Below are positions 1-64,000 of a stretch of DNA of 64,000 nt, one piece after another. Each line of letters begins with the position of its first letter. Position 1 is the first letter of the stretch. The position numbers were made by a program, and so were the translations under genes. Source of the DNA: Bacteroidota bacterium (GTDB taxonomy: Bacteria; Bacteroidota; Bacteroidia; Bacteroidales; P3); the NCBI GenBank assembly GCA_017860275.1, contig JAFNAQ010000008.1, positions 1-64,000 on the forward strand, read 5' to 3'. A model generated the notes under the pieces. The model saw only the letters and a list, made by a program, of their open reading frames with translations, was not told the origin of the DNA and did no database searches.

Positions 1-1
1 T

Positions 2-547
2 AGATTAAAAAACATAGTAGAAAAAATGCTTCAGGCTGCTAGATTAGAACAGGGTCAACTTGCAATAACACCTAGAGCTGTTGATATGAATCTAATGCTT
101 AGAAATATTGCACATAATACTAGTGTTATGGTAGCAAAAAGAAATGGAAACATTGAGTTAGATTTAAAAGCAAAAAATCATATTCTTGAAATAGACGAAG
201 TTCACTTTTCTAACGTTATATATACTTTAATTGATAATGCGACTAAATATACTAAAGATATTCCAAAAATAGTTTTAAGAACACATGATTCTATTTATGG
301 ATTTGAGTTGTCTATCGAAGACAATGGAATAGGAATATCAAATGATGACCAGAAAAGAATATTTGATAAATTTTATAGGGTTCACACTGGAGATATTCAT
401 AATGTAAAAGGTTTTGGTATGGGATTGAATTATGTGAAGGAAATAGTTGAACGTCATGAGGGGAAAGTTACAATTCAGAGTGAATTGAACAGAGGTTCAA
501 TTTTTACAATATTTTTGCCGTATAGTAGAATTATATTAGAAAAATAA
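2..547 (+). CDS. Sensor histidine kinase, C-terminal part (truncated by window edge)
   Basis: The reading frame is open from base 2, so the gene begins upstream and only the end of the dimerisation region and the HATPase_c domain are present; the first internal ATG at 26 is not the start. Visible ATPase boxes are the N box (DNATKYT), the G1 box (EDNGIGI), the F box (FDKFYRV) and the G2 box (GFGMGLNYVKEIV). It would autophosphorylate a histidine and pass phosphate to a response regulator, which is not in the window. The G2 spacing and wording resemble RprX-type kinases of Bacteroidales, but the sensory part needed to name it is missing. It ends 4 bp before the next gene. Confidence 0.93.
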   Translation, partial: RLKNIVEKMLQAARLEQGQLAITPRAVDMNLMLRNIAHNTSVMVAKRNGNIELDLKAKNHILEIDEVHFSNVIYTLIDNATKYTKDIPKIVLRTHDSIYGFELSIEDNGIGISNDDQKRIFDKFYRVHTGDIHNVKGFGMGLNYVKEIVERHEGKVTIQSELNRGSIFTIFLPYSRIILEK

Positions 548-551
548 AAAT

Positions 552-1376
552 ATGAAGATAGCAAATGGTTTAGTTCTAATTAAATTTAGAATAGTATTTA
601 GTTTATTGTTGATTTCTTTTTTTCAATTAACATTCAGTAATTTTTTGATTGCTCAAGAAAGAGTAGAAGAAATTGTTGGAGAGGATAAAATATTCTCTAC
701 CCCATTTTGTTCTGCAACATTTGGTTGGACATTCCCTAGTGGAGAAATGGGAAAGAGATATAGTTCTTTTATGGATCTTAATGCCAATCTGGGATGGAAG
801 ACAGATAAAAATTGGGTTTTTATGGGCGAATTTGGTTTTGCTTTTGGTAGCGATAATGTAAAAATAAAGGATCAAATCCTTAGAAACATCATGACAACTG
901 ACAATGACCCTTTCGTAATCTCAAAAGAAGGTTCAGACGCTGGAGTTGTAGCATATAATAGAAATTTGAGTTTTGTATTAAAAGCAGGAAAGATAATCCC
1001 TATTAGCAAAAAACACCCAAATTCAGGGATAATGTTATTGGCTGGAGGGGGATGGCTACAACATCAAATAATTTACCAATCTACTTTGGAAATTGCTGAA
1101 CAACTAGAAGGTGATTATGCTTATGGTTATGACAGACAAATGAGGGGGTTTATGCTTGCAGGTTTTATAGGATACATTCATATGAGCAAAAAGAATTTTA
1201 CCAATTTTTATCTAGGCTTAGAGTTTAATCAAGCATGGACAAAAATGACAAGAGAATACCAATTTGATATGAGAAGTGGAGATAATAATATTTATCAAGA
1301 TAGAATGTGGACAGTAAAGTTAGGCTGGATGTTCCCTTTTTATGGAAGAGATTCCGACAAGGTTTACTACTATTAA
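552..1376 (+). CDS. Outer-membrane beta-barrel protein, unknown function
   Basis: The 274-residue protein has an N-terminal hydrophobic stretch (about residues 11-33) ending FLIAQ, a plausible Sec signal peptide. The rest is rich in alternating aromatic and glycine strands (FGWTFPSG, FMGEFGFAFGS, MLLAGGGWLQ, FYLGLEFNQAW) and ends with the aromatic strand VKLGWMFPFYG. This is the pattern of a small outer-membrane barrel. It follows the histidine kinase by 4 bp and precedes waaA by 34 bp, so it probably shares their transcript and an envelope role. I do not recognise a named family; ligand and function are unknown. Confidence 0.75.
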   Translation: MKIANGLVLIKFRIVFSLLLISFFQLTFSNFLIAQERVEEIVGEDKIFSTPFCSATFGWTFPSGEMGKRYSSFMDLNANLGWKTDKNWVFMGEFGFAFGSDNVKIKDQILRNIMTTDNDPFVISKEGSDAGVVAYNRNLSFVLKAGKIIPISKKHPNSGIMLLAGGGWLQHQIIYQSTLEIAEQLEGDYAYGYDRQMRGFMLAGFIGYIHMSKKNFTNFYLGLEFNQAWTKMTREYQFDMRSGDNNIYQDRMWTVKLGWMFPFYGRDSDKVYYY

Positions 1377-1410
1377 TATATCTTTAATTTCCTTGATAAA
1401 ACCAATCTAA

Positions 1411-2652
1411 ATGAGATTTTTATATACTTTCTTCGTAGATATATATAACATATTAATATTTATAGTCTCTCCATTTAATAAAAAAGCAAATTTAATTGTT
1501 GAAGGGAGAAAAAGAACATTTGATTTACTAAAAGAGAATATTTTTTTTACTGATAAAGTAGCATGGTTTCATTGTTCTTCTCTCGGAGAATTTGAACAAG
1601 GTAGACCCTTGATAGAGGATTTTAAAAAGACATTTCCTGATTATAAAATATTACTTTCATTTTTTTCTCCTTCTGGATATGAATTCCGTAAAAATTATGA
1701 GGGAGCAGATGTAATTGTATATTTACCTACTGACAATAGAGGAAATGCCAAAAAGTTTGTCTCTTTGGCAAATCCGAAGTTTGTATTTTTTATAAAATAT
1801 GAATTCTGGTTCAATTATATTAATGAAATCCATAAGTATGGAGCTAAACTATTTCAGGTTTCATTAATTCTACGAAGTAATCAATATTTTTTCTCTTGGT
1901 ATGGTAAATGGTTTAGGAGGCAATTAAATAAATTTGATTATTTCTTTGTACAGAATAGCTTAACGAAGGAATTATTAAACTCAATATATGTTCAAAAGTG
2001 TATAATATCGGGAGACACACGTTTCGATAGAGTGGTGCAGATTTCTGCAGTATCCAAAGATTTTAATCTTATCAATGAATTTTGTGGAGAAGAAAAAATT
2101 ATTTTAGCAGGAAGTAGTTGGGAAAAGGATGAACAAATTTTAAAAGAGGCTTTTGAAATTACACAATCTAATTACAAAGTAATAATAGCTCCTCACGAAG
2201 TAAATCAATCTCATATAAATTTTATAATTGATTTGTTCCCAAGTGCAATTAAATATTCGGAGTTGGATCAAATCCCTTATTCTGAAATATCTAGCAATAG
2301 AGTATTAATTATAGATTGCATAGGTATATTGTCATCAATATACAAGTATTCAACAATTGCATATATAGGAGGAGGATTTGGGGCTGGAATACATAATATT
2401 TTAGAGGCTGCAACTTTTGGGAAGCCAATTTGTTTTGGAAATAAATATCATAAATTTCAAGAAGCAGTTGATTTGGTAAATTTGGGAGGGGCATTTGTGA
2501 TAAATAATATAGAAGAATTATCCTCAATGATGGATAATTTGTTGTTAAATGATGAATCTTATAAAAAAAGTTCTGATATTTGCCTTTCCTATGTAAACAA
2601 TAACATAGGAGCTTGTAAGAAAATCTTGGCAGAAATAAATTCATTCATTTAA
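1411..2652 (+). CDS. waaA: 3-deoxy-D-manno-octulosonic acid (Kdo) transferase
   Basis: At 413 residues this is a normal-length WaaA/KdtA glycosyltransferase (GT30). It attaches Kdo from CMP-Kdo to lipid IVA at the inner membrane, the first core step of lipopolysaccharide. The N-terminal hydrophobic segment (about 5-22) fits its membrane anchor. The catalytic-base motif SSLGEFEQG places the conserved Glu near residue 60, KYEFWFNY near 130 is a family signature, and the C-terminal domain carries GGGFGAGIHNILEAA, the nucleotide-sugar binding loop. Its TAA overlaps the ATG of the following tamL by one base (TAATG), indicating translational coupling of two outer-membrane biogenesis genes. Confidence 0.95.
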   Translation: MRFLYTFFVDIYNILIFIVSPFNKKANLIVEGRKRTFDLLKENIFFTDKVAWFHCSSLGEFEQGRPLIEDFKKTFPDYKILLSFFSPSGYEFRKNYEGADVIVYLPTDNRGNAKKFVSLANPKFVFFIKYEFWFNYINEIHKYGAKLFQVSLILRSNQYFFSWYGKWFRRQLNKFDYFFVQNSLTKELLNSIYVQKCIISGDTRFDRVVQISAVSKDFNLINEFCGEEKIILAGSSWEKDEQILKEAFEITQSNYKVIIAPHEVNQSHINFIIDLFPSAIKYSELDQIPYSEISSNRVLIIDCIGILSSIYKYSTIAYIGGGFGAGIHNILEAATFGKPICFGNKYHKFQEAVDLVNLGGAFVINNIEELSSMMDNLLLNDESYKKSSDICLSYVNNNIGACKKILAEINSFI

Positions 2653-5084
2653 TGAAAATAAAACATTATAGTTTTCTTATTATCCTTTCTGTTTTTACAA
2701 CATTTATTATATCTAGTTGTAGTCCATATAAGCATATTTCTAAGGATGGCTATCTATTATCTAAAAATAAAGTATACATAGATAATAATATTTTAGAAAA
2801 AGAAGATTTCGTAAATCTGATTAAACAAGATCCTAATGGTACATTCTTGTTTGTAAAATGGAGTATGTATTTTTATAGCCTTTCGGAAAAAGGGGAAGAT
2901 TCAACAGTCAATTTTTTCTCTAGAAATGTTTTTCGAGCTCTTGGGAATAAACCGGTAGAATTTGACCAAAACCTATCGTATATATCAACACAAGAAATGA
3001 ATCGTTACCTTCAAATCAAAGGATGTTTTGATGGCGTAGTTAAAGATAGTATTAAAAATACGACCAAATGGTATAACTCAAAAAAAATTAATCCTAGGAA
3101 AGTAGAAGTAATTTATTATGCGAACACAGGAGAAAGATATAAAATTGATTCTTTTTACATTTCTTATATTGATACCACAATAAAGCCTTCGATAGAAAAG
3201 ATAATGAAGAATTCTACGATAAAAAAGGGAATCTATTATGATGAAAATCTATTCTCATCTGAAAGAGAAAAGTTGGAAAGAAAATTAAGAGAGGAGGGTT
3301 ATTTTGATTTCACAAAGGAGAATATTATTTTTAAAATTGATACAAATAATAATAACCATACAGCAAAGGTAAATCTATTGATTAAATCTCCGAAACTTTC
3401 AAATAATGATTCGTTATTAAATAATAAACATAAGCTTTATAAGATTAGAAGAATATATGTCTACCCTGATTATCAGACACAATTATTAACAAATTCCAAT
3501 ATTGATCTTGATACAAATATATTCTTCCACCGTCAAAAAAAAGATTTTGGGCTAAACCAATACTTTTTTATTACCCCTATTCCTCAGAAAATAAATTCTA
3601 AACCCATATTGAGATGTATAATGTTTCAATATGATAGTCTTTTTTCTCCATTACAATCAGAAAGAACTTATAGTGCATTATCTCAGCTCAAGAATTTTAA
3701 ATTTATTGATATATCATATTCTCCAGTTGAACAGTCATTACTTAGAAGAAAATCTGACACTCTACAATTGGATTGTACAATAAAATTATCTCTATACGAT
3801 CCTCTGCTTTTATCTACCTCTTTGGAAGCTAATTTTTCTGCAGCGACAAATTCACTTACAGATAATAATAATTCTAATTTTGGAATACAATGGAATCTTA
3901 GTCTTCAACATAGAAATATGTTTAAGAATGCAGAAATTTTCTCCTCCAATGCAAAAGTAGCAATTGAAATTAGGAGTGATATTTTTAATATGAATGATAC
4001 GGTAGATTCTTGGTCATTAGTTAATGCATTTGAGACAGGAATAGATTTTGGATTAGAAATACCTAGATTCCTAATCCCATTTGGAACAAGTTTTTATTCA
4101 ATGCAGTTTCTTCCACATACATCAATAAAGAGTGGATACAATTTTCAGAAAAGACCATACTTTGAGCGTTCAATTTTTAATTTGAATTATGGGTATAGTT
4201 GGAATAACAGCAATAAACATAATCATGCCATTATTCCTGTTGAAATTAACTTGGTTAAGATGAAAATAACTAGCCAAGAATATGCAGATTTGATTAAAAC
4301 ATTTGATAAAAGAATGCAATATCAAACCTCTGATCATTTGGTGATGAATACTCGTTATAGTTATTTGTATAATGATCAAGAATTAAATAAAAAGAATGAT
4401 TTTCAGTACTTTAGAATAAATGCTGAAGTTGCTGGTAATTTTCTCTACCTAATGAGCAATATTACTAATTCAGAAAAGAATTTGAACAAGGAGTATACAA
4501 TATTTGGTATTCCTTATGCTCAGTATTTTAGAACTGATTTTGATTATAAGAAATATACATATTTTGACGATAAAAATCTTCTAGTAGTAAGAAGTTTCTT
4601 TGGTTTTGGAGTTCCATACTCTAATGCTAATTCTTTACCATATGAAAAGAGCTTTTTTGGGGGAGGAGCAAATAATTTAAGAGCATGGCAACTAAGAGAG
4701 TTAGGGCCAGGCTCTTCAAAAGTAGATAAATCGCAGTTAAGATATGATCGCTCAGGAGATATATCCTTTGGAGCAAATTTAGAATATCGCTTCCCAATTG
4801 CAGGAGTAATAGAAGGAGCTACATTTATGGATATTGGAAATGTTTGGACCATTAATTATCAGAAGGAAATGGATGGAGGGCAGTTTAAGTTTGATCGTTT
4901 TTATAAAGAAATTGCTGCAGGCATGGGTTTAGGAATAAGATTAAACATTCAGTTCCTTATCATAAGATTAGATTTTGCAATAAAATTGTGGAATCCTGCT
5001 AAGGAATTATCACAAAGGTGGGTACTACCTCATACCAAGCTTACTGACCTAAATGTTAATTTTGGCATAGGATACCCTTTTTAG
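2652..5084 (+). CDS. tamL: TamL-like Omp85 (BamA/TamA superfamily) outer-membrane lipoprotein
   Basis: The 810-residue product starts with a lipoprotein signal (IISSCS, lipidated Cys23). The sequence directly after it (YKHISKDGYLLSKNKVYID) is the typical N terminus of TamL, the lipidated TamA homologue of Bacteroidota. POTRA-type segments fill about residues 30-360 (for example ERTYSALSQLKNFKFIDISY), and the C-terminal half is an Omp85 barrel with the lid-type motif GGGANNLRAWQLRELGPGS and the terminal strands LNVNFGIGYPF. Omp85 proteins insert proteins, or with TamB support lipid transport to the outer membrane. Naming it TamL rather than another Omp85 is inference from the lipobox and N-terminal wording. 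No tamB is in the window. Confidence 0.88.
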   Translation: MKIKHYSFLIILSVFTTFIISSCSPYKHISKDGYLLSKNKVYIDNNILEKEDFVNLIKQDPNGTFLFVKWSMYFYSLSEKGEDSTVNFFSRNVFRALGNKPVEFDQNLSYISTQEMNRYLQIKGCFDGVVKDSIKNTTKWYNSKKINPRKVEVIYYANTGERYKIDSFYISYIDTTIKPSIEKIMKNSTIKKGIYYDENLFSSEREKLERKLREEGYFDFTKENIIFKIDTNNNNHTAKVNLLIKSPKLSNNDSLLNNKHKLYKIRRIYVYPDYQTQLLTNSNIDLDTNIFFHRQKKDFGLNQYFFITPIPQKINSKPILRCIMFQYDSLFSPLQSERTYSALSQLKNFKFIDISYSPVEQSLLRRKSDTLQLDCTIKLSLYDPLLLSTSLEANFSAATNSLTDNNNSNFGIQWNLSLQHRNMFKNAEIFSSNAKVAIEIRSDIFNMNDTVDSWSLVNAFETGIDFGLEIPRFLIPFGTSFYSMQFLPHTSIKSGYNFQKRPYFERSIFNLNYGYSWNNSNKHNHAIIPVEINLVKMKITSQEYADLIKTFDKRMQYQTSDHLVMNTRYSYLYNDQELNKKNDFQYFRINAEVAGNFLYLMSNITNSEKNLNKEYTIFGIPYAQYFRTDFDYKKYTYFDDKNLLVVRSFFGFGVPYSNANSLPYEKSFFGGGANNLRAWQLRELGPGSSKVDKSQLRYDRSGDISFGANLEYRFPIAGVIEGATFMDIGNVWTINYQKEMDGGQFKFDRFYKEIAAGMGLGIRLNIQFLIIRLDFAIKLWNPAKELSQRWVLPHTKLTDLNVNFGIGYPF

Positions 5085-5168
5085 AATTTAAAAGTTCAAA
5101 TACATACTTAAAAAACATTAAATTCCTTGATTATTATAGAATTATTTTTATAGTCTAGCGTTTATTTC

Positions 5169-5176
5169 TAACTTTG
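5169..5176 (+). promoter_or_regulatory. Bacteroidota -7 promoter box for the first M6 protease
   Basis: TAACTTTG matches the TAnnTTTG -7 consensus of the Bacteroidota housekeeping sigma factor, 26 bp before the ATG at 5203. There is no clear -33 TTTG. The tract just upstream of the ATG is A-rich with no Shine-Dalgarno sequence. Confidence 0.55.
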
Positions 5177-5202
5177 CGAGTTAGTACTTAAATAAAAAAA
5201 TA

Positions 5203-8200
5203 ATGAAGAAGTTTTTTATAATAACGATAATTCTATTCTATTCTGTTTGTGTCGGTAATGTATTTTCAGTTCCAGCCTATCCAAAACTAATTTCAGTAAA
5301 ACAATCCGACGATAAAATGGTGAATATTTTATTGAAAGGAGATGAGAAAGTTAATTGGGCAAAAACAACAGATAACTATACATTACTTAGGTCAGAAAAT
5401 GGAGATTATGTATATGCTATATCAGACAATAAAGAGGGAATTATTCCATCAAAAGTAGTTGCACATAATGAAAAAGAAAGAGACCAAGAAGAATTAAAAT
5501 TTATTGCAACTCTATCAAAAGATTTATTTTATTCCTCAGAGCAAATAAGTCTTATGAAACAGATATGGGAAATAAAAGGTGATTTCACAAAGAAGAAATC
5601 TAATAACAGTTTAAAAACAACTAGCGAGTATAGAATGATTGTAATTCTAATGCAGTTTCCCAATCTTCAATTAACATATTCTAGAGATTTCTTTGACAAT
5701 CTGTTCAATCAAGTAGGTTATAATCTAAATGGTAATGAAGGAAGTGTAAAGGACTATTTTAATGCATCAACCTTTGGACAGCTAGATGTAGTTTCTACAG
5801 TTGCAGGACCTTTTACTGCATCTAATAATTATGAAATGTACGGTCAAGCACAGAGTGGTTACTATGGAGCAAAAGTACTACTAACAGAGGCAGTTAATGC
5901 AGCTAATTCAACAGTAAACTTTGCTAACTATTGTAATAGTGGGAGCAATTATGTAGATTGTGTATATATGATATATGCAGGATATGCTCAAAGTGGAGGG
6001 ACATCTAACACTATTTGGCCTCATAGATCTGTAATATATCCAGAGATAAATTTGGATGGAGTTTATATTTATGACTATGCATGTTCTTCAGAAATGTCGG
6101 GAAGCACATGGAATCCAGAACCTCCAACAATAGGAACAATATGTCATGAGTTTTCTCACGTATTAGGGCTTGCGGATTTTTATGATACTGATTATCAAAA
6201 TCAAGGACAATCATTTGATTCAGGACCTTGGGATTTGATGGCAAGTGGAAATTATAATAATAATGGTAAGTGTCCTCCACTTTGGTCTTCATTTCAAAGA
6301 AATTTGTTGAATTTATGTCCAATCAATGAATTAGTGACAACAGGTGCAGATGGGAAAGGAAATAAGACGTTAACACCTTTATACATCGACAATAAGGCAT
6401 ACAAAATATCTTTCTCAACGAATGAATATTTTATTTTGGAAAACCGTCAACAAATAGGTTGGGATAGATTTCTTCCAGGTCATGGAATGCTTATATATCA
6501 TGTTGATAAAAATGTTACAGGATGGAATTATAATTGTGCAAATTGTGATCCTACTTGGATGGGTTTTGATATTGAAGAAGCAAATAATCTTAAAAATGAA
6601 TGGAACAGAGCTGGGCATACATTTCCTGGCACATCCAATAAATTAGTTTTTAACGATGCATCAACCCCAAGTAGTTTATCAAATTTGAATGTTGCATTAG
6701 GAAGACCAGTAGAAAGAATAAAGGAAAACCTTACAACCAAGAATATCACATTTGATTTTGGAGGAGTTAGTGCGACTTCACCTATTGCAACAACTAATTC
6801 AATTTTAATAATCAGTTCTGATACAATCTTAGTTAGTGCAACAATAACTCCTAATACAGATCCAATAGTTGAGAAGGGAATTATTTATTCAACAAATTCA
6901 AACCCTATATCATCAGACACAAAAATATTGGATATAAGTTCATCAAATACATACTCTCTTGCAATAACAGGACAGCAACCTTCTTCCACAATATATGTAA
7001 GAGCATATGTAAAGAGCCTATTAAATGCATATTATTATGGAGAGATTATCAGAGTAGATATTCCATGTCAAGCAGTAAGATCATTTCCATACACTTATAG
7101 CTTTGAGCAAAATGATATAAATTCAAATTGTTGGTCACAAGAAGCTGGCCAATACCTTTCAAATACTTGGAAATATGTTTCAACCTCTGGTTCAGGAGGA
7201 ATAACCTCAGCTCAAGACGGAAATGAATTTGCCTTACTAAGAACTGATTCAAACAATACATTAACAAGAAAATTAGTTTCTTGTCCATTAGATATTTCTG
7301 TACTTTCTCAACCTTACCTAAAATACTATTATTCTATTAAGCAAAGAGGTTCAAGTCAAGAACAGCTAAAGATATATTATAGAGTATCCAAAGGAGATAA
7401 TTGGCAATTGTTAAAAACAAATTCAAATCAGACAAATAATTGGCAGTTAGATTCAATATTGTTGCCAAACAAATCAAAGACTTATTATATTGCATTTGAA
7501 GCAGTAGCTAACTATGGTTATGGAGTATGCGTAGATAATATAACAATTAGTGAGGCAAATCTTGCAGCCTTTCCAGTTGTTTCAACACTCTCGGCAGAAA
7601 ATATCACAGACGTATCAGTAAAGATAAATGCCAATGTTCTATCACAAGGATACACAACATTAGTTTCTAAAGGAATATGTTGGAGCACAAATCCTATTCC
7701 TACGATATATGATTCTGTAAATTCAATACATGGCTCAATAGGTCAGTACTCTTTATATGCAAATAATCTTCAGCCAAATACAAAATATTATATTAGAGCA
7801 TTTGCATCAAATCAGGGGTTAGTATCATATGGATCTCAAATCGAGGTAATGACAAAATGTGCGAGAATAAGTGTTTTCCCATACCTACATAATTCTGAAA
7901 GTTCAGATTCTAACTGTGTTGAAAGAGGACAAGGATGGAATTTAGTTACTCAAGAAGGAAATATAAATCCATATTCAGGCTCAAACTTCTATGGTTTTAA
8001 ATCTTCTCAACAAGGATTTAGTTCAAAACTAATACTCCCATTAATAAATCTAAACTATCAGTCATTCCCAAAACTTAAATTTTGGTATAATAATCCAATT
8101 TCAACCAGTATTGATACCTTAAAGGTTTATTATAGAATAGGTAGTGATGGGGCATGGAACTTATTAAAAACAATATCTACTCAAGCAAGTAGTTGGACAA

Positions 8201-9447
8201 ATGATTCTATAGACCTAATAAACCCTCAAGATAATTATTATATAGCCTTTGAGGGAATATCAAGTAATGGTTTGGGAATATATGTAGACGATATATCTTA
8301 CGATGCAGTTCTTCAATTACCATTAGTTAATACAACACAGACAAGTTTAGCAACATACAATAGTATCCAAACAGGAGGTAATGTTACTTATTCAGGTCTA
8401 AGCACAATAACAGAAAGGGGTGTTTGTTACTCTAAAAGTGGGAATTCACCAACAATCTCAGATTTAAAAGTTGTAGTTCCAGGAACTTTAGGAATTTTCC
8501 CTGCAACAATTCCTAATCTATCCCCAGAAAGTACTTATAAAGTAAGAGCTTATGCAAAGAATAGTTTTGGGGTTAATTATGGGGAGCAATACTCAATCAA
8601 TACTCCTCCAACACCAATATTTGGAAACACTATATCAGGAAACCAAGAGCTATGTTATAATTCCGTTACACAAGTAATTTTAGGATCAACGCCAACTGGA
8701 GGAGATGGTAATTTTACATATACTTGGCTTCAAAGTTTCGATAGCATAAATTGGCTCTTAGCAGAGGATACAGATTTTAGAATAAAACAATCCTATCTAT
8801 CATATAGAGCAAAAGTTACCTCATATTTTAAAAGAGTAGTATCATCTCGTTTAGTAAGCGACACAAGTAATACTGTTTCAATAATTGTATATCCTACTAC
8901 AAGAGGAGGAAATGTATTTAGACCACAGGACACAACACTTTTAGCACAAGGAGTAAGAATGGAACTTAGGGCAAGTCAAGGAAAAGTAATTAATTGGGAA
9001 AGGAAGAAACTAAACTTTGATTGGCAGGAGTTAAGTAATACAAGCGATAGTATTTGGTTAACTGATTTTCCTCAAAGCTCAGGATTATACTATTATCGAG
9101 CAAAGGTTAAGAGTGGAGTATGTGCTCTAGAAACTTCAGGCGAGGACTGGATATATGTAAAAAATGGAGTAGGATTAGAGCCGATAAATATCGATAACGA
9201 AACCATTATCATAAGTCCTAATCCTTCGAATGGAGCATTCAATATTAGCTACAATAGAGAAAATGATTTTGTAGGGAGTTTAATAATATACGATGTTAAT
9301 GGAAAAGAAATAAAGACGATAGATAATTTAGTACTTAGAAACTCAGACAATAGAATAAATGTAAACCCAATTGAAAAAGGAACGTATCTATTAGTATTCA
9401 AATCAAATAAAGATATATTTTCGAGAATAATAATTATAAATAAATAG
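5203..9447 (+). CDS. M6-family metalloprotease with T9SS type A sorting domain (first of a tandem pair)
   Basis: A secreted zinc protease of 1414 residues. Signal peptide about 1-23, then a propeptide-like region with GDEKVNWAKTTDNYTLL. The catalytic domain carries the zinc motif HEFSHVLGLADFYDTD (His315, Glu316, His319). The remainder is modular. There are three Fn3-like units of the form 'GI/VCWS..P...TKYYIRAFA..YG' (about 530-620, 790-880, 1045-1130). They alternate with two MAM-like jelly-roll domains beginning FPY and ending in a 'VDNI/VDDI' strand (about 625-785 and 890-1040). A CTD (NPSNG, GTYLLVFKS, last residues IIINK) sends it through T9SS to the cell surface. Substrate is unknown. 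It is followed 5 bp later by a paralogue. Confidence 0.93.
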   Translation: MKKFFIITIILFYSVCVGNVFSVPAYPKLISVKQSDDKMVNILLKGDEKVNWAKTTDNYTLLRSENGDYVYAISDNKEGIIPSKVVAHNEKERDQEELKFIATLSKDLFYSSEQISLMKQIWEIKGDFTKKKSNNSLKTTSEYRMIVILMQFPNLQLTYSRDFFDNLFNQVGYNLNGNEGSVKDYFNASTFGQLDVVSTVAGPFTASNNYEMYGQAQSGYYGAKVLLTEAVNAANSTVNFANYCNSGSNYVDCVYMIYAGYAQSGGTSNTIWPHRSVIYPEINLDGVYIYDYACSSEMSGSTWNPEPPTIGTICHEFSHVLGLADFYDTDYQNQGQSFDSGPWDLMASGNYNNNGKCPPLWSSFQRNLLNLCPINELVTTGADGKGNKTLTPLYIDNKAYKISFSTNEYFILENRQQIGWDRFLPGHGMLIYHVDKNVTGWNYNCANCDPTWMGFDIEEANNLKNEWNRAGHTFPGTSNKLVFNDASTPSSLSNLNVALGRPVERIKENLTTKNITFDFGGVSATSPIATTNSILIISSDTILVSATITPNTDPIVEKGIIYSTNSNPISSDTKILDISSSNTYSLAITGQQPSSTIYVRAYVKSLLNAYYYGEIIRVDIPCQAVRSFPYTYSFEQNDINSNCWSQEAGQYLSNTWKYVSTSGSGGITSAQDGNEFALLRTDSNNTLTRKLVSCPLDISVLSQPYLKYYYSIKQRGSSQEQLKIYYRVSKGDNWQLLKTNSNQTNNWQLDSILLPNKSKTYYIAFEAVANYGYGVCVDNITISEANLAAFPVVSTLSAENITDVSVKINANVLSQGYTTLVSKGICWSTNPIPTIYDSVNSIHGSIGQYSLYANNLQPNTKYYIRAFASNQGLVSYGSQIEVMTKCARISVFPYLHNSESSDSNCVERGQGWNLVTQEGNINPYSGSNFYGFKSSQQGFSSKLILPLINLNYQSFPKLKFWYNNPISTSIDTLKVYYRIGSDGAWNLLKTISTQASSWTNDSIDLINPQDNYYIAFEGISSNGLGIYVDDISYDAVLQLPLVNTTQTSLATYNSIQTGGNVTYSGLSTITERGVCYSKSGNSPTISDLKVVVPGTLGIFPATIPNLSPESTYKVRAYAKNSFGVNYGEQYSINTPPTPIFGNTISGNQELCYNSVTQVILGSTPTGGDGNFTYTWLQSFDSINWLLAEDTDFRIKQSYLSYRAKVTSYFKRVVSSRLVSDTSNTVSIIVYPTTRGGNVFRPQDTTLLAQGVRMELRASQGKVINWERKKLNFDWQELSNTSDSIWLTDFPQSSGLYYYRAKVKSGVCALETSGEDWIYVKNGVGLEPINIDNETIIISPNPSNGAFNISYNRENDFVGSLIIYDVNGKEIKTIDNLVLRNSDNRINVNPIEKGTYLLVFKSNKDIFSRIIIINK

Positions 9448-9452
9448 TGACT

Positions 9453-12227
9453 ATGAAAAAATTATTTTTTAAACTCTGTTTTGTTGCAGCTATCTTGTTT
9501 GCACAAGTCAGTTTTGCAGTCCCTGCATTTAAGGGATTGGTAAAAATTTCACAACCTAATGGGATAGAAATTTCCGTATATTTACATGGAGATGAAAGAT
9601 TAAGTTGGACAAGCTCTGAAGATAACTATACATTGTTGCGCAATGCTCAAGGGAATTTAGAATATGCAGTAAAGAACACTTACGAAGACTTAGTTCCTTC
9701 AGGTATATTAGCAAAAAATGTAAATGAAAGATCAATAACAGATATTAATTTTCTTTCATCAGTTAGAAAGAATCTAAGATATTCTGAGACTCAGATAAAC
9801 TTAGCTCTTGAGGCGACAAAGATGATGGAGGACAAAAATACAAAGGCAACAACCAAAGAAGGACTTACCTCTGGGATAAGAAAACTATTAGTTATCTTGG
9901 TTGATTATCCAGCAGGAACATATAATTCTCAAACAGTAGCAGCTGTTCCTTTTACATATACTAGAGAAAGATTTGAAAATATCTTTAATCAAGTTGGCTA
10001 TAATTTTGGAGGAGCAACAGGTTCTGTTAGAGACTATTTTAGAGCAACATCTTATGGAAAGTTAGACCTTCAAAGTACCATCGTTGGACCATTTACCCTT
10101 CCACAAAATAGAAAATTCTATGGTGCAGAGAGCGGACAAGTAAATGATATTAATTCAAAACAAATGATTATTGATGCTTTATATCTAGCAAATCCTACAG
10201 TAGACTATACTCAATATGATAATGATGGAGACCTTAAATTAGATGGAATCCATGTTGTTTATGCAGGTCAAGGACAGCATTATTCTGGAGGAAGTCCTGA
10301 TGCAATATGGGCACACCGAGGAAGACTTAGCCCACCTCTTGTTCTTGATGGAGTACAGATAGTTGATTATTCTTGTGCTTCAGAAAAGAAATCATATAAT
10401 GAAATGGCTGGAATTGGAGTACACTGCCATGAGTTTGGACACGTGTTAGGTCTTTGGGATTATTATGATACAGATTATGATGGGAATGGAGTTTCTAAAA
10501 CATTAGGAGATTTTGAAACGATGGATGCTGGATCATATAATAATGGAGAGAAGACACCTCCAATGTATAATGCATACTCTTTGCTTGATCTAGGTTGGGC
10601 AGATGTATATGAAATAGATTCAAATATGTTAGTAGATATTACATCAATGCCTGCAACAGATACAAACATTGTTTATAAGATTAATACAACTACTCCGGGG
10701 GAATATTATCTATTTCAAAATAGATATAGAGAAGGTTGGGATCAATATTTCTTCTCAGGTGCAGGAAGTTTAATGGGAGGATTAATGTTACTTCAAGTAG
10801 ATAAGAATACACAAGGATGGTCTACAAACTGTTTTAACTGCTATTCTTCTCATAATGGAGTAAAATTAGTTTCGGCAGACAATAGATATATAGGATCTGT
10901 ATTTAATAATCAATGGGGTTATTCAAGTACATCAAATCTTTTATTCCCAGGTTCTTCAAACATTACAAAGATTTCTGACACAAATACAGTTTCTGCAAAC
11001 TTAAAATCATGGGCAGGAGCAAACTCAAAAGTAGATATTAGTAATATCTCATTCCAAACAGGTGGTAATATTACCTTCAAAGTAAATGGTGGAGCTTCTT
11101 ATGGAGTAAATGTTCATACATTTGTACCAACAGCATTAGCTCATACCTCTGCTAATTTAGGAGGTTCAATCCTTCCTTCAACTCTTGGAGATACAGCTAT
11201 TATAGAAGCAGGTATTGTTTTTGATACTCTTCCTTTCCCAAAAATTAACCCTAATAATACATTCCCAATTAGCCAAAGAGGGAACTTCACTTATACTGTC
11301 ACAAATCTTCAAGCAGGAAAAGAATATTACTATAGGACTTATGGAAAGAACTCAAACGGTATATCTTACGGAGAAAATATTAAGTTCTTAACAACATCTG
11401 ATAATATCACTAATAACTTTATCCTTGATAGTAATTTCGCAGCTTGCTCAAGTGGAGAGATGCCAACAGTTATTGGTTCCATTCCAGTAGGAGGAAGTGG
11501 TGTATATTCATATAAATGGTTACAAAGTACAGACAGCATATTGTTCACAGAAACAATAAACCCTGGCAATAGAAAAGATTATACTCCATCTACTCTAACA
11601 GTTCCTACTTATTATAAACGTATAGTATTATCTGCAGATAAAGTAGACACAACAACACATAAATTAGTTCCTATTGTTGATTCAACAATTTCAGGTTCAA
11701 TTGTTGGTGAGAATAGTTCAATTATGCAACATGAGTCAACAGGTAATATTACTCTTTCAGGGCATACAGGAAATATTGAGTTTTGGCAAAGAAAGAAGGG
11801 AACAGACCTTTGGACATCAATCTCAGCTTCTGCAATGGTTAATCCTTTTTCTGAAATCTTAGATGAAGTAGGGACTTATCAATATAGAGTTAGAGTAAGA
11901 AATGGAGCTTGTCCTTTCAAATATTCTAATTCAATATCATTAATTGTTGATGAGGTAAGCCTAACCGATGTAGACGATCAAAAGATAAACTTCAATATCT
12001 ATCCAAATCCAACAAATGGTGTATTTACATTAGACCTTGGTTCAGAATCTTCTGCAAGTCTTAACCTAAGTGTAATAAATATGCTTGGAAAGGTTGTTTT
12101 CGAAAAGCAAAACCTAAGCTCAAAGACTCCAATAAACATCGAATCTGCAGAAAACGGATCATATATTATCGTTCTAAAAGAAGGAGATAAAATAGTAGGA
12201 GCAAAGCAAATAATAATAAAGAAGTAA
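9453..12227 (+). CDS. M6-family metalloprotease with T9SS type A sorting domain (second of a tandem pair)
   Basis: The frame is open from a GTG at 9447, but the ATG at 9453 is preferred because it gives the clean signal peptide MKKLFFKLCFVAAILFAQ and avoids overlap with the preceding stop. The propeptide region (HGDERLSWTSSEDNYTLL) and catalytic domain parallel the upstream gene. The zinc motif is HEFGHVLGLWDYYDTD (His326, Glu327, His330). It has one Fn3-like unit (about 555-650), no MAM-like module, and a CTD with YPNPTNG and the ending QIIIKK. It is about 490 residues shorter than its neighbour because those modules are absent. A strong terminator follows at 12276-12317, so the two proteases probably form one transcript. 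Confidence 0.93.
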   Translation: MKKLFFKLCFVAAILFAQVSFAVPAFKGLVKISQPNGIEISVYLHGDERLSWTSSEDNYTLLRNAQGNLEYAVKNTYEDLVPSGILAKNVNERSITDINFLSSVRKNLRYSETQINLALEATKMMEDKNTKATTKEGLTSGIRKLLVILVDYPAGTYNSQTVAAVPFTYTRERFENIFNQVGYNFGGATGSVRDYFRATSYGKLDLQSTIVGPFTLPQNRKFYGAESGQVNDINSKQMIIDALYLANPTVDYTQYDNDGDLKLDGIHVVYAGQGQHYSGGSPDAIWAHRGRLSPPLVLDGVQIVDYSCASEKKSYNEMAGIGVHCHEFGHVLGLWDYYDTDYDGNGVSKTLGDFETMDAGSYNNGEKTPPMYNAYSLLDLGWADVYEIDSNMLVDITSMPATDTNIVYKINTTTPGEYYLFQNRYREGWDQYFFSGAGSLMGGLMLLQVDKNTQGWSTNCFNCYSSHNGVKLVSADNRYIGSVFNNQWGYSSTSNLLFPGSSNITKISDTNTVSANLKSWAGANSKVDISNISFQTGGNITFKVNGGASYGVNVHTFVPTALAHTSANLGGSILPSTLGDTAIIEAGIVFDTLPFPKINPNNTFPISQRGNFTYTVTNLQAGKEYYYRTYGKNSNGISYGENIKFLTTSDNITNNFILDSNFAACSSGEMPTVIGSIPVGGSGVYSYKWLQSTDSILFTETINPGNRKDYTPSTLTVPTYYKRIVLSADKVDTTTHKLVPIVDSTISGSIVGENSSIMQHESTGNITLSGHTGNIEFWQRKKGTDLWTSISASAMVNPFSEILDEVGTYQYRVRVRNGACPFKYSNSISLIVDEVSLTDVDDQKINFNIYPNPTNGVFTLDLGSESSASLNLSVINMLGKVVFEKQNLSSKTPINIESAENGSYIIVLKEGDKIVGAKQIIIKK

Positions 12228-12275
12228 TCTACTAAAAGCAAGCTACAAACTTGCCCAAAGTCTTAAAACAATAAC

Positions 12276-12317
12276 AGAGACTGTATTGAATAAACCCTCA
12301 ATACAGTCTCTTTTTTT
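12276..12317 (+). terminator. Rho-independent terminator after the M6 protease pair
   Basis: A perfect 14-bp stem (AGAGACTGTATTGA at 12276-12289 with its complement at 12298-12311) and an 8-nt loop run into seven T residues. Confidence 0.93.
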
Positions 12318-12352
12318 ACCCAAAAAACCAAAATAAATCCAACCATTTTTTG

Positions 12353-12507
12353 TATATTTGCATTATATATTCTCCTTAGGTCGAACACATAGGTTCGCCC
12401 CTACGAACATCCCCAAAAAATTTAGATGCACATCTTAATAAATTATGGTAGGTACCCTAGCACCCGTAGGGTAGCTACCATAACACACCTAGGGTAGCTA
12501 CCCTAGC
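12353..12507 (+). repeat. Palindrome-rich intergenic element, copy A (inverted relative to 30445-30599)
   Basis: In order: a TATATTTG -7-like box (12353-12360); a hairpin GGTCGAAC/GTTCGCCC (12379-12400, one mismatch); and a 99-nt block (12409-12507) found inverted at 30445-30543 with 98/99 identity. Inside the block lie AGATG-CA-CATCT (12424-12435), a 16-bp stem with one mismatch (12444-12459 with 12467-12482, 7-nt loop) and the perfect 18-bp palindrome CTAGGGTAGCTACCCTAG (12489-12506). It has no coding capacity. It fills most of the 403-bp gap 12228-12630. Confidence 0.9.
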
Positions 12508-12570
12508 TTACGACGATATTGTAATAAAATAAGAAAGATAAACACAAATAAAGTAAATAAATATTTAATT

Positions 12571-12605
12571 TTATTTGCAAATAACAAATATATTAAATAC
12601 ATTTG
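12571..12605 (+). promoter_or_regulatory. Promoter with palindrome over the -33 region, for the 12631 gene
   Basis: TTTG (12574-12577), 20 nt, TACATTTG (12598-12605) matches the full Bacteroidota -33/-7 consensus including spacing. The perfect 14-bp palindrome TTATTTGCAAATAA (12571-12584) covers the -33 element and could be an operator; that role is inference. Confidence 0.65.
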
Positions 12606-12630
12606 CCGAAAGTTATTTCCTTAATAATTT

Positions 12631-14196
12631 ATGAAAATAAGGCTTATGAAACGATTTCTATTTTTTTTATTGGTTTGTCTTAGTGCAAATATTTACGCTC
12701 AGACATATAACGAGATACTGAGAAATGACAACTCTGTTATCAAAGCATCTTTAGGAAATAGACAATGCCTTTTTAAAATCAACGATGTTGATGAGGATAC
12801 TCTTTGGGTAAATTTTATAGATGATATGTCTTCAGCTACTCCTCAAAGTAGAATTATGTCGCTTGACAAGAATTTAAATATTTGTTCCAATATCACTATC
12901 CCTCCATATTTTAATAGAGGCCCAATGATATCGGATAAGGTAAATGATAAATTTTATTCAATCGATTATACTAGTTTAGATACAATATTATTTGTCAGTT
13001 TTGATAGAAGTGGTAATAAATTAATTGAAAAACCAATATGGACAAATAATAATATTGATACATTTGGGATTGGATGGTCATTTAAATTATTAACTTTAAG
13101 CAATAAAAATTTTCTCTTTGTCGGAGAAGTTCAATTTCCGTCTACCAGACAATCGCATACCATAACAAAATTGGATGCAGTAAAATTTATCCTGATTGAT
13201 ACAATGGCAAATATTATCAATACAAAAATATACTCGCAAAAATCTTCCTGGTTTATGATGAGTATGTGCGAGATGGGGAATCATATAGTGCTTGATAAGA
13301 CAGGATTGCCAGTAGATACTGGAAGTTTTTCAACATTTGGAACATCGTTTATAGATAAACAAACACTAGAGATTGTGGACAGTATTCCAAGAAAATGGAT
13401 TCTTGATACTATGTCAGGTGGAGATATTACACAATGTGTGGGAAATTTTGAACTTGAGAGCCTAAACGATTCATTATATGTAGGAATCTATGACAAATGG
13501 GGCCATCCCGGTATCCGCGTTATAAATAAGAATACAAAACAAGAAATCAGTAAGATATTCTATACAGTAGATGGAGGAGATGATAACATCCCTCCTGCTG
13601 ATGGTTCATACTGGGCAGGTGTTTATGAGGCTTATTCAACTGTAGTACCTAGATTTGCATATAAAAACACAGATTCAATATATACAGCATATTTGGTTAA
13701 GCTGGATCAAACTTGGCTTAGTGGTTGGATAGAATTGATGAATTTCGGAATAGATGGGAAGATCAATTTTGTCTATAGGTTTAGTATTTTGGATTCTACT
13801 CATACTCCATTTATAACAGGGATGAAAGCATACGATGATGGAAGTCTCGTTATAACTGCCATGAATAGCGTACCGGGAGTAAGAGAAACTTGGCTAATAA
13901 AGTTTAATCCTAATGGTTTGGTTGGACTTAGTAATTTTGAGAGTGGGGAGAAGGCTAGTTTGAGGGTTTATCCTAATCCGGCTAAGGATTTTGTTTTGGT
14001 GGATATTGAGGCGGATAGGTTTGAGAAGGCTGATATTGAGATTTATGATTTGGGAGGAAGAATGGTTAAGAAGTCGAAGCTTTCGGCTAAGGTTGGAAAT
14101 AGGATTGATGTTTCTGACTTGAAGGCTGGGGTATTTTCTTATAGAGTTGTGCTAAATGGTAAGGGCGTTAGTGGGAAGATTGTTATTGGAGAGTAA
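12631..14196 (+). CDS. Secreted T9SS type A sorting-domain protein, unknown function
   Basis: Of its 521 residues, the first 24 form a signal peptide ending NIYAQ; a second in-frame ATG at 12646 would also serve. The body (about 25-430) is a beta-rich region that looks like repeated propeller or WD-type blades (for example LMNFGIDGKINFVYRFSILD), with no catalytic motif that I recognise. The last 80 residues are a T9SS CTD (YPNPAKDF, GGRMVKK, DLKAGVFSYRVVLNGK) ending GKIVIGE instead of the more usual basic ending. Base composition changes sharply at about 13925. Downstream, every lysine codon is AAG and G far exceeds C, unlike the upstream part of the same gene. Faces dnaG with a 24-bp gap. 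Confidence 0.85.
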   Translation: MKIRLMKRFLFFLLVCLSANIYAQTYNEILRNDNSVIKASLGNRQCLFKINDVDEDTLWVNFIDDMSSATPQSRIMSLDKNLNICSNITIPPYFNRGPMISDKVNDKFYSIDYTSLDTILFVSFDRSGNKLIEKPIWTNNNIDTFGIGWSFKLLTLSNKNFLFVGEVQFPSTRQSHTITKLDAVKFILIDTMANIINTKIYSQKSSWFMMSMCEMGNHIVLDKTGLPVDTGSFSTFGTSFIDKQTLEIVDSIPRKWILDTMSGGDITQCVGNFELESLNDSLYVGIYDKWGHPGIRVINKNTKQEISKIFYTVDGGDDNIPPADGSYWAGVYEAYSTVVPRFAYKNTDSIYTAYLVKLDQTWLSGWIELMNFGIDGKINFVYRFSILDSTHTPFITGMKAYDDGSLVITAMNSVPGVRETWLIKFNPNGLVGLSNFESGEKASLRVYPNPAKDFVLVDIEADRFEKADIEIYDLGGRMVKKSKLSAKVGNRIDVSDLKAGVFSYRVVLNGKGVSGKIVIGE

Positions 14197-14220
14197 AAAC
14201 TATTTTTTTTCTTTAGTTTC

Positions 14221-16206
14221 TTATTTTGTGACGATGCGGTTTAGTTCTTGGGCTATTATTTGTTTGATTTTTAGTAGAGTTTTATGTTCTGAAAGAAGAA
14301 TAAGGACGTCATCTTCGTTGGTTTCTTGCTTTATTTTGTCTTTTACAACGTTTATCTTTCTTTCTAACTTATTTATTTTTAGACTTAACAAGCAATCTTT
14401 AATCGATTGGTTAAGTTTATCTTGACTCTCTGGGTCTGGAATTATTATCCCTTTGGTTTCCCATAATGGGCTAACGCTATAGTTATTAAACAATAAGGTT
14501 GTAGCAATATCTTGTATTGCCTTGTCTTGGTTATTTGTAATGATGTGCAAGCTAGGCAGTTCTCCTTTTTCGAAGAGATAAGACTTATAAATATCGAATA
14601 TAGCTTGGTAGGTTTTATTATCAAACTCTATTTGGTCGGTAACAATGTCTCCCACAAGAAAAGCAGCAACTAAATATGTCTCTTCCTTGTCTTGAATAAG
14701 TTGAGTAGTCTCTTTGTCACCATAGTTTAAAAGAAGACTAATAATCGCTCTTTCTTGAGACTCATCAGGAAATGTTTCTGCTAATATCTGTTTCTCAGAT
14801 TGTTTAGGAGTAATAAAACTTTGCTCAGTATCATTGTCAAGAAATAAATCGGCAGGAGGTTCAACAATATCTCCCTCTTGTTTCTTCTGATTAAAATGTC
14901 TCTGCCTTAAAAGTTTGTTTAGCTCATTATTCAAAACCTCTTCTTGCATATTTAATTTAGAAGAGCATTGTTGAACATATGCAGCACGCTCAATATTGTC
15001 TGGTATTAAGCTAATTGTATGTATTATTTCCTTTATTAGAGAAGAACGTTTGAAAGGGTCATCCTTTGCATCTTCCAAAAGAAGATGAGTCTTAAATAGA
15101 ATAAAGTTCTCCGCCTTATCTCTAATATAAGCCTTAAACTCCTCTTGAGGAAGTCTTCTGCAATAAGAATCAGGGTCTTCTCCGTCGGGGAAAAGAACAA
15201 TCTTAATATTTAAACCATTTTCAAGAAAAAGATCAATTGCACGAAAGGCAGCCTTGATACCAGCAGAATCTCCATCATAGAGTATGGTAACATTCTTGGT
15301 GTAACGCTTAATAAGACGAATTTGATCAACAGTTAGGGCAGTGCCAGAAGTAGCAACAACATTCTCAACATTGTTTTGAGAAAGCATTATTGCGTCCATA
15401 TTCCCTTCAACCAAATAGCAAAGGTCTTGCTTAACTATCTCATTCTTTGCTAGGTGAAGCCCAAAGAGAACCTTGCCTTTAGAATATATATCACTCTCAG
15501 GAGAGTTTACATATTTTGCCTTTGTTTTCTCTGAAGATAAGACTCTTGCCGTGAATCCCAGTGGTCTACCACCAATATTGTAAATAGGAAATATTACTCT
15601 GCCTCTAAATCTATCGTACTTAACGTGATTCTCTTCCTTTGAAATTGTTAGACCAGATTTTATAAGAACCTCTTCAAGGTAACCATTCTTCTTGGCATAA
15701 TCAGTAAAATCAGAGTATTTATCCTTGCAATAGCCTAATCCCCATTTCTTTATTGTGCTTTCGGTTAAATCTCTTTCCAAGAAATAACTTAACCCTATTG
15801 CTTTGCCATCAGTGTCATTGAAAAGAATATCGGCGAAGTATTTTTGTGCAAACTCTGTAACATGAAATAAGGCTTCTCTTTCATCTTGTGCATGTTTCTG
15901 CTCGTCGTTAAGAACAACCTCTTGAATCTCAATACCATATTTATTGGCAAGAAAACGAAGAGCCTCTGGGTAGGTATAATGTTCATGCTTCATCAAGAAA
16001 TTTACTGCATTTCCTCCTTCTCCACAACCAAAACACTTGAAAATACCTTTTGATGGATTAACAGAAAAGGAAGGAGTCTTCTCATTATGAAAAGGACAAC
16101 AACCAATATAGTTAACGCCACGTTTCTTTAAACTAACAAAAGCACCAACTACATCAACTATCTCAGTTGCATCTAAAATCTTTGCAATATCTTCTTGCTT
16201 AATCAT
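14221..16206 (-). CDS. dnaG: DNA primase
   Basis: The 661-residue DnaG makes RNA primers at the replication fork. The N-terminal CHC2 zinc finger is complete (CPFH at 37-40, CFGC at 58-61). The TOPRIM core shows EGNMDAIMLSQN and LYDGDSAGIKAA, and the C-terminal half is the helicase-interaction region. The N terminus (MIKQEDIAKILDATEIVDVV) matches the usual family start. The gene stands alone: it is convergent with the T9SS protein and divergent from the membrane protein at 16265. The -7-like box TAATTTTG ends only 5 bp before the ATG, so the message may be nearly leaderless. Confidence 0.97.
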   Translation of the reverse strand: MIKQEDIAKILDATEIVDVVGAFVSLKKRGVNYIGCCPFHNEKTPSFSVNPSKGIFKCFGCGEGGNAVNFLMKHEHYTYPEALRFLANKYGIEIQEVVLNDEQKHAQDEREALFHVTEFAQKYFADILFNDTDGKAIGLSYFLERDLTESTIKKWGLGYCKDKYSDFTDYAKKNGYLEEVLIKSGLTISKEENHVKYDRFRGRVIFPIYNIGGRPLGFTARVLSSEKTKAKYVNSPESDIYSKGKVLFGLHLAKNEIVKQDLCYLVEGNMDAIMLSQNNVENVVATSGTALTVDQIRLIKRYTKNVTILYDGDSAGIKAAFRAIDLFLENGLNIKIVLFPDGEDPDSYCRRLPQEEFKAYIRDKAENFILFKTHLLLEDAKDDPFKRSSLIKEIIHTISLIPDNIERAAYVQQCSSKLNMQEEVLNNELNKLLRQRHFNQKKQEGDIVEPPADLFLDNDTEQSFITPKQSEKQILAETFPDESQERAIISLLLNYGDKETTQLIQDKEETYLVAAFLVGDIVTDQIEFDNKTYQAIFDIYKSYLFEKGELPSLHIITNNQDKAIQDIATTLLFNNYSVSPLWETKGIIIPDPESQDKLNQSIKDCLLSLKINKLERKINVVKDKIKQETNEDDVLILLSEHKTLLKIKQIIAQELNRIVTK

Positions 16207-16211
16207 TATTG

Positions 16212-16238
16212 CAAAATTACATTTTTTATTTATCTTTG
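16212..16238. promoter_or_regulatory. Back-to-back promoter boxes for dnaG (minus) and the 16265 gene (plus)
   Basis: On the minus strand TAATTTTG (16219 down to 16212) sits 5 bp before the dnaG ATG. On the plus strand TATCTTTG (16231-16238) precedes the GTG at 16265 by 26 bp. Both fit TAnnTTTG, so the two promoters lie within 30 bp of each other. Confidence 0.5.
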
Positions 16239-16264
16239 CTAATCTAATTTAAAGAAAAATAATC

Positions 16265-17770
16265 GTGGGAAGAAAATTATTTAGTTATTTCAAAAAGAAT
16301 TATTCTTGGTTGATTATCCTTTTCTTTTGGGGCATTTATATGGTATTTATCTCTTCAAACCCCACATCCGATGCGTATTCAAATGCATATTCTTCACTAA
16401 GAGGGAATGATTTATTCCGACCACATCATCTCCTTTATAACTTACTAGGATACATAGTATTGCTTCCCTTCTCATCTATTGAGCCAATAACTATTCTTCA
16501 ATATCTAAACGTCTTGTTTGCAGTTGGTTGTCTTGTTATTCTAAGAATATTACTTAAAAGGGTAAATAACAATGAGATGATAATTGCTACCTCTTTGTTA
16601 TTTGTTGGTTCCTGCTTTGGTTTCCAGCGTTTTGCAATAGATAATGAGTGTTATATTGTGCCATTATTTTTCTCCCTCCTTGTGATGAATTATATCCAGT
16701 CGTTTCTTAGGAAAAACAAGATGAGCAAGATTGTCTTATCAGCCTTTTTTTCTGCAATAGGATGCCTTTTTCATCAAATAGTTATTTGGGTTTTAATAGC
16801 TTCTTTCATTGTAGTATGCTTTAATAAGAAAAAAAAATACATTATTAGCTTTGTACTCATTAGTTTTATTATACCGATTATTTATTTATTTGTAATATAT
16901 TCGGAAATAGGAAATATTAATCTAATTAGTATTCAAAACTTTATATTCTCTGATTATAAATCTGGTCTAGCAGAGATGCCTATACTTAAGAATGTAATCC
17001 TCTTGTCTGCAATAAGTTTAATTAGAACCTTTGTTCAAGTACATGGATATATGATTGACCTGATAAAGATATATCCTATTACAAGCATTATGCTGATAAT
17101 TATATCATTAATTTTACTCTACTTTGGAGTAAAACATTACTATATTTTGAAAAAAAGGGAGTTAACGATATTTTATGAAAGAAGGTTCGTTAGGTATATT
17201 TGGTCATTACTTATCCTATATTTTTCTTTTTCTGCTTTCTCTAATGGTAATGCTGAGTTTATGATTATAATACCATTTCTAATCATTATTTTGTTTGCTT
17301 ATTACTATACCTATTCTTCAAAGTTTCTTCTTTTTATTGGGTCTTCAATCTTTGTTTGGAATCTTTGGTTTGGATTATTCCCAATGGCATATCAAAAACT
17401 AAATACCAATAATGATATTGTTTCGATAATTGAAACAAAAGAAGATGCTGTATATATATTTAAAGAGAAAAACTATATTGAGAATATTTTACTTTATAGG
17501 AATGGTTTACAGTATAGACAAAAGATTAAACTCTATAAGTTGAGCGAAATATCTGAAAAAGATTTTGAATATTGGAAGGATAATAATTACACAATCTATA
17601 CTGATTGTTTTGCAGGCAAGGAAGCTCTTTCTCGTTCAAAGATTGCAAACTCAAATAATAAAGCCAATCAAATTAAGGATTTTGATTCTAGTAAATTTAT
17701 ACCAAAATATAAATTTTCTGCCTTAGGAGTTGAAAAAGAATTAAGGATTTACAAAAAAGACAAAAAATAG
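16265..17770 (+). CDS. Polytopic membrane protein, possibly a GT-C-type glycosyltransferase
   Basis: A 501-residue protein with a GTG start; the -7 box at 16231 and the lysine-rich pre-TM N terminus (MGRKLFSYFKKNYSW) support this start. About 10-11 hydrophobic segments cover residues 14-375, followed by a soluble tail of about 125 residues. An early loop between TM1 and TM2 contains SDAYSNAYSSLRG and RPHHLLYNLLGY, a layout reminiscent of dolichol-phosphate-sugar-type (GT-C) membrane glycosyltransferases, which have acidic residues in that loop. I see no decisive motif, so the enzyme assignment is tentative. It is followed after 43 bp by rdgB; TAACTTTG near 17774 may be the rdgB promoter. Confidence 0.7.
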   Translation: MGRKLFSYFKKNYSWLIILFFWGIYMVFISSNPTSDAYSNAYSSLRGNDLFRPHHLLYNLLGYIVLLPFSSIEPITILQYLNVLFAVGCLVILRILLKRVNNNEMIIATSLLFVGSCFGFQRFAIDNECYIVPLFFSLLVMNYIQSFLRKNKMSKIVLSAFFSAIGCLFHQIVIWVLIASFIVVCFNKKKKYIISFVLISFIIPIIYLFVIYSEIGNINLISIQNFIFSDYKSGLAEMPILKNVILLSAISLIRTFVQVHGYMIDLIKIYPITSIMLIIISLILLYFGVKHYYILKKRELTIFYERRFVRYIWSLLILYFSFSAFSNGNAEFMIIIPFLIIILFAYYYTYSSKFLLFIGSSIFVWNLWFGLFPMAYQKLNTNNDIVSIIETKEDAVYIFKEKNYIENILLYRNGLQYRQKIKLYKLSEISEKDFEYWKDNNYTIYTDCFAGKEALSRSKIANSNNKANQIKDFDSSKFIPKYKFSALGVEKELRIYKKDKK

Positions 17771-17813
17771 TTAGTAACTTTGCTCTTAATTTTGTTTTAA
17801 TCACTTCCCATCT

Positions 17814-18389
17814 ATGAAAGAATACGTAATAGCGACAAATAATAAACATAAGGTTGAAGAAATTCAACATGTTCTTGGAGATAAAGTAAATATAATTACA
17901 CTAAGAGATTTAGGATGCAAGGATGAAATACCTGAAGATCAAGATACTCTTGAGGGTAATGCTCGTCAAAAGGCAAGATATATCTGGGATAAGTTTCAAA
18001 AGAATTGTTTTGCAGATGATACAGGTCTTGAGGTAGATGCTCTTGGAGGAAGACCAGGGGTTTATTCTGCTCGCTATGCAGGAGAGAGATGTAGCTTCGA
18101 TGATAATATTGATTTATTACTCGAAGAGATGGGAGGAAAGACTAATCGCAATGCTCGTTTTAGGACAGTAATTTGTTTGATAGAAGAGGGCAAGGAGTTT
18201 TTCTTTGAAGGAAAATGCGAGGGGACAATAACAACTGAGCGTTATGGAAAGAAAGGTTTTGGTTATGATCCAGTCTTTATGCCAAAGGGTTATGGAGAAA
18301 GTTTTGCAGAGATGTCTTTGGATGAAAAGAATAAGATAAGCCATAGAGGTCTTGCCACTCAAAAATTGATTAAACACTTATTGAAATAA
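17814..18389 (+). CDS. rdgB: Non-canonical purine NTP pyrophosphatase (RdgB/HAM1)
   Basis: This 191-residue enzyme hydrolyses dITP, ITP and XTP to monophosphates, keeping deaminated purines out of DNA and RNA. Family signatures are all present: ATNNKHKVEEI at the N terminus, FADDTGLEVDALGGRPGVYSAR (substrate and metal site) and KKGFGYDPVFMPKGY. Length is typical. Its stop is 6 bp before the next gene, so it is probably co-transcribed with the ferredoxin-domain gene and perhaps serS. Confidence 0.96.
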   Translation: MKEYVIATNNKHKVEEIQHVLGDKVNIITLRDLGCKDEIPEDQDTLEGNARQKARYIWDKFQKNCFADDTGLEVDALGGRPGVYSARYAGERCSFDDNIDLLLEEMGGKTNRNARFRTVICLIEEGKEFFFEGKCEGTITTERYGKKGFGYDPVFMPKGYGESFAEMSLDEKNKISHRGLATQKLIKHLLK

Positions 18390-18395
18390 TTTACT

Positions 18396-18923
18396 ATGCT
18401 GTACAAAGAAGAAGAAATAAGGAAAAGCCATATTTTTGAAGTAGCAAAGTCTATGATGATTGCTGCTCGTACTGCACCCAAGGCAAGAGGAAAGGATAAT
18501 CTTGTTATCTCTGTTATTACAGGTGATCAGGTAATAGAGCTTTCAAATAAGATGAAAGAAATGTTTGAAGAAAATAATCAAGCTTTCTTCCTTAGAGATT
18601 CTGAAAATATTCTTATCTCTGATGCTGTTGTATTAATTGGGACAAAGCTTGTTGTTGCAGGACTTAATTGTGGGCTTTGTGGTTATCAGACGTGTGAGAA
18701 GAAAGAAGAAAATAAAATATGTCCTTGTGTGTTTAACTCCCACGACCTTGGCATTGCAATAGGAAGTGCAACATCTATTGCAGCAGATAATAGAGTAGAT
18801 AATAGAGTAATGTTTTCGGCAGGTCAAGCGGCAAGGGAATTAGGATTCTTCACAGATGAGATAGGTTTCGGTTTTGCAATACCACTTTCTGCGATGGGCA
18901 AAAACCCATTCTTTGACAGATAA
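18396..18923 (+). CDS. DUF2148-family ferredoxin-domain protein
   Basis: At 175 residues it matches the DUF2148 family found in anaerobes. A conserved cysteine cluster (CGLCGYQTC, then CPC about 14 residues later) is a plausible iron-sulfur ligand set. The C-terminal part (GIAIGSATSIAADNRVDNRVMFSAGQAARELG) is the family's other conserved block. The biochemical role of the family is not established as far as I know. It lies between rdgB (6-bp gap) and serS (13-bp gap). Confidence 0.85.
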   Translation: MLYKEEEIRKSHIFEVAKSMMIAARTAPKARGKDNLVISVITGDQVIELSNKMKEMFEENNQAFFLRDSENILISDAVVLIGTKLVVAGLNCGLCGYQTCEKKEENKICPCVFNSHDLGIAIGSATSIAADNRVDNRVMFSAGQAARELGFFTDEIGFGFAIPLSAMGKNPFFDR

Positions 18924-18936
18924 TAAAATAATATAT

Positions 18937-20211
18937 ATGTTAGAATTAAATAGAATTAGACAGAACAAGGATAAGGTTATTGAACTATTGAAAGTTAAAA
19001 ACCTTAGAGATGCAGAAGAAAAGATAAATGAACTTTTGAATTTAGATGAAGACAAACGTCAAGTTCAAAAAGTTATGGAAGATATTAAAGCCGAGCTTAA
19101 CCTTAAGGCTAAAGAGATTGGCAATATTATGAAACAAGGTTCTAAGGAGCTTGCAGAGAATGCTAAGGCAGAGGTTGCTAAATTAAAAGAAAAAGAAAAG
19201 GATTTAGAAAGGGATATGTCTGACTTTGAAGAAAGACTAAATGCAATATTGCTTTCTATTCCTAACTTACCACATTCATCTGTTCCAAAGGGAAAGAGTG
19301 CAGAGGATAACGAGAATATTCATCAAGAGGGAGAGATTCCTTCTCTTTATGATGGTGCTACTCCTCACTGGGATATTTGTTCAAAATATGATATTGTAGA
19401 CTTTGAATTGGGTACCAAGATAACTGGTGCAGGATTTCCTGTTTACAAAGGCAAGGGAGCTAAGCTTCAACGTGCTTTAATAAACTTCTTCCTCGATGAG
19501 GCTTCAAAGGCTGGCTTCGATGAGGTACAGATTCCATTAATGGTAAACGAGGCATCGGCAATGGCAACAGGTCAATTACCAGATAAGGAAGGTCAGATGT
19601 ATACTATTCCTGTTGATGGTTTTTATATGATTCCAACGGCTGAGGTGCCTGTCACAAATATATTTCGTGATATAATTCTTCAAGAAAAAGAATTCCCTGT
19701 CCGCAAATGTGGTTATTCTCAATGCTTCCGTCGTGAGGCAGGCTCTTATGGAAAGGATGTTAGAGGGTTGAATCGTCTTCATCAATTCGATAAGGTAGAG
19801 ATTGTTTGTATTGAACATCCAGACAGAAGTTATGAGCAATTAGAGAAGATGAAGGAGCATGTTTCTAACCTTCTTAGAAAACTCGAACTTCCGTTTAGAA
19901 TTCTTCGCCTTTGTGGTGGAGATATGAGTTTTACCTCCGCTCTTACATTCGACTTTGAGGTTTATTCTACTGCTCAAGAGCGTTGGTTAGAGGTTAGCTC
20001 AGTTTCAAATTTTGAAACTTATCAATCAAATAGGATGAAACTTAGATTCAAGAACTCAGAGGGTAAGACACAATTAGCTCATACTCTAAATGGTTCTGCT
20101 CTTGCATTACCAAGAATAGTTGCCTCATTACTTGAAAACCACCAAACTCCAGAAGGCATAAGGATTCCAAAGGCTTTAGTCCCATATACAGGATTTGAGA
20201 TATTAAACTAA
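18937..20211 (+). CDS. serS: Serine-tRNA ligase
   Basis: Charges tRNA-Ser in the cytoplasm. The ATG at 18937 is chosen; a longer frame from 18874 overlaps the previous gene, and MLELNRIRQNKDKVIELL is the normal SerRS beginning. Residues about 28-105 form the antiparallel coiled-coil arm (charged heptads, KLKEKEKDLERDMSDFEERL). Class II motifs 2 and 3 follow (FRREAGSYGKDVRGLNRLHQF and NGSALALPRIVASLLENHQ). The resulting 424 residues are standard. A terminator follows at 20245-20274. Confidence 0.97.
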   Translation: MLELNRIRQNKDKVIELLKVKNLRDAEEKINELLNLDEDKRQVQKVMEDIKAELNLKAKEIGNIMKQGSKELAENAKAEVAKLKEKEKDLERDMSDFEERLNAILLSIPNLPHSSVPKGKSAEDNENIHQEGEIPSLYDGATPHWDICSKYDIVDFELGTKITGAGFPVYKGKGAKLQRALINFFLDEASKAGFDEVQIPLMVNEASAMATGQLPDKEGQMYTIPVDGFYMIPTAEVPVTNIFRDIILQEKEFPVRKCGYSQCFRREAGSYGKDVRGLNRLHQFDKVEIVCIEHPDRSYEQLEKMKEHVSNLLRKLELPFRILRLCGGDMSFTSALTFDFEVYSTAQERWLEVSSVSNFETYQSNRMKLRFKNSEGKTQLAHTLNGSALALPRIVASLLENHQTPEGIRIPKALVPYTGFEILN

Positions 20212-20244
20212 AAAGTAAAAGATAAAAAGTAAGAGTTAAAAGTT

Positions 20245-20274
20245 AAAGCGTTTCAGTAATGGAACGCTTTTTTT
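20245..20274 (+). terminator. Rho-independent terminator after serS
   Basis: Stem AAAGCGTTTC (20245-20254) with GGAACGCTTT (20261-20270), one wobble pair, running into seven T (20268-20274). The 35 bp before it consist of near-repeats of aaaaagtaa/agttaaa with no evident function. Confidence 0.9.
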
Positions 20275-20281
20275 ATTTGTT

Positions 20282-20311
20282 TGTAACTTTTTAGTATCTT
20301 CGTGCGTCTTA
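20282..20311 (+). promoter_or_regulatory. ECF-type promoter of the sigma factor gene (site 1)
   Basis: TGTAAC (20282-20287), 17 nt, CGTC (20305-20308) and then TTA, starting 8 bp past the serS terminator and 19 bp before the sigma-factor ATG. A -35 ending in AAC plus a -10 of CGTC is the standard ECF promoter form. The same 30-nt pattern, 24 of 30 identical, occurs at 25042-25071. Autoregulation by the adjacent sigma factor is inferred. Confidence 0.75.
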
Positions 20312-20329
20312 TCATCGAACTTAATATTA

Positions 20330-20806
20330 ATGACCGAGAAAGAATTTAATAACTGCGTAGACTCTTTTGCCGATAATGTTTATCGGTTCTTGCTTAAGCA
20401 CACTAAAGATGTGGATTTTGCAAAAGATGTTGTGCAGGAGACATTCACAAGGTTATGGGAGAAAAGGGATGATGTTGATTTTTTTAAATCTAAGTCATAT
20501 ATCTTTGCCACTGCTTACCATAAGCTTATAGATGATATTCGACATAATGCTTTTACGGTATATGAGTTTAAGGTAGAAAGAGAGATTTCTCATAATTACT
20601 CAGACTTAAAAGATATTTTGAATATGGCTTTGGAAACTCTTCCTCAAATTCAACGCTCGGCAATACTTTTAAGGGATTATGAAGGATATTCATACGATGA
20701 GATTGGAGATATACTTAATCTTTCTCAACAACAGGTTAAGGTATATATTTTTAGAGCAAGAACGACATTAAAAACATATATTGGTTCAATTGATAATATT
20801 ATATAA
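20330..20806 (+). CDS. ECF-family RNA polymerase sigma factor
   Basis: The 158-residue sigma-70 relative contains region 2 (residues about 8-75: DVVQETFTRLWEKRDDVDFFKSKSYIFATAYHKLIDDIRH) and region 4 (about 98-150: LPQIQRSAILLRDYEGYSYDEIGDILNLSQQQVKVYIFRAR). It lacks regions 1.1 and 3, as ECF factors do. The following gene, 2 bp away, encodes a membrane anti-sigma candidate. The ECF-like promoter directly upstream suggests positive autoregulation, and a matching site before 25103 suggests at least one other target. Confidence 0.93.
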   Translation: MTEKEFNNCVDSFADNVYRFLLKHTKDVDFAKDVVQETFTRLWEKRDDVDFFKSKSYIFATAYHKLIDDIRHNAFTVYEFKVEREISHNYSDLKDILNMALETLPQIQRSAILLRDYEGYSYDEIGDILNLSQQQVKVYIFRARTTLKTYIGSIDNII

Positions 20807-20808
20807 CG

Positions 20809-21609
20809 ATGATAACAAAAGATAATTACGAAGCATATTTCTTAGATGCCATTGAAGGAAATCTCTCAATGGATGAGTTAAGAGACTTAAATAAATTCTT
20901 AGCAGAGAATCCAGAACTAAGAAAAGAATTGGAGGCTTATGATAAGGACTTTATTCTTATTCCAGAAAACATTTCTTTCTCCGAAAAGAATTCTCTTAAA
21001 CATAAATATTTATTCCTTTTCCCTTCTTGGGCAAAATATTCATCTGTTGCAGCAGTAGCCTTAATATTCCTAATTCTTGCAAGCCAATTATTCTTTAAGT
21101 CTGAGAAAGAAACAAGTACAATAAAGCAACAACCCATTGCATCAAATACAAATATTATTGGAAGGGTAATTAAAGAAATAGAAAATATCTCAACGAGAAA
21201 TAAAAGGACAAAGAAAGAACAGCAAAAAGAAAACAAGCAAGCAAAACAAACAGTGCAAGAGAAACAAGTTGCATCAACAATAATAACAACTCAAACCCAA
21301 GAATCAACACAAACCCAAGACACAATTTACTCAAACAGTCTAGTAATCTACGAAGTAGAAAATCTAATAACATACAATGATGATAAGGAGGAGAGCATAG
21401 TTAATAGTGCCATTGTTGTTCAAGGTAGTTCTCAGGCTGTTTCACAAGAGTCTAAACATGTAAATTTTACAAATAGGATAATAAATAAATTTAAAAGTAG
21501 AATTGAAACGAGAATAGATGAAACTAAAGAGGATTTTAATAGTGTCATTGATGACTTTAATGGGGGAATAAAGCTATATGCCTCCAATATAGGAATTAAA
21601 TCAAAGTAA
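20809..21609 (+). CDS. Probable membrane-anchored anti-sigma factor
   Basis: A 266-residue protein. The N-terminal cytoplasmic part (about 1-70: NYEAYFLDAIEGNLSMDELRDLNKFLAENPELRKELEAY) is the form seen at the start of many Bacteroidota anti-sigma factors. One transmembrane helix follows (about 79-96, SSVAAVALIFLILASQLF). The periplasmic part is low-complexity and rich in Lys, Gln and Thr (about 105-175), then a charged helical tail. There is no FecR domain, so it is not the usual TonB-linked type. Pairing with the sigma factor is inferred from the 2-bp spacing. Confidence 0.75.
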   Translation: MITKDNYEAYFLDAIEGNLSMDELRDLNKFLAENPELRKELEAYDKDFILIPENISFSEKNSLKHKYLFLFPSWAKYSSVAAVALIFLILASQLFFKSEKETSTIKQQPIASNTNIIGRVIKEIENISTRNKRTKKEQQKENKQAKQTVQEKQVASTIITTQTQESTQTQDTIYSNSLVIYEVENLITYNDDKEESIVNSAIVVQGSSQAVSQESKHVNFTNRIINKFKSRIETRIDETKEDFNSVIDDFNGGIKLYASNIGIKSK

Positions 21610-21629
21610 TAATTAATACAAGAATAGAT

Positions 21630-23162
21630 ATGAAAACCAAGAATTTATTAATATTTTTCCTTATTATTGGGATTAATTTTAGTGCTTTTTCTCAAGATGA
21701 GGTAACAATTAAGCAGGTTATAAAGAATAGTTCTTCTAATCCTTCTGTTAAAGGCAGTAAAATTGAGATTATTGAAATTTGGACTGATATTCCTATAACA
21801 ATTAAGGAGGGGAAGGAAAATGCCATTTATTTAACTGGAGATATTAATGAATACGAAAAGGCGAATTTAGAAAGGTTCTGTGTTTTAAAGAATAATGTTT
21901 TTGAAATAAATTCAATAAACATATTCGATGATGAAGAATATAAATCTAAGGATTTGAGTAAATTTAGAATTACATTAGAATTAGCAGATGATGTTTTTGC
22001 TTTCTTTCTTCATTACAATGCAAATGTTTTGATTAAAAAAGATTTAATTTCTGATATGCATGGTGTCTTCAATCTTGCAGAGAAGGCTCAATTGAGAATT
22101 GAAGGTGAAGTAAAATTAGGTGTTGTAAATATTAGTGCAAGGGAAAATTCCATTATGAAAATTGATTCAATTGACGCAAAGCATGCAATGCTAACTATGA
22201 AAAAAGGATCAACAATTGATATTAATGGTAGAATTAGGTCAATAGAGGTAATGGAACAAGGACAGGATTCAAAATTAATTGGGAATTTAAAAAAATCCTC
22301 TTGTGTAATTCATGATTTAGATCCTCAATTAGCAAGTGATTATCTCAAAAAAAATGGGGTAATGGAAAAAGACTCAAGTATTAGCGCAAAAATTAATACT
22401 GATACAATTAACAAACAAAACTTATTAAGTGTTTCATATCCATTATTTTCAATCATTTATCCTCATGATTCAACTTATAATATTACATATGATGTAAATA
22501 AGGATAGTATTGTAGCAGTAGGTTATGATAATACAAAGAAAACAAAGGCTATTACTTTGAATTATTCTTTTGGGACTACAAATTGGGCAAAGAAAATTAA
22601 AGGGATTGATAATTTATTCGAAGGAGGAGATGGAGCATACACATTGAATACAGATTTTGATTTTTCAATGGATATTGGTTTTAGGATGCCAATTGCTAAC
22701 AATATTAATTTCAAAGTTGGTTTGGGTTTGGAAATGATGGAATTTGAATTTAAGAATTATGTAAATGTCTTTTCGGTGAATGGAGAAAATGTAATACAAA
22801 TTGATAATAATCCAATGCCTAAGCAGGAATCAAGACTATCGGTTAACTATGTTATTATACCAATTATTATTGATTGGCAGTTTTATAAGAAATGGTCAAT
22901 GTCTTTTGGTGCAATTCCTGGTATTAATTTTAGTACAAAGTTCACTGGATTTTCAAGAGAATATACACTAAATAATATTTATACAAATGAATATTGGGGT
23001 TCCGCATATAAAAACATAAAACCGATAAAATTGGATGTTCAATATGCAATAGGTTCAAGCTTTCTTTACTTATATTTTAAATACTCTCTAACTCCAATTT
23101 TTAAGACAGGCAAAGAAATGGACTTATACCCTTATAGTGTTGGAGTATCAATAGGTATTTAG
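21630..23162 (+). CDS. GIN-like (DUF2807) domain fused to an outer-membrane beta-barrel
   Basis: After a signal peptide (about 1-21, ending SAFSQ), residues about 45-250 show the repetitive short-strand pattern of GIN/DUF2807 head domains (VFNLAEKAQLRIEGEVKLGVVNISARENSIMKI, TMKKGSTIDINGRIRSIEV). The C-terminal half (about 310-510) is a beta-barrel of the PorT/OmpW-like size class ending SVGVSIGI. The barrel is clearly related to the next gene (shared wording DWxFYKKxS, TGFxRxY, FKxGKEMxxYPYSVG). It follows the anti-sigma gene by 20 bp, so it is probably the envelope output of that module. Function unknown. Confidence 0.75.
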   Translation: MKTKNLLIFFLIIGINFSAFSQDEVTIKQVIKNSSSNPSVKGSKIEIIEIWTDIPITIKEGKENAIYLTGDINEYEKANLERFCVLKNNVFEINSINIFDDEEYKSKDLSKFRITLELADDVFAFFLHYNANVLIKKDLISDMHGVFNLAEKAQLRIEGEVKLGVVNISARENSIMKIDSIDAKHAMLTMKKGSTIDINGRIRSIEVMEQGQDSKLIGNLKKSSCVIHDLDPQLASDYLKKNGVMEKDSSISAKINTDTINKQNLLSVSYPLFSIIYPHDSTYNITYDVNKDSIVAVGYDNTKKTKAITLNYSFGTTNWAKKIKGIDNLFEGGDGAYTLNTDFDFSMDIGFRMPIANNINFKVGLGLEMMEFEFKNYVNVFSVNGENVIQIDNNPMPKQESRLSVNYVIIPIIIDWQFYKKWSMSFGAIPGINFSTKFTGFSREYTLNNIYTNEYWGSAYKNIKPIKLDVQYAIGSSFLYLYFKYSLTPIFKTGKEMDLYPYSVGVSIGI

Positions 23163-23262
23163 TATATAAACAATAAAATTCGCTTTAATTGGGTCAAAGT
23201 CATTCAATAAATTAAGCAAAGTTATTTGAGCAGTCAAAATATAAATTTAAAACATTAATATC

Positions 23263-24138
23263 ATGAAAACAAAATTATTACTTTTTATTTCCATTGCTAT
23301 GGGATTTTCATTAAATCTATTTTCGCAACAAAACGATACCGTTAAAATAGATACAATACAAGACTTTGGTGTATTACATACCGATACAATAACCTATACC
23401 GAAACCTATACCGAACCAGATAGGGAGTTGTATGATATTTTAATTGATTTATCAAATAAATTAAGTCAGATAGAAGAGTTGAAACAGAATAAAATCAGAG
23501 AAGGAAAGAAAGATGTTGATTTTAAGATGAATTTTGGATATGGTTGTTTGGGTTGGACTAGTGGAGTAAATACTATTGATGATTTATTTGAAAACCCAAT
23601 TGGAATTTATGATTTAAAGACAACAAGCGGTAGTTCTTGGACTTTGGGATTTAAGTTAGTTATCCCTATGAGTAAGAGGTTTGATTTTTTAATAGGTCTA
23701 GGTTATGAGTCAGATATATTTAGATTTAGAAATAATGTTAATCTAGTAGAGATTAATAGTCAAAAGCAGATTGGATATGAAAACGACCCAACAATAGAAG
23801 CAGAATCTAAATTAGTTGCAAGATATATCACACTTCCTGTATTTGTTGATTGGAATTTCTATAAAAAACTTTCCATAAATGTTGGAGTAATTGGAGGATT
23901 AAACTTTAACTCGTCATCAACTGGGTTTAAGAGAGATTATGAGATAGGCGTATCGGAGATAGAAGACCGTTGGGGAGCAAAGTATAATAATTTCAAACCA
24001 GTAAAACTTGATGCTCAGGTAGGAATTAAATTCAATAAGGTAAATCTATACCTAAGACATTCATTTACTCCTTTGTTTAAAGATGGCAAGGAAATGGTTG
24101 TTTATCCATATAGCGTTGGAATAACTTTAGGACTATAG
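23263..24138 (+). CDS. Outer-membrane beta-barrel, paralogue of the preceding barrel
   Basis: The 291-residue protein has signal peptide 1-22 (ending LFSQQ), a short acidic and Thr-rich linker with repeated YTET (about 30-70), then a barrel domain homologous to the last 210 residues of the upstream protein (ARYITLPVFVDWNFYKKLSIN, KPVKLDAQVGI, YPYSVGITLGL). It lacks the GIN-like head. Tandem duplication with loss or gain of the head domain is the simplest reading. The gap to the upstream gene is 100 bp with no clear promoter. Confidence 0.78.
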   Translation: MKTKLLLFISIAMGFSLNLFSQQNDTVKIDTIQDFGVLHTDTITYTETYTEPDRELYDILIDLSNKLSQIEELKQNKIREGKKDVDFKMNFGYGCLGWTSGVNTIDDLFENPIGIYDLKTTSGSSWTLGFKLVIPMSKRFDFLIGLGYESDIFRFRNNVNLVEINSQKQIGYENDPTIEAESKLVARYITLPVFVDWNFYKKLSINVGVIGGLNFNSSSTGFKRDYEIGVSEIEDRWGAKYNNFKPVKLDAQVGIKFNKVNLYLRHSFTPLFKDGKEMVVYPYSVGITLGL

Positions 24139-24273
24139 TGGATATTTTCTAAAGTATTTAAGGCTTTTATTGTGAAATTTAATATTTAGTAACACAATAA
24201 TTCGAAAGGATTATAAGTTATATTAACATTGACTTAAAGAAATACAGTATTAATCATATTAAAAATTAAACTT

Positions 24274-24966
24274 ATGAAAAAAATTATTTTTATCCTATGC
24301 GCAATTTTAAGCGTTGGTGTGCTAAATTCATGTAAAGATGAAGAACCAGAAAAGTTAACGACAAATAATGTTTCTGACCCTTCAAAATATAAATCTATTA
24401 CTGAACTAAAGTCTTATACAGGAAAGACTACTCTAGAAATTGATTCGATAATGTCTGAAAAAGGCTATGTATTTTACGGCGAAACTCCACTTGATGAAAC
24501 TACAAATCTCCGACTTTTCTTAGCATCAGATTATTCAGGCATGTATGAGCTAATGATTGCAAAAGATACAATTTATGTAAGTGTATTTGCCAAAATGACT
24601 ACTGTAAGAGATACTGGATTATATTATTTTGAAAAATATACTGATGAATGTGTTGCAAAAATGGTGGGAGTAAATCACGAGTATGAAGGAGTATGTTCAA
24701 CAGATATTGTGTTAGATTCTTCATTTACTACTCATCAAAATTTTTGGAATTTCTATATTCAGAACAAGAGCACAGTAAATATTTGCAATGAGACATGGGT
24801 GACAAATACAGAAGTAGTTTCTTCATATTTTGAAGAGGACGAAGGAACTATTATGCCAATGTTGATGTATGTCAACATGAATTACGCTCCAGCATCAATA
24901 TTAGGAGAATTAACAAAAAAGACAAGTCTTAAGAAGATAAATCCATCCAAATTCATTAAGAAATAA
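24274..24966 (+). CDS. Secreted lipoprotein, unknown function
   Basis: Of 230 residues, the first 20 are a lipoprotein signal (GVLNSC, Cys20) followed by KDEE; the Asp at +2 to +3 suggests it may not stay in the inner membrane, though Bacteroidota sorting rules differ. The mature part is beta-rich without motifs I recognise. It closes the ECF-associated cluster and is followed by a terminator at 25005-25035. Confidence 0.72.
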   Translation: MKKIIFILCAILSVGVLNSCKDEEPEKLTTNNVSDPSKYKSITELKSYTGKTTLEIDSIMSEKGYVFYGETPLDETTNLRLFLASDYSGMYELMIAKDTIYVSVFAKMTTVRDTGLYYFEKYTDECVAKMVGVNHEYEGVCSTDIVLDSSFTTHQNFWNFYIQNKSTVNICNETWVTNTEVVSSYFEEDEGTIMPMLMYVNMNYAPASILGELTKKTSLKKINPSKFIKK

Positions 24967-25004
24967 TTTTATAATAGGAAATCCTACTTTAGAACTATTA
25001 ATTT

Positions 25005-25035
25005 AAGGCAGCTAATTTTTTTAGTTGCCTTTTTA
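25005..25035 (+). terminator. Rho-independent terminator after the lipoprotein gene
   Basis: AAGGCAGCTAA (25005-25015) pairs with TTAGTTGCCTT (25021-25031) with one wobble, loop of five T, then a T tract. Confidence 0.85.
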
Positions 25036-25041
25036 TATAAA

Positions 25042-25071
25042 TGTAACTTTCTTATAGCTTCATGCGTCATA
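25042..25071 (+). promoter_or_regulatory. ECF-type promoter before the DUF5686 gene (site 2)
   Basis: TGTAAC (25042-25047), 17 nt, CGTC (25065-25068), then ATA; 24 of 30 bases match the sigma-factor promoter at 20282, with identical spacing. It lies 31 bp before the ATG at 25103 and right after a terminator, so this gene has its own promoter. Confidence 0.7.
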
Positions 25072-25102
25072 GTATTTAGAATATTTATCAAAGCAATTTA
25101 TT

Positions 25103-27592
25103 ATGAAAATCCATTTACAAAATCTACTTATCTTAATTATTGTACAGTTTATTTCTTTTACTTCCTATTCACAAAAACTAGAGGGGAAGATTATTGATGA
25201 AAATAAGAATCCACTTCCTTATGTAAGTGTTCATAAGTTAAATAGCTATATAGGGGGGACAACAAATATTAATGGATATTATTCAATAAACCTTGAAAAA
25301 GGGAAACATATTATTGAATATAGAATGATTGGGTATAAGCCAATAATAGATACTGTATACGTAACAGAAGATAAAATTACCAAAAGAAATCATACTCTTA
25401 AAGAAGAATCGGTAGAATTAAATGCTGTTGAGGTATTATATGGCGAAGACCCAGCTATTCCAATAATAAAGAAAGCAATAGCCAAAAGAGAAGAACATCT
25501 AAACGAAAACAAGACTTACACAAGTCAAAACTTTACAAAGTTAATAGCAAAATTTACTGGGCATAAATTGCCGGATAGGATTATGGGATATAAGCTGCCA
25601 CTTGAGAAAAAACTTGAATTAGACTCTTTGATAAGGTCAGATTATCAGGTAAACGATGGGTACTTTTATACCTCAGAATCAGAGACAAAACTATATAAAG
25701 ACAAAAGCAAGATAAAAGAGATTATGGTATCTTCGAGAGTAAGTGGAGACCCAAAACAGTTTAGTTTCAATTTTAGTCAGAATCATAGTTTGGATTTTTA
25801 CGAAAACCTAATTAATCTCTCCTTCTCGCAAAAGAGTTTTGTATCTCCAATTGCTTCATACGCTATGTCGGATTATAGGTATTTCCTATTAGGAACCTTC
25901 GAAGATAATGGTAATACTATTAATAAAATAAAAGTCGTTCCCAAGAATAGAGCAGCAAATTGTTTCTATGGATATATATATATTATTGATTCCCTTTGGA
26001 GGATTCATAGTGTAGACTTAAATATTACAAAGGATAATAATTTGCTCTTTTTCGATTCAATAAATATCAAACAAAGTTTTACTCTCCTAGAAGGTAATAT
26101 ATGGAAATCCACTTCTAACACTCAAAGGGCTTATTGTAATATTGAGATTATGGGGATGAATATATTCGCAAATTTAGATTTCAACTCTGTTAGTCAGAAC
26201 TTTGATTTTCATCCCATCTTTGAGAAAGACTTTTTTAATAAGGAGCTAATCTCAATAAATAAGGATGCTAACCAAAAAGATAGTTTGTATTGGGAGAAAA
26301 ATAGCCCCTTACCTTCCTCTATCACAGAAAGAGATTTCTATAAATATGAGGATAGTGTATATAGGGTAGATAGTAATACAGATACAATTATTGCAAGGGA
26401 TAAAGTGAGCAATAAATTTAAGTTCTCCAATATTTTTCTTGGCTATACCTATAAGAATACATTAAAGAAAACCTCTCATAGTATTACTCCTTTTGAAAGT
26501 CTTGCCTTTAATACTATTCAAGGATGGAATCTTGGTTTAGGATATAAATATAAGAGAGAAATCTCAGATTCTAGCCAAATCTTCTTTAGTGCAACTCCTC
26601 AATATGGTTTTTCAGATAAGAAGTTTCGTTTTGGGACATATCTGTTCTGGGAATATAATAAGGAAAAGCTTGCTAATATATTTGTCGGAGCAGGAATTAA
26701 TGAGGCAAAGAATATTTCTGGCTATGGAATAAGTACATTCTTTAATACATTCTATAGTGAGCTATTTGGTCAAAACGAGATGAAACTCTATTCTAAGACT
26801 TATTTCTCAATTGGTCATTATCAGGAATTATTCACTGGTCTTAATCTAAAAATTAATTCAGAAATTTCACAAAGAGATGCTCTTACTAATAATACCTCAC
26901 AGAAATGGACAAAGAGAGGTAGGTTTACAAGCAATAACCCTCTTTCTCCAGATAATGATACAAAGGCATTTGAAAGTTCAAGAGCATTAGTATTGGAAGG
27001 AGAGATAATATGGAACCCCTTTATGAAGTATTATTCCCTACCAAATAAGGTTAGGGTAAAATCAAAATTTCCTACCTTTCATCTTCTCTATAAGAAGGCC
27101 TTGCCCATTGAGAATAATTGGGCAAGCTATGACCTTGTTGAGCTAAAGTTAGATTATAATTTGAAATTGGGCAAGATAGGTAATGGAGAATTAATTGCTA
27201 AGGGAGGGAAGTTTCTAAGCACAGGAAATATGATTCTTGCTGACTATAAGCATTATAATGGCAATAGGTTTCATATAGGAATCTTTGGCAATGAGTCTTT
27301 TAGAGTTCTTCCATATTATAAGTTTAGCACAAATAGTTCTTATGTTGAACTTCACTATACTCATAATTTCAATCGTTGGCTTTTTAGTAAACTACCATTA
27401 ATCAAGAAAACAATGCTTTCCGAACAATTTAGTGCACATCTCTTATCAAACGATTTTAAGAATCCATATATGGAAATAAGCTTTGGAGCTGCAAATATAT
27501 TTAAGATAATGTCGCTAAACTATACTTGTGGCTTTCAAAAAGGAGCCAAACCCTATCACGGAGTAACCCTATCTCTCGCAATATCTTTATAA
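25103..27592 (+). CDS. DUF5686 outer-membrane protein with carboxypeptidase-regulatory-like N-terminal domain
   Basis: Signal peptide about 1-23 (ending SYSQ), then a CarboxypepD_reg-like beta-sandwich (about 25-105: GKIIDENKNPLPYVSVHKLNSYIGGTTNINGYYSI). Next comes the DUF5686 signature GEDPAIPIIKKAIAKREEHL (about 117-136) and a long C-terminal barrel ending GVTLSLAISL. At 829 residues it is a full-length member. There is no TonB plug, so it is not a SusC-type receptor. The ECF-type promoter in front suggests control by the sigma factor encoded 5 kb upstream. A terminator follows at 27637-27666. Confidence 0.88.
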   Translation: MKIHLQNLLILIIVQFISFTSYSQKLEGKIIDENKNPLPYVSVHKLNSYIGGTTNINGYYSINLEKGKHIIEYRMIGYKPIIDTVYVTEDKITKRNHTLKEESVELNAVEVLYGEDPAIPIIKKAIAKREEHLNENKTYTSQNFTKLIAKFTGHKLPDRIMGYKLPLEKKLELDSLIRSDYQVNDGYFYTSESETKLYKDKSKIKEIMVSSRVSGDPKQFSFNFSQNHSLDFYENLINLSFSQKSFVSPIASYAMSDYRYFLLGTFEDNGNTINKIKVVPKNRAANCFYGYIYIIDSLWRIHSVDLNITKDNNLLFFDSINIKQSFTLLEGNIWKSTSNTQRAYCNIEIMGMNIFANLDFNSVSQNFDFHPIFEKDFFNKELISINKDANQKDSLYWEKNSPLPSSITERDFYKYEDSVYRVDSNTDTIIARDKVSNKFKFSNIFLGYTYKNTLKKTSHSITPFESLAFNTIQGWNLGLGYKYKREISDSSQIFFSATPQYGFSDKKFRFGTYLFWEYNKEKLANIFVGAGINEAKNISGYGISTFFNTFYSELFGQNEMKLYSKTYFSIGHYQELFTGLNLKINSEISQRDALTNNTSQKWTKRGRFTSNNPLSPDNDTKAFESSRALVLEGEIIWNPFMKYYSLPNKVRVKSKFPTFHLLYKKALPIENNWASYDLVELKLDYNLKLGKIGNGELIAKGGKFLSTGNMILADYKHYNGNRFHIGIFGNESFRVLPYYKFSTNSSYVELHYTHNFNRWLFSKLPLIKKTMLSEQFSAHLLSNDFKNPYMEISFGAANIFKIMSLNYTCGFQKGAKPYHGVTLSLAISL

Positions 27593-27632
27593 TTTTTATT
27601 TGAAATAAATCTACTGAATCCTTATTTTGTTC
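27593..27632 (-). repeat. Dispersed 40-nt hairpin module, copy 1
   Basis: Read on the minus strand it begins GAACAAAATAAGGATTCAG and contains TTTATTT-C-AAATAAA. It matches 48703-48742 (plus strand) at 36/40 positions and 30361-30400 (minus strand) at about 34/40. It lies immediately after the stop codon of the DUF5686 gene. Confidence 0.7.
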
Positions 27633-27636
27633 ATGT

Positions 27637-27666
27637 AGTGGGGGATTTATTCTCCCTCACTTTTTT
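27637..27666 (+). terminator. Rho-independent terminator after the DUF5686 gene
   Basis: AGTGGGGGA (27637-27645) pairs with TCCCTCACT (27653-27661), one wobble, followed by TTTTTT. Confidence 0.85.
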
Positions 27667-27681
27667 ATTATTAGAATTTTC

Positions 27682-27709
27682 AATTCGGTTCTTGGTCATT
27701 TTATTTCAA
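27682..27709. repeat. 28-nt direct repeat, copy 1
   Basis: Starts AATTCGGTTCTTGG and is identical over 28 nt to 29372-29399. Each copy lies 20-46 bp downstream of a minus-strand gene (27730 and 29445). Confidence 0.9.
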
Positions 27710-27729
27710 TCTTATTCTAAACTGTTGAA

Positions 27730-28443
27730 TTAATTATCTCTTATCAAATAAAATATTCCATATCTGTCGCATCCGAGCAGGTTCATATAAATTTTGTCGT
27801 CTTTTAAAATTGTTCCAATAAACCTATGTCTAAGAATACTATCAAATAATATTATTTTATCTTTTTTCCTCTCCCATCTACCCTTGGATAAACACAAACC
27901 ATCTTTACTGTCAATATTCAAACTAAATGTATAGCTACTATCCTGATTTAGCATAATACTTTCATTGCCGTACCAACTTTTATATTTACCTGAGGTGACT
28001 TTTTTTGAAACACCTATGTAACTTGGTTTTTCTACTTTATCCAGAGAATCTCCTTTTCTTAACGACATCATCTCATATTCTCTTTGAACATTATCTAGGA
28101 CTCCATCATATTTTAAAGTGTCATTATTCCAAAATACAGTAGAATTATTTGTCAATAGCAATTTATCTCTCAGCAATAAACATATTTTAAATCTCTTTTC
28201 ACTATCAACTAATATCATTGAATCTTCTTTAATATTGTATTTCCCTCGCGAAATTTGAAAATCAAACACAATGTCATGAGTACCATTCCAAGTACATTCA
28301 AGTATATATGCATTATTATTAAAGGTATGTAGCATCCAACAATAATTCCCTTTGTTCATTGAATAGCATAACACATCGTCATTTTTTTGAGAAAATGAAT
28401 TAATTGATATGCACATAATTATAATTAATAATATCTTTTTCAT
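27730..28443 (-). CDS. Secreted protein with two related beta-strand units, unknown function
   Basis: The ATG at 28443 is preferred over 28479 because it starts a clean signal peptide, MKKILLIIIMCISINSFSQ. Two segments resemble each other: one around GKYNIKEDSMILVDS (about 62-76) and one around GRWERKKDKIILFDS (about 192-206), each followed by a 'DKLLLTN/DKIYMN' strand. This suggests a duplicated lipocalin- or META-like beta fold, which is inference. Last of four minus-strand genes starting at 30254; 60 bp from the TonB-C gene upstream of it. Confidence 0.6.
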   Translation of the reverse strand: MKKILLIIIMCISINSFSQKNDDVLCYSMNKGNYCWMLHTFNNNAYILECTWNGTHDIVFDFQISRGKYNIKEDSMILVDSEKRFKICLLLRDKLLLTNNSTVFWNNDTLKYDGVLDNVQREYEMMSLRKGDSLDKVEKPSYIGVSKKVTSGKYKSWYGNESIMLNQDSSYTFSLNIDSKDGLCLSKGRWERKKDKIILFDSILRHRFIGTILKDDKIYMNLLGCDRYGIFYLIRDN

Positions 28444-28503
28444 AACTACAGAATAATAACTATATATAAGACAATCCACGTAATAAGATTATTGAAATGT
28501 ATC

Positions 28504-28914
28504 TTACTTTCTTCTCTCGTTTTTAATATATCTTAGATTAAATTTTATTGGGACTGTGAATTTTACCTCTACAGGTTTCCCTCTTTGTAATGCAGGCTTT
28601 TCAAATCTTATTAACTTGGAGACCCTCAAAGCTTCAAAGTTTAGATCTTCACGAATACCTCTAATTACCTCATGATTCTTTGTTTCCCCTGCTGTATCTA
28701 TGCAAAAAGATACATAAACAACACCTTGTTTGGAATCATTAATTGCACTTTCCGGATAAATTATTTTACTTTGGATAAAATCAATAATATCTCCATTAAA
28801 TGCAGGAGTCTCGTCAAAATAGATAATCATTTTTGTTTCTGTGCTATCTACAGTTTGTCCTATAGCGAAATTTGCTAACAACAATAAAAAAGTCAATATA
28901 TAAATTCTTACCAT
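28504..28914 (-). CDS. Secreted TonB C-terminal-domain protein (second of a tandem pair)
   Basis: A 136-residue protein. The N terminus is a cleavable-looking signal peptide (ending FAIGQ) and not the uncleaved helix plus proline-rich linker of TonB. The rest is a TonB-C fold: DFIQSKIIYPESAINDSKQGVVYVSFCIDTAGETKNHEVIRGI then EALRVSKLIRFEKPALQRGKPVEVKFTVPIKFNL. It is about half identical by eye to its neighbour at 28927. Such proteins cannot reach TonB receptors from the inner membrane in the usual way; they may act in the periplasm. Function unknown. Confidence 0.8.
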   Translation of the reverse strand: MVRIYILTFLLLLANFAIGQTVDSTETKMIIYFDETPAFNGDIIDFIQSKIIYPESAINDSKQGVVYVSFCIDTAGETKNHEVIRGIREDLNFEALRVSKLIRFEKPALQRGKPVEVKFTVPIKFNLRYIKNERRK

Positions 28915-28926
28915 AATCTTGGAATG

Positions 28927-29355
28927 TTACTTTTCAGGCAATTTAAACGAAATTGTAATCACATAGCAATATCCTACCGGCTTTCCTCGGGTTTTTGCAG
29001 GCTCATCAAACTTAATAAGTTTTGCAACTCGTAAAGCTTCTTTGTCTAAATCCTCTCTGACCCCATTAATAATTCTATGATTATGAGTATAACCAGCTGT
29101 ATCAATCCAAAATTTTATATTTACCCTTCCTTCTCTTCTGTCTTCTATCGCCATTTCCGGATATTTTAAATTTTCCACAACAAATTCTTGTAATCTTCCG
29201 GCGTCTGGCGAATCTGTATCAAATATCGGAATTTCTTCGGGTGTGTTTCCAACGATCATAAGAGAATCATCTTCACACTCATTACTAATTATATTTTCTT
29301 GTGCATATAGGCTATTAATGCAAAGCAAGCAAATTATTAAAAAAAATCTTACCAT
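28927..29355 (-). CDS. Secreted TonB C-terminal-domain protein (first of a tandem pair)
   Basis: A 142-residue protein with signal peptide MVRFFLIICLLCINSLYAQ and a TonB-C domain (ENLKYPEMAIEDRREGRVNIKFWIDTAGYTHNH, EALRVAKLIKFDEPAKTRGKPVGYCYVITISFKL). It is the paralogue of the 28504 gene, 12 bp away, with the same MVR start, the same 'DTAG' and 'EALRV.KLI.F..PA..RGKPV' wording, and no transmembrane anchor. A tandem duplication is clear; role unknown. Confidence 0.8.
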   Translation of the reverse strand: MVRFFLIICLLCINSLYAQENIISNECEDDSLMIVGNTPEEIPIFDTDSPDAGRLQEFVVENLKYPEMAIEDRREGRVNIKFWIDTAGYTHNHRIINGVREDLDKEALRVAKLIKFDEPAKTRGKPVGYCYVITISFKLPEK

Positions 29356-29371
29356 ATTATTTAGGGTTAAT

Positions 29372-29399
29372 AATTCGGTTCTTGGTCATTTTATTTCAA
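29372..29399. repeat. 28-nt direct repeat, copy 2
   Basis: Identical over 28 nt to 27682-27709. It sits between the 29445 gene and the 28927 gene. Confidence 0.9.
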
Positions 29400-29444
29400 C
29401 ATTATTTTCTGAACTTTTCTGTTTACAATCTATCTGAACAATAT

Positions 29445-30254
29445 TTACTTTAATTCTAATATAACCTTGTTTGTATTAAAACTTCCCGAATAAAGTTTAT
29501 ATCCTTCAATTTCCTTTGGTAAAGCTTTTTGTCTATTTACGAATCTGTTTTTTTTCTTATCCCAAATTGATTCCAGAAAAACATAGTCAAATAAATTACT
29601 GTTGCTTACTTGAAAAGTAAAGTTCCCGCCCAGCTCTTTGAATGCTACCAAATTGTATGTATCTGTATAGGTTTCATTTGGCTTTAAAAAGACAAAAGCA
29701 TTTTTAACCGATTCTGATATTTTATTATTCTCAATTTCAGATTCTGAAAAAAATAACTTTGAATTTGTATCTTTCCCATATTGCCTAAAGTACATGTAGT
29801 AATATATATCGGCAAGTTTATCATTAATAAAATCTATTTCATACTCTTCATCGAAAGCTATAGTATCTTTCATAGCCTCCCAACCTTGACTATATAACGA
29901 AGTTTCTCCAATAAATACAGAGTAATTTTTATTTGTATAATCTCCATGGAGCATCGCTCGCCTTTTATAATTGGGGTTTAAATATTCTTCAATAGGGTAT
30001 TGCAATAAAGAACCCCATGGCAACATGGGATAACTCTTTCTTTCGCTCGAAACTTTTTGGAAATAATAATTCGTGTCTGAATTATTTCTGTAAGTAATAT
30101 TCAACGTGGGAATATTAATAATTGAATCTTCCTTGAAAATATCAAATCCCTTTTCCCATTTAACAGACAATTCAATACTGACACTTTGCGAAAAAGCAAT
30201 TTTCCCAACAAAAAGCAACAATACAATGCCAACGAATAATAATTTTGTTCTCAT
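29445..30254 (-). CDS. Secreted protein, unknown function
   Basis: A 269-residue protein with a signal peptide (MRTKLLFVGIVLLLFVGKIAFSQ) and a mature part that begins VSIELSVKWEKGFD. Mostly beta by appearance (YTDTYNLVAFKELGGNFTFQVSN is typical of an Ig-like strand pair). No recognised domain. It has its own promoter (TACATTTG at 30294-30287) and is first in the four-gene minus-strand group. Confidence 0.65.
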   Translation of the reverse strand: MRTKLLFVGIVLLLFVGKIAFSQSVSIELSVKWEKGFDIFKEDSIINIPTLNITYRNNSDTNYYFQKVSSERKSYPMLPWGSLLQYPIEEYLNPNYKRRAMLHGDYTNKNYSVFIGETSLYSQGWEAMKDTIAFDEEYEIDFINDKLADIYYYMYFRQYGKDTNSKLFFSESEIENNKISESVKNAFVFLKPNETYTDTYNLVAFKELGGNFTFQVSNSNLFDYVFLESIWDKKKNRFVNRQKALPKEIEGYKLYSGSFNTNKVILELK

Positions 30255-30286
30255 ACTAATTATTTACAGCAATAAATGTGGTATTG

Positions 30287-30316
30287 CAAATGTATGTATT
30301 TTTTTTATTAAACAAA
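30287..30316 (-). promoter_or_regulatory. Promoter for the 30254 gene
   Basis: On the minus strand TTTG (30316-30313), 18 nt, TACATTTG (30294-30287), 32 bp before the ATG. Confidence 0.55.
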
Positions 30317-30360
30317 ATAATTAAAGATTAATTCTTTCGGAGTGATTAGATTTTGATGTA

Positions 30361-30400
30361 TTTTTATTTGATATAATTCTCCTGAATCCTTGTATTATTC
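30361..30400 (-). repeat. Dispersed 40-nt hairpin module, copy 2
   Basis: On the minus strand it reads GGATTCAGGAGAATTATATC in its middle and matches 48703-48742 at about 34/40 positions. It is downstream, on the minus strand, of the 30445-30599 element. A separate 9-bp inverted repeat TAAATCCTT/AAGGATTTA (30404-30412 with 30431-30439) stands between them. Confidence 0.65.
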
Positions 30401-30444
30401 TCGTAAATCCTTGATTTTATCTTTTTTTATAAGGATTTATTCTT

Positions 30445-30599
30445 GCTAGGGTAGCTACCCTAGGTGTGTTGTGGTAGCTACCCTACGGGTGCTAGGGTAC
30501 CTACCATAATTTATTAAGATGTGCATCTAAATTTTTTGGGGATTGTTTTTAGGGCGCAGGCAAACAGCGCCCGTACATTGAATTTGTATTGCAAATATA
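30445..30599 (-). repeat. Palindrome-rich intergenic element, copy B
   Basis: Minus-strand order: TATATTTG box (30599-30592); hairpin GGGCGC/GCGCCC (30572-30552); 99-nt block (30543-30445) matching 12409-12507 with a single T/C difference. Box-to-block distance (48 nt) and hairpin-to-block distance (8 nt) are identical in the two copies, although the hairpin sequences differ. No ORF is evident. It fills most of the 368-bp gap 30255-30622. Confidence 0.9.
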
Positions 30600-30622
30600 C
30601 GAAAAAATATTGGTTTTTCTTC

Positions 30623-31111
30623 TTAGAATCTCTTCTTATAGAAGTGGCAGATTTGGTGATTTGGATGTTGCTTGAAGTAATCTTGATGATAATCTTCAGA
30701 AGCCCAAAATGTCTTTGCAGGAGTAAGCTTAGTTATTACCTTGAAGCCTTTTGAATTGAGAATATCAATAAGTTCTTGTGCTGTTTCTTTTTGTGAGTCA
30801 TTCAAATAGAATATTTCTGAACGGTATTGTTCTCCAATATCCATTCCTTGACCATTCTCTTGCTCTGGGTTATGAATCTCGAAGAAGAACTTTGTAAGTT
30901 CTCTATAAGAAATTATTGAAGAGTCGAAACTAACCTTTACTGCCTCTGCATGATTTGTCATATCAGCACAAACCTCTCTATATGTTGGATGTTCTTCGTC
31001 GCCTCCAATATATCCCGATACTGCATCGATGACACCTTCTTTGTTTTGCATATAATGCTCAATGCCCCAAAAGCATCCTCCAGCATAAATTGCCTCTTGA
31101 ATATTGCTCAT
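30623..31111 (-). CDS. msrA: Peptide-methionine (S)-S-oxide reductase
   Basis: Repairs oxidised methionine. The 162-residue protein has the catalytic motif GGCFWGIEHYM (Cys13) close to the N terminus and the family blocks VSGYIGGDEEHPTYREVC and HNPEQENGQGMDIGEQYRSEIFY. No MsrB domain is fused, and there is no signal peptide, so it is cytoplasmic. It is the last gene of the guaB run, 5 bp after the OmpA-like gene. Confidence 0.95.
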   Translation of the reverse strand: MSNIQEAIYAGGCFWGIEHYMQNKEGVIDAVSGYIGGDEEHPTYREVCADMTNHAEAVKVSFDSSIISYRELTKFFFEIHNPEQENGQGMDIGEQYRSEIFYLNDSQKETAQELIDILNSKGFKVITKLTPAKTFWASEDYHQDYFKQHPNHQICHFYKKRF

Positions 31112-31116
31112 AATTC

Positions 31117-32373
31117 TTATTCTCTAACCATTTCTCCAACAGGTTTTCTTAGAACCATTTCCATTTCTTTCTTTAGGACAATAGAACCTCTTTTATCGAG
31201 CTTAAAAGGTTTTAACCAACCTCCCATTGCCTTAAAAGCAGAAGGTTCTCCCTCCTTTGCAGGATAGAAATAATTTGAAAGTTCTTCTTCTGTTACCTTC
31301 TTCCCAATATAGATAGTATCTAATTGGAAGGCAGTAAGATTTCCTACAAGAGTAACAATCTTTGTTTCTTTATCTTTTTCTTTAGTTGTAGGGATTGCTT
31401 TATATTCCCATTGACCATTTGGCTTGTATGTCTTTGCGAAGAATTTTAAACGAGCATCTTCTTGCTGCTCTTCGATAGGTAGTCTAACTATAATATCAGC
31501 TAAGAAATTATCTTTTAATGCACAGTTATTATAGTCTGGTTGATGATTAGACTTCACAACAATATATCCAGCACTAATTAGGTATTGTCTATTATGAGGA
31601 ATTAGACTATAGTTTCTTGTTACTTCTTCAAAAGATAATAATTCTTTGTAGACTAATGTCATATCATAATCAATAGTATCTTTAGTGTGTGTAATGCTTC
31701 CGAATGCACCTTTAGGCATCTTAAGCATAGATATCTTATCCATCACCGTTGTGTCTTGTGAAGGATAGTAGTAGTCATTGAATTTACCTAGACATTCTTC
31801 AGGATTGTCTTCTATAAGAATATATACCTTGCTTGTTAGGTCTATCCCATTAACTACCTTTTGAGAAACTGGTTTTTGGTAGAGATTAACCCATTTGAAA
31901 TCGAAAGGCATCTTGTATTTTATTACACAGTCTTGTTCTCCAGAGCATGAGTTTTTGAATTTGCTTGGAGTGCGTCGAACAATATATTCTGTGTTTTCTC
32001 TTGAAGAGAAATAATTGAATACTGTAGCCGTTCTTTGTCTCGATAGGTCGGTGTTTTTTTCTGTTATTACTTCAGAATCGTCATAACCTATCATTGTGAT
32101 TTTGTAGAAACGACCATTATCCTTATTGAAAACTATGCTATAGATGCTATCTAGAATATTTAATGCATCTTCTCGATAGTTTGCTGCTCCTTTATTGAAA
32201 CAAATAACTGCTTCAAATTTTTCAGGGTAAATAGGAGTAGCTTTTATGTTCCTTGTTGTTCTTTGTTTTGGAACCTGAGGGAAGATAATTTGACTACATT
32301 CTGAAACATTAGTTTGAGAATATAAACTATTCACTAAAGAAAATAGGAATAAAAAAAGTAATGTTTTTTTCAT
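31117..32373 (-). CDS. Secreted protein with OmpA-like segment, unknown function
   Basis: Of 418 residues, the first 19 form a signal peptide (ending SLYSQ). Residues about 45-120 resemble an OmpA_C-type fold: an 'FNKGAANYREDALNILDSI' helix, then YKITMIGYDDSE, then NTDLSRQRTATVFNYFSSR. In true OmpA_C domains this last block binds peptidoglycan; the Asp-Arg pair is only partly conserved here. The C-terminal 250 residues are unassigned. It sits 4 bp after moxR, in the place where Bat/DUF58 genes are usually found. Confidence 0.65.
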   Translation of the reverse strand: MKKTLLFLFLFSLVNSLYSQTNVSECSQIIFPQVPKQRTTRNIKATPIYPEKFEAVICFNKGAANYREDALNILDSIYSIVFNKDNGRFYKITMIGYDDSEVITEKNTDLSRQRTATVFNYFSSRENTEYIVRRTPSKFKNSCSGEQDCVIKYKMPFDFKWVNLYQKPVSQKVVNGIDLTSKVYILIEDNPEECLGKFNDYYYPSQDTTVMDKISMLKMPKGAFGSITHTKDTIDYDMTLVYKELLSFEEVTRNYSLIPHNRQYLISAGYIVVKSNHQPDYNNCALKDNFLADIIVRLPIEEQQEDARLKFFAKTYKPNGQWEYKAIPTTKEKDKETKIVTLVGNLTAFQLDTIYIGKKVTEEELSNYFYPAKEGEPSAFKAMGGWLKPFKLDKRGSIVLKKEMEMVLRKPVGEMVRE

Positions 32374-32377
32374 ATGT

Positions 32378-33364
32378 CTATGAATTAATTAATTCTATTA
32401 TGATTTTTTCTGTATTATAACCTTCTGCCTGTGCAGTGTAGTTTTGTACTATTCTATGACGAAGTACAGATACTGCTACCGACTTCACATCTTCAATATC
32501 TGGAGAGTACTTCCCTTTTAGTGCAGCATGACATTTAGCTCCGATGATTAAATATTGAGAAGCCCGAGGACCTGCTCCCCATGAAAGATATTTATTTGCA
32601 AGTGGATGAGCCTTTGGAGTGGAAACTCTTGTTTTCTCAACTAATTTTACTGCATATTCATATACATTATCAGACACAGGTATCTTTCTTATTAGATTTT
32701 GCATAGAGATTATTTCTTCCCTATTAAATATCTCGTTTACTTTGTTTTCGATACCTGTAGTTGTTGATTTAAGAATATCTACCTCCTCTTCAAATGTAGG
32801 ATAGTCTAACCAAAGCATAAACATAAATCTATCTAACTGTGCCTCTGGCAAAGGATATGTACCCTCTTGTTCAATTGGATTTTGTGTTGCTAGTACAAAG
32901 AAAGGTTCTTCAAGGAGATATGAATTTCCTGCAACAGTTACAGAATGTTCTTGCATTGCTTCAAGTAGCGCTGCCTGAGTCTTAGGTGGAGTACGGTTAA
33001 TTTCGTCAGCAAGGATAATATTTGCGAAGATAGGTCCATGAATAAATTTGAATTTTCTGTTTTCGTCCAAAATCTCACTACCAATAATATCCGAAGGCAT
33101 TAAATCTGGAGTGAATTGAATTCTATTATAGCTAAGTCCAAGTGCAGATGATATAGTATTTACTAATAAGGTTTTTGCAAGTCCAGGAACACCTACAAGA
33201 AGGCAATGCCCTTTTGAAAAAATTGAAATGAGTACTTGTTCAATTATCTTTTCTTGCCCGATTATAACCTTAGATATTTCCTTTTTTAAATCATTTGTCT
33301 TTTGAACAAGAATATCCAATTGCTCTACATCAGATGAGTAGTTTTGTTTTGTAGTCTCGTACAT
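32378..33364 (-). CDS. MoxR-family AAA+ ATPase
   Basis: A 328-residue cytoplasmic AAA+ protein. Walker A is GVPGLAKTLL, Walker B is IILADEINR, and sensor and arginine-finger regions follow (ATQNPIEQEGTYPLPEAQLDRFMF). The C-terminal lid ends with SVLRHRIVQNYTAQAEG, the standard MoxR tail. MoxR proteins normally act as chaperones with DUF58/VWA (Bat) partners encoded alongside; none is present here. Spacing is 3 bp to the SurA-like gene upstream and 4 bp to the OmpA-like gene downstream. Confidence 0.94.
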   Translation of the reverse strand: MYETTKQNYSSDVEQLDILVQKTNDLKKEISKVIIGQEKIIEQVLISIFSKGHCLLVGVPGLAKTLLVNTISSALGLSYNRIQFTPDLMPSDIIGSEILDENRKFKFIHGPIFANIILADEINRTPPKTQAALLEAMQEHSVTVAGNSYLLEEPFFVLATQNPIEQEGTYPLPEAQLDRFMFMLWLDYPTFEEEVDILKSTTTGIENKVNEIFNREEIISMQNLIRKIPVSDNVYEYAVKLVEKTRVSTPKAHPLANKYLSWGAGPRASQYLIIGAKCHAALKGKYSPDIEDVKSVAVSVLRHRIVQNYTAQAEGYNTEKIIIELINS

Positions 33365-33367
33365 AGA

Positions 33368-34726
33368 TTATTCAAATTTCCAGTTAATTTTGAAATCACA
33401 ATCTTTATATTCTTTATCTACTCTAATATATGTTTTTGCGACTCTCTTATTAGCCCAATCCATAATAGCTTTTGACTTTGTTGATTCAAGCGCAGAGTTT
33501 AGGATTTTATCGTAGTCGTCTTTTAAATTCACTTTGTGAGCAGGTATTTTAGATTTTACTTTGATTAATCTATATGCATTTCCTGCTTCTGTTTTGAATA
33601 GTATAGGTTTTGTTATATCACCTTGGTTTAGTTTATCAAGATCAATTTTATCAAGGTTTTCCATTGCCTCATTAATATTCTCTTTTGCAAAAGAAGAATT
33701 TGCTGTATAAGGATTTATTATCGCTCCTCCAGTAAGTTTTGATGCATCATCAGAAAATGTTTTTATTGCATCTTCAAAACTAATTTTATTTTCTTTTATC
33801 AGATTACTAATGCTATCAAGTGTAGTCTTAGCCTTGTAAAGTTCAATATCAGAAACCTTTGGTTGTATTAATATATGGCGACAGTTTACTTGGTCTCCTC
33901 TTCTTTCAATCAATTGAATAATATGAAAACCATATTTTGTTTCAATTACTGGAGAAATCTCACCTGGTTGAAGAGTGAAGGCTGTTGCTTCAAATTCAGA
34001 TACCATGTCACCACGAGAGAAGAAACCTAACTCTCCACCTTTTCTTGCAGAACCAGGGTCTTGAGAATATAGAGTTGCTAGAGTGGAGAATTTATCTCCT
34101 TTAAGTATTCTACTTCTATAACCGTTTAGTTTATCTTTAATAATAAGTTTTTCTTCATCAGAAATCTTAGGGATTTTTACTATTTGAATAAATGAGAATT
34201 CTTCTTCAACAGTAGGAATACTATCTTTTGGTATTGCATTATAAAAGTCACTAACTTCCTTTGGAGTAATTTTAATATTTCCAGTTAATTTACCTTCAAT
34301 ATCTGAAATCATTAGATTTTCTTTAACAATATCTCTGTAATAATCTTTTACCTCACTAATACTACGATTCATTTGTTTTTCAAGATTTTCTTTTGAACCA
34401 TATCCACGAATCATATATTTAATCCGATTGTCTAACTCTCGTGAGATTTGTTCTTCTGAAATAACAACCGAGTCAATATTAGCTTGATGAAGCATTAGTT
34501 TGTTTATTAACATTCCTTCTAATAACTCACATTTTGCATTATATGGGTTATCAATTATGCCCAGTTTTGATTTTGTTTGAAGAAATCCTGTTTCAAGTTC
34601 AGATTGTTTGATCATATTTTTACCAACAACAGCTATTACTTTGTCAATAACATTTGTTTGTGCAAAGCTGTTTATGTTCAAACATATACAGAAGATACTA
34701 AGTACAATTACTTTTAATAGTTTCAT
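33368..34726 (-). CDS. SurA-like periplasmic peptidyl-prolyl isomerase
   Basis: At 452 residues it has a signal peptide (ending NSFAQ), a SurA-type N-terminal chaperone region beginning VIDKVIAVVGKNMIKQSELE, and a parvulin domain at about 175-275 (YSQDPGSARKGGELGFFSRGDMVSEFEATAF, ETKYGFHIIQLIERRG). A second parvulin-like region follows (CRHILIQPK, about 280-385). It would help fold outer-membrane barrels in the periplasm. It is third in a row of three related chaperone genes downstream of guaB. Confidence 0.92.
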   Translation of the reverse strand: MKLLKVIVLSIFCICLNINSFAQTNVIDKVIAVVGKNMIKQSELETGFLQTKSKLGIIDNPYNAKCELLEGMLINKLMLHQANIDSVVISEEQISRELDNRIKYMIRGYGSKENLEKQMNRSISEVKDYYRDIVKENLMISDIEGKLTGNIKITPKEVSDFYNAIPKDSIPTVEEEFSFIQIVKIPKISDEEKLIIKDKLNGYRSRILKGDKFSTLATLYSQDPGSARKGGELGFFSRGDMVSEFEATAFTLQPGEISPVIETKYGFHIIQLIERRGDQVNCRHILIQPKVSDIELYKAKTTLDSISNLIKENKISFEDAIKTFSDDASKLTGGAIINPYTANSSFAKENINEAMENLDKIDLDKLNQGDITKPILFKTEAGNAYRLIKVKSKIPAHKVNLKDDYDKILNSALESTKSKAIMDWANKRVAKTYIRVDKEYKDCDFKINWKFE

Positions 34727-34735
34727 ATTATTAAT

Positions 34736-35596
34736 TTATTTGGAGAAAATTTCAACCTCTTTTTTATCGTAGGCTTCTTTTAATAACTCCTTTTTCATTT
34801 TATTTATTATTTCAATCTTTCTTTTATTTAAAATTAATCCACGAATTGTCTGTTTTTCAAAGCTAATGGGAGAGGTGGAATTACTTACTTTATACTCTAA
34901 GATTTTCACTAAGAAAGTGAAATTATTGTCACTAACGTTAATAATCTTATTTGTTTTGAGGAATAGTTCTTTATCAATAGGATTAATTGGAATCTCTTTT
35001 ATTATATCATTAAAGATTATCCAAACATTTGGATCAAGGAAAGAATTTATTGAAGATTTCTTTGAAATATTATCTAATTGCAATAAATCTTTCTCAGAGA
35101 TAGTCTCTTTGGAGAATATATTTTTTATTTGATTTATGGCTCCTGACTTTTTATCCAGCTTAATGTATAGGAGCTTTACAATATTATCCCTGAGTATGAA
35201 ATTATCTAGATTTTCATTATAGTATTTCTCAATTTCTTGTTGAGAAACATTAGTATCTATTAATTGATTTACAATTTTTGCCTCGTAGGAGTTTAGAATT
35301 AAAGAGTTTTTATAATCTTCTAATTGTCTTGTAAAATCATCATCAATATTCTTCTTCGCCTTATTTAGTATTATTTGACTTTCAACCCATTGTTTAATAT
35401 AGTTCTGTACAAATGACAAACTATCTGATGATGAAAGACCCTCAGGAACTAATCCTTCAATATCCTTTTCATATAGATAGTTATCATATACCTTAGCCAA
35501 AGGGCTGCCCTCTTCTTTTGAACAAGAGAACAACCCTATAACTAAAACCAAAACTATAATCTTAAATTTATTTGATTGAATTGAAAACATCATCAT
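34736..35596 (-). CDS. Lipoprotein related to SurA-type chaperones, no catalytic parvulin domain
   Basis: A 286-residue lipoprotein (GLFSCS, Cys25). Residues about 35-150 look like the helical SurA/PpiD N-terminal module (GLSSSDSLSFVQNYIKQWVESQIILNKAKK), then 'EKYYNENLDNFILRDNIVKLLYIKL'. No parvulin signature (GGELG or GFHII) is present, so it is probably a chaperone and not an isomerase. The start is uncertain: three consecutive ATGs (35596, 35593, 35590) all overlap the end of the upstream isomerase gene by 23-29 bp. Confidence 0.8.
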   Translation of the reverse strand: MMMFSIQSNKFKIIVLVLVIGLFSCSKEEGSPLAKVYDNYLYEKDIEGLVPEGLSSSDSLSFVQNYIKQWVESQIILNKAKKNIDDDFTRQLEDYKNSLILNSYEAKIVNQLIDTNVSQQEIEKYYNENLDNFILRDNIVKLLYIKLDKKSGAINQIKNIFSKETISEKDLLQLDNISKKSSINSFLDPNVWIIFNDIIKEIPINPIDKELFLKTNKIINVSDNNFTFLVKILEYKVSNSTSPISFEKQTIRGLILNKRKIEIINKMKKELLKEAYDKKEVEIFSK

Positions 35597-37574
35597 AAAC
35601 TTTATAAGAATATTTACTCCTTAGATTTTTTATCCATTCTTGTTCTAAATATTCTTGGTAATCAGAAGTAACAATTCCTTTTGCTTCATCAAGTGTTTTG
35701 ACTTCTGGGTTAATAAGCTTATGTACAATTACAATACTTTTCTTTTTGCCATCTTCAATAACTGGGCTAATTCCTAGCTCCCAATTAGTCTTATCTACAA
35801 TCTTGTTATCTCCCTTTTCAAATTTACCCCATTTAAAATCAAAATATTGAGAAGGATTATCTTTTATCTTTAATTTCTTAGTAAGCTCTAAGGAAATTGC
35901 CTCGTTTGTTTTCTCCTTTTTAATCCCCTTATGAATTATCTTGTTTGCTGCCTTCATATCTACGTCCTTGTAGAAAGTAAAAATTGTAGCATCGACACGA
36001 TTTTTCCATAGATAGTTTTGTTTTCTCTTATTGTGGAATGATTCAATTCCAAGGGAATCAACTAAAGATTTATTCCAAACAAATTTGTCAGTAATAGAGA
36101 AAATAAGTATTCCATCTCTAAACTCATCAACTGTAGCTTTTAGATCAGGATGTTTTCCTTCAAGTTTAGAATCTGCATACTTAATAACATTTTCAGAAAC
36201 AAAAGATTGATATAATTTATCTATGAAAGAAGGTATATATTCAGGAGTTTGAGTCTTTTGTTTTTCTTGAATGTATTTTGCAAAATCTTGTTGTTTATAT
36301 GCAAGCTCACCAATTGTAAATAGAGTATCGTTTTGAGTGAAGTTGGTAGGAATAATCCATTTACTAAAGAAAACTGAATCAGTTACTATTTGATTAAACA
36401 CATTTATTTTATTTGCAAATTCTTTAAAGTTGTATTCTTTCTTAGATTTATTTGCGAATTCTTCAATAGATCTAAAACTTCTTACGTCCTTAGATATTCT
36501 TTGCTCAATGGTTTGGCGTTGTTCTTCTAAACTTTGAATAGGATTAAGAGTTTTTGGGACAATAATATGCCATCCAAATCTTGTTTCAAAAGGTTCAGAA
36601 AAAGTATTAATTGAGGTTGACTTTAGATGAAGTACATATTCAACAGGTAGGGTAGTAACTCTTTGAGATAATAATAAACCTTTTTTCTGAGCAGAATATT
36701 TATCATCAGAATAAATGCCTACAACAGAATCAAAAGAAATATTATTCTGAAGCATTTTATATGCCTCATCAATCAATCTCTTACATTCTTCCTTTGAGTC
36801 ATGGTTGTCAAAGTTTACCCATATATGAGCTATGTCTGCTGTTGAGAAGAAAGCAGGCATTCTATCAGTTAACTTAATAATATGATAACCTCTTGATGTT
36901 CTTATAGGCAAAGATATATCTCCAATTTTCATTGAATAACAAGCACTTTCAAAAGGATAAATCATACTAAATGAGGTGAAGTAACCTAAATCTCCCTTAT
37001 TACCCTTATAATTACTCTTTTTGCCATCTTGACCCGATGATTGATCTTTGGCAGATGGGTCTTCTGAAAGCTCAATTGCAAGTTTAGAAAAATCTTCTCC
37101 TTTTAGAATTCTCTTTCTAATTTCAAGAGCTCTATTGTAAGAACTTAAAGTATCAGCAGGCGTTGCATTGGCAGGAATGCCAATTAAGATATGTGACGCC
37201 CTGACAATTTCTTTTGTCCTCTCATAAGCTTCTTCAACTAGTGCATCAGTAACATTTCTGTCATTGATGTATGGTTCAACTAATTGATCTCTGTAAGTTT
37301 TTACTTCAGAAATATAATTTGGATCTTTATCCATTTCTAATATTCTAGCCTCTTTGAGTTTAAGCTTATAATTGATGAAAAGTTCTAAATAATCTTGTAA
37401 ATCCTTTTTATCTATTGTTTTATTTGGATTTGGATTGTTTTTCTGATAAAGTTCTACAAAAGTTTTCTTTGTAATTTTTTCTCCTTCAATATCTAACACA
37501 ACATCGTTATCACTTTGTGCGAATGTTAATGTGCTAATAAAAATAAATAAGAATAAGCTGATTATTTTTTTCAT
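35568..37574 (-). CDS. Periplasmic peptidyl-prolyl isomerase with two parvulin-type domains
   Basis: A 668-residue protein with a signal peptide (ending TFAQ) and a helical N-terminal chaperone region. The first parvulin domain is at about 125-245 (RASHILIGIPA, KGDLGYFTSFSMIYPFESACYSM, TSRGYHIIKLTDR) and a second at about 250-350 (ADIAHIWVNF, KKGLLLSQR, ETRFGWHIIVPK). A long C-terminal region is unassigned. It begins 2 bp after guaB ends, so it is translated from the same message. Likely role: folding of secreted and barrel proteins. Confidence 0.9.
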   Translation of the reverse strand: MKKIISLFLFIFISTLTFAQSDNDVVLDIEGEKITKKTFVELYQKNNPNPNKTIDKKDLQDYLELFINYKLKLKEARILEMDKDPNYISEVKTYRDQLVEPYINDRNVTDALVEEAYERTKEIVRASHILIGIPANATPADTLSSYNRALEIRKRILKGEDFSKLAIELSEDPSAKDQSSGQDGKKSNYKGNKGDLGYFTSFSMIYPFESACYSMKIGDISLPIRTSRGYHIIKLTDRMPAFFSTADIAHIWVNFDNHDSKEECKRLIDEAYKMLQNNISFDSVVGIYSDDKYSAQKKGLLLSQRVTTLPVEYVLHLKSTSINTFSEPFETRFGWHIIVPKTLNPIQSLEEQRQTIEQRISKDVRSFRSIEEFANKSKKEYNFKEFANKINVFNQIVTDSVFFSKWIIPTNFTQNDTLFTIGELAYKQQDFAKYIQEKQKTQTPEYIPSFIDKLYQSFVSENVIKYADSKLEGKHPDLKATVDEFRDGILIFSITDKFVWNKSLVDSLGIESFHNKRKQNYLWKNRVDATIFTFYKDVDMKAANKIIHKGIKKEKTNEAISLELTKKLKIKDNPSQYFDFKWGKFEKGDNKIVDKTNWELGISPVIEDGKKKSIVIVHKLINPEVKTLDEAKGIVTSDYQEYLEQEWIKNLRSKYSYKVYDDVFNSIK

Positions 37575-37576
37575 AG

Positions 37577-39115
<1,539 letters not shown>

Positions 39116-39192
39116 TTAATTTATCAACAATTACACTTCAAAGTAGGTTCTCTTGAATTATTGACAAAAACCTGATTTTTTATTTCCTTTCT

Positions 39193-39237
39193 CCAAATTT
39201 TTCTCTGAGATAATCCAATTTTTCTCTGAGAAAAATT
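39193..39237. repeat. Short direct repeat with 21-nt palindrome
   Basis: The phrase AATTTTTCTCTGAGA occurs twice. The second occurrence is completed to a perfect palindrome AATTTTTCTC-T-GAGAAAAATT (39217-39237). It lies in the 484-bp divergent gap 39044-39527, which also holds a TA-repeat tract near 39296-39322. Confidence 0.7.
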
Positions 39238-39424
39238 CAAAGAGAAGGGATAAAAATCCATAGAAAAATCCTTAATTATTCCAAATTGACAAAATGTATA
39301 TATATTATATATATATAATAATTTTGGAACAACATTTTTTGACACTCAAACCCTAAAAGTAGAACATGGATTATTTCCTTCTATTTCATCATTAGTAAAT
39401 AGTAAAATTTCAATTTTTAATTAT

Positions 39425-39470
39425 ATAAGAACACCCCAAAATCTTTTGTGGATTTTGGGGCTGTCCTTAT
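39425..39470. other. Long hairpin upstream of the C25 protease promoter
   Basis: A perfect 10-bp stem CCCCAAAATC/GATTTTGGGG (39434-39443 with 39451-39460, 7-nt loop), extended outwards by ACA/TGT and ATAAG/CTTAT with one mismatch and one bulge. Both neighbouring genes point away from it, so it is not an obvious terminator. TACATTTG (39488-39495) follows. Confidence 0.75.
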
Positions 39471-39487
39471 ATTTAATAATTAATTTG

Positions 39488-39495
39488 TACATTTG
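39488..39495 (+). promoter_or_regulatory. -7 promoter box for the C25 protease gene
   Basis: TACATTTG followed by CA, 32 bp before the preferred ATG at 39528. No -33 TTTG at the usual distance. Confidence 0.5.
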
Positions 39496-39527
39496 CATTC
39501 TTAATTATGAGTTAATTGATATTACAA

Positions 39528-42500
39528 ATGAATATTATGGGTAAGTATAAATTTCAGGTTTTATTTTTATTATTTTGTACATGTTTTTCAGGAATTAATG
39601 CCCAAATAATTTTTGGAGATGGGGAGAGTTTCTCAAAATTCAATATAAAAGAATCATTGGTTGATTTTAGTTTTTCTCAAGAATTTAATAGTTTAAAATT
39701 AGATAGAGTTGAGCTAGAGCAAGGGAGTTTTTTCTCGTTGAATATGGGAGAAGAATTTGGATTATCAAACAAGATAGGATGCCCTCAGTTGCCAGTGTAT
39801 TATAAATTAATAGAGGTCCCTTTTGGCGCAGAAGTTGAGGTTGAGTTATCGAAAATTGTAATTGATGAATACGCATTAAATGAATATGGTTCACTTAAGC
39901 TTATACCATTACAAAAATCTTTATCTAAGTCGGAGGATAGACTGCCATTTGAGATAAACAAAGATGTATATAATTCAAATAAGTTTTTTGGTTACGACCT
40001 TGTAAGCGTTGAGATAATAGGTCAAATGGGTTCTACGAGAATTGCTCGATTGGCAATATCTCCTATTAAGTATAATCCAATTACTAACCAGATTGAGTTT
40101 GTCAAAAGTTTTGATGCAGTGATAAGATTTACTAATGCAGATTATTCTTCAACAATTATATCGAAAGAAAAATATAATAATCAAACTTCCGAAATGGTAA
40201 AAAATGCTGTATTAAATGGCAATAATTTATCATCACAAGCAAATCAATCATCATTATTAAGACCATTAAAAATGGTTATTGTATCTGATTCTATATTTGC
40301 AAATGTGCTAAAACCTTTTATTAAGTGGAAAAAAGAAAAGGGGATAGAAGTAATAGAAGTTTATAAAGGTCAACCAAATGTAGGAAGTACTACTTCCAGT
40401 ATTAAGGGATATTTGAAATCATTATGGATAAACTCATCTACTCAAAATCCAGCTCCTGACTATTTATTAATTTGTGGAGATATACAACAAATACCAACGT
40501 TTAATGGGATTGACAATCCTGCAAATCCAACGGATTTATATTACGCTGAATATACCGATGATTATTTACCTGAATTGTTTTATGGAAGATTTTCTGCTCA
40601 GACAATAGATCAAATGCAGTCAATAATCAATAAGACTATTAAATACGAAAAATATGACCTTGTTGATAAATCTTATCTGAACAAAACCCTTTTAGTTGCA
40701 GGGAAAGAAACTAATCCACCTGCTCCAACATGTGTTAATGGACAAATGAATTATCTGAAAAATAAGTATCTATCTGTTAATCCTCTTGTTGATACTTTGG
40801 TATATTACAATCCTTCCTCAGGTAATTATTCCACTCAAATTAAGGATAGTATAACTAAAAATGGGTATAGTTTAATTAATTATTCTGCACATTGCGATCA
40901 AACGGGATGGTCAATACCTTCATACAATGTAACTAGTGTAAACAATAATGTAAATAATATTGGCAAGTATAGCTTTTATATTAATAATTGCTGCTTGTCA
41001 AGTAAATATAATGAGTCGGAATGTTTCGCAGAGGCTTTATTGAGGGCTAATGATAAGGGTGCAATTGGAGTAATTGGAGGCAGTAACTATACCTATTGGT
41101 TCGAGGACTTTTATTGGGCTGTTGGGGCGAAGACTCCATCACTCAATGCTAATTATAATTCTTCAAAACTTGGAGCATATGATCGTTGGTTTCATACAAA
41201 AAATGAGTCAGCAAATGATTGGAGAATAACTCAAGGGCAAATAGTGCAAGGGGGTAATTTGTCAGTTACTCAAATGAATTCAAATTATTCAAATTATTAT
41301 TGGGAGATATATAATCTTATGGGGGATCCATCTCTTTCTCCCTATGTTGGAATCCCTATTACTATGCAAAACAATATTCCAGAGTCAATACCAATAGGAT
41401 CTACAAATTTGTCATTTCAAGTTTCTCCAAATGCCTTAGTAGCCATTACGGAAAATGGGAATATACTTGGAGTCTCTCAAGGAAATTCAAATGGGATTGT
41501 TAATATTGATTTTCAAACTCCAATAATAGATTCTGGATATATAAAGGTCGTTATTACAAATCAGTTCTCTAAACCTATTATTGATTCAATTTATTTATTT
41601 GCACCTAATTATCCTGAGATTAATTTCTCCTCAATAAAATTTACTGATAATAATGGTCAAGAAGTATTGGAACTAAAAAATGATAAAGAATATTATGTGA
41701 GTTTTGATGTATCAAACCTTGGATCTCATTTATTAGATAGTGTTGTCATAATGTCGAAGAGTACAGAGAGTTTAAATGTAATAGATTCATCATATTATAT
41801 TGGTTTAATTGGCTCTAAATCAAATGTTACTCTAACAAATGCTCTTAAATTTAAGATAAGAGACGGAGTTAAAGATAGGACTATAATTGACTTTAATATT
41901 ATAATAAATGGAGAGAACAATTATAGTAGAATAAGAAAATACTTATTGGAGTCTTTTAGTCCAAGTATTGAGATTAAAAAATTATCAATTCTTCCTTCAA
42001 ACGATGGATATTCAGCAGGAGATACAATACAAATTAGTTTTGAAATACAGAATAAAGGAAGAAATGTTTCTTCTATGGTGTATGTAAAGTTAGATTCTCT
42101 ATCTAGTTTTGTTTCAAATATTGGAGATAGTATAAAAATACTGAATCCAATTAATCCAAATTCTAGCGATAATGTCGTTTTCAATCTTGTTATCAATCCT
42201 ATAATGGCTCCTCAAGAATTATTGAATTTAAGAATTGGAGCAATTGCAGGATTATATTATGATGCTAAGAAGTATTCAAATATTGTTTTGGGAGGAAATA
42301 TCGAAACATTTGAAACAAACGATTTCAATTTTGTACCATGGCAAAACGATATAAATAGACCTTGGATTATAGATTCAAATACCACCAATGTGTTTGAAGG
42401 AAACTATTCAGCTAGATCATCACAGATCTCAAATAATCAAAAAACAACATTGAAAATCAACTCTTCATCTATTGGAGATGATAGCATATCATTTTATATC

Positions 42501-42983
42501 AGGTATTCTACCGAAGCTGATTATGATATTGTAAGCTTTTATATCGATGAGGGTTTAGTTGCTCAGTACTCAGGATCGATTAATTGGACAAAGATGTCTT
42601 ATCCTGTAGGTAGGGGTAATCATGAATTTAAATGGGAGTATGAAAAGGATAATTCTTCGTCAAGTGGATATGATGCTGTTTGGATAGATAATATTACTTT
42701 CCCATTAATTGGGAATGTTACATCGGTAAATAGTATTACTAATAAGAATGATAATATTATTATTTACCCTAATCCAGCAAATGATGAGATAAATATAAAA
42801 TATATCAAAGAAGGATGTTCTATAAAAATAATAAATTCTATTGGAAGGTTATTCTTTAGCAAAGATAAAATATCTTCAGAAGAACTATTGATAAATATTT
42901 CAAAACTCCCTTCAGGTCTGTACTATGTTTGTACTCAAGATGGATTTGATATCTCAACAAAAAAGTTAATTATTGCAAGATAA
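39528..42983 (+). CDS. Gingipain-like C25 cysteine protease with T9SS sorting domain
   Basis: The frame opens at a TTG (39516); ATG 39528 is preferred, with ATG 39537 possible, because MGKYKFQVLFLLFCTCFSGINAQ is the signal peptide. After a propeptide-like beta region (about 25-245) comes the C25 catalytic domain. The catalytic dyad is His of YSAHCDQTGW (about 455) and the second Cys of NNCCLSSKYN (about 489), followed by ECFAEALLRANDKGAIGVIGGS. A CARDB-like or Ig-like region follows, then a cleaved-adhesin-type jelly roll (about 925-1065, FETNDFNFVPW to WIDNITFP) and a CTD (YPNPANDE, KKLIIAR). Without an adjacent porV and with a normal CTD, I read it as a surface protease and not the PorU sortase. 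Confidence 0.92.
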   Translation: MNIMGKYKFQVLFLLFCTCFSGINAQIIFGDGESFSKFNIKESLVDFSFSQEFNSLKLDRVELEQGSFFSLNMGEEFGLSNKIGCPQLPVYYKLIEVPFGAEVEVELSKIVIDEYALNEYGSLKLIPLQKSLSKSEDRLPFEINKDVYNSNKFFGYDLVSVEIIGQMGSTRIARLAISPIKYNPITNQIEFVKSFDAVIRFTNADYSSTIISKEKYNNQTSEMVKNAVLNGNNLSSQANQSSLLRPLKMVIVSDSIFANVLKPFIKWKKEKGIEVIEVYKGQPNVGSTTSSIKGYLKSLWINSSTQNPAPDYLLICGDIQQIPTFNGIDNPANPTDLYYAEYTDDYLPELFYGRFSAQTIDQMQSIINKTIKYEKYDLVDKSYLNKTLLVAGKETNPPAPTCVNGQMNYLKNKYLSVNPLVDTLVYYNPSSGNYSTQIKDSITKNGYSLINYSAHCDQTGWSIPSYNVTSVNNNVNNIGKYSFYINNCCLSSKYNESECFAEALLRANDKGAIGVIGGSNYTYWFEDFYWAVGAKTPSLNANYNSSKLGAYDRWFHTKNESANDWRITQGQIVQGGNLSVTQMNSNYSNYYWEIYNLMGDPSLSPYVGIPITMQNNIPESIPIGSTNLSFQVSPNALVAITENGNILGVSQGNSNGIVNIDFQTPIIDSGYIKVVITNQFSKPIIDSIYLFAPNYPEINFSSIKFTDNNGQEVLELKNDKEYYVSFDVSNLGSHLLDSVVIMSKSTESLNVIDSSYYIGLIGSKSNVTLTNALKFKIRDGVKDRTIIDFNIIINGENNYSRIRKYLLESFSPSIEIKKLSILPSNDGYSAGDTIQISFEIQNKGRNVSSMVYVKLDSLSSFVSNIGDSIKILNPINPNSSDNVVFNLVINPIMAPQELLNLRIGAIAGLYYDAKKYSNIVLGGNIETFETNDFNFVPWQNDINRPWIIDSNTTNVFEGNYSARSSQISNNQKTTLKINSSSIGDDSISFYIRYSTEADYDIVSFYIDEGLVAQYSGSINWTKMSYPVGRGNHEFKWEYEKDNSSSSGYDAVWIDNITFPLIGNVTSVNSITNKNDNIIIYPNPANDEINIKYIKEGCSIKIINSIGRLFFSKDKISSEELLINISKLPSGLYYVCTQDGFDISTKKLIIAR

Positions 42984-42988
42984 GTTAG

Positions 42989-43870
42989 ATGCTACAGGAT
43001 ACATTAAAGATAAATCCAGATACTGTTTATAAACAAAGTACGTACTTTATGCTCTCGGAAAGGGCTAATTCTAATGACGATACTTTAAATATTAGTTTTG
43101 GAGATTATATTGTAAATACTCTTAATACAAATCTTCCCCCGTTGAAGGAAAGACCCACACTATTTAAAACTAAGACTTTCTTTGTTTCAAAATCAATGAA
43201 TGAGCCCTCATTACAAAAAACAAATAGTGATAGTTGGATATTTGGAACATTGATATTGATAGCTGTTATATACCTATTATTTGCTAAATCTTATCCAAAC
43301 AAACTTAACCAAATTATTAAGGGATGTTTCTCATTAAAGATTCTAAATACTGTTGTAAAAGAAGGTAACTTCATTAGTGATATTATTTTCTATCTTTTTT
43401 TATTTATTTTTATCCCATCATTTTCTTTATTGTGTTTTGCTCTAATAAAAGAAAATGGCATAATTCAATATATCCCAATATCATCAGAAATAGTAATATT
43501 TTTAGCAATATGTGTGCTTAGTTTATTGGTTATTTTCTTGAAAAACATTTTGATATATTTCTTTGGATTGATATTTAGAAATAAGAATGTGATAAATCAA
43601 TATTTGACAAATCAGACGATATTCTATGTTTTTGAAGGACTAATATTGTTGCCATCTTTGTTTTTTTACTTTTTTTTACCAAAATATTTATCAGAAATAA
43701 TAATTATAAGTATATTAATAATTATAGCCATCTTATTTGTTATCAGACTATTTAGAGGATTTTACATTTCTCTAAAGGCCACGAAATTTTCGAAAGTGTA
43801 TTTATTTTTATACCTTTGCATCGTCGAAATTTTACCTTTGATAATTATTTTTAAGTTATTAGTGTCTTAG
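42989..43870 (+). CDS. DUF4271 integral membrane protein
   Basis: At 293 residues it has a soluble N-terminal part of about 75 residues and then some six to seven transmembrane segments (for example SWIFGTLILIAVIYLLFA, IIFYLFLFIFIPSFSLLCFAL, YLFLYLCIVEILPLIIIFK). This is the size and layout of DUF4271, a Bacteroidota family usually encoded next to the hemD-like gene, as here (27-bp gap). Function unknown. It starts only 5 bp after the C25 protease. Confidence 0.85.
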   Translation: MLQDTLKINPDTVYKQSTYFMLSERANSNDDTLNISFGDYIVNTLNTNLPPLKERPTLFKTKTFFVSKSMNEPSLQKTNSDSWIFGTLILIAVIYLLFAKSYPNKLNQIIKGCFSLKILNTVVKEGNFISDIIFYLFLFIFIPSFSLLCFALIKENGIIQYIPISSEIVIFLAICVLSLLVIFLKNILIYFFGLIFRNKNVINQYLTNQTIFYVFEGLILLPSLFFYFFLPKYLSEIIIISILIIIAILFVIRLFRGFYISLKATKFSKVYLFLYLCIVEILPLIIIFKLLVS

Positions 43871-43897
43871 TGAATTATTAGATAATCACTCTTTTTT

Positions 43898-44779
43898 ATG
43901 GAAAAAACAACTATTAAAAATATCTTAATATCTCAACCAGCACCAGCTGATATAGATAAATCTCAATACAAAGTTTTAATAGATAAACATAATCCGAATC
44001 TAACTTTCTATAAATTTTTTGATGTTGTAGGAATAAGTAATAAAGAATATCGTGCATCTAAGGTTTCGATATTAGATCATTCAGCAGTTATTATTACCAG
44101 TAAGCTCGCTATTGATAATTATTTCCGATTAGCAAAGGAACTTCGTCTAGTTATTCCAGAATCAATGAAGTATTTTTGTATAACCGAGAGTGTAGCAAAT
44201 TATTTGCAAAATTATATTCAATATCGCAAGAGAAAGATTTTTTACGGTAAGCTTCATTTTTCTGAATTGATTGATGTAATCAATAAACACAAAGAAGAAA
44301 CTTTTTTATTTCCATGTGCAGAGGATACAGCGATGGATAATTTTCTGTTATTAGACAAATTAAATATCAAATATACTAAGTCAGTGATGTATCGTTCCGA
44401 GCCGAAGGACTTATCTAAGGATATTGATATTACAAAGTTTGATATGGTAGTGATGTTTAGTCCAGTTGGAGTGAAGTCTTTTATTCAAAGTTTCCCAGGA
44501 TATAATCATGAGAAAATAGTTTTTGCAACCTTTGGGGCAAATACCCAGTCTGCATTAAAAGAAGCCAAAATTAAAGTCCATGTTCCTGCCCCAACAATAG
44601 CAACACCTTCAATGGTCATGGCAATTGATAAATACTTATCCTTATCCCCAAAAGATTATGAGGATCATATAAAGTTAGTTGATGAAGAGTTTAATAGAAA
44701 GACTGAAAAGAAACCATCAGCAGCTTTAAAGGTAAGTGCTAAGAAAAATACCACCACAGCGAAACCTAAGTCTAAGTAA
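43898..44779 (+). CDS. hemD: Uroporphyrinogen-III synthase family protein
   Basis: The 293-residue protein has the HemD two-domain pattern: DHSAVIITSKLAIDNYFRLAKEL in the first domain, FLFPCAEDTAMDNFLLLDKLNIKYTKSVMYRSEP at the linker and MVVMFSPVGVKSFIQSFPGYNHEKIVFATFGANTQSALKEAKIKVHVPAPT in the second. The last 25 residues are a Lys/Ala/Thr-rich tail (KKPSAALKVSAKKNTTTAKPKSK) beyond the enzyme fold. No other haem genes are nearby, so a true tetrapyrrole role is not shown by context. It precedes rnpA by 10 bp. Confidence 0.85.
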   Translation: MEKTTIKNILISQPAPADIDKSQYKVLIDKHNPNLTFYKFFDVVGISNKEYRASKVSILDHSAVIITSKLAIDNYFRLAKELRLVIPESMKYFCITESVANYLQNYIQYRKRKIFYGKLHFSELIDVINKHKEETFLFPCAEDTAMDNFLLLDKLNIKYTKSVMYRSEPKDLSKDIDITKFDMVVMFSPVGVKSFIQSFPGYNHEKIVFATFGANTQSALKEAKIKVHVPAPTIATPSMVMAIDKYLSLSPKDYEDHIKLVDEEFNRKTEKKPSAALKVSAKKNTTTAKPKSK

Positions 44780-44789
44780 TTAAATTATA

Positions 44790-45188
44790 ATGGCAAAGTT
44801 TACCAAACAAGAGAGGCTTTGTAGCAAAGTTGAAATAGACGAGTTGTTTTCTAAAGGCAAAAGTTTCTTGGTGTACCCATTTAGTGTAAGATATGCAATA
44901 AAAGAAAATTGCGATAATCCTCAAGTTAAAATATTGGTATCTGCTCCAAAGAAGTATAACAAATTATCGGTAAATAGAAATAGAGTTAAGAGGATAATCA
45001 GAGAAAGCTATAGAAAAAACAAAGAAACCATAATATCATTAGCAGAAGAAAGTAACCTTGATATTAGCTTATTTATATCACTAATAATAAAAGATATCCC
45101 CAGCTTCGAACTTGCCGATTCTAAGATTCAAAAAATATTATCCAAGATAATAGATATTTATTCTTCAAAAGATGAAATCAATAATTAG
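44790..45188 (+). CDS. rnpA: Ribonuclease P protein component
   Basis: The 132-residue basic protein binds RNase P RNA for tRNA 5' processing. The family signature is present: [18 protein letters not shown] (about 67-84), preceded by [23 protein letters not shown] at the N terminus. It overlaps yidD by 17 bp, the usual bacterial arrangement, here without rpmH. Confidence 0.95.
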
Positions 45189-45414
45189 ATTCTTAAGTAA
45201 ACTTTTATATTATATCTTTATCGGTCTAATAAAGTTCTATCAAGGAGCAATTTCTCCACATACACCTTCGTCATGTAGGTATCTTCCAACTTGTTCAGAA
45301 TATTCAATTCAAGCGATCAAAAAGTATGGACCAATAAAAGGAGGATGGTTAGCGTTGAAGAGAATATTAAGGTGTAATCCATGGGGAGGAAGTGGATTTG
45401 ATCCAGTGCCATAA
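45172..45414 (+). CDS. yidD: Membrane protein insertion efficiency factor
   Basis: At 80 residues it has a hydrophobic N-terminal segment, then the conserved [31 protein letters not shown] and [24 protein letters not shown]; the CRYxPTCSxYxxxA motif and Cys positions are canonical. YidD helps YidC-dependent insertion. Start at 45172 lies inside rnpA (17-bp overlap). Confidence 0.96.
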
Positions 45415-45447
45415 AAAAAGAGGTTTGTGATTGAAAACAAACCTCTT
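45413..45447 (-). terminator. Terminator after ssb (minus strand)
   Basis: An 11-bp perfect stem AAGAGGTTTGT/ACAAACCTCTT (45418-45428 with 45437-45447). Read on the minus strand it is followed by a T run (45419-45413). It lies between the convergent yidD and ssb, and on the plus strand it has no T tract. Confidence 0.85.
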
Positions 45448-45468
45448 GGAAAATTCTAAATAATATTT

Positions 45469-45906
45469 TTAGAAAGGAAGATCCCCTAAACTGTCAGTAT
45501 CCGAATAATCATTTATTATGCTAGATAAATTATTCTCTGAAGAGGTGCTAACAATAGGTGTTTCGTGGTTATTGCCGAAATTTCTAGTTAATATCATAAA
45601 ATTCTCAGCGACAATTTCAACAGAGTGACGATTATTACCTTCCTTATCTTCCCATTTGCGGTTTCTAAGTTTTCCTTCGATATATACTTGCATCCCTTTT
45701 TTGAGGAATTTTTCAGCAACTTCAGCTAAACCTCTCCAGCAAACTATATTGTGCCATTCGGTTTGCTCCATTTTTTGTCCTTCTTTGTTCTTGTATGTCT
45801 CGGTAGTTGCTAGAGGAAATGTAGCTTTTTTTACTCCGTCAAAAACAATTGTATCTGGATCTTTACCCAAATTCCCAATTAAAATAACTCGATTTACACC
45901 TGCCAT
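45469..45906 (-). CDS. ssb: Single-stranded DNA-binding protein
   Basis: The 145-residue protein has the OB-fold signature MAGVNRVILIGNLGKDPD, then EQTEWHNIVCWRGLAEVAEKFLKKGMQVYIEGKLRNRKWEDKEG. A Ser/Asn/Asp-rich linker and an acidic tail ending SDTDSLGDLPF follow; the DLPF end is the protein-interaction tip. It has its own -7 box (TATATTTG, 45951-45944). Confidence 0.97.
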   Translation of the reverse strand: MAGVNRVILIGNLGKDPDTIVFDGVKKATFPLATTETYKNKEGQKMEQTEWHNIVCWRGLAEVAEKFLKKGMQVYIEGKLRNRKWEDKEGNNRHSVEIVAENFMILTRNFGNNHETPIVSTSSENNLSSIINDYSDTDSLGDLPF

Positions 45907-45943
45907 AAAAATATTTATTACGTTAAAAAATTCAATTAAAGTG

Positions 45944-45951
45944 CAAATATA
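45944..45951 (-). promoter_or_regulatory. -7 promoter box of ssb
   Basis: TATATTTG then CA on the minus strand, 37 bp before the ssb ATG. The rest of the 378-bp gap 45907-46284 holds the hup promoter region and no other clear feature. Confidence 0.5.
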
Positions 45952-46166
45952 TAAAATTGTTTCTATCTAAAATTGTTTTTAACATTCAAAATTAAAACGA
46001 TGATAATTAGCTAGGAAACAGTATTAGTTTGAAAGAAATAAAATATTTTTAACACATAAGTTTTAATAACCTATAAATCAAATCAATAAGCCCTAATGAA
46101 CATTGCCATAGAAAAGCATTTTTTGATTGATAAAACCAAAAATAATATTAAAAGTAGTTGAAAATG

Positions 46167-46207
46167 AACAAATTTGTTTTTTATAAATAAATTGTTTTAT
46201 ATCTTTG
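46167..46207 (+). promoter_or_regulatory. hup promoter with palindrome AACAAATTTGTT
   Basis: TATCTTTG (46200-46207) is a clear -7 box 77 bp before the hup ATG. The perfect 12-bp palindrome AACAAATTTGTT (46167-46178) includes a TTTG 23 nt upstream of the box, slightly longer than the usual 19-21. The palindrome could be an operator, perhaps for HU itself; that is inference. Confidence 0.5.
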
Positions 46208-46284
46208 CAAGTCAAAATGAAAAACTTTCAGACTAATTAAAAAAGAAATATATTATTATTAATCAAATTAGAATTTAGGAAAAA

Positions 46285-46569
46285 ATGACAAAAGCTGAAA
46301 TCGTTGCAGAAATTGCACAAAGAACAGGTATAGAAAAAGTAAACATTCAAGAGACTGTTGAATCTTTCATGGAAGTTTTAAAAGGCTCTTTAGCAAAAGG
46401 GGAAAATGTATACTTAAGAGGTTTTGGTAGCTTTATCATCAAAAGAAGAGCAGAAAAAACAGGTAGAAACATTTCTAAGAATACAACAATAATCATCCCT
46501 GCTCACAATATCCCTTCATTTAAGCCTTCAAAGACTTTCATGAATGAAATTAAATCAAACGTAAAATAA
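46285..46569 (+). CDS. HU-family DNA-binding protein
   Basis: The 94-residue histone-like protein has the two N-terminal helices (TKAEIVAEIAQRTGIEKVNIQETVESFMEVLKGSL) and the beta-arm region starting YLRGFGSFIIKRRAEKTGRNISKNTTIIIPAHNIPSFKPSK. The arm carries Ile and Pro at the tip as in DNA-intercalating HU proteins. A small basic ORF follows at 15 bp; both share the terminator at 46724-46765. Confidence 0.95.
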   Translation: MTKAEIVAEIAQRTGIEKVNIQETVESFMEVLKGSLAKGENVYLRGFGSFIIKRRAEKTGRNISKNTTIIIPAHNIPSFKPSKTFMNEIKSNVK

Positions 46570-46584
46570 TTAATATCGAAGATT

Positions 46585-46674
46585 ATGCCAAGCGGAAAGA
46601 AAAGAAAAGGCCATAAAATGGCAACTCATAAGCGTAAAAAACGTCTTAGAAAGAATAGACATAAGAAAAAATAG
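46585..46674 (+). CDS. 29-residue highly basic protein, AURKAIP1/COX24-like ribosomal candidate
   Basis: The ORF begins MPSGKKRKGHKMATHKRKKR and ends KNRHKKK: 29 residues with 17 Lys or Arg and 3 His, on a transcript between hup and rng. The wording 'KRxxHKMxTHKRKKRLRKNRH' resembles the very short AURKAIP1/COX24 (mS38/bS22-like) ribosomal proteins. From memory, near-identical mini-genes occur between HU and RNase E/G genes in other Bacteroidota, which argues it is real. That it binds the ribosome is inference. Its terminator follows at 46724. Confidence 0.75.
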   Translation: MPSGKKRKGHKMATHKRKKRLRKNRHKKK

Positions 46675-46723
46675 TTTTCTTAAACTCTCCAATCATACAA
46701 AAGTATGTTATTGGGGGAATATG

Positions 46724-46765
46724 TTGCGAAGCATTAGAAATTTTAATGTTTCGCAATATTTTTTT
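46724..46765 (+). terminator. Terminator after the hup/small-protein transcript
   Basis: A 13-bp stem TTGCGAAGCATTA (46724-46736) with TAATGTTTCGCAA (46744-46756), one wobble, then a T-rich tract. It separates this transcript from rng. Confidence 0.88.
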
Positions 46766-46825
46766 AATTCACAAGATGAATAGAAACAATTATTTATTCA
46801 TTTTAAAAATAAATTGTAGACTCCT

Positions 46826-48379
46826 ATGAATAAAGATTTAATTATTGATGTAGGTACATCAGGAGTTGAAATTGCTTTACTTGAAGATAAGTACTTAGTA
46901 GAGCTTCACCAAGAAAGAAACGAAAGTTCTCATATTGTTGGAGATGTTTACTTAGGCTTAGTCAAGAAAATTATGCCAGGGCTTAATGCTGCATTCGTCG
47001 ATGTAGGGAATGAGAAAGATGGATTTCTACATTATCTCGACTTAGGTCATCATTTCAATTCATTAAACAAATTTACTCGCATAGCAATGGGTGGAGACCC
47101 AAATACTGCTATGATAGAAAATATGAAGCTTGAGCCTGAATTGGAAAAAAACGGGAAGATAAATACCGTTTTAAAACAAGGGCAAGTCATTTTAGTACAA
47201 GTAACCAAGGAACCAATCTCGACTAAGGGGCCAAGAATAGGCTCAGAGATTTCATTTGCTGGACGTTTCCTTGTATTAATACCATTCTCAAACAAGGTCT
47301 CAGTCTCTACCAAAATCAAGAGTATTGAAGAAAGAAATCGTCTTAAGAGATTAATCAACAGTATTCGTCCAAACAATTTTGGAGTAATAATCAGAACTGT
47401 AGCAGAGAACAAAAATGTTGCAGAGATAGACGCTGATTTAAAAGACCTAATAGGAAAATGGGAAACCATTCGTAAAAAATTACCAAAAGCATTACCACCC
47501 ACAAAATTAGTATCTGAGATAGACAAATCATCAGCCATAATACGTGATATACTAAGTGAAGAATTCACAAACGTATATGTAAATGATGCAGAACTATCAG
47601 AAGACCTAAGAAGTTACGTAAAGGCTATATATCCAGATAAAGATGATATAGTTCGTCACTACAAAATGCAAACACCAATCTTCGAACAATTTGGTGTAGC
47701 CAATCAAATAAGGAATGCATTTGGAAAAGTAGTAACAATACGTAGTGGAATCTACTTAGTTATTGAGCAAACAGAAGCCTTATGTGTTATTGATGTCAAT
47801 TCAGGACACCGCTCAAAGGGTTCTCAAAACCAAGAAGAAAATGCATTGATGGTTAATCTAGAGGCAGCAGAAGAGATTGCGCGTCAAGTAAGATTAAGAG
47901 ATATTGGAGGAATAATTGTAATAGATTTCATAGACTTGAATATCGTTACAAATAGAAAAATCCTTTACGATAAGATGACAGAGATAATGGAAAGAGACAA
48001 TGCCAAACATACAATATTGCCTCTAAGTAAATTTGGATTGATGCAAATCACCCGCCAAAGAGTACGTCCAGTAATCGATGTAGACATATCTGAATTATGC
48101 CCAGTATGTGGAGGCACAGGAAAGATAAAATCATCGGTAATAGTTGTAGATGATATAGAGAATGATTTAAAATATTTAGTAAGAGAGCAAAACGAAAAGA
48201 CATTAACCCTAATAGTTCATCCATTTATACACGCCTATCTAACCAAAGGATGGTTAAATTCAAGAGCGAGCAAATGGTCAAGACTATATAAGGTAAAAAT
48301 CAAAGTTGAGCCAGGTCAAAAACTAAACATTATGGAATATCAATTCCTAAATCAAAACAACGACACAATAAAGTTATAA
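46826..48379 (+). CDS. rng: Ribonuclease E/G family endoribonuclease
   Basis: The 517-residue protein has the S1-like RNA-binding segment near the N terminus (VGDVYLGLVKKIMPGLNAAFVDVGNEKDGFLH) and the catalytic DNase I-like core. The two magnesium-binding aspartates are visible in CVIDVNSGH (Asp323) and IVIDFIDL (Asp367). The zinc-link CPVCGGTGK (Cys425, Cys428) supports dimerisation. It lacks the long C-terminal degradosome scaffold of RNase E, so it is RNase G-like. It processes rRNA and turns over mRNA. Confidence 0.95.
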   Translation: MNKDLIIDVGTSGVEIALLEDKYLVELHQERNESSHIVGDVYLGLVKKIMPGLNAAFVDVGNEKDGFLHYLDLGHHFNSLNKFTRIAMGGDPNTAMIENMKLEPELEKNGKINTVLKQGQVILVQVTKEPISTKGPRIGSEISFAGRFLVLIPFSNKVSVSTKIKSIEERNRLKRLINSIRPNNFGVIIRTVAENKNVAEIDADLKDLIGKWETIRKKLPKALPPTKLVSEIDKSSAIIRDILSEEFTNVYVNDAELSEDLRSYVKAIYPDKDDIVRHYKMQTPIFEQFGVANQIRNAFGKVVTIRSGIYLVIEQTEALCVIDVNSGHRSKGSQNQEENALMVNLEAAEEIARQVRLRDIGGIIVIDFIDLNIVTNRKILYDKMTEIMERDNAKHTILPLSKFGLMQITRQRVRPVIDVDISELCPVCGGTGKIKSSVIVVDDIENDLKYLVREQNEKTLTLIVHPFIHAYLTKGWLNSRASKWSRLYKVKIKVEPGQKLNIMEYQFLNQNNDTIKL

Positions 48380-48403
48380 AGCAATTCAACGAATATACCT
48401 ATA

Positions 48404-48436
48404 AAAAACGCAGAAGGAAAACCCTTCTGCGTTTTT
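48404..48436 (+). terminator. Rho-independent terminator after rng
   Basis: AAAAACGCAGAAGG (48404-48417) pairs with CCTTCTGCGTTTTT (48423-48436), a perfect 14-bp stem, followed by more T. Confidence 0.92.
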
Positions 48437-48593
48437 CTTTTTTAAAGAATAATGCCCTTCCAAAAACGCAGAAAATAATTAATAACCATACTCCATAATC
48501 CAATTAAAAACCGTATATTTGTACTATATATCCGAAGGTGCGATTCAACGTATTTGCTCCATTCAAAAACAAAATCAAAAATTCCTTAAATAA

Positions 48594-48662
48594 AAATGAT
48601 GTACATCTTTCATAGTAAATGATGTGCATCATTTGTATTAATTGATGTGCATCATTTGCATA
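48594..48662 (+). repeat. Three 23-nt tandem palindromic units
   Basis: Units start at 48594, 48617 and 48640. The second and third share ATGTGCATCATTTG and are near-palindromic (ATGATG-TG-CATCAT); the first is degenerate (ATGATGTACATCTTT). The core resembles AGATG-CA-CATCT of the 99-nt block. Confidence 0.85.
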
Positions 48663-48702
48663 TTAAATCGCCGATTTAATAGTTCAAATCAGCTATTCCT
48701 AA

Positions 48703-48742
48703 GAACAAAATAAAGATTCAGGAGATTTATATCAAATATAAA
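48703..48742 (+). repeat. Dispersed 40-nt hairpin module, copy 3
   Basis: It starts GAACAAAATAAAGATTCAGG and matches the reverse complements of 27593-27632 (36/40) and 30361-30400 (about 34/40). Its 3' part forms the hairpin described at 48723. Confidence 0.75.
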
Positions 48743-48755
48743 TCTAGGTTTTTTT
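48723..48755 (+). terminator. Terminator-like hairpin in the composite element
   Basis: A perfect 9-bp stem AGATTTATA/TATAAATCT (48723-48731 with 48737-48745), then AGG and seven T. No plus-strand gene ends here, since rng already has its own terminator 290 bp upstream, so it would serve a transcript starting inside the gap. Confidence 0.65.
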
Positions 48756-48790
48756 GTTGTGCAGACTTCGTTTTGTTAAAGAAAATCACG

Positions 48791-48798
48791 TAACTTTG
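48791..48798 (+). promoter_or_regulatory. -7 promoter box for the gldB-like gene
   Basis: TAACTTTG, 21 bp before the ATG at 48820. Confidence 0.5.
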
Positions 48799-48819
48799 CT
48801 TGCTATTATATTTTGATTT

Positions 48820-49848
48820 ATGAGAAAGATATTTTTATTAATAATAATTGCCACATTGGGCATTGCTTCTTGCGGGAAGAAGGATAAGGTTAAGCTAATT
48901 GACGATAAGACAGGCAAAGAAGTTACTATCAAGGTTAATAGGTTTGAAGATGTATTATTTGACCAAAGCCAGAAGGATTTAAGGTCTCATCTGCAAAAGA
49001 ATTTTGAGGCATATAAACCTCTATTCAATACAAGCTTGGATAACCCTGAGTACTATGAAATGATTAGATCTTTTGCTCAAGATACAGTTATGATATCTAC
49101 CTATAAACAAGTAAAACAAATATACCCAAGCCTTGATTGGGTAAGTGAAGATATAACAAGTTCATTCGCTAGACTAAAGGAGCAATATCCAAAACTTCTT
49201 ATTCCAAAACTATATTCTTTAATATTAGGACCAGCCGACTTTTCCTACGCATATGGTTCGAGAGTAATCACAAGACCAGACTTTATTACCTTTGCCATAG
49301 ACCTATATTCAATAAATAGCTTTAAGAATAATAAATACTACGCTCATTTCCCTAAATATATATGCAAGATGTTGGACTCAAATAATATTGTTCCAGATAT
49401 TATGCTTTCGTATATAAGAAATGTTGCAACAATAGAAACCCCACTGGCAGAAGAAAAATCAAATGCAAGCCTTGTAGAGATAATGATTGAAAGAGGTAAG
49501 TTTATTTACGCAGCACAAAATATTTTACCCTCTTATGAGTTAAGAAGTATTCTGCGATATAATAAGGAAGAGATGGATTGGGCTGTTAAGAATGAATTTA
49601 AGATTTGGGCATATCTTACTCAGAACAGATTACTTTTTGAGAAAGATAGAACAAAGTATATGAACTTTATTGTAGAGGCTCCATCGACAAAGGGAATAGA
49701 AGGCTCGCCTGCAAGACTTGGAGAATATATAGGATATAAGATTGTAGAAAAATATATGGATAAGAAGGGTGTTTCTTTGAAAGAACTTTTGGAGACTACC
49801 GATGCAGAAAAGATTCTTAGAGAATCGGGATATAAACCTAAGAAATAA
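48820..49848 (+). CDS. GldB-like lipoprotein
   Basis: A 342-residue lipoprotein (GIASCG, Cys18). The mature part has the layout of the GldB family: VNRFEDVLFDQ near the N terminus, a middle block ITFAIDLYSINSFKNNKYYAHFPKYICKMLDSNNIVPDIM, and the C-terminal SPARLGEYIGYKIVEKYMDKKG. GldB is needed for gliding in Flavobacterium, but homologues are widespread in non-gliding Bacteroidota, so motility should not be assumed. First of a four-gene run with the sulfatase, lipid kinase and SUI1 genes. Confidence 0.82.
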   Translation: MRKIFLLIIIATLGIASCGKKDKVKLIDDKTGKEVTIKVNRFEDVLFDQSQKDLRSHLQKNFEAYKPLFNTSLDNPEYYEMIRSFAQDTVMISTYKQVKQIYPSLDWVSEDITSSFARLKEQYPKLLIPKLYSLILGPADFSYAYGSRVITRPDFITFAIDLYSINSFKNNKYYAHFPKYICKMLDSNNIVPDIMLSYIRNVATIETPLAEEKSNASLVEIMIERGKFIYAAQNILPSYELRSILRYNKEEMDWAVKNEFKIWAYLTQNRLLFEKDRTKYMNFIVEAPSTKGIEGSPARLGEYIGYKIVEKYMDKKGVSLKELLETTDAEKILRESGYKPKK

Positions 49849-49853
49849 AAAGA

Positions 49854-51785
49854 ATGAAATATTATTTATCCATACTCTATCGCTTTCTACTAGCCCTTGG
49901 ACTATTATTATTAACACAAATAGCCTTCTATATATTTAATTCTAATCTCTTTAATGTAGATGGAGCTAGAGAGTTATTCACTATATCTATAGGAGCAATA
50001 CGTTATGCAGTGGCATCAACTGTAATCTACCTATCTATTTATTTATTATTAGCACTACTGCCAATTACCCTAAGACAAAATCGCTATTATAGGAATATTA
50101 CAAATTTCTTCTATATCTTGGGAACTCAATTAATGATAATAATTAATATTATCGATATAGGATATTTCAAGTTCACATATAAAAGAATTACCTACGATTT
50201 CTTTAACTACTTAGGAGTAGGAGGAGACTTCAAAGAACTTATTCCCCAATTCGCAAGAGACTATTGGCATATTGTATTAATATACTTAGCAATAAATTTT
50301 GTCTTTGGTTATCTAAATAAAAGGATAAGGAAGAAATACTCAACAGAGTATATTATTCCTAATGCTAAATGGTATATCAGAAGCTCTTCACTCTTTATTT
50401 TTCTTTCTTTATTATCGATGATAGGACTAAGAGGAGGGTTTCAACTAAGACCACTCCACCTTATCCAAGCCAACTACTATACCTCAAGTCAAAACTCTGC
50501 CCTTGTCCTAAATACTCCATTCACTCTCTATCGTACCTTTGGCAAGGAAGGAATTGACAAGAGAGTGTATTTCCAAGACCAAAAAGAGATGAATCAATAC
50601 TTCACTCCAATAATCACTCCAATAGAAACAATTGATGCCGATAGTTTATTTGCATCTCCATTAAGTGTTGGGAAGACAAATGTAGTGGTTATTATTTTGG
50701 AAAGTTTCTCTTCTGAATATATGGGATATTATCATAATGAAGAGGGTGGAAAGAAGCATGTTTCTTATACTCCGTTTCTTGACTCCCTTGCAAGAAAATC
50801 AATAGTATTTGATGGATATGCTAATGGAAAACGTAGCATTGATGGAATACCTGCTGTATTATCTTCACTTCCTTTACTAATGAATGAGACCTATATCACT
50901 TCTCAGTATAATAGTAATGGCTTGTCGTCATTTGCATCTCTTTTAGAACCTTTTGGATATAAGAGTTCGTTCTTCCACGGAGGATATAATGGTTCTATGG
51001 GTTTTGATGCCTTCACAAGACATGTAGGATACAACGATTATTATGGAAGAAATGAATATGGTAACGATAAGGACTATGATGGTAATTGGGGAATATTCGA
51101 TGAACCCTTCCTTCAATATATGGTTAAGCAGCTAGATAAGTATAAAGAACCTTTTAACTCTGCTGTATTTACCCTAAGCTCACATCATCCATATACAATT
51201 CCTGCTAAACATATTGGACGTTTCCCAAAAGGGACAATGATTGTTCACGAAACAGTAGGCTATGCCGATTATGCTCTAAGACGTTTCTTCGAAGAGGCAT
51301 CGAAGAAGCCATGGTTTAAAAATACACTATTTATTATTACTGCCGATCATTCTGCTCAGACCTCAGAACCAGAGTTTACCTCCTTCTTAGGTTCTTTTAG
51401 AATACCAATTATATTTTATCATCCACTACTTAAGCAAGGGGTAAATACAAAACAATATATGCAACAAAGCGATATACTCCCTTCTGCCATGAGTCTGATT
51501 CATTTCCCAAAACCAGTTGTTGGCTTTGGACAGAATATCTTTTCGAACAAGGAGAAATTCTATATACTAGATATTAATGATGAGTATATCTTAAGAATTG
51601 GAGACTATGTGACGAAGTTTCGTGATGGCTTAGAACCAAAACTATACTTTTTGCCAGGAGATAGTAATACTAAGAAAGATATTTCGAGTTCTAAAAAAGA
51701 TATTACCAATAAATATATATTAAAGACAAAGGCAATTATTCAAGAATATAACACTAGATTGATAGGAAATAAACTTGTGCAATAA
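49854..51785 (+). CDS. LTA synthase-like membrane sulfatase/phosphotransferase
   Basis: Of 643 residues, about the first 190 carry five transmembrane helices. The rest is an extracytoplasmic alkaline-phosphatase-superfamily domain starting NVVVIILESFSSEYMGYY (metal ligand Glu). The nucleophile region is NGKRSIDGIPAVLSSLP, with Ser in the place usually held by Thr, and the metal-binding ITADHSAQT lies near residue 500. Relatives transfer phosphoglycerol or phosphoethanolamine to lipids or glycans; in a Gram-negative the acceptor may be lipid A or another envelope lipid (inference). Its TAA overlaps the ATG of the lipid kinase gene (TAATG), and a lipid kinase would recycle the diacylglycerol such an enzyme releases. 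Confidence 0.9.
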   Translation: MKYYLSILYRFLLALGLLLLTQIAFYIFNSNLFNVDGARELFTISIGAIRYAVASTVIYLSIYLLLALLPITLRQNRYYRNITNFFYILGTQLMIIINIIDIGYFKFTYKRITYDFFNYLGVGGDFKELIPQFARDYWHIVLIYLAINFVFGYLNKRIRKKYSTEYIIPNAKWYIRSSSLFIFLSLLSMIGLRGGFQLRPLHLIQANYYTSSQNSALVLNTPFTLYRTFGKEGIDKRVYFQDQKEMNQYFTPIITPIETIDADSLFASPLSVGKTNVVVIILESFSSEYMGYYHNEEGGKKHVSYTPFLDSLARKSIVFDGYANGKRSIDGIPAVLSSLPLLMNETYITSQYNSNGLSSFASLLEPFGYKSSFFHGGYNGSMGFDAFTRHVGYNDYYGRNEYGNDKDYDGNWGIFDEPFLQYMVKQLDKYKEPFNSAVFTLSSHHPYTIPAKHIGRFPKGTMIVHETVGYADYALRRFFEEASKKPWFKNTLFIITADHSAQTSEPEFTSFLGSFRIPIIFYHPLLKQGVNTKQYMQQSDILPSAMSLIHFPKPVVGFGQNIFSNKEKFYILDINDEYILRIGDYVTKFRDGLEPKLYFLPGDSNTKKDISSSKKDITNKYILKTKAIIQEYNTRLIGNKLVQ

Positions 51786-52753
51786 TGAAAGATAAGATTC
51801 TATTTATTATTAATCCAATTTCAGGCGTAGGCAAACAAAAGAGTGCAGAGAAAGCTATAGAAAAGGTTTTAGATAAGACGATCTTTGACTACGAGATACA
51901 ATATACCGAGTATGCTCATCATGCAACGGCAATAAGTCTTCAAGCAGCATTAAAGGGGTATGATATTGTTGTGGCAGTAGGAGGAGACGGCTCAATTAAC
52001 GATTGTGTGAAGGGACTTATCGGTACAAATGTTACACTTGGAATTATCCCAACAGGATCTGGAAATGGTTTGGCAAGGCATCTTAATATTCCTTTGAATA
52101 TAGAATACGCAATAGAAATACTAAACCAGAGGACAAGAACTATCATTGACACAGTCAAGGTAAATAATAAGATTTATGCCTCAATTGCAGGTATAGGCTT
52201 TGATGCTTTGATTGCAAGAGAGTTTAAAAAGTCGAAGGTTAGGGGCTTTAATACTTATTTTGCTCTTGTACTCCAGCATTATGCTTTCTATGAACCAAAG
52301 GAATATACACTAGATATTGATGGGCAGAGAATAGAGACCGATGCTTTATTTATAAGTTTTGCTAATGCTAATCAGTTTGGATATAATACAGTGATTGCTC
52401 CAACAGCAAGATTAGATGATGGAATGCTTGAGGTAAGTATAGTGAAGAAAGTGCCTATAATGCTTCTTCCTTGGACAGCTCAGTTGCTATTTATGAAGAA
52501 TTTCGATAAGTCAATATTTGTAACAACATATAAGGCTAAGGAAGTAAAGGTATATAATAATGATGCAAAATTAGTTAATCTTGATGGAGAGAGTGTAAAG
52601 ATGGATAAGGAGCTTCATTTCTCAATAGTACCAAAATCTTTAAATGTATTAATACCAGAAAACTATGGCAAAGAAAGAAAAGAATCGTATTGGAATAGTA
52701 TATTCGACCAACCCATCTTTCCAATATATATCGGACGACCAGGAGACAATTGA
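51785..52753 (+). CDS. Diacylglycerol kinase-family lipid kinase
   Basis: At 322 residues it has the DAGK catalytic signatures: FIINPISGVGKQKSAEKAI at the N terminus, VVAVGGDGSINDCVKGL (nucleotide binding GGDGS) and LGIIPTGSGNGLARHLNIP, with the C-terminal NLDGESVKMDKELHFSIVPKSLNVLIP closing the fold. The final 29 or so residues run out of frame through the start of the SUI1 gene, an 89-bp overlap, and do not look like family sequence. Phosphorylates a membrane lipid such as diacylglycerol; exact substrate not determinable. Confidence 0.93.
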   Translation: MKDKILFIINPISGVGKQKSAEKAIEKVLDKTIFDYEIQYTEYAHHATAISLQAALKGYDIVVAVGGDGSINDCVKGLIGTNVTLGIIPTGSGNGLARHLNIPLNIEYAIEILNQRTRTIIDTVKVNNKIYASIAGIGFDALIAREFKKSKVRGFNTYFALVLQHYAFYEPKEYTLDIDGQRIETDALFISFANANQFGYNTVIAPTARLDDGMLEVSIVKKVPIMLLPWTAQLLFMKNFDKSIFVTTYKAKEVKVYNNDAKLVNLDGESVKMDKELHFSIVPKSLNVLIPENYGKERKESYWNSIFDQPIFPIYIGRPGDN

Positions 52754-53009
52754 AAGCCTAGAGCCAAACCAACAAAATCTAAAGGTTCAGCTCGATAAGA
52801 AACAAAGAGGAGGTAAACAAGTAACACTAATCACTGGTTTTATAGGCTCAGACGAAGACCTTGAGATCTTAGGGAAGATGCTTAAGACCAAGTGTGGAGT
52901 TGGAGGCTCAGCAAAAGATGGAGAAATCCTAATCCAAGGCGACCATAGAGAAAAGGTAATAGATATCCTAACCAAAGCAGGCTATAAGGCAAAAAGAGTT
53001 GGAGGTTGA
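52665..53009 (+). CDS. SUI1/eIF1-family translation factor (YciH-like)
   Basis: A 114-residue protein with the eIF1 core KKQRGGKQVTLITGFIGSDEDLEILGKMLKTKCGVGGSAKDGEILIQGDHREKVIDIL. The start is kept at 52665 in spite of the 89-bp overlap with the lipid kinase, because MAKKEKNRIGIVYSTNP is the usual beginning of Bacteroidota members. Bacterial homologues can influence start-codon fidelity; whether this one does is not known. It ends the four-gene run. Confidence 0.92.
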   Translation: MAKKEKNRIGIVYSTNPSFQYISDDQETIESLEPNQQNLKVQLDKKQRGGKQVTLITGFIGSDEDLEILGKMLKTKCGVGGSAKDGEILIQGDHREKVIDILTKAGYKAKRVGG

Positions 53010-53041
53010 TAAATTATCTTTTATCGACTCTTAATTTTAAG

Positions 53042-53210
53042 AAATAGAAATTGGGCTTCAATGCCCAAAAACCCTATTTTATCACTCTATAATCTGATTC
53101 TAGCGCAGTGGAATCTTATTCTATTTTTCTAGAATAAGGAGTTATTTCCCTAAAATCTTTATATCCAAGAATATAAACCTAGTATCTGTAAATTTTTATC
53201 AGATAAAAAT
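53042..53210. repeat. Cluster of short inverted repeats in the 443-bp gap 53010-53452
   Basis: Four hairpins in 170 bp: TTGGGC/GCCCAA near 53052; CTTATTCTA/TAGAATAAG (53115-53123 with 53130-53138); TTTATAT/ATATAAA near 53158-53177, resembling the 48723 hairpin; and the palindrome ATTTTTATC-A-GATAAAAAT (53192-53210). The first may terminate the SUI1 transcript. The remaining 240 bp to 53452 show nothing I can name. Confidence 0.6.
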
Positions 53211-53452
53211 CCAAAAAGATGAGGTTTCTTTGGAAAAAGAGGAAATAAATCTTTTAAAAATGGTCAAACCAAGAATTTTATTATAAAGAATTAACGAACC
53301 GTTACACAAACCCCAACACCTCTCTTCAAATATTCAACCCACAAACCCCATTCTCATTAATAATAATTAAGACCAAAACTTGCATAATGTTAGCAAAATA
53401 CCCCAAAATAAAGGTTTTAGTTAAAATATTGCAGGTTAGGTGTTTTTTGTTT

Positions 53453-53995
53453 TTAGAAATTTCTTTTTATCTTTGAGAATATGTCCCAGATTATTATTCC
53501 TGTTGCTATGGAGACGTTTAGGGAGTGCTTTGTTCCGTATTGTGGTATTTCTATTACTCCGAAGGAGTTATTGATTACTTCTTGGTCTACTCCGTCTACT
53601 TCATTACCCATTACTATGGCTATCTTGTCAATCCCTTCGAGGCTAAATTCATCTAGCATTATGCTATTCTTTGTCTGCTCAATTGAGAACACCTTATAGC
53701 CACTAGCCTTTAGTTCCTCTATCGCCTCAAGTGTTGAGGGTTTATGCTGCCAAGAAACCGTTTCTGTTGCACCAAGAGCAGTCTTATGAATCTCTCTATG
53801 AGGAGGAGTGGGAGTAATACCACAAAGCAATATTTTTTCAATTCTAAAGGCATCGGAGGTTCTAAACACAGAACCTACATTATTCATGCTTCTAATATTG
53901 TCAAGAACTATTACTATAGGAAGTTTATCCGCCGCCTTAAACTCTTCGGCGGATATTCTATTTAAAGATTTTAAAAATAATTTTTCGTTTCTCAT
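53453..53995 (-). CDS. TrmH/SpoU-family RNA 2'-O-methyltransferase
   Basis: The 180-residue SPOUT protein contains motif 1 (LPIVIVLDNIRSMNNVGSVFRTSDAF), motif 2 (IAIVMGNEVDGVDQEVINNS) and motif 3 (IEIPQYGTKHSLNVSIATGIIIWD), which form the SAM-binding knot. It lacks an N-terminal L30e-like domain, so it is a short TrmL/TrmH-type enzyme that probably acts on tRNA. Its ATG overlaps the upstream stop (ATGA, 4 bp), so it is coupled to the GldN-like gene. Confidence 0.93.
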   Translation of the reverse strand: MRNEKLFLKSLNRISAEEFKAADKLPIVIVLDNIRSMNNVGSVFRTSDAFRIEKILLCGITPTPPHREIHKTALGATETVSWQHKPSTLEAIEELKASGYKVFSIEQTKNSIMLDEFSLEGIDKIAIVMGNEVDGVDQEVINNSFGVIEIPQYGTKHSLNVSIATGIIIWDIFSKIKRNF

Positions 53996-54975
53996 TGTAT
54001 TCTAATACCTAGTTGTTGAAAACCCTTGTCGCTTTCTATGAGTGGGATAATGTATTTTACCTGTTTCTTTATCAATAAAGTGTTAGGGTCAATGCTCCAT
54101 GTCTCACCAATCCTGATATGTTTTATATCCTCAGGAAGAATATCTGAGCTAACAACCTTCTTCTCCTCAACCCCTTCATCGTTTTCAATGATAATGGTAT
54201 TCTTGATAATAAATAAATCGTCTATTTCCTTAGGAGCCTTAAACTTTGAACCGTCGTAACGAAGAATTGAGGCATCTCTCTTCTTAGCCTTGTCGAACAT
54301 AGAAAGAGTATAAGGGTTTTGAACAGGATATTTTAGTTCTTGCAGCGAGATAACGGTATCTGGAATATTAAAATCTCCAGTATTTACAATATGTTTATTA
54401 GATTGATTATTCGAAGAGTTTGGCGTTGGCACAATATCATCTGGAAATAACCAAAATAACGGAAGGTGTAGGCTATCTGCCTTTGCTTCATTGAAGCTCT
54501 TATATCTTACCATCGTTGGGCAATAAGCCTTAATTCTCTTTTCAAGGGAAAGAGTCTTGTAGTTATAGTTTACAAACTCCTCGAATTGATAGGCAGAGAT
54601 ATATGGAACAAGAAACTTAAAGACAGAATCTTTGCTTAGATTATGAGAGAAATTCTTCTGTTCGAACTCTATTACACTCTTGATAACAGAGTCTATACTT
54701 ATCTCCCTCTTTCTAATATCGTAAATCTTTACCTTCTTCTGCTGAACAGCCTTAAGGATAGTCTTAGCCATCTCTTCACGGTAATAACCTGTGATGTGTT
54801 CGAATTTCTTTGGGTTGAGACTATTGTAAATTTCCCATTCAGGATTAAATACTCCAACCTTATGGTATTCATACTCTATTGAATAGGTCTCGTTCTGAGC
54901 AAATGAATTAGTATTTAGGCTAAGCAAGAAAACTAATGATACAATTATATTTATTATTTTATTCTTCATATTCAT
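53992..54975 (-). CDS. GldN/PorN-like secreted protein with duplicated unit (second of pair)
   Basis: At 327 residues it has a signal peptide (ending NTNSFAQ) and two copies of a unit resembling GldN: a helix ending in 'QQKKVKIYDIR', then 'YQFEEFVNYNYKTLSLEKRIKAYCP' in the first half and 'IKHIRIGETWSIDPNTLLIKKQVKYIIP' in the second. In GldN the matching strand is of the form '(Y/R)+IKGFWYFDKRQSELKYRLLGIAP'. True GldN/PorN is a T9SS periplasmic ring component with one such unit. Assignment to the family is by eye. It starts inside the TAATG overlap with its paralogue. Confidence 0.65.
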   Translation of the reverse strand: MNMKNKIINIIVSLVFLLSLNTNSFAQNETYSIEYEYHKVGVFNPEWEIYNSLNPKKFEHITGYYREEMAKTILKAVQQKKVKIYDIRKREISIDSVIKSVIEFEQKNFSHNLSKDSVFKFLVPYISAYQFEEFVNYNYKTLSLEKRIKAYCPTMVRYKSFNEAKADSLHLPLFWLFPDDIVPTPNSSNNQSNKHIVNTGDFNIPDTVISLQELKYPVQNPYTLSMFDKAKKRDASILRYDGSKFKAPKEIDDLFIIKNTIIIENDEGVEEKKVVSSDILPEDIKHIRIGETWSIDPNTLLIKKQVKYIIPLIESDKGFQQLGIRIQ

Positions 54976-56033
54976 TACCTCCTTCTAATATAATAAATTG
55001 GCATTAACCCCCTTAAGCTACCATCAAGTCCTTTTATCTCAACCATAGGAGAAAGGTAGTTCGCCATTTTGATAAACTGCTTAGTCTGAATATCGAAGAA
55101 CCACTCATCGCCAAAGCGTAGGTTAGAAATATTATCAGAATTATAATTGCCTTTGATGATGGTATCCTTTTCGGAACTATTTCCAGCCTTATCTACATTG
55201 TCTATTGCAATCTTCATCTCAAATTGTCTACGCTTAATTATCTCTGCCTTGTTATATGCTTCGGTAGAGATTGGCTCAGCATATACTCTTATCTTGCCTT
55301 CTTCGGCTTTTTGGATATATGATTCGAAATATGGGACAGAATACTCTGCCTCTAGGTGTGAGTCCCACCAATGATAAGGCTTTGGATTATATATTGGAAT
55401 TGTAAAATGTATGTTTCTAGCAATGCAAAGAGTGTCTTTTAGGGTAGGAGCACCTAAAGGATATATCCAGCCAAGCTCGAAACGAAAGAATTGTTTAGGC
55501 TTAAGTTCAGAATCGTTCTTATCAATATCTACAAGCATAATAGAATCCTTTGTGATAACAGGATTATAACCTATTACTCTCTTATTGATTAGCATTGTCT
55601 CTGGATTATATGTCCACTCTTCTTCGAAGCGTATTGCTCTAATCTCTTCCTCTAATAACTTGTTTACTCCCTTATCTGATAGGCTATCATTGAATTGTTT
55701 CTTATAGGCAGCCTTAAGGTTCTTTACAACATTATTATAGGAAATTGTATCGTGTTCGAAGTTCATAAGGCTCATCTTACCCACTCTAATATCTGCCATT
55801 ATTGCGTCTATAGACTGCCACCAGAACCTTCTGTCTACAATATAATCATATACAATAGAGTCCTTTTGTTTAGTTTGTTCAATTCTAGGCTTCATAATAT
55901 CCACCTCATAGACAATTTTCTTAGATAGTATCTTATCTTGAGAGAAAGCTATTGAGGGCAAAATTGCAAGAACAATAATTATGATATTTACTAAACTGAA
56001 AAAAGGACGAAGATTAATTTTCGTCCTTTTCAT
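54975..56033 (-). CDS. GldN/PorN-like secreted protein with duplicated unit (first of pair)
   Basis: The ATG at 56033 is preferred over 56054, which lies inside clpP; it gives the signal peptide MKRTKINLRPFFSLVNIIII...AFSQ. Two repeat units are visible: 'SIDAIMADIRVGKM' with 'IRAIRFEEEWTYNPETMLINKRVIGYNPV', then 'FESYIQKAEEGKIRVYAEPI' with 'ISNLRFGDEWFFDIQTKQFIKMANYLSP'. Between them FRFELGWIYPLGAPT recalls the 'LFWVYYP' block of GldN. Located between clpP and its paralogue, away from any porKLM genes. A role in T9SS is plausible but unproven. Confidence 0.68.
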   Translation of the reverse strand: MKRTKINLRPFFSLVNIIIIVLAILPSIAFSQDKILSKKIVYEVDIMKPRIEQTKQKDSIVYDYIVDRRFWWQSIDAIMADIRVGKMSLMNFEHDTISYNNVVKNLKAAYKKQFNDSLSDKGVNKLLEEEIRAIRFEEEWTYNPETMLINKRVIGYNPVITKDSIMLVDIDKNDSELKPKQFFRFELGWIYPLGAPTLKDTLCIARNIHFTIPIYNPKPYHWWDSHLEAEYSVPYFESYIQKAEEGKIRVYAEPISTEAYNKAEIIKRRQFEMKIAIDNVDKAGNSSEKDTIIKGNYNSDNISNLRFGDEWFFDIQTKQFIKMANYLSPMVEIKGLDGSLRGLMPIYYIRRR

Positions 56034-56043
56034 TATTAATGAA

Positions 56044-56739
56044 TTATTTTTCATCCTTAGAATTTCTTATCAATATCTCGTCAATCATTCCATATTCTTT
56101 AGCCTCAGTTGCAGTAAGCCAGAAATCTCTGTCTCCGTCTTGTTCAACTTTCTCAATAGGTTGTCCCGAATGGTTAGATATTATGGTGTAAAGCTCCTTC
56201 TTTGTCTTCATTATCTCACGAGCTGCAATCTCAATATCTGATGCTTGTCCCTCAGCACCTCCTAATGGTTGGTGAATCATTACTCTTGAGTGTTGAAGAG
56301 CAGAACGTTTTCCTGCAGCTCCTGCACAAAGGAGTACAGAACCCATTGATGCTGCAAGACCAGTGCAGATAGTTGCAACATCAGGACGGATATATTGCAT
56401 AGTATCATAAATTCCTAGACCTGCATGAACGTATCCTCCCGGTGAGTTAAGGTAGATTTGAATGTCTCTCTTCGAGTCTACGCTTTCAAGAAAAAGAAGT
56501 TGTGCTTGTATAATATTTGCAACATCATCGTCAATAGCAGTGCCTAAGAATATAATTCTCTCCATCATAAGACGAGAAAACACATCCATTTGAGCAACAT
56601 TTAGCTGTCTTTCTTCAATGATTGTTGGATTAATATAAGCGTTCTTTTGGAAATGAGAAGTATAACGTTGGAATGTTAGACTATTAATGTTTGTATGTTT
56701 GGTAGCGTATTGCTTAAACTCTTTATTGAAATCTTTCAT
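56044..56739 (-). CDS. clpP: ATP-dependent Clp protease proteolytic subunit
   Basis: A 231-residue serine protease. The catalytic Ser131 is in [11 protein letters not shown], His156 is in [10 protein letters not shown], and the Asp lies near 205 before '[16 protein letters not shown]'. The N terminus is longer than in most ClpP proteins (about 38 residues before the conserved [10 protein letters not shown]), as common in Bacteroidota. clpX and tig, frequent neighbours, are not adjacent; instead clpP precedes two GldN-like genes by 10 bp. Confidence 0.96.
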
Positions 56740-56753
56740 ATTTATTTATTGTA

Positions 56754-57767
56754 TTATTTGTTTCTAACCATTAACATCTCTGCAAATTTAATAAGATTTG
56801 CTTTGCGAAGTATATCTATTTCTATTTTTTCAAGACTTTTCATGGCATTATCATGATACTCTTGCATCTTTTCCTTAGCAATAGAACGAATATTTAAGTC
56901 CTCATATATTTTCTTTACTGCCATCTCTTTCTCCATTCTATCGAAGGAATGTGAAGAGAAATAGTTAAGAAGTTCTTCTTTTTGCGAAGGGTTTGCTCTT
57001 TCTAGTGCCTTAAGATAAAGAAAGGTCTTCTTATTGTCTGCAATATCTGTTCCCGTAACCTTGCCAAAGTCCTCGAGATTGCTCCAACAATCTAGTATAT
57101 CGTCTTGTAATTGAAATGCAAGACCAATGTTTTCTCCAAAACTATAAAGATTATCAATATCTTCTTTCTTAGCCCCAGAAGATATAGCTCCCATCTTTAG
57201 GGCAGCAGCCAAGAGAACTGCAGTCTTAAGACGAATCATTTCTATATATTCTTCAATGCTTACATCTTCCCTTTTTTCGAATGCCATATCCATAGCCTGC
57301 CCCTGACAAATCTCAATCGAAGCAGTATTCAATGTATTCATAATCGAAATAACCTCCAAAGGAGAGGACATTGAGACAAACTCTTCTTCTAATATATATT
57401 TGAATGCAAGGGCAAACATAGTATCTCCTGAAAGAATTGCAGCATTTGTTCCAAATTTCTTATATACAGTTTCTTCACCTCTACGAAGAGGAGAAAGGTC
57501 CATTATATCGTCATGCAAAAGAGTGAAGTTATGCAATATCTCAACTCCATGTGCAGGATACAAAGCCTTGTCGAGGTCACCTTGAAATAAATCAGCACCC
57601 ATAAGAGTAAGTAAGGGTCTGATTCTTTTTCCTCCTTGGCTCATTGCGTAGGCAATAGGCTCGTAAAGCTCATTTGGCTCTCTAAGAAAAGCACGATTAA
57701 AATACGAATCTTCTCTTAAATCAAATGAAGTATTAATCTTTTCCTGTAAAAAATCTAAGCTATGCAT
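56754..57767 (-). CDS. Polyprenyl (short-chain isoprenyl) diphosphate synthase
   Basis: At 337 residues it has both aspartate-rich motifs: LLHDDIMDLSPLRRGEETVY (first, about 91-110) and GLAFQLQDDILD (second, about 217-228), plus GGKRIRPLLTLMGADLF at the substrate pocket. It condenses isopentenyl diphosphate with allylic diphosphates; the chain length (farnesyl, geranylgeranyl or longer) cannot be read reliably from the sequence. It lies 1 bp from wecB and 14 bp from clpP. Confidence 0.93.
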   Translation of the reverse strand: MHSLDFLQEKINTSFDLREDSYFNRAFLREPNELYEPIAYAMSQGGKRIRPLLTLMGADLFQGDLDKALYPAHGVEILHNFTLLHDDIMDLSPLRRGEETVYKKFGTNAAILSGDTMFALAFKYILEEEFVSMSSPLEVISIMNTLNTASIEICQGQAMDMAFEKREDVSIEEYIEMIRLKTAVLLAAALKMGAISSGAKKEDIDNLYSFGENIGLAFQLQDDILDCWSNLEDFGKVTGTDIADNKKTFLYLKALERANPSQKEELLNYFSSHSFDRMEKEMAVKKIYEDLNIRSIAKEKMQEYHDNAMKSLEKIEIDILRKANLIKFAEMLMVRNK

Positions 57768-57768
57768 A

Positions 57769-58911
57769 TTATAGATATTTAATCATTTGTTCACAAATAA
57801 ACTGAGATGCCTTCGCATCACCAAATATTTTAGGATAATTCTTAGGAGGATTGGATAAGAAAGAGTTCACTTCCTGGATTATCTTATCGTAGTTTGCGTC
57901 TACTAACTTTGCAGAACCATTCTCCACAATCTCCACCCACTCTGTCTCAGGCCTTAAAATAACACAAGGTTTCTCAAGGAAATAAGCCTCCTTTTGAACA
58001 CCGCCAGAGTCTGTAAGTATAAGTTTTGATGCGCTCTCGAGGTATATCATATCCAAAAACGAAACAGGGTCTATGATTTCTATGCTCTTTGAAACCATAA
58101 TAGACTCATAAATATCCTTGTCTAACTGCGAAGAAAGCATCTTCTTTGTTCTTGGATGAAGTGGAAGAATGACTCTTTCAGATTGAGAAATCTTCAAGAT
58201 TGCAGAGAAAATATCGTTCATTCTCTTTGCATCATCGGTGTTTGCATTACGATGAATGGTGCAAAGGATAAAGCCTTTGCCGTATTTATTATAGTATTCC
58301 GAAGTATTTTCGGTGGAATTACCAGCTATTAGACTGGAAAAATGAATAGTATTGTCATACATTATGTCACCACAATGATATACATTTGGTCTATCTATTG
58401 TTGGATTATCGCTTAATCTTAGGTCGAAGCCTTCGTTTTTAAGGTTATTTACCCCAGAAATTGTAGGGGAAAACAAGAGGGTAGAGACGTGATCTGTCAT
58501 TATCCTATTTATTTCCTCAGGCATTGACTTATTAAAAGAACGAAGTCCAGCCTCAATATGAACAATTGGAACATGAATCTTTGATGCTGCAATAGCAGCA
58601 GCAAGAGTTGAGTTTGTGTCACCGTAGATTACAAGTGCATTTGGCTTCTCTTGGACTAGTATTTCCTCAATCTTCTCAATCATCTTTGCCGTTTGTGCGC
58701 CATGAGAAGCAGAGCCTACGCCTAGGTTATACTTCGGTTTTGGTATGGATAACTGCTCGAAAAACACCTCAGACATGTTGTTATCATAATGCTGACCTGT
58801 ATGAACAATAATCTCTTCTATCTTATCTGAGAAGCAGTCTCTTATTGCCCTGCTTAAAGCCGAAGACTTTATGATTTGAGGTCTTGCACCTATAATAGTA
58901 ATTATCTTCAT
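57769..58911 (-). CDS. wecB: UDP-N-acetylglucosamine 2-epimerase (non-hydrolysing)
   Basis: Interconverts UDP-GlcNAc and UDP-ManNAc for surface polysaccharide. The 380 residues show the family blocks KIITIIGARPQIIKSSALSRAI, IVHTGQHYDNNMSEVFF, VYGDTNSTLAAAIAASK (here VIYGDTNST), VHIEAGLRSFNKSMPEEINRIMTDHVS and LTDSGGVQKEAYFLEKPCVILRPETEW. The hydrolysing (NeuC) type differs in the C-terminal half. No ManNAc dehydrogenase is next to it. Confidence 0.95.
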   Translation of the reverse strand: MKIITIIGARPQIIKSSALSRAIRDCFSDKIEEIIVHTGQHYDNNMSEVFFEQLSIPKPKYNLGVGSASHGAQTAKMIEKIEEILVQEKPNALVIYGDTNSTLAAAIAASKIHVPIVHIEAGLRSFNKSMPEEINRIMTDHVSTLLFSPTISGVNNLKNEGFDLRLSDNPTIDRPNVYHCGDIMYDNTIHFSSLIAGNSTENTSEYYNKYGKGFILCTIHRNANTDDAKRMNDIFSAILKISQSERVILPLHPRTKKMLSSQLDKDIYESIMVSKSIEIIDPVSFLDMIYLESASKLILTDSGGVQKEAYFLEKPCVILRPETEWVEIVENGSAKLVDANYDKIIQEVNSFLSNPPKNYPKIFGDAKASQFICEQMIKYL

Positions 58912-58914
58912 TTA

Positions 58915-59163
58915 TTATTTAATTTCTTTCATTAATTCCTTGTTAACATCAAGGATATTATATTTATCTCCCTTCTTACAGTCATTATAAACAGACTTAT
59001 TGCTACAAGAACAAAAGGTTTTCTCTCCAGTCAAAGGGTCAACTGAACTACAACTTCGTTTAAATTCCCCATTCTTTTTTAGGATAATCTTTACCCCAAA
59101 GAAGACTAGGCATATCAAAAGAAGAAGAACTGTAATACCAAAAATCAAGAAAAACGTTTCCAT
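58915..59163 (-). CDS. Small membrane protein with Cys-rich tail
   Basis: The ATG at 59163 is preferred to 59196 because it avoids overlap with dtd and begins METFFLIFGITVLLLLICLVFFGVKIIL, a single transmembrane helix. The 82 residues continue with KKNGEFKRSCSSVDPLTGEKTFCSCSNKSVYNDCKKGD, giving four cysteines in CSS, CSC and DCK positions that could bind a metal. Similar 'GEFKRTCS..CGC' membrane proteins occur in Bacteroidota, but the function is unknown to me. Confidence 0.75.
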   Translation of the reverse strand: METFFLIFGITVLLLLICLVFFGVKIILKKNGEFKRSCSSVDPLTGEKTFCSCSNKSVYNDCKKGDKYNILDVNKELMKEIK

Positions 59164-59173
59164 AATGCTCTTA

Positions 59174-59626
59174 TTACTCTTTATTTTTACTATCAATCAA
59201 TATCGTAACTGGCCCATCATTAACCAAAGAGACCTTCATATCGGCTCCAAATACCCCAGTTTTAATCTCTTTTCCAAGCTCTTTCTCTAAGCAGATGACG
59301 AATTTTTCATACAAAGGTATTGAAATCTCAGGCTTAGAAGCTCGTATATAGGTAGGTCTATTGCCCTTTTTAGTGCTAGCATGAAGGGTAAACTGACTCA
59401 CAAGCAGTATTTCTCCACTAATATCTTGAATGGATAGGTTCATAATTCCTTCCTTATCGTCAAAGATTCTCATCTTAACTATCTTACCACAAAGCCAGTT
59501 TATATCCTCAATATCGTCAGAATCCTCTATTCCTAAGAGTATCATCAAACCCTTATTTATTGAAGAATAGACCTTATTATCAATACTTACCGATGCACTT
59601 TCAACTCTTTGGACTACAATTCTCAT
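59174..59626 (-). CDS. dtd: D-aminoacyl-tRNA deacylase
   Basis: The 150-residue Dtd removes D-amino acids mischarged on tRNA. Signatures: MRIVVQRVESASVSID at the N terminus, LLVSQFTLHASTKKGNRPTY (the SQxT active-site motif) and VSLVNDGPVTILID (the NxGPVT motif) near the C terminus. Standard length. It starts directly at the end of rsgA, so both are translated from one message. Confidence 0.96.
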   Translation of the reverse strand: MRIVVQRVESASVSIDNKVYSSINKGLMILLGIEDSDDIEDINWLCGKIVKMRIFDDKEGIMNLSIQDISGEILLVSQFTLHASTKKGNRPTYIRASKPEISIPLYEKFVICLEKELGKEIKTGVFGADMKVSLVNDGPVTILIDSKNKE

Positions 59627-60568
59627 CTATTTGTCCTCCCATTTCTCTATCTTGAGTTCCTCACCGTGCATAATGTTTATGTAATTAGTATATCTTTCAA
59701 TACTAATCTCTCCATCTTCAACCGCTTTTATGATGGCACAGTGCGGCTCATGTTCGTGAGTGCAGTTATAAAACTTGCAATCCTTAAGTCTAGACTTCAT
59801 TTCTGGATAGTAAAGACCAACCTCTTCTCTCTTGAAATCGAACATACCAAACTCCTTAATCCCAGGAGTATCTATTATATCTCCCCCGAAATCAAGTGCA
59901 AACATCTCGGCAAATGTAGTTGTATGCATGCCTTTATAGTGCACAGATGAGATAATTCCAGTCTTAAGATCTAGGTTTGAGTCAATGGCATTAATAAGTG
60001 CAGACTTCCCAACCCCACTATGACCAGACAAAAGAGTAGTCTTATCCTTCATCATCTGGCGAAGCAGCTCTAAATTATCTCCTCTTTTTGCCGAAACTTC
60101 TACGCAATTATACCCAACTTTCGTGTAAATACCCATCATATTATCGGCATATTCCCTAAGAGATTCGTCGTAAAGGTCTATCTTATTGAAGATAATTGTG
60201 GTTGGAATCTGGTGAGCCTCTGTAGTAACAAGGAAGCGATCGATAAAACCAGTCGAAGTTCTTGGGAATACAATAGTTGCTATTAGGAATGCTTGATCGA
60301 CGTTTGCGGCTATAATTTGTGAGCGTTTCGATAGGTTAGTAGCCCTTCTTACAAGGCAATTTCTCCTGTCATAAATCTTGGTAATGATACCTTCGGATGT
60401 AGGAGTAGGCATATCGAAACCAACAATATCGCCAACGGCAATAGGATTCGTGGATTTTATGCCCTTCATTCTGAAGTTCCCACGGATGCAACACTCATAA
60501 AATGAATTATCTTTCGTTCTAACGGTGTAGTGACTTCCTGTTGTTCTGATTACAATACCTTCGCTCAT
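59627..60568 (-). CDS. rsgA: Small ribosomal subunit biogenesis GTPase
   Basis: At 313 residues: OB-fold N terminus, then a circularly permuted GTPase with G4 (IFNKIDLYD) before G1 (LLSGHSGVGKSALINAI) and G3 (DTPGIKEFG). A C-terminal zinc site follows (LKDCKFYNCTHEHEPHCAI). Acts late in 30S maturation. Its promoter box TACTTTTG (60584-60577) starts the nine-gene minus-strand run that ends with the TrmH-type gene. Confidence 0.97.
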   Translation of the reverse strand: MSEGIVIRTTGSHYTVRTKDNSFYECCIRGNFRMKGIKSTNPIAVGDIVGFDMPTPTSEGIITKIYDRRNCLVRRATNLSKRSQIIAANVDQAFLIATIVFPRTSTGFIDRFLVTTEAHQIPTTIIFNKIDLYDESLREYADNMMGIYTKVGYNCVEVSAKRGDNLELLRQMMKDKTTLLSGHSGVGKSALINAIDSNLDLKTGIISSVHYKGMHTTTFAEMFALDFGGDIIDTPGIKEFGMFDFKREEVGLYYPEMKSRLKDCKFYNCTHEHEPHCAIIKAVEDGEISIERYTNYINIMHGEELKIEKWEDK

Positions 60569-60576
60569 ATTAGATG

Positions 60577-60664
60577 CAAAAGTACTAATTATTAGTGATA
60601 TTTTTGGTTATTTACTAAGTAAAACAGCCTAATTTAGAACATATTGTTTTTTCTTGTATCTTTG
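60577..60664. promoter_or_regulatory. Divergent promoter boxes for rsgA (minus) and lepA (plus)
   Basis: TACTTTTG on the minus strand (60584-60577), 8 bp from the rsgA ATG, and TATCTTTG on the plus strand (60657-60664), 40 bp before the lepA ATG. Confidence 0.5.
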
Positions 60665-60704
60665 CATGTTAATAATTACACACAAAAAGAGAGATAAACC
60701 CTAG

Positions 60705-62492
60705 ATGAAGAACATAAGAAATTTCTGCATTATAGCACATATTGACCATGGGAAGAGCACATTAGCGGATAGATTACTTGAGTTTACAAAGACAATTTCT
60801 TCGAGAGATATGTCGGCACAAGTCTTAGACGATATGGATTTAGAAAAGGAGAGAGGTATAACAATAAAGTCTCACGCCATCCAGATGGAGTATTTGTATA
60901 AGGGAGAGAAGTTTATTCTTAACCTAATCGACACTCCGGGACACGTAGACTTTAGTTATGAGGTCTCAAGATCGATAGCTGCATGTGAAGGAGCTCTCTT
61001 AATTGTAGACGCAACCCAAGGAATTCAAGCTCAAACCATTTCGAATCTATATCAGGCTCTTGACCATGACCTAGAGATTATCCCGATTTTAAATAAGATG
61101 GACCTTCAAAACGCAATGCCAGAAGAGGTAAGTGATCAGATAATTGAGCTTATTGGATGTTCACAAGAAGACATTATACCTGCATCTGGGAAGACAGGAC
61201 TAGGCGTAGAAGCCATTTTGGAAGCCATAATAGAAAGGATTGAAGCCCCAAAAGGAGACGTTAACGCCCCACTTCAAGCCCTAATCTTCGACTCAGTATT
61301 TAATAATTTCAGAGGAATTATCTCATATTTTCGTATTATTAATGGCACATTGAAGAAGGGAGACAGGATAAAGTTTGTCAATACAGGCAAAGATTACAAC
61401 GCAGATGAGGTTGGTGTGCTTAAACTTAAGCCAGAACCAAGACCAATTCTGAGCGCTGGAGATGTTGGATACCTTATCACAGGTATTAAAACCGCCAAGG
61501 AGGTGAACGTAGGCGACACAATTACACTCTTAGACAACCCTTGTGAGAAGGCAATAGCAGGATTTGAAGCCGTAAAACCAATGGTATTCGCAGGTATATA
61601 TCCCGTTGACGCAGACGATTACGAAGAGTTAAGGTTCTCAATCGAGAAGTTACAGCTCAATGATGCCAGTTTGACCTTTGAACCTGAGAGTTCATTGGCC
61701 CTAGGCTTTGGTTTTAGATGTGGATTCTTAGGATTATTACATATGGAGATAATACAAGAGCGTCTTACAAGAGAGTTTAATATAGACGTAATCACCACAG
61801 TTCCGAACGTAAACTACAAGGTTCACACCAATAAAGGAGAGATATTAGACGTATATAACCCATCTGGATTGCCAGAACCTAACTATATTGACTTTATAGA
61901 AGAGCCATATATAGTTGCATCCATCATCACCAAGGCTGAATACATAGGATCTATACTCACATTATGCATAGAGAAAAGAGGAATACTAAAGAATCAGACC
62001 TATTTAACCTGCGATAGAGCAGAGATAGTCTTCGAGATGCCACTTGGAGAAATCGTTTTTGACTTCTACGATAAGCTTAAATCAATATCAAAAGGTTACG
62101 CTTCGTTTGACTATCACCCACTTGACTTTAAACCATCGAAGCTTGTTAGACTCGAAATTCTTCTTAATGGAGATCCAGTTGACGCACTTTCTGCATTAAC
62201 ACATACCGATAATGCGTACCCACTTGGCAGAAAGATGTGTGAAAAGCTTAAAGAGCTAATCCCAAGACAGCAGTTCGACATAGCAATTCAGGCAGCAATT
62301 GGGTCGAAAATCATAGCAAGAGAAACCGTAAAAGCCGTTCGTAAGGACGTAACAGCAAAGTGTTACGGTGGAGATATCTCAAGAAAGCGTAAGCTTCTGG
62401 AGAAACAAAAGGAAGGAAAGAAGAGAATGAGACAGGTAGGTAACGTCGAGGTGCCTCAGAGCGCCTTCTTAGCAGTTTTGAAACTTGATTAA
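60705..62492 (+). CDS. lepA: Elongation factor 4 (LepA), ribosome-associated GTPase
   Basis: The 595-residue translational GTPase has G1 ([15 protein letters not shown]), switch I ([11 protein letters not shown]), G3 (DTPGHVDFS) and G4 (NKMDL). The LepA-specific C-terminal domain is present: [41 protein letters not shown]. Full length. This gene and those after it are visibly less AT-rich than the first 10 kb of the window. Confidence 0.98.
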
Positions 62493-62504
62493 TACATATA
62501 AAAT

Positions 62505-63047
62505 ATGACAATAACATTATTTATTATCCTCGCCCTTACCTTTATAGGTGCAGTAGTAGCGATAGGATACTTCAATATCAAGAGCCTAAAAAGCTATATT
62601 GAGAACGAACAAAAGATAATATTGCTAGAGCTAAAGAAGGTTCAGGAGAAGGAAACACGCACCCTTATCACACCAATACAGCTTCAGGCTTATGAAAGAT
62701 TGATACTTTTCCTAGAAAGAATCGACCCAAATTCACTCGTATTACGCTGTTATCAACCTGGAATGAACTCAGTTTTGTTCAAGGATGTGATGATTCAGAA
62801 CATAAGAAACGAGTTCGAATACAACCAATCTCAGCAACTTTACATCTCAAATGAGGCGTGGGTGAATATCAAAAACGCCAAAGAAGAGATAATAAGTCTT
62901 ATCAATACCATCCATTCTTCTGCCCAAGAGGAGATAACTCCTACCGCATTTGCAGGACGATTGCTCGAACAATTGGCTGGGAAAAAGATGCCTTCAGAGC
63001 TTGCAAGCGAGTTCTTAAAGAAAGAAATACAAACAAAATTCAATTAA
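62505..63047 (+). CDS. Conserved Bacteroidota membrane-anchored protein (DUF7935-like)
   Basis: The 180-residue protein has one N-terminal transmembrane helix (about 3-24) then a coiled, charged segment (SLKSYIENEQKIILLELKKVQEKE). A conserved-looking block follows: LITPIQLQAYERLILFLERIDPNSLVLRCYQPG, and EFEYNQSQQLYISNEAWVNIKNAKEEIISLIN. I believe this is the family annotated DUF7935; function unknown. It lies 12 bp after lepA and 13 bp before the DRTGG-domain gene. Confidence 0.78.
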   Translation: MTITLFIILALTFIGAVVAIGYFNIKSLKSYIENEQKIILLELKKVQEKETRTLITPIQLQAYERLILFLERIDPNSLVLRCYQPGMNSVLFKDVMIQNIRNEFEYNQSQQLYISNEAWVNIKNAKEEIISLINTIHSSAQEEITPTAFAGRLLEQLAGKKMPSELASEFLKKEIQTKFN

Positions 63048-63060
63048 AAAACAAGATAAT

Positions 63061-63393
63061 ATGACTGTAAAAGACTTAGCTGAAAGACTAAATCTAAAGG
63101 TTATTTCAGGAGCACAAGGGCTTGATAGAGTTGTAGAAGGAGGATATACGTCTGACCTTTTGAGCGATGTTATGGGCAATAGTGAGATGAATCAATGCTG
63201 GATCACGCTTCAAACGCATAAGAATATCATGGCTATCGCATCATTAAAAGAGATAGCTTGTATCGTATTAGTAAAGAATCTTGAGCCAAACCCTGAGACT
63301 CTAGAACAAAGTAACGAAGAAGGCATCCCAATTCTGAGCTCTTCTAAGGAGAGTTTCGAGACAACAGGAGAGATATACGCCCTTTTGAAATAG
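63061..63393 (+). CDS. DRTGG-domain protein
   Basis: At 110 residues the whole protein fits a single DRTGG-type domain: TVKDLAERLNLKVISGAQGLDRVVEGGYTSDLLSDVMGN, then CWITLQTHKNIMAIASLKEIACIVLVKNLEP and EGIPILSSSKESFETTGEIYALL. Stand-alone DRTGG genes followed by a PHP-domain gene often precede [FeFe]-hydrogenase or related redox genes in anaerobes; that continuation would be outside the window. Molecular function is not known. Confidence 0.82.
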   Translation: MTVKDLAERLNLKVISGAQGLDRVVEGGYTSDLLSDVMGNSEMNQCWITLQTHKNIMAIASLKEIACIVLVKNLEPNPETLEQSNEEGIPILSSSKESFETTGEIYALLK

Positions 63394-63408
63394 TATGAAC
63401 AAAGGAAG

Positions 63409-64000
63409 ATGAGGTCTTTTAAGGCTGATTTACATATCCATAGCGTCCTTTCGCCATGTGGAGACTTAGAGATGAGCCCATCAAACATCGTTTCTAAGGC
63501 TAAAGAACTTGGAATTGAGTGTCTGGGAATAGCCGATCACAACTGCACTTTGAACGCAAAACTCACCCAAAGACTTGGGAAAGAGAATGGAATCTTCGTC
63601 TTAATGGGAGCAGAAGTCACCACAAAAGAGGAGGCACACTGCCTTTGTTTCTTCGAAAAAGAAGAAGAGTTGGATGCATTTCAGACCTATTTAGATGAGA
63701 AACTCCCCAAGATTGAACTCGATGAAGAAAGATTTGGGTATCAATTAGTGGTCAATGAGAGGGAAGAAATCCTAGAAATGAAACAGTATCTCCTTATATC
63801 TGCACTCGACGCCGACCTTGATGAGGTCTATAATATGGTGCATTCACTTAACGGACTCTTTATTCCAGCACATATAAACAAAGGAGCTAATAGCCTAACA
63901 TCTCAACTTGGGTTCGTACCACCTGATATTAAGGCAGATGGGCTTGAGATTTCTGCACATATTACAAAGCAAGCATACCTTAAAAAGAACGCATATCTTA
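63409..64000 (+). CDS. PHP-domain metal-dependent phosphoesterase, N-terminal part (cut by window end)
   Basis: An open frame starts at ATG 63409 (MRSFKADLHIHSVLSPCGD) and runs to the last base with no stop, at least 197 codons. The PHP metal-binding motifs are present: DLHIHS (residues 7-12), LGIADHN, GAEVTT, and PAHINKGANS later on. The C-terminal part is missing. PHP proteins of this type are thought to cleave phosphoesters; the substrate is unknown. It starts 15 bp after the DRTGG gene, so it is very likely co-transcribed with it. Confidence 0.88.
   Translation, partial: MRSFKADLHIHSVLSPCGDLEMSPSNIVSKAKELGIECLGIADHNCTLNAKLTQRLGKENGIFVLMGAEVTTKEEAHCLCFFEKEEELDAFQTYLDEKLPKIELDEERFGYQLVVNEREEILEMKQYLLISALDADLDEVYNMVHSLNGLFIPAHINKGANSLTSQLGFVPPDIKADGLEISAHITKQAYLKKNAYL

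Follow-up and report, generated by a model that had tools for sequence, protein, structure and literature searches.

A candidate multicopy family of structured noncoding RNAs with complementary 23-nt repeats in one Bacteroidales genus

The element under study, at 48513-48755 (+) of the window (the whole 64,000-nt stretch of contig JAFNAQ010000008.1 of Bacteroidota bacterium that was analysed), is best explained as the gene of a structured noncoding RNA that belongs to a multicopy family of one Bacteroidales genus and probably acts in trans. Judged from the sequences, we put the probability of this reading at about 0.5, and the element family is probably a new one. The genome that carries the window (the own genome) is a Bacteroidales draft of 2.93 Mb in 111 contigs. 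From 5' to 3', the element consists of GTATATTTG, a leader with a weak hairpin, an array of three GATGYRCATC units, an AT-rich tail and a GATTCAGGAG module, and its parts and upstream border are as follows.

48404-48436 (+): terminator of the upstream gene (rng in the naming of the earlier reader), outside the element
48513-48521 (+): GTATATTTG, with a second occurrence at 30600-30592 (-)
48514-48521 (+): promoter -7 box TATATTTG of this D copy, letters checked
48534-48564 (+): weak leader hairpin of the predicted fold, letters varying among copies
48598-48607 (+): repeat unit 1, GATGTACATC, the partner of unit 2 in the predicted fold
48621-48630 (+): repeat unit 2, GATGTGCATC, covarying with unit 1
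48644-48653 (+): repeat unit 3, GATGTGCATC, the alternative partner of unit 1, with which it covaries
48704-48743 (+): 3' module with GATTCAGGAG, 34/40 identical to that of the 30.4 kb copy
48722-48755 (+): possible terminator peculiar to this copy, an AT-rich hairpin with T7 behind it, found by script and without a listing in a stricter scan

Two further copies and one isolated module lie elsewhere in the window. Units P1 to P3 of both copies are of the P type (GGTAGSTACC), as distinct from the D type (GATGYRCATC) of the element at 48.6 kb.

30360-30600 (-): P-type copy, with its box at 30599-30592 and its 3' module at 30399-30360
30572-30552 (-): leader hairpin of the 30.4 kb copy, REP-like
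30527-30518 (-): GATGCACATC unit of the 30.4 kb copy
30505-30496, 30482-30473 and 30459-30450 (-): units P1, P2 and P3 of the 30.4 kb copy, P1 pairing with P2 in the predicted fold
12353-12534 (+): second P-type copy, without the GATTCAGGAG module, with its box at 12353-12360 and GATGCACATC at 12425-12434
12447-12456, 12470-12479 and 12493-12502 (+): units P1, P2 and P3 of the 12.3 kb copy
27592-27632 (-): 3' module by itself

The original prediction had joined the loci at 48.6 and 30.4 kb by a box, palindromes and a 3' module held in common. The box is indeed common to both (GTATATTTG at 48513-48521 (+) and 30600-30592 (-)), and the identity given for the 40-nt GATTCAGGAG module, about 34/40, proved exact (48704-48743 against 30399-30360). 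The palindromes are not the same: the 48.6 kb locus has three GATGYRCATC units, whereas the 30.4 kb array has one GATGCACATC and then three units of the GGTAGSTACC type that keep to the same 23-nt register. The 27-nt core of the 3' module had three matches in the window and none in 100 shuffles. A strict scan for three-unit palindrome arrays with a period of 20-26 nt, a criterion that missed the 30.4 kb array, found two arrays in the window (12.4 and 48.6 kb) and none in shuffled controls. The leader of the 12.3 kb copy contains a GTAG-headed, REP-like palindrome (12379-12404 (-)), which several other own copies also carry in either orientation.

The family is larger than the original prediction saw. 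BLAST with each copy gave about 35 intergenic copies in the own genome, 15 of the D type and 20 of the P type and 12353-12534 (+) among them, in a tally that was merged by hand and in which some copies are cut by contig ends. An additional own D copy, C53:19237, was found with a covariance model; on that contig (L036, G000:C53) a P copy at 18875-19111 is directly followed by the D match at 19237-19314, forming a tandem pair. Copies are interrupted by contig ends of the own assembly at G000:C36:1-103, C29:251094-251217, C45:1-160, C5:19458-19597, C61:4772-4913 and C45:14301-14394, and the true copy number may therefore differ.

D copies were found by BLAST in 8/10 genomes of the same genus and in 0/90 other relatives. 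The D covariance model, whose match counts cover the two strands together owing to the near symmetry of the repeat, matched 10/11 genus genomes (own included) and had no match in the genus genome G001. The P type was found in the own genome only (1/101 genomes). At least 106 stretches in named genomes carried the exact D pattern, and among the matches listed were ten Bacteroidales metagenome assemblies, including UBA5515, UBA4866, UBA4893, CTSoil_023, AS08sgBPME_458 and STF2_138. The exact D pattern had no match in viral contigs, and a phage origin is without support.

Across the order, the covariance model had matches in 14/393 genomes, own included. Sixteen of these loci were inspected, of which about eight look like tandem arrays by eye; a scripted count gave at least three units in 4/16, one of them resembling a terminator, and in 3/16 a box lay no more than 140 nt away on one side. 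Outside the genus, some tandem GATG..CATC arrays occur that lack a consistent promoter layout. The promoter-led unit may therefore be an invention of the genus on top of an older repeat. The strict array scan, applied to 400 kb from three other Bacteroidales genomes, found one array in other letters. It lies at about 8568 of L247, from another Bacteroidales genome, and has three palindrome units of unrelated letters (GTCGGTCC.GACCGA type).

The housekeeping sigma factor of Bacteroides is described as having the -7 consensus TAnnTTTG (PMC7366714). A TA[TC]NTTTG box was present upstream, on at least one strand, in 88/106 of the D-pattern loci listed, compared with 215/2120 (10.1%) control windows; at 7 of the 18 boxless loci, one orientation runs beyond the contig end. 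The box also recurred in 28/32 own copies that retain the 5' part. In a box-anchored alignment of 30 own copies, the letters flanking the box on either side dropped to background (the 5' comparison took in 30/35 own copies and the 3' comparison 22), and in this set the identity of the box is given by construction while the flanking drop is not. The conserved array begins 76-114 nt past the box, and the letters between the two are not common among own copies.

The leader-repeats-tail layout recurs in 105 D copies, among which GATG and CATC are nearly invariant. The centre of unit 1 was CA in 80/105 D copies and the centres of units 2 and 3 were TG in 55/105 and 60/105, respectively; a second look at the unit centres took in 95/105 D copies. 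The 13-nt linkers between units are kept among copies, unlike the unique spacers of a CRISPR array, and that candidate was rejected.

Since the copies are related, the shuffle counts and the fold and stem statistics reported here are not probabilities. Covariation was scored in an alignment of 44 D copies (A4, thinned from 64) against 500 shuffles. Hairpin 1-2 was paired in 92.6% of cells and scored 0.099 compared with 0.079 in the shuffles, of which 4/500 were as high, and hairpin 1-3 scored 0.088 compared with 0.058 (0/500). Hairpin 2-3 was discarded as the conserved hairpin, as its covariation in the same alignment was not above the shuffles (0.092 compared with 0.095, 300/500). The palindromes within units scored below the shuffles (0.050 compared with 0.074, 500/500), and the DNA palindrome was accordingly rejected as the selected unit. 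RNAalifold chose hairpin 1-2, with two compensated pairs, in group A and preferred hairpin 2-3 to 1-2 in group B; alignments A2 and A3 held 18/19 and 29/36 prepared references, respectively, and were hand-picked. The repeats gave mean folding z values of -7.6 (36 copies) and -6.9 (20 copies). Fold prediction for the 48.6 kb copy joins unit 1 to unit 2, that for the 30.4 kb copy joins P1 to P2, and the P array rebuilds the hairpin of the D type in different letters. The repeats thus behave like RNA and not like DNA palindromes: both unit 2 and unit 3 covary with unit 1, symmetry within a unit falls short of chance, and P rebuilds the hairpin.

The leader hairpin appears less secure than the repeat hairpins. 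Predicted folds of the relatives' leaders had mean z values of -1.08 (36) and -1.69 (20). The best stems of 37 distinct leaders, drawn from the 47/105 copies with the loop motif, averaged 4.76 bp compared with 4.24 bp with exchanged partners (0/500).

Two own copies, one of type P and one of type D, have their upstream parts in common: window positions 12276-12369 and G000:C50:4953-5046 are 82% identical through an upstream terminator, a spacer and the box. After the box, the C50 D copy and the 12.3 kb P copy diverge into different leaders and arrays. The common upstream part points to an exchange of arrays behind a kept promoter.

Rates of change were obtained from 33/44 orthologue pairs, some of them on a common locus; zero counts for the box and repeats in this set are biased by the way loci were found and were set aside. 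Background change amounted to 8.1% (894/10980) in the far upstream flank and 8.4% (719/8568) in the far downstream flank. Neither the leader (9.3%, 250/2688) nor the tail (8.6%, 178/2076) changed more slowly than this, and the linkers changed at 4.5% (38/845). Unit 1 had 0/200 changes in 25 orthologue pairs chosen for units 2-3 that meet the search pattern, and unit 3 had 13/240 changes in 30 pairs chosen in the same way on units 1-2. By these counts unit 1 is clearly under constraint, unit 3 is less so, and the leader and tail are not. Alignments of at least 700 nt between orthologues of different genomes ran through the element at 67/106 of the D-pattern loci listed, after one pair within a single genome was excluded. 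Neither empty sites nor target duplications were found in the rng, 30 kb and 12 kb regions, which were compared with one genome per species and are hardly syntenic in the genus.

Open reading frames of at least 80 aa were overlapped by 0/35 own copies and by 4/90 relative copies, the latter being those of 97 entries that passed a filter on the box and first unit. Where both flanks were known, the next gene was codirectional in 22/26 own copies and on the other strand in 4/26; the corresponding counts for the relatives were 45/69 and 24/69. The 24 relative copies that face a gene on the opposite strand do not lead into the next gene, which argues against a general role as its leader. One UBA5515 copy is flanked by a divergently oriented RRM gene and, on its other side, by a convergent gene. 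The RRM-protein gene, of about 106 aa (3967-4287 (-) of L097, with the element at 4698), is the divergent neighbor in three species, and by coordinates the same pair occurs at G007:C24:32800-33006 and G010:C25:25297-25503. These pairs represent one ancestral site and are therefore a lead only. One RRM gene per genome was present in 11/11 genus genomes, including those where elements are few or absent.

The hairpin and T7 that the original prediction took for a proper terminator are present at 48.6 kb, but the stem has one G-C pair, read from the letters, with the T run beginning three bases later, and a scan that required three G-C pairs did not list it. The script found a hairpin with a T run in 1/19 tails, and for this reason a complete transcription unit does not hold as a trait of the family. 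The broader picture of an ORF-less family of about 230 nt with a promoter box was supported by the many copies, the conserved order of parts, the conserved hairpin and the box, but the modules also occur apart: the 3' module stands without the 5' part at 27.6 kb, and some copies have the 5' part and array with a different tail. The modules do occur independently, which the prediction had regarded as telling against it if their places were random, but the places are not random, with 0/35 own copies overlapping an ORF. The separate terminator that it assigned to rng was recovered (48404-48436). At three loci from as many species (L187, L190 and L192, from G003, G004 and G009), tail-like 22-nt repeats that lack box and GATG units come after the rng terminator, as seen by eye.

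The element had also been placed outside the described RNA families, and Rfam agreed: nothing in the whole window reached the gathering score, and the sub-threshold matches were far under the cut-offs. The literature, as far as the partial texts and titles at hand extend, held no description of the element beyond the related cases of BrickBuilt and FopS, and a search on the motif letters returned, among the matches listed, primers that are apparently unrelated by title. BrickBuilt is described as a minisatellite/MITE of Porphyromonas gingivalis, of the order Bacteroidales, with 23-nt tandem repeats between a leader and a tail, 19 intergenic copies, promoter activity, hairpins, no Rfam match, 1 to 22.8 repeats per copy and IS5-type terminal repeats (PMC4596501). 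The present element is similar in its tandem 23-nt repeats between leader and tail (48598/48621/48644 and 30505/30482/30459), its hairpins, its lack of an Rfam match, its Bacteroidales host and its intergenic position (0/35 own and 4/90 relative copies overlapping an ORF of at least 80 aa). It differs in having three units in the copies laid out by eye, where BrickBuilt varies in repeat number, and in that the BrickBuilt terminal inverted repeat, GAGACCTTCGCA, was not found at the element; allowing two mismatches, GAGACCTTCGCA had five matches in the window (1.93 expected), none of them at an element. The comparison is one of plan, as that source gives the BrickBuilt repeat letters only as a figure (PMC4596501).

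FopS RNAs of Bacteroides thetaiotaomicron are described as 14 paralogous sRNAs (12-15 per genome) that are mostly intergenic, have canonical sigma-ABfr promoters, measure about 65-70 nt, carry a common 5' seed and are bound by RbpB (PMC11697453). The present family is likewise multicopy and has a sigma-ABfr box (about 35 copies, with the box in 28/32 that keep the 5' part), but its members are about 230 nt long with three complementary 23-nt repeats, and their leaders are not common among copies as the FopS seed is; these likenesses and differences are drawn from the published description.

In the mechanism that we propose, a housekeeping-type promoter (TAnnTTTG box) would start an RNA of about 200 nt made up of a 5' hairpin of variable letters, three repeats in a 23-nt register and an AT-rich tail. 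At the level of sequence and covariation, the complementarity of unit 1 to units 2 and 3 gives two mutually exclusive long hairpins. The RNA may switch between hairpins 1-2 and 1-3, and either choice would free one repeat. The repeats could serve as several equal binding sites for an RNA-binding protein or for target RNAs, and the analogy with the paralogous FopS RNAs of Bacteroides points to action in trans. Copies would have spread, many being inherited in place since then, and in the own lineage P arrays occupy the place that D arrays have in other copies, with the fold retained.

An alternative is a BrickBuilt-like minisatellite/MITE: the element would be a dispersed DNA repeat of the non-autonomous kind, and its promoter and hairpins would have arisen as by-products of how it spreads. 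The 23-nt period, the leader-repeat-tail plan and the intergenic sites are those of BrickBuilt, the modules are found apart, several own copies are at contig ends as is usual for repeats, P has expanded in a single lineage, and leader and tail change at the background rate. We nonetheless hold this explanation to be rather unlikely. The BrickBuilt terminal repeat is absent at the element, the three regions tried yielded no empty site or target duplication (although they are hardly syntenic), unit 1 had 0/200 changes against a background of about 8%, and many copies have been kept in place between species.

A dimeric protein that binds the arrays as DNA sites, with a promoter that the sites regulate or that is unrelated to them, would account for the near invariance of GATG and CATC in 105 copies and for the GATG..CATC arrays that lack the promoter layout in other families, where the model itself selects these letters. 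Such sites are an improbable explanation given that within-unit symmetry is under the shuffles, that CA or TG, which are not self-complementary, stand at most unit centres, and that P replaces the site letters entirely. Equally improbable is that the element acts in cis on the next gene, as a leader or attenuator toggling between hairpins 1-2 and 1-3: in 24/69 relative copies the gene ahead is on the opposite strand, the UBA5515 copy beside the RRM gene faces a convergent gene, and the gene at 48820 has its own box, TAACTTTG, at 48791-48798, even though both alternative hairpins are supported and the next gene is codirectional in 22/26 own and 45/69 relative copies.

The reading as a family of structured RNA genes could be taken further, to a new bacterial RNA class with dozens of promoter-driven paralogues per genome that act as a three-repeat, two-state switch and whose letters are exchangeable from D to P with the fold kept. 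This extension is tentative, and we regard it as possible rather than probable; if it is true, recognition would depend on shape or on a partner that co-evolves, and not on sequence. With its exchange of D for P, the family provides a natural experiment in which shape can be weighed against sequence. If transcribed, the copies would be a large paralogous set of RNA genes in one genus, with a conserved structure and no Rfam family, and a test case for the spread and conservation of multicopy RNAs. Transcription would also connect BrickBuilt-type minisatellites with RNA structure and not with transposition alone.

GTAG-tagged REP palindromes are listed for phyla other than Bacteroidetes in the part of the source available (PMC3733652). 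Some leaders of the own genome are GTAG-headed palindromes of similar form (e.g., 12404-12379 (-)), differing in that they make up the leader part only and are absent from the relatives' leaders inspected. An origin from a REP/RAYT system was rejected, as the own genome had no match to a Y1 transposase and the relatives' leaders are without REP. Within STF2_138, a 1480-nt stretch that includes the element is duplicated with 87% identity (L105 and L118).
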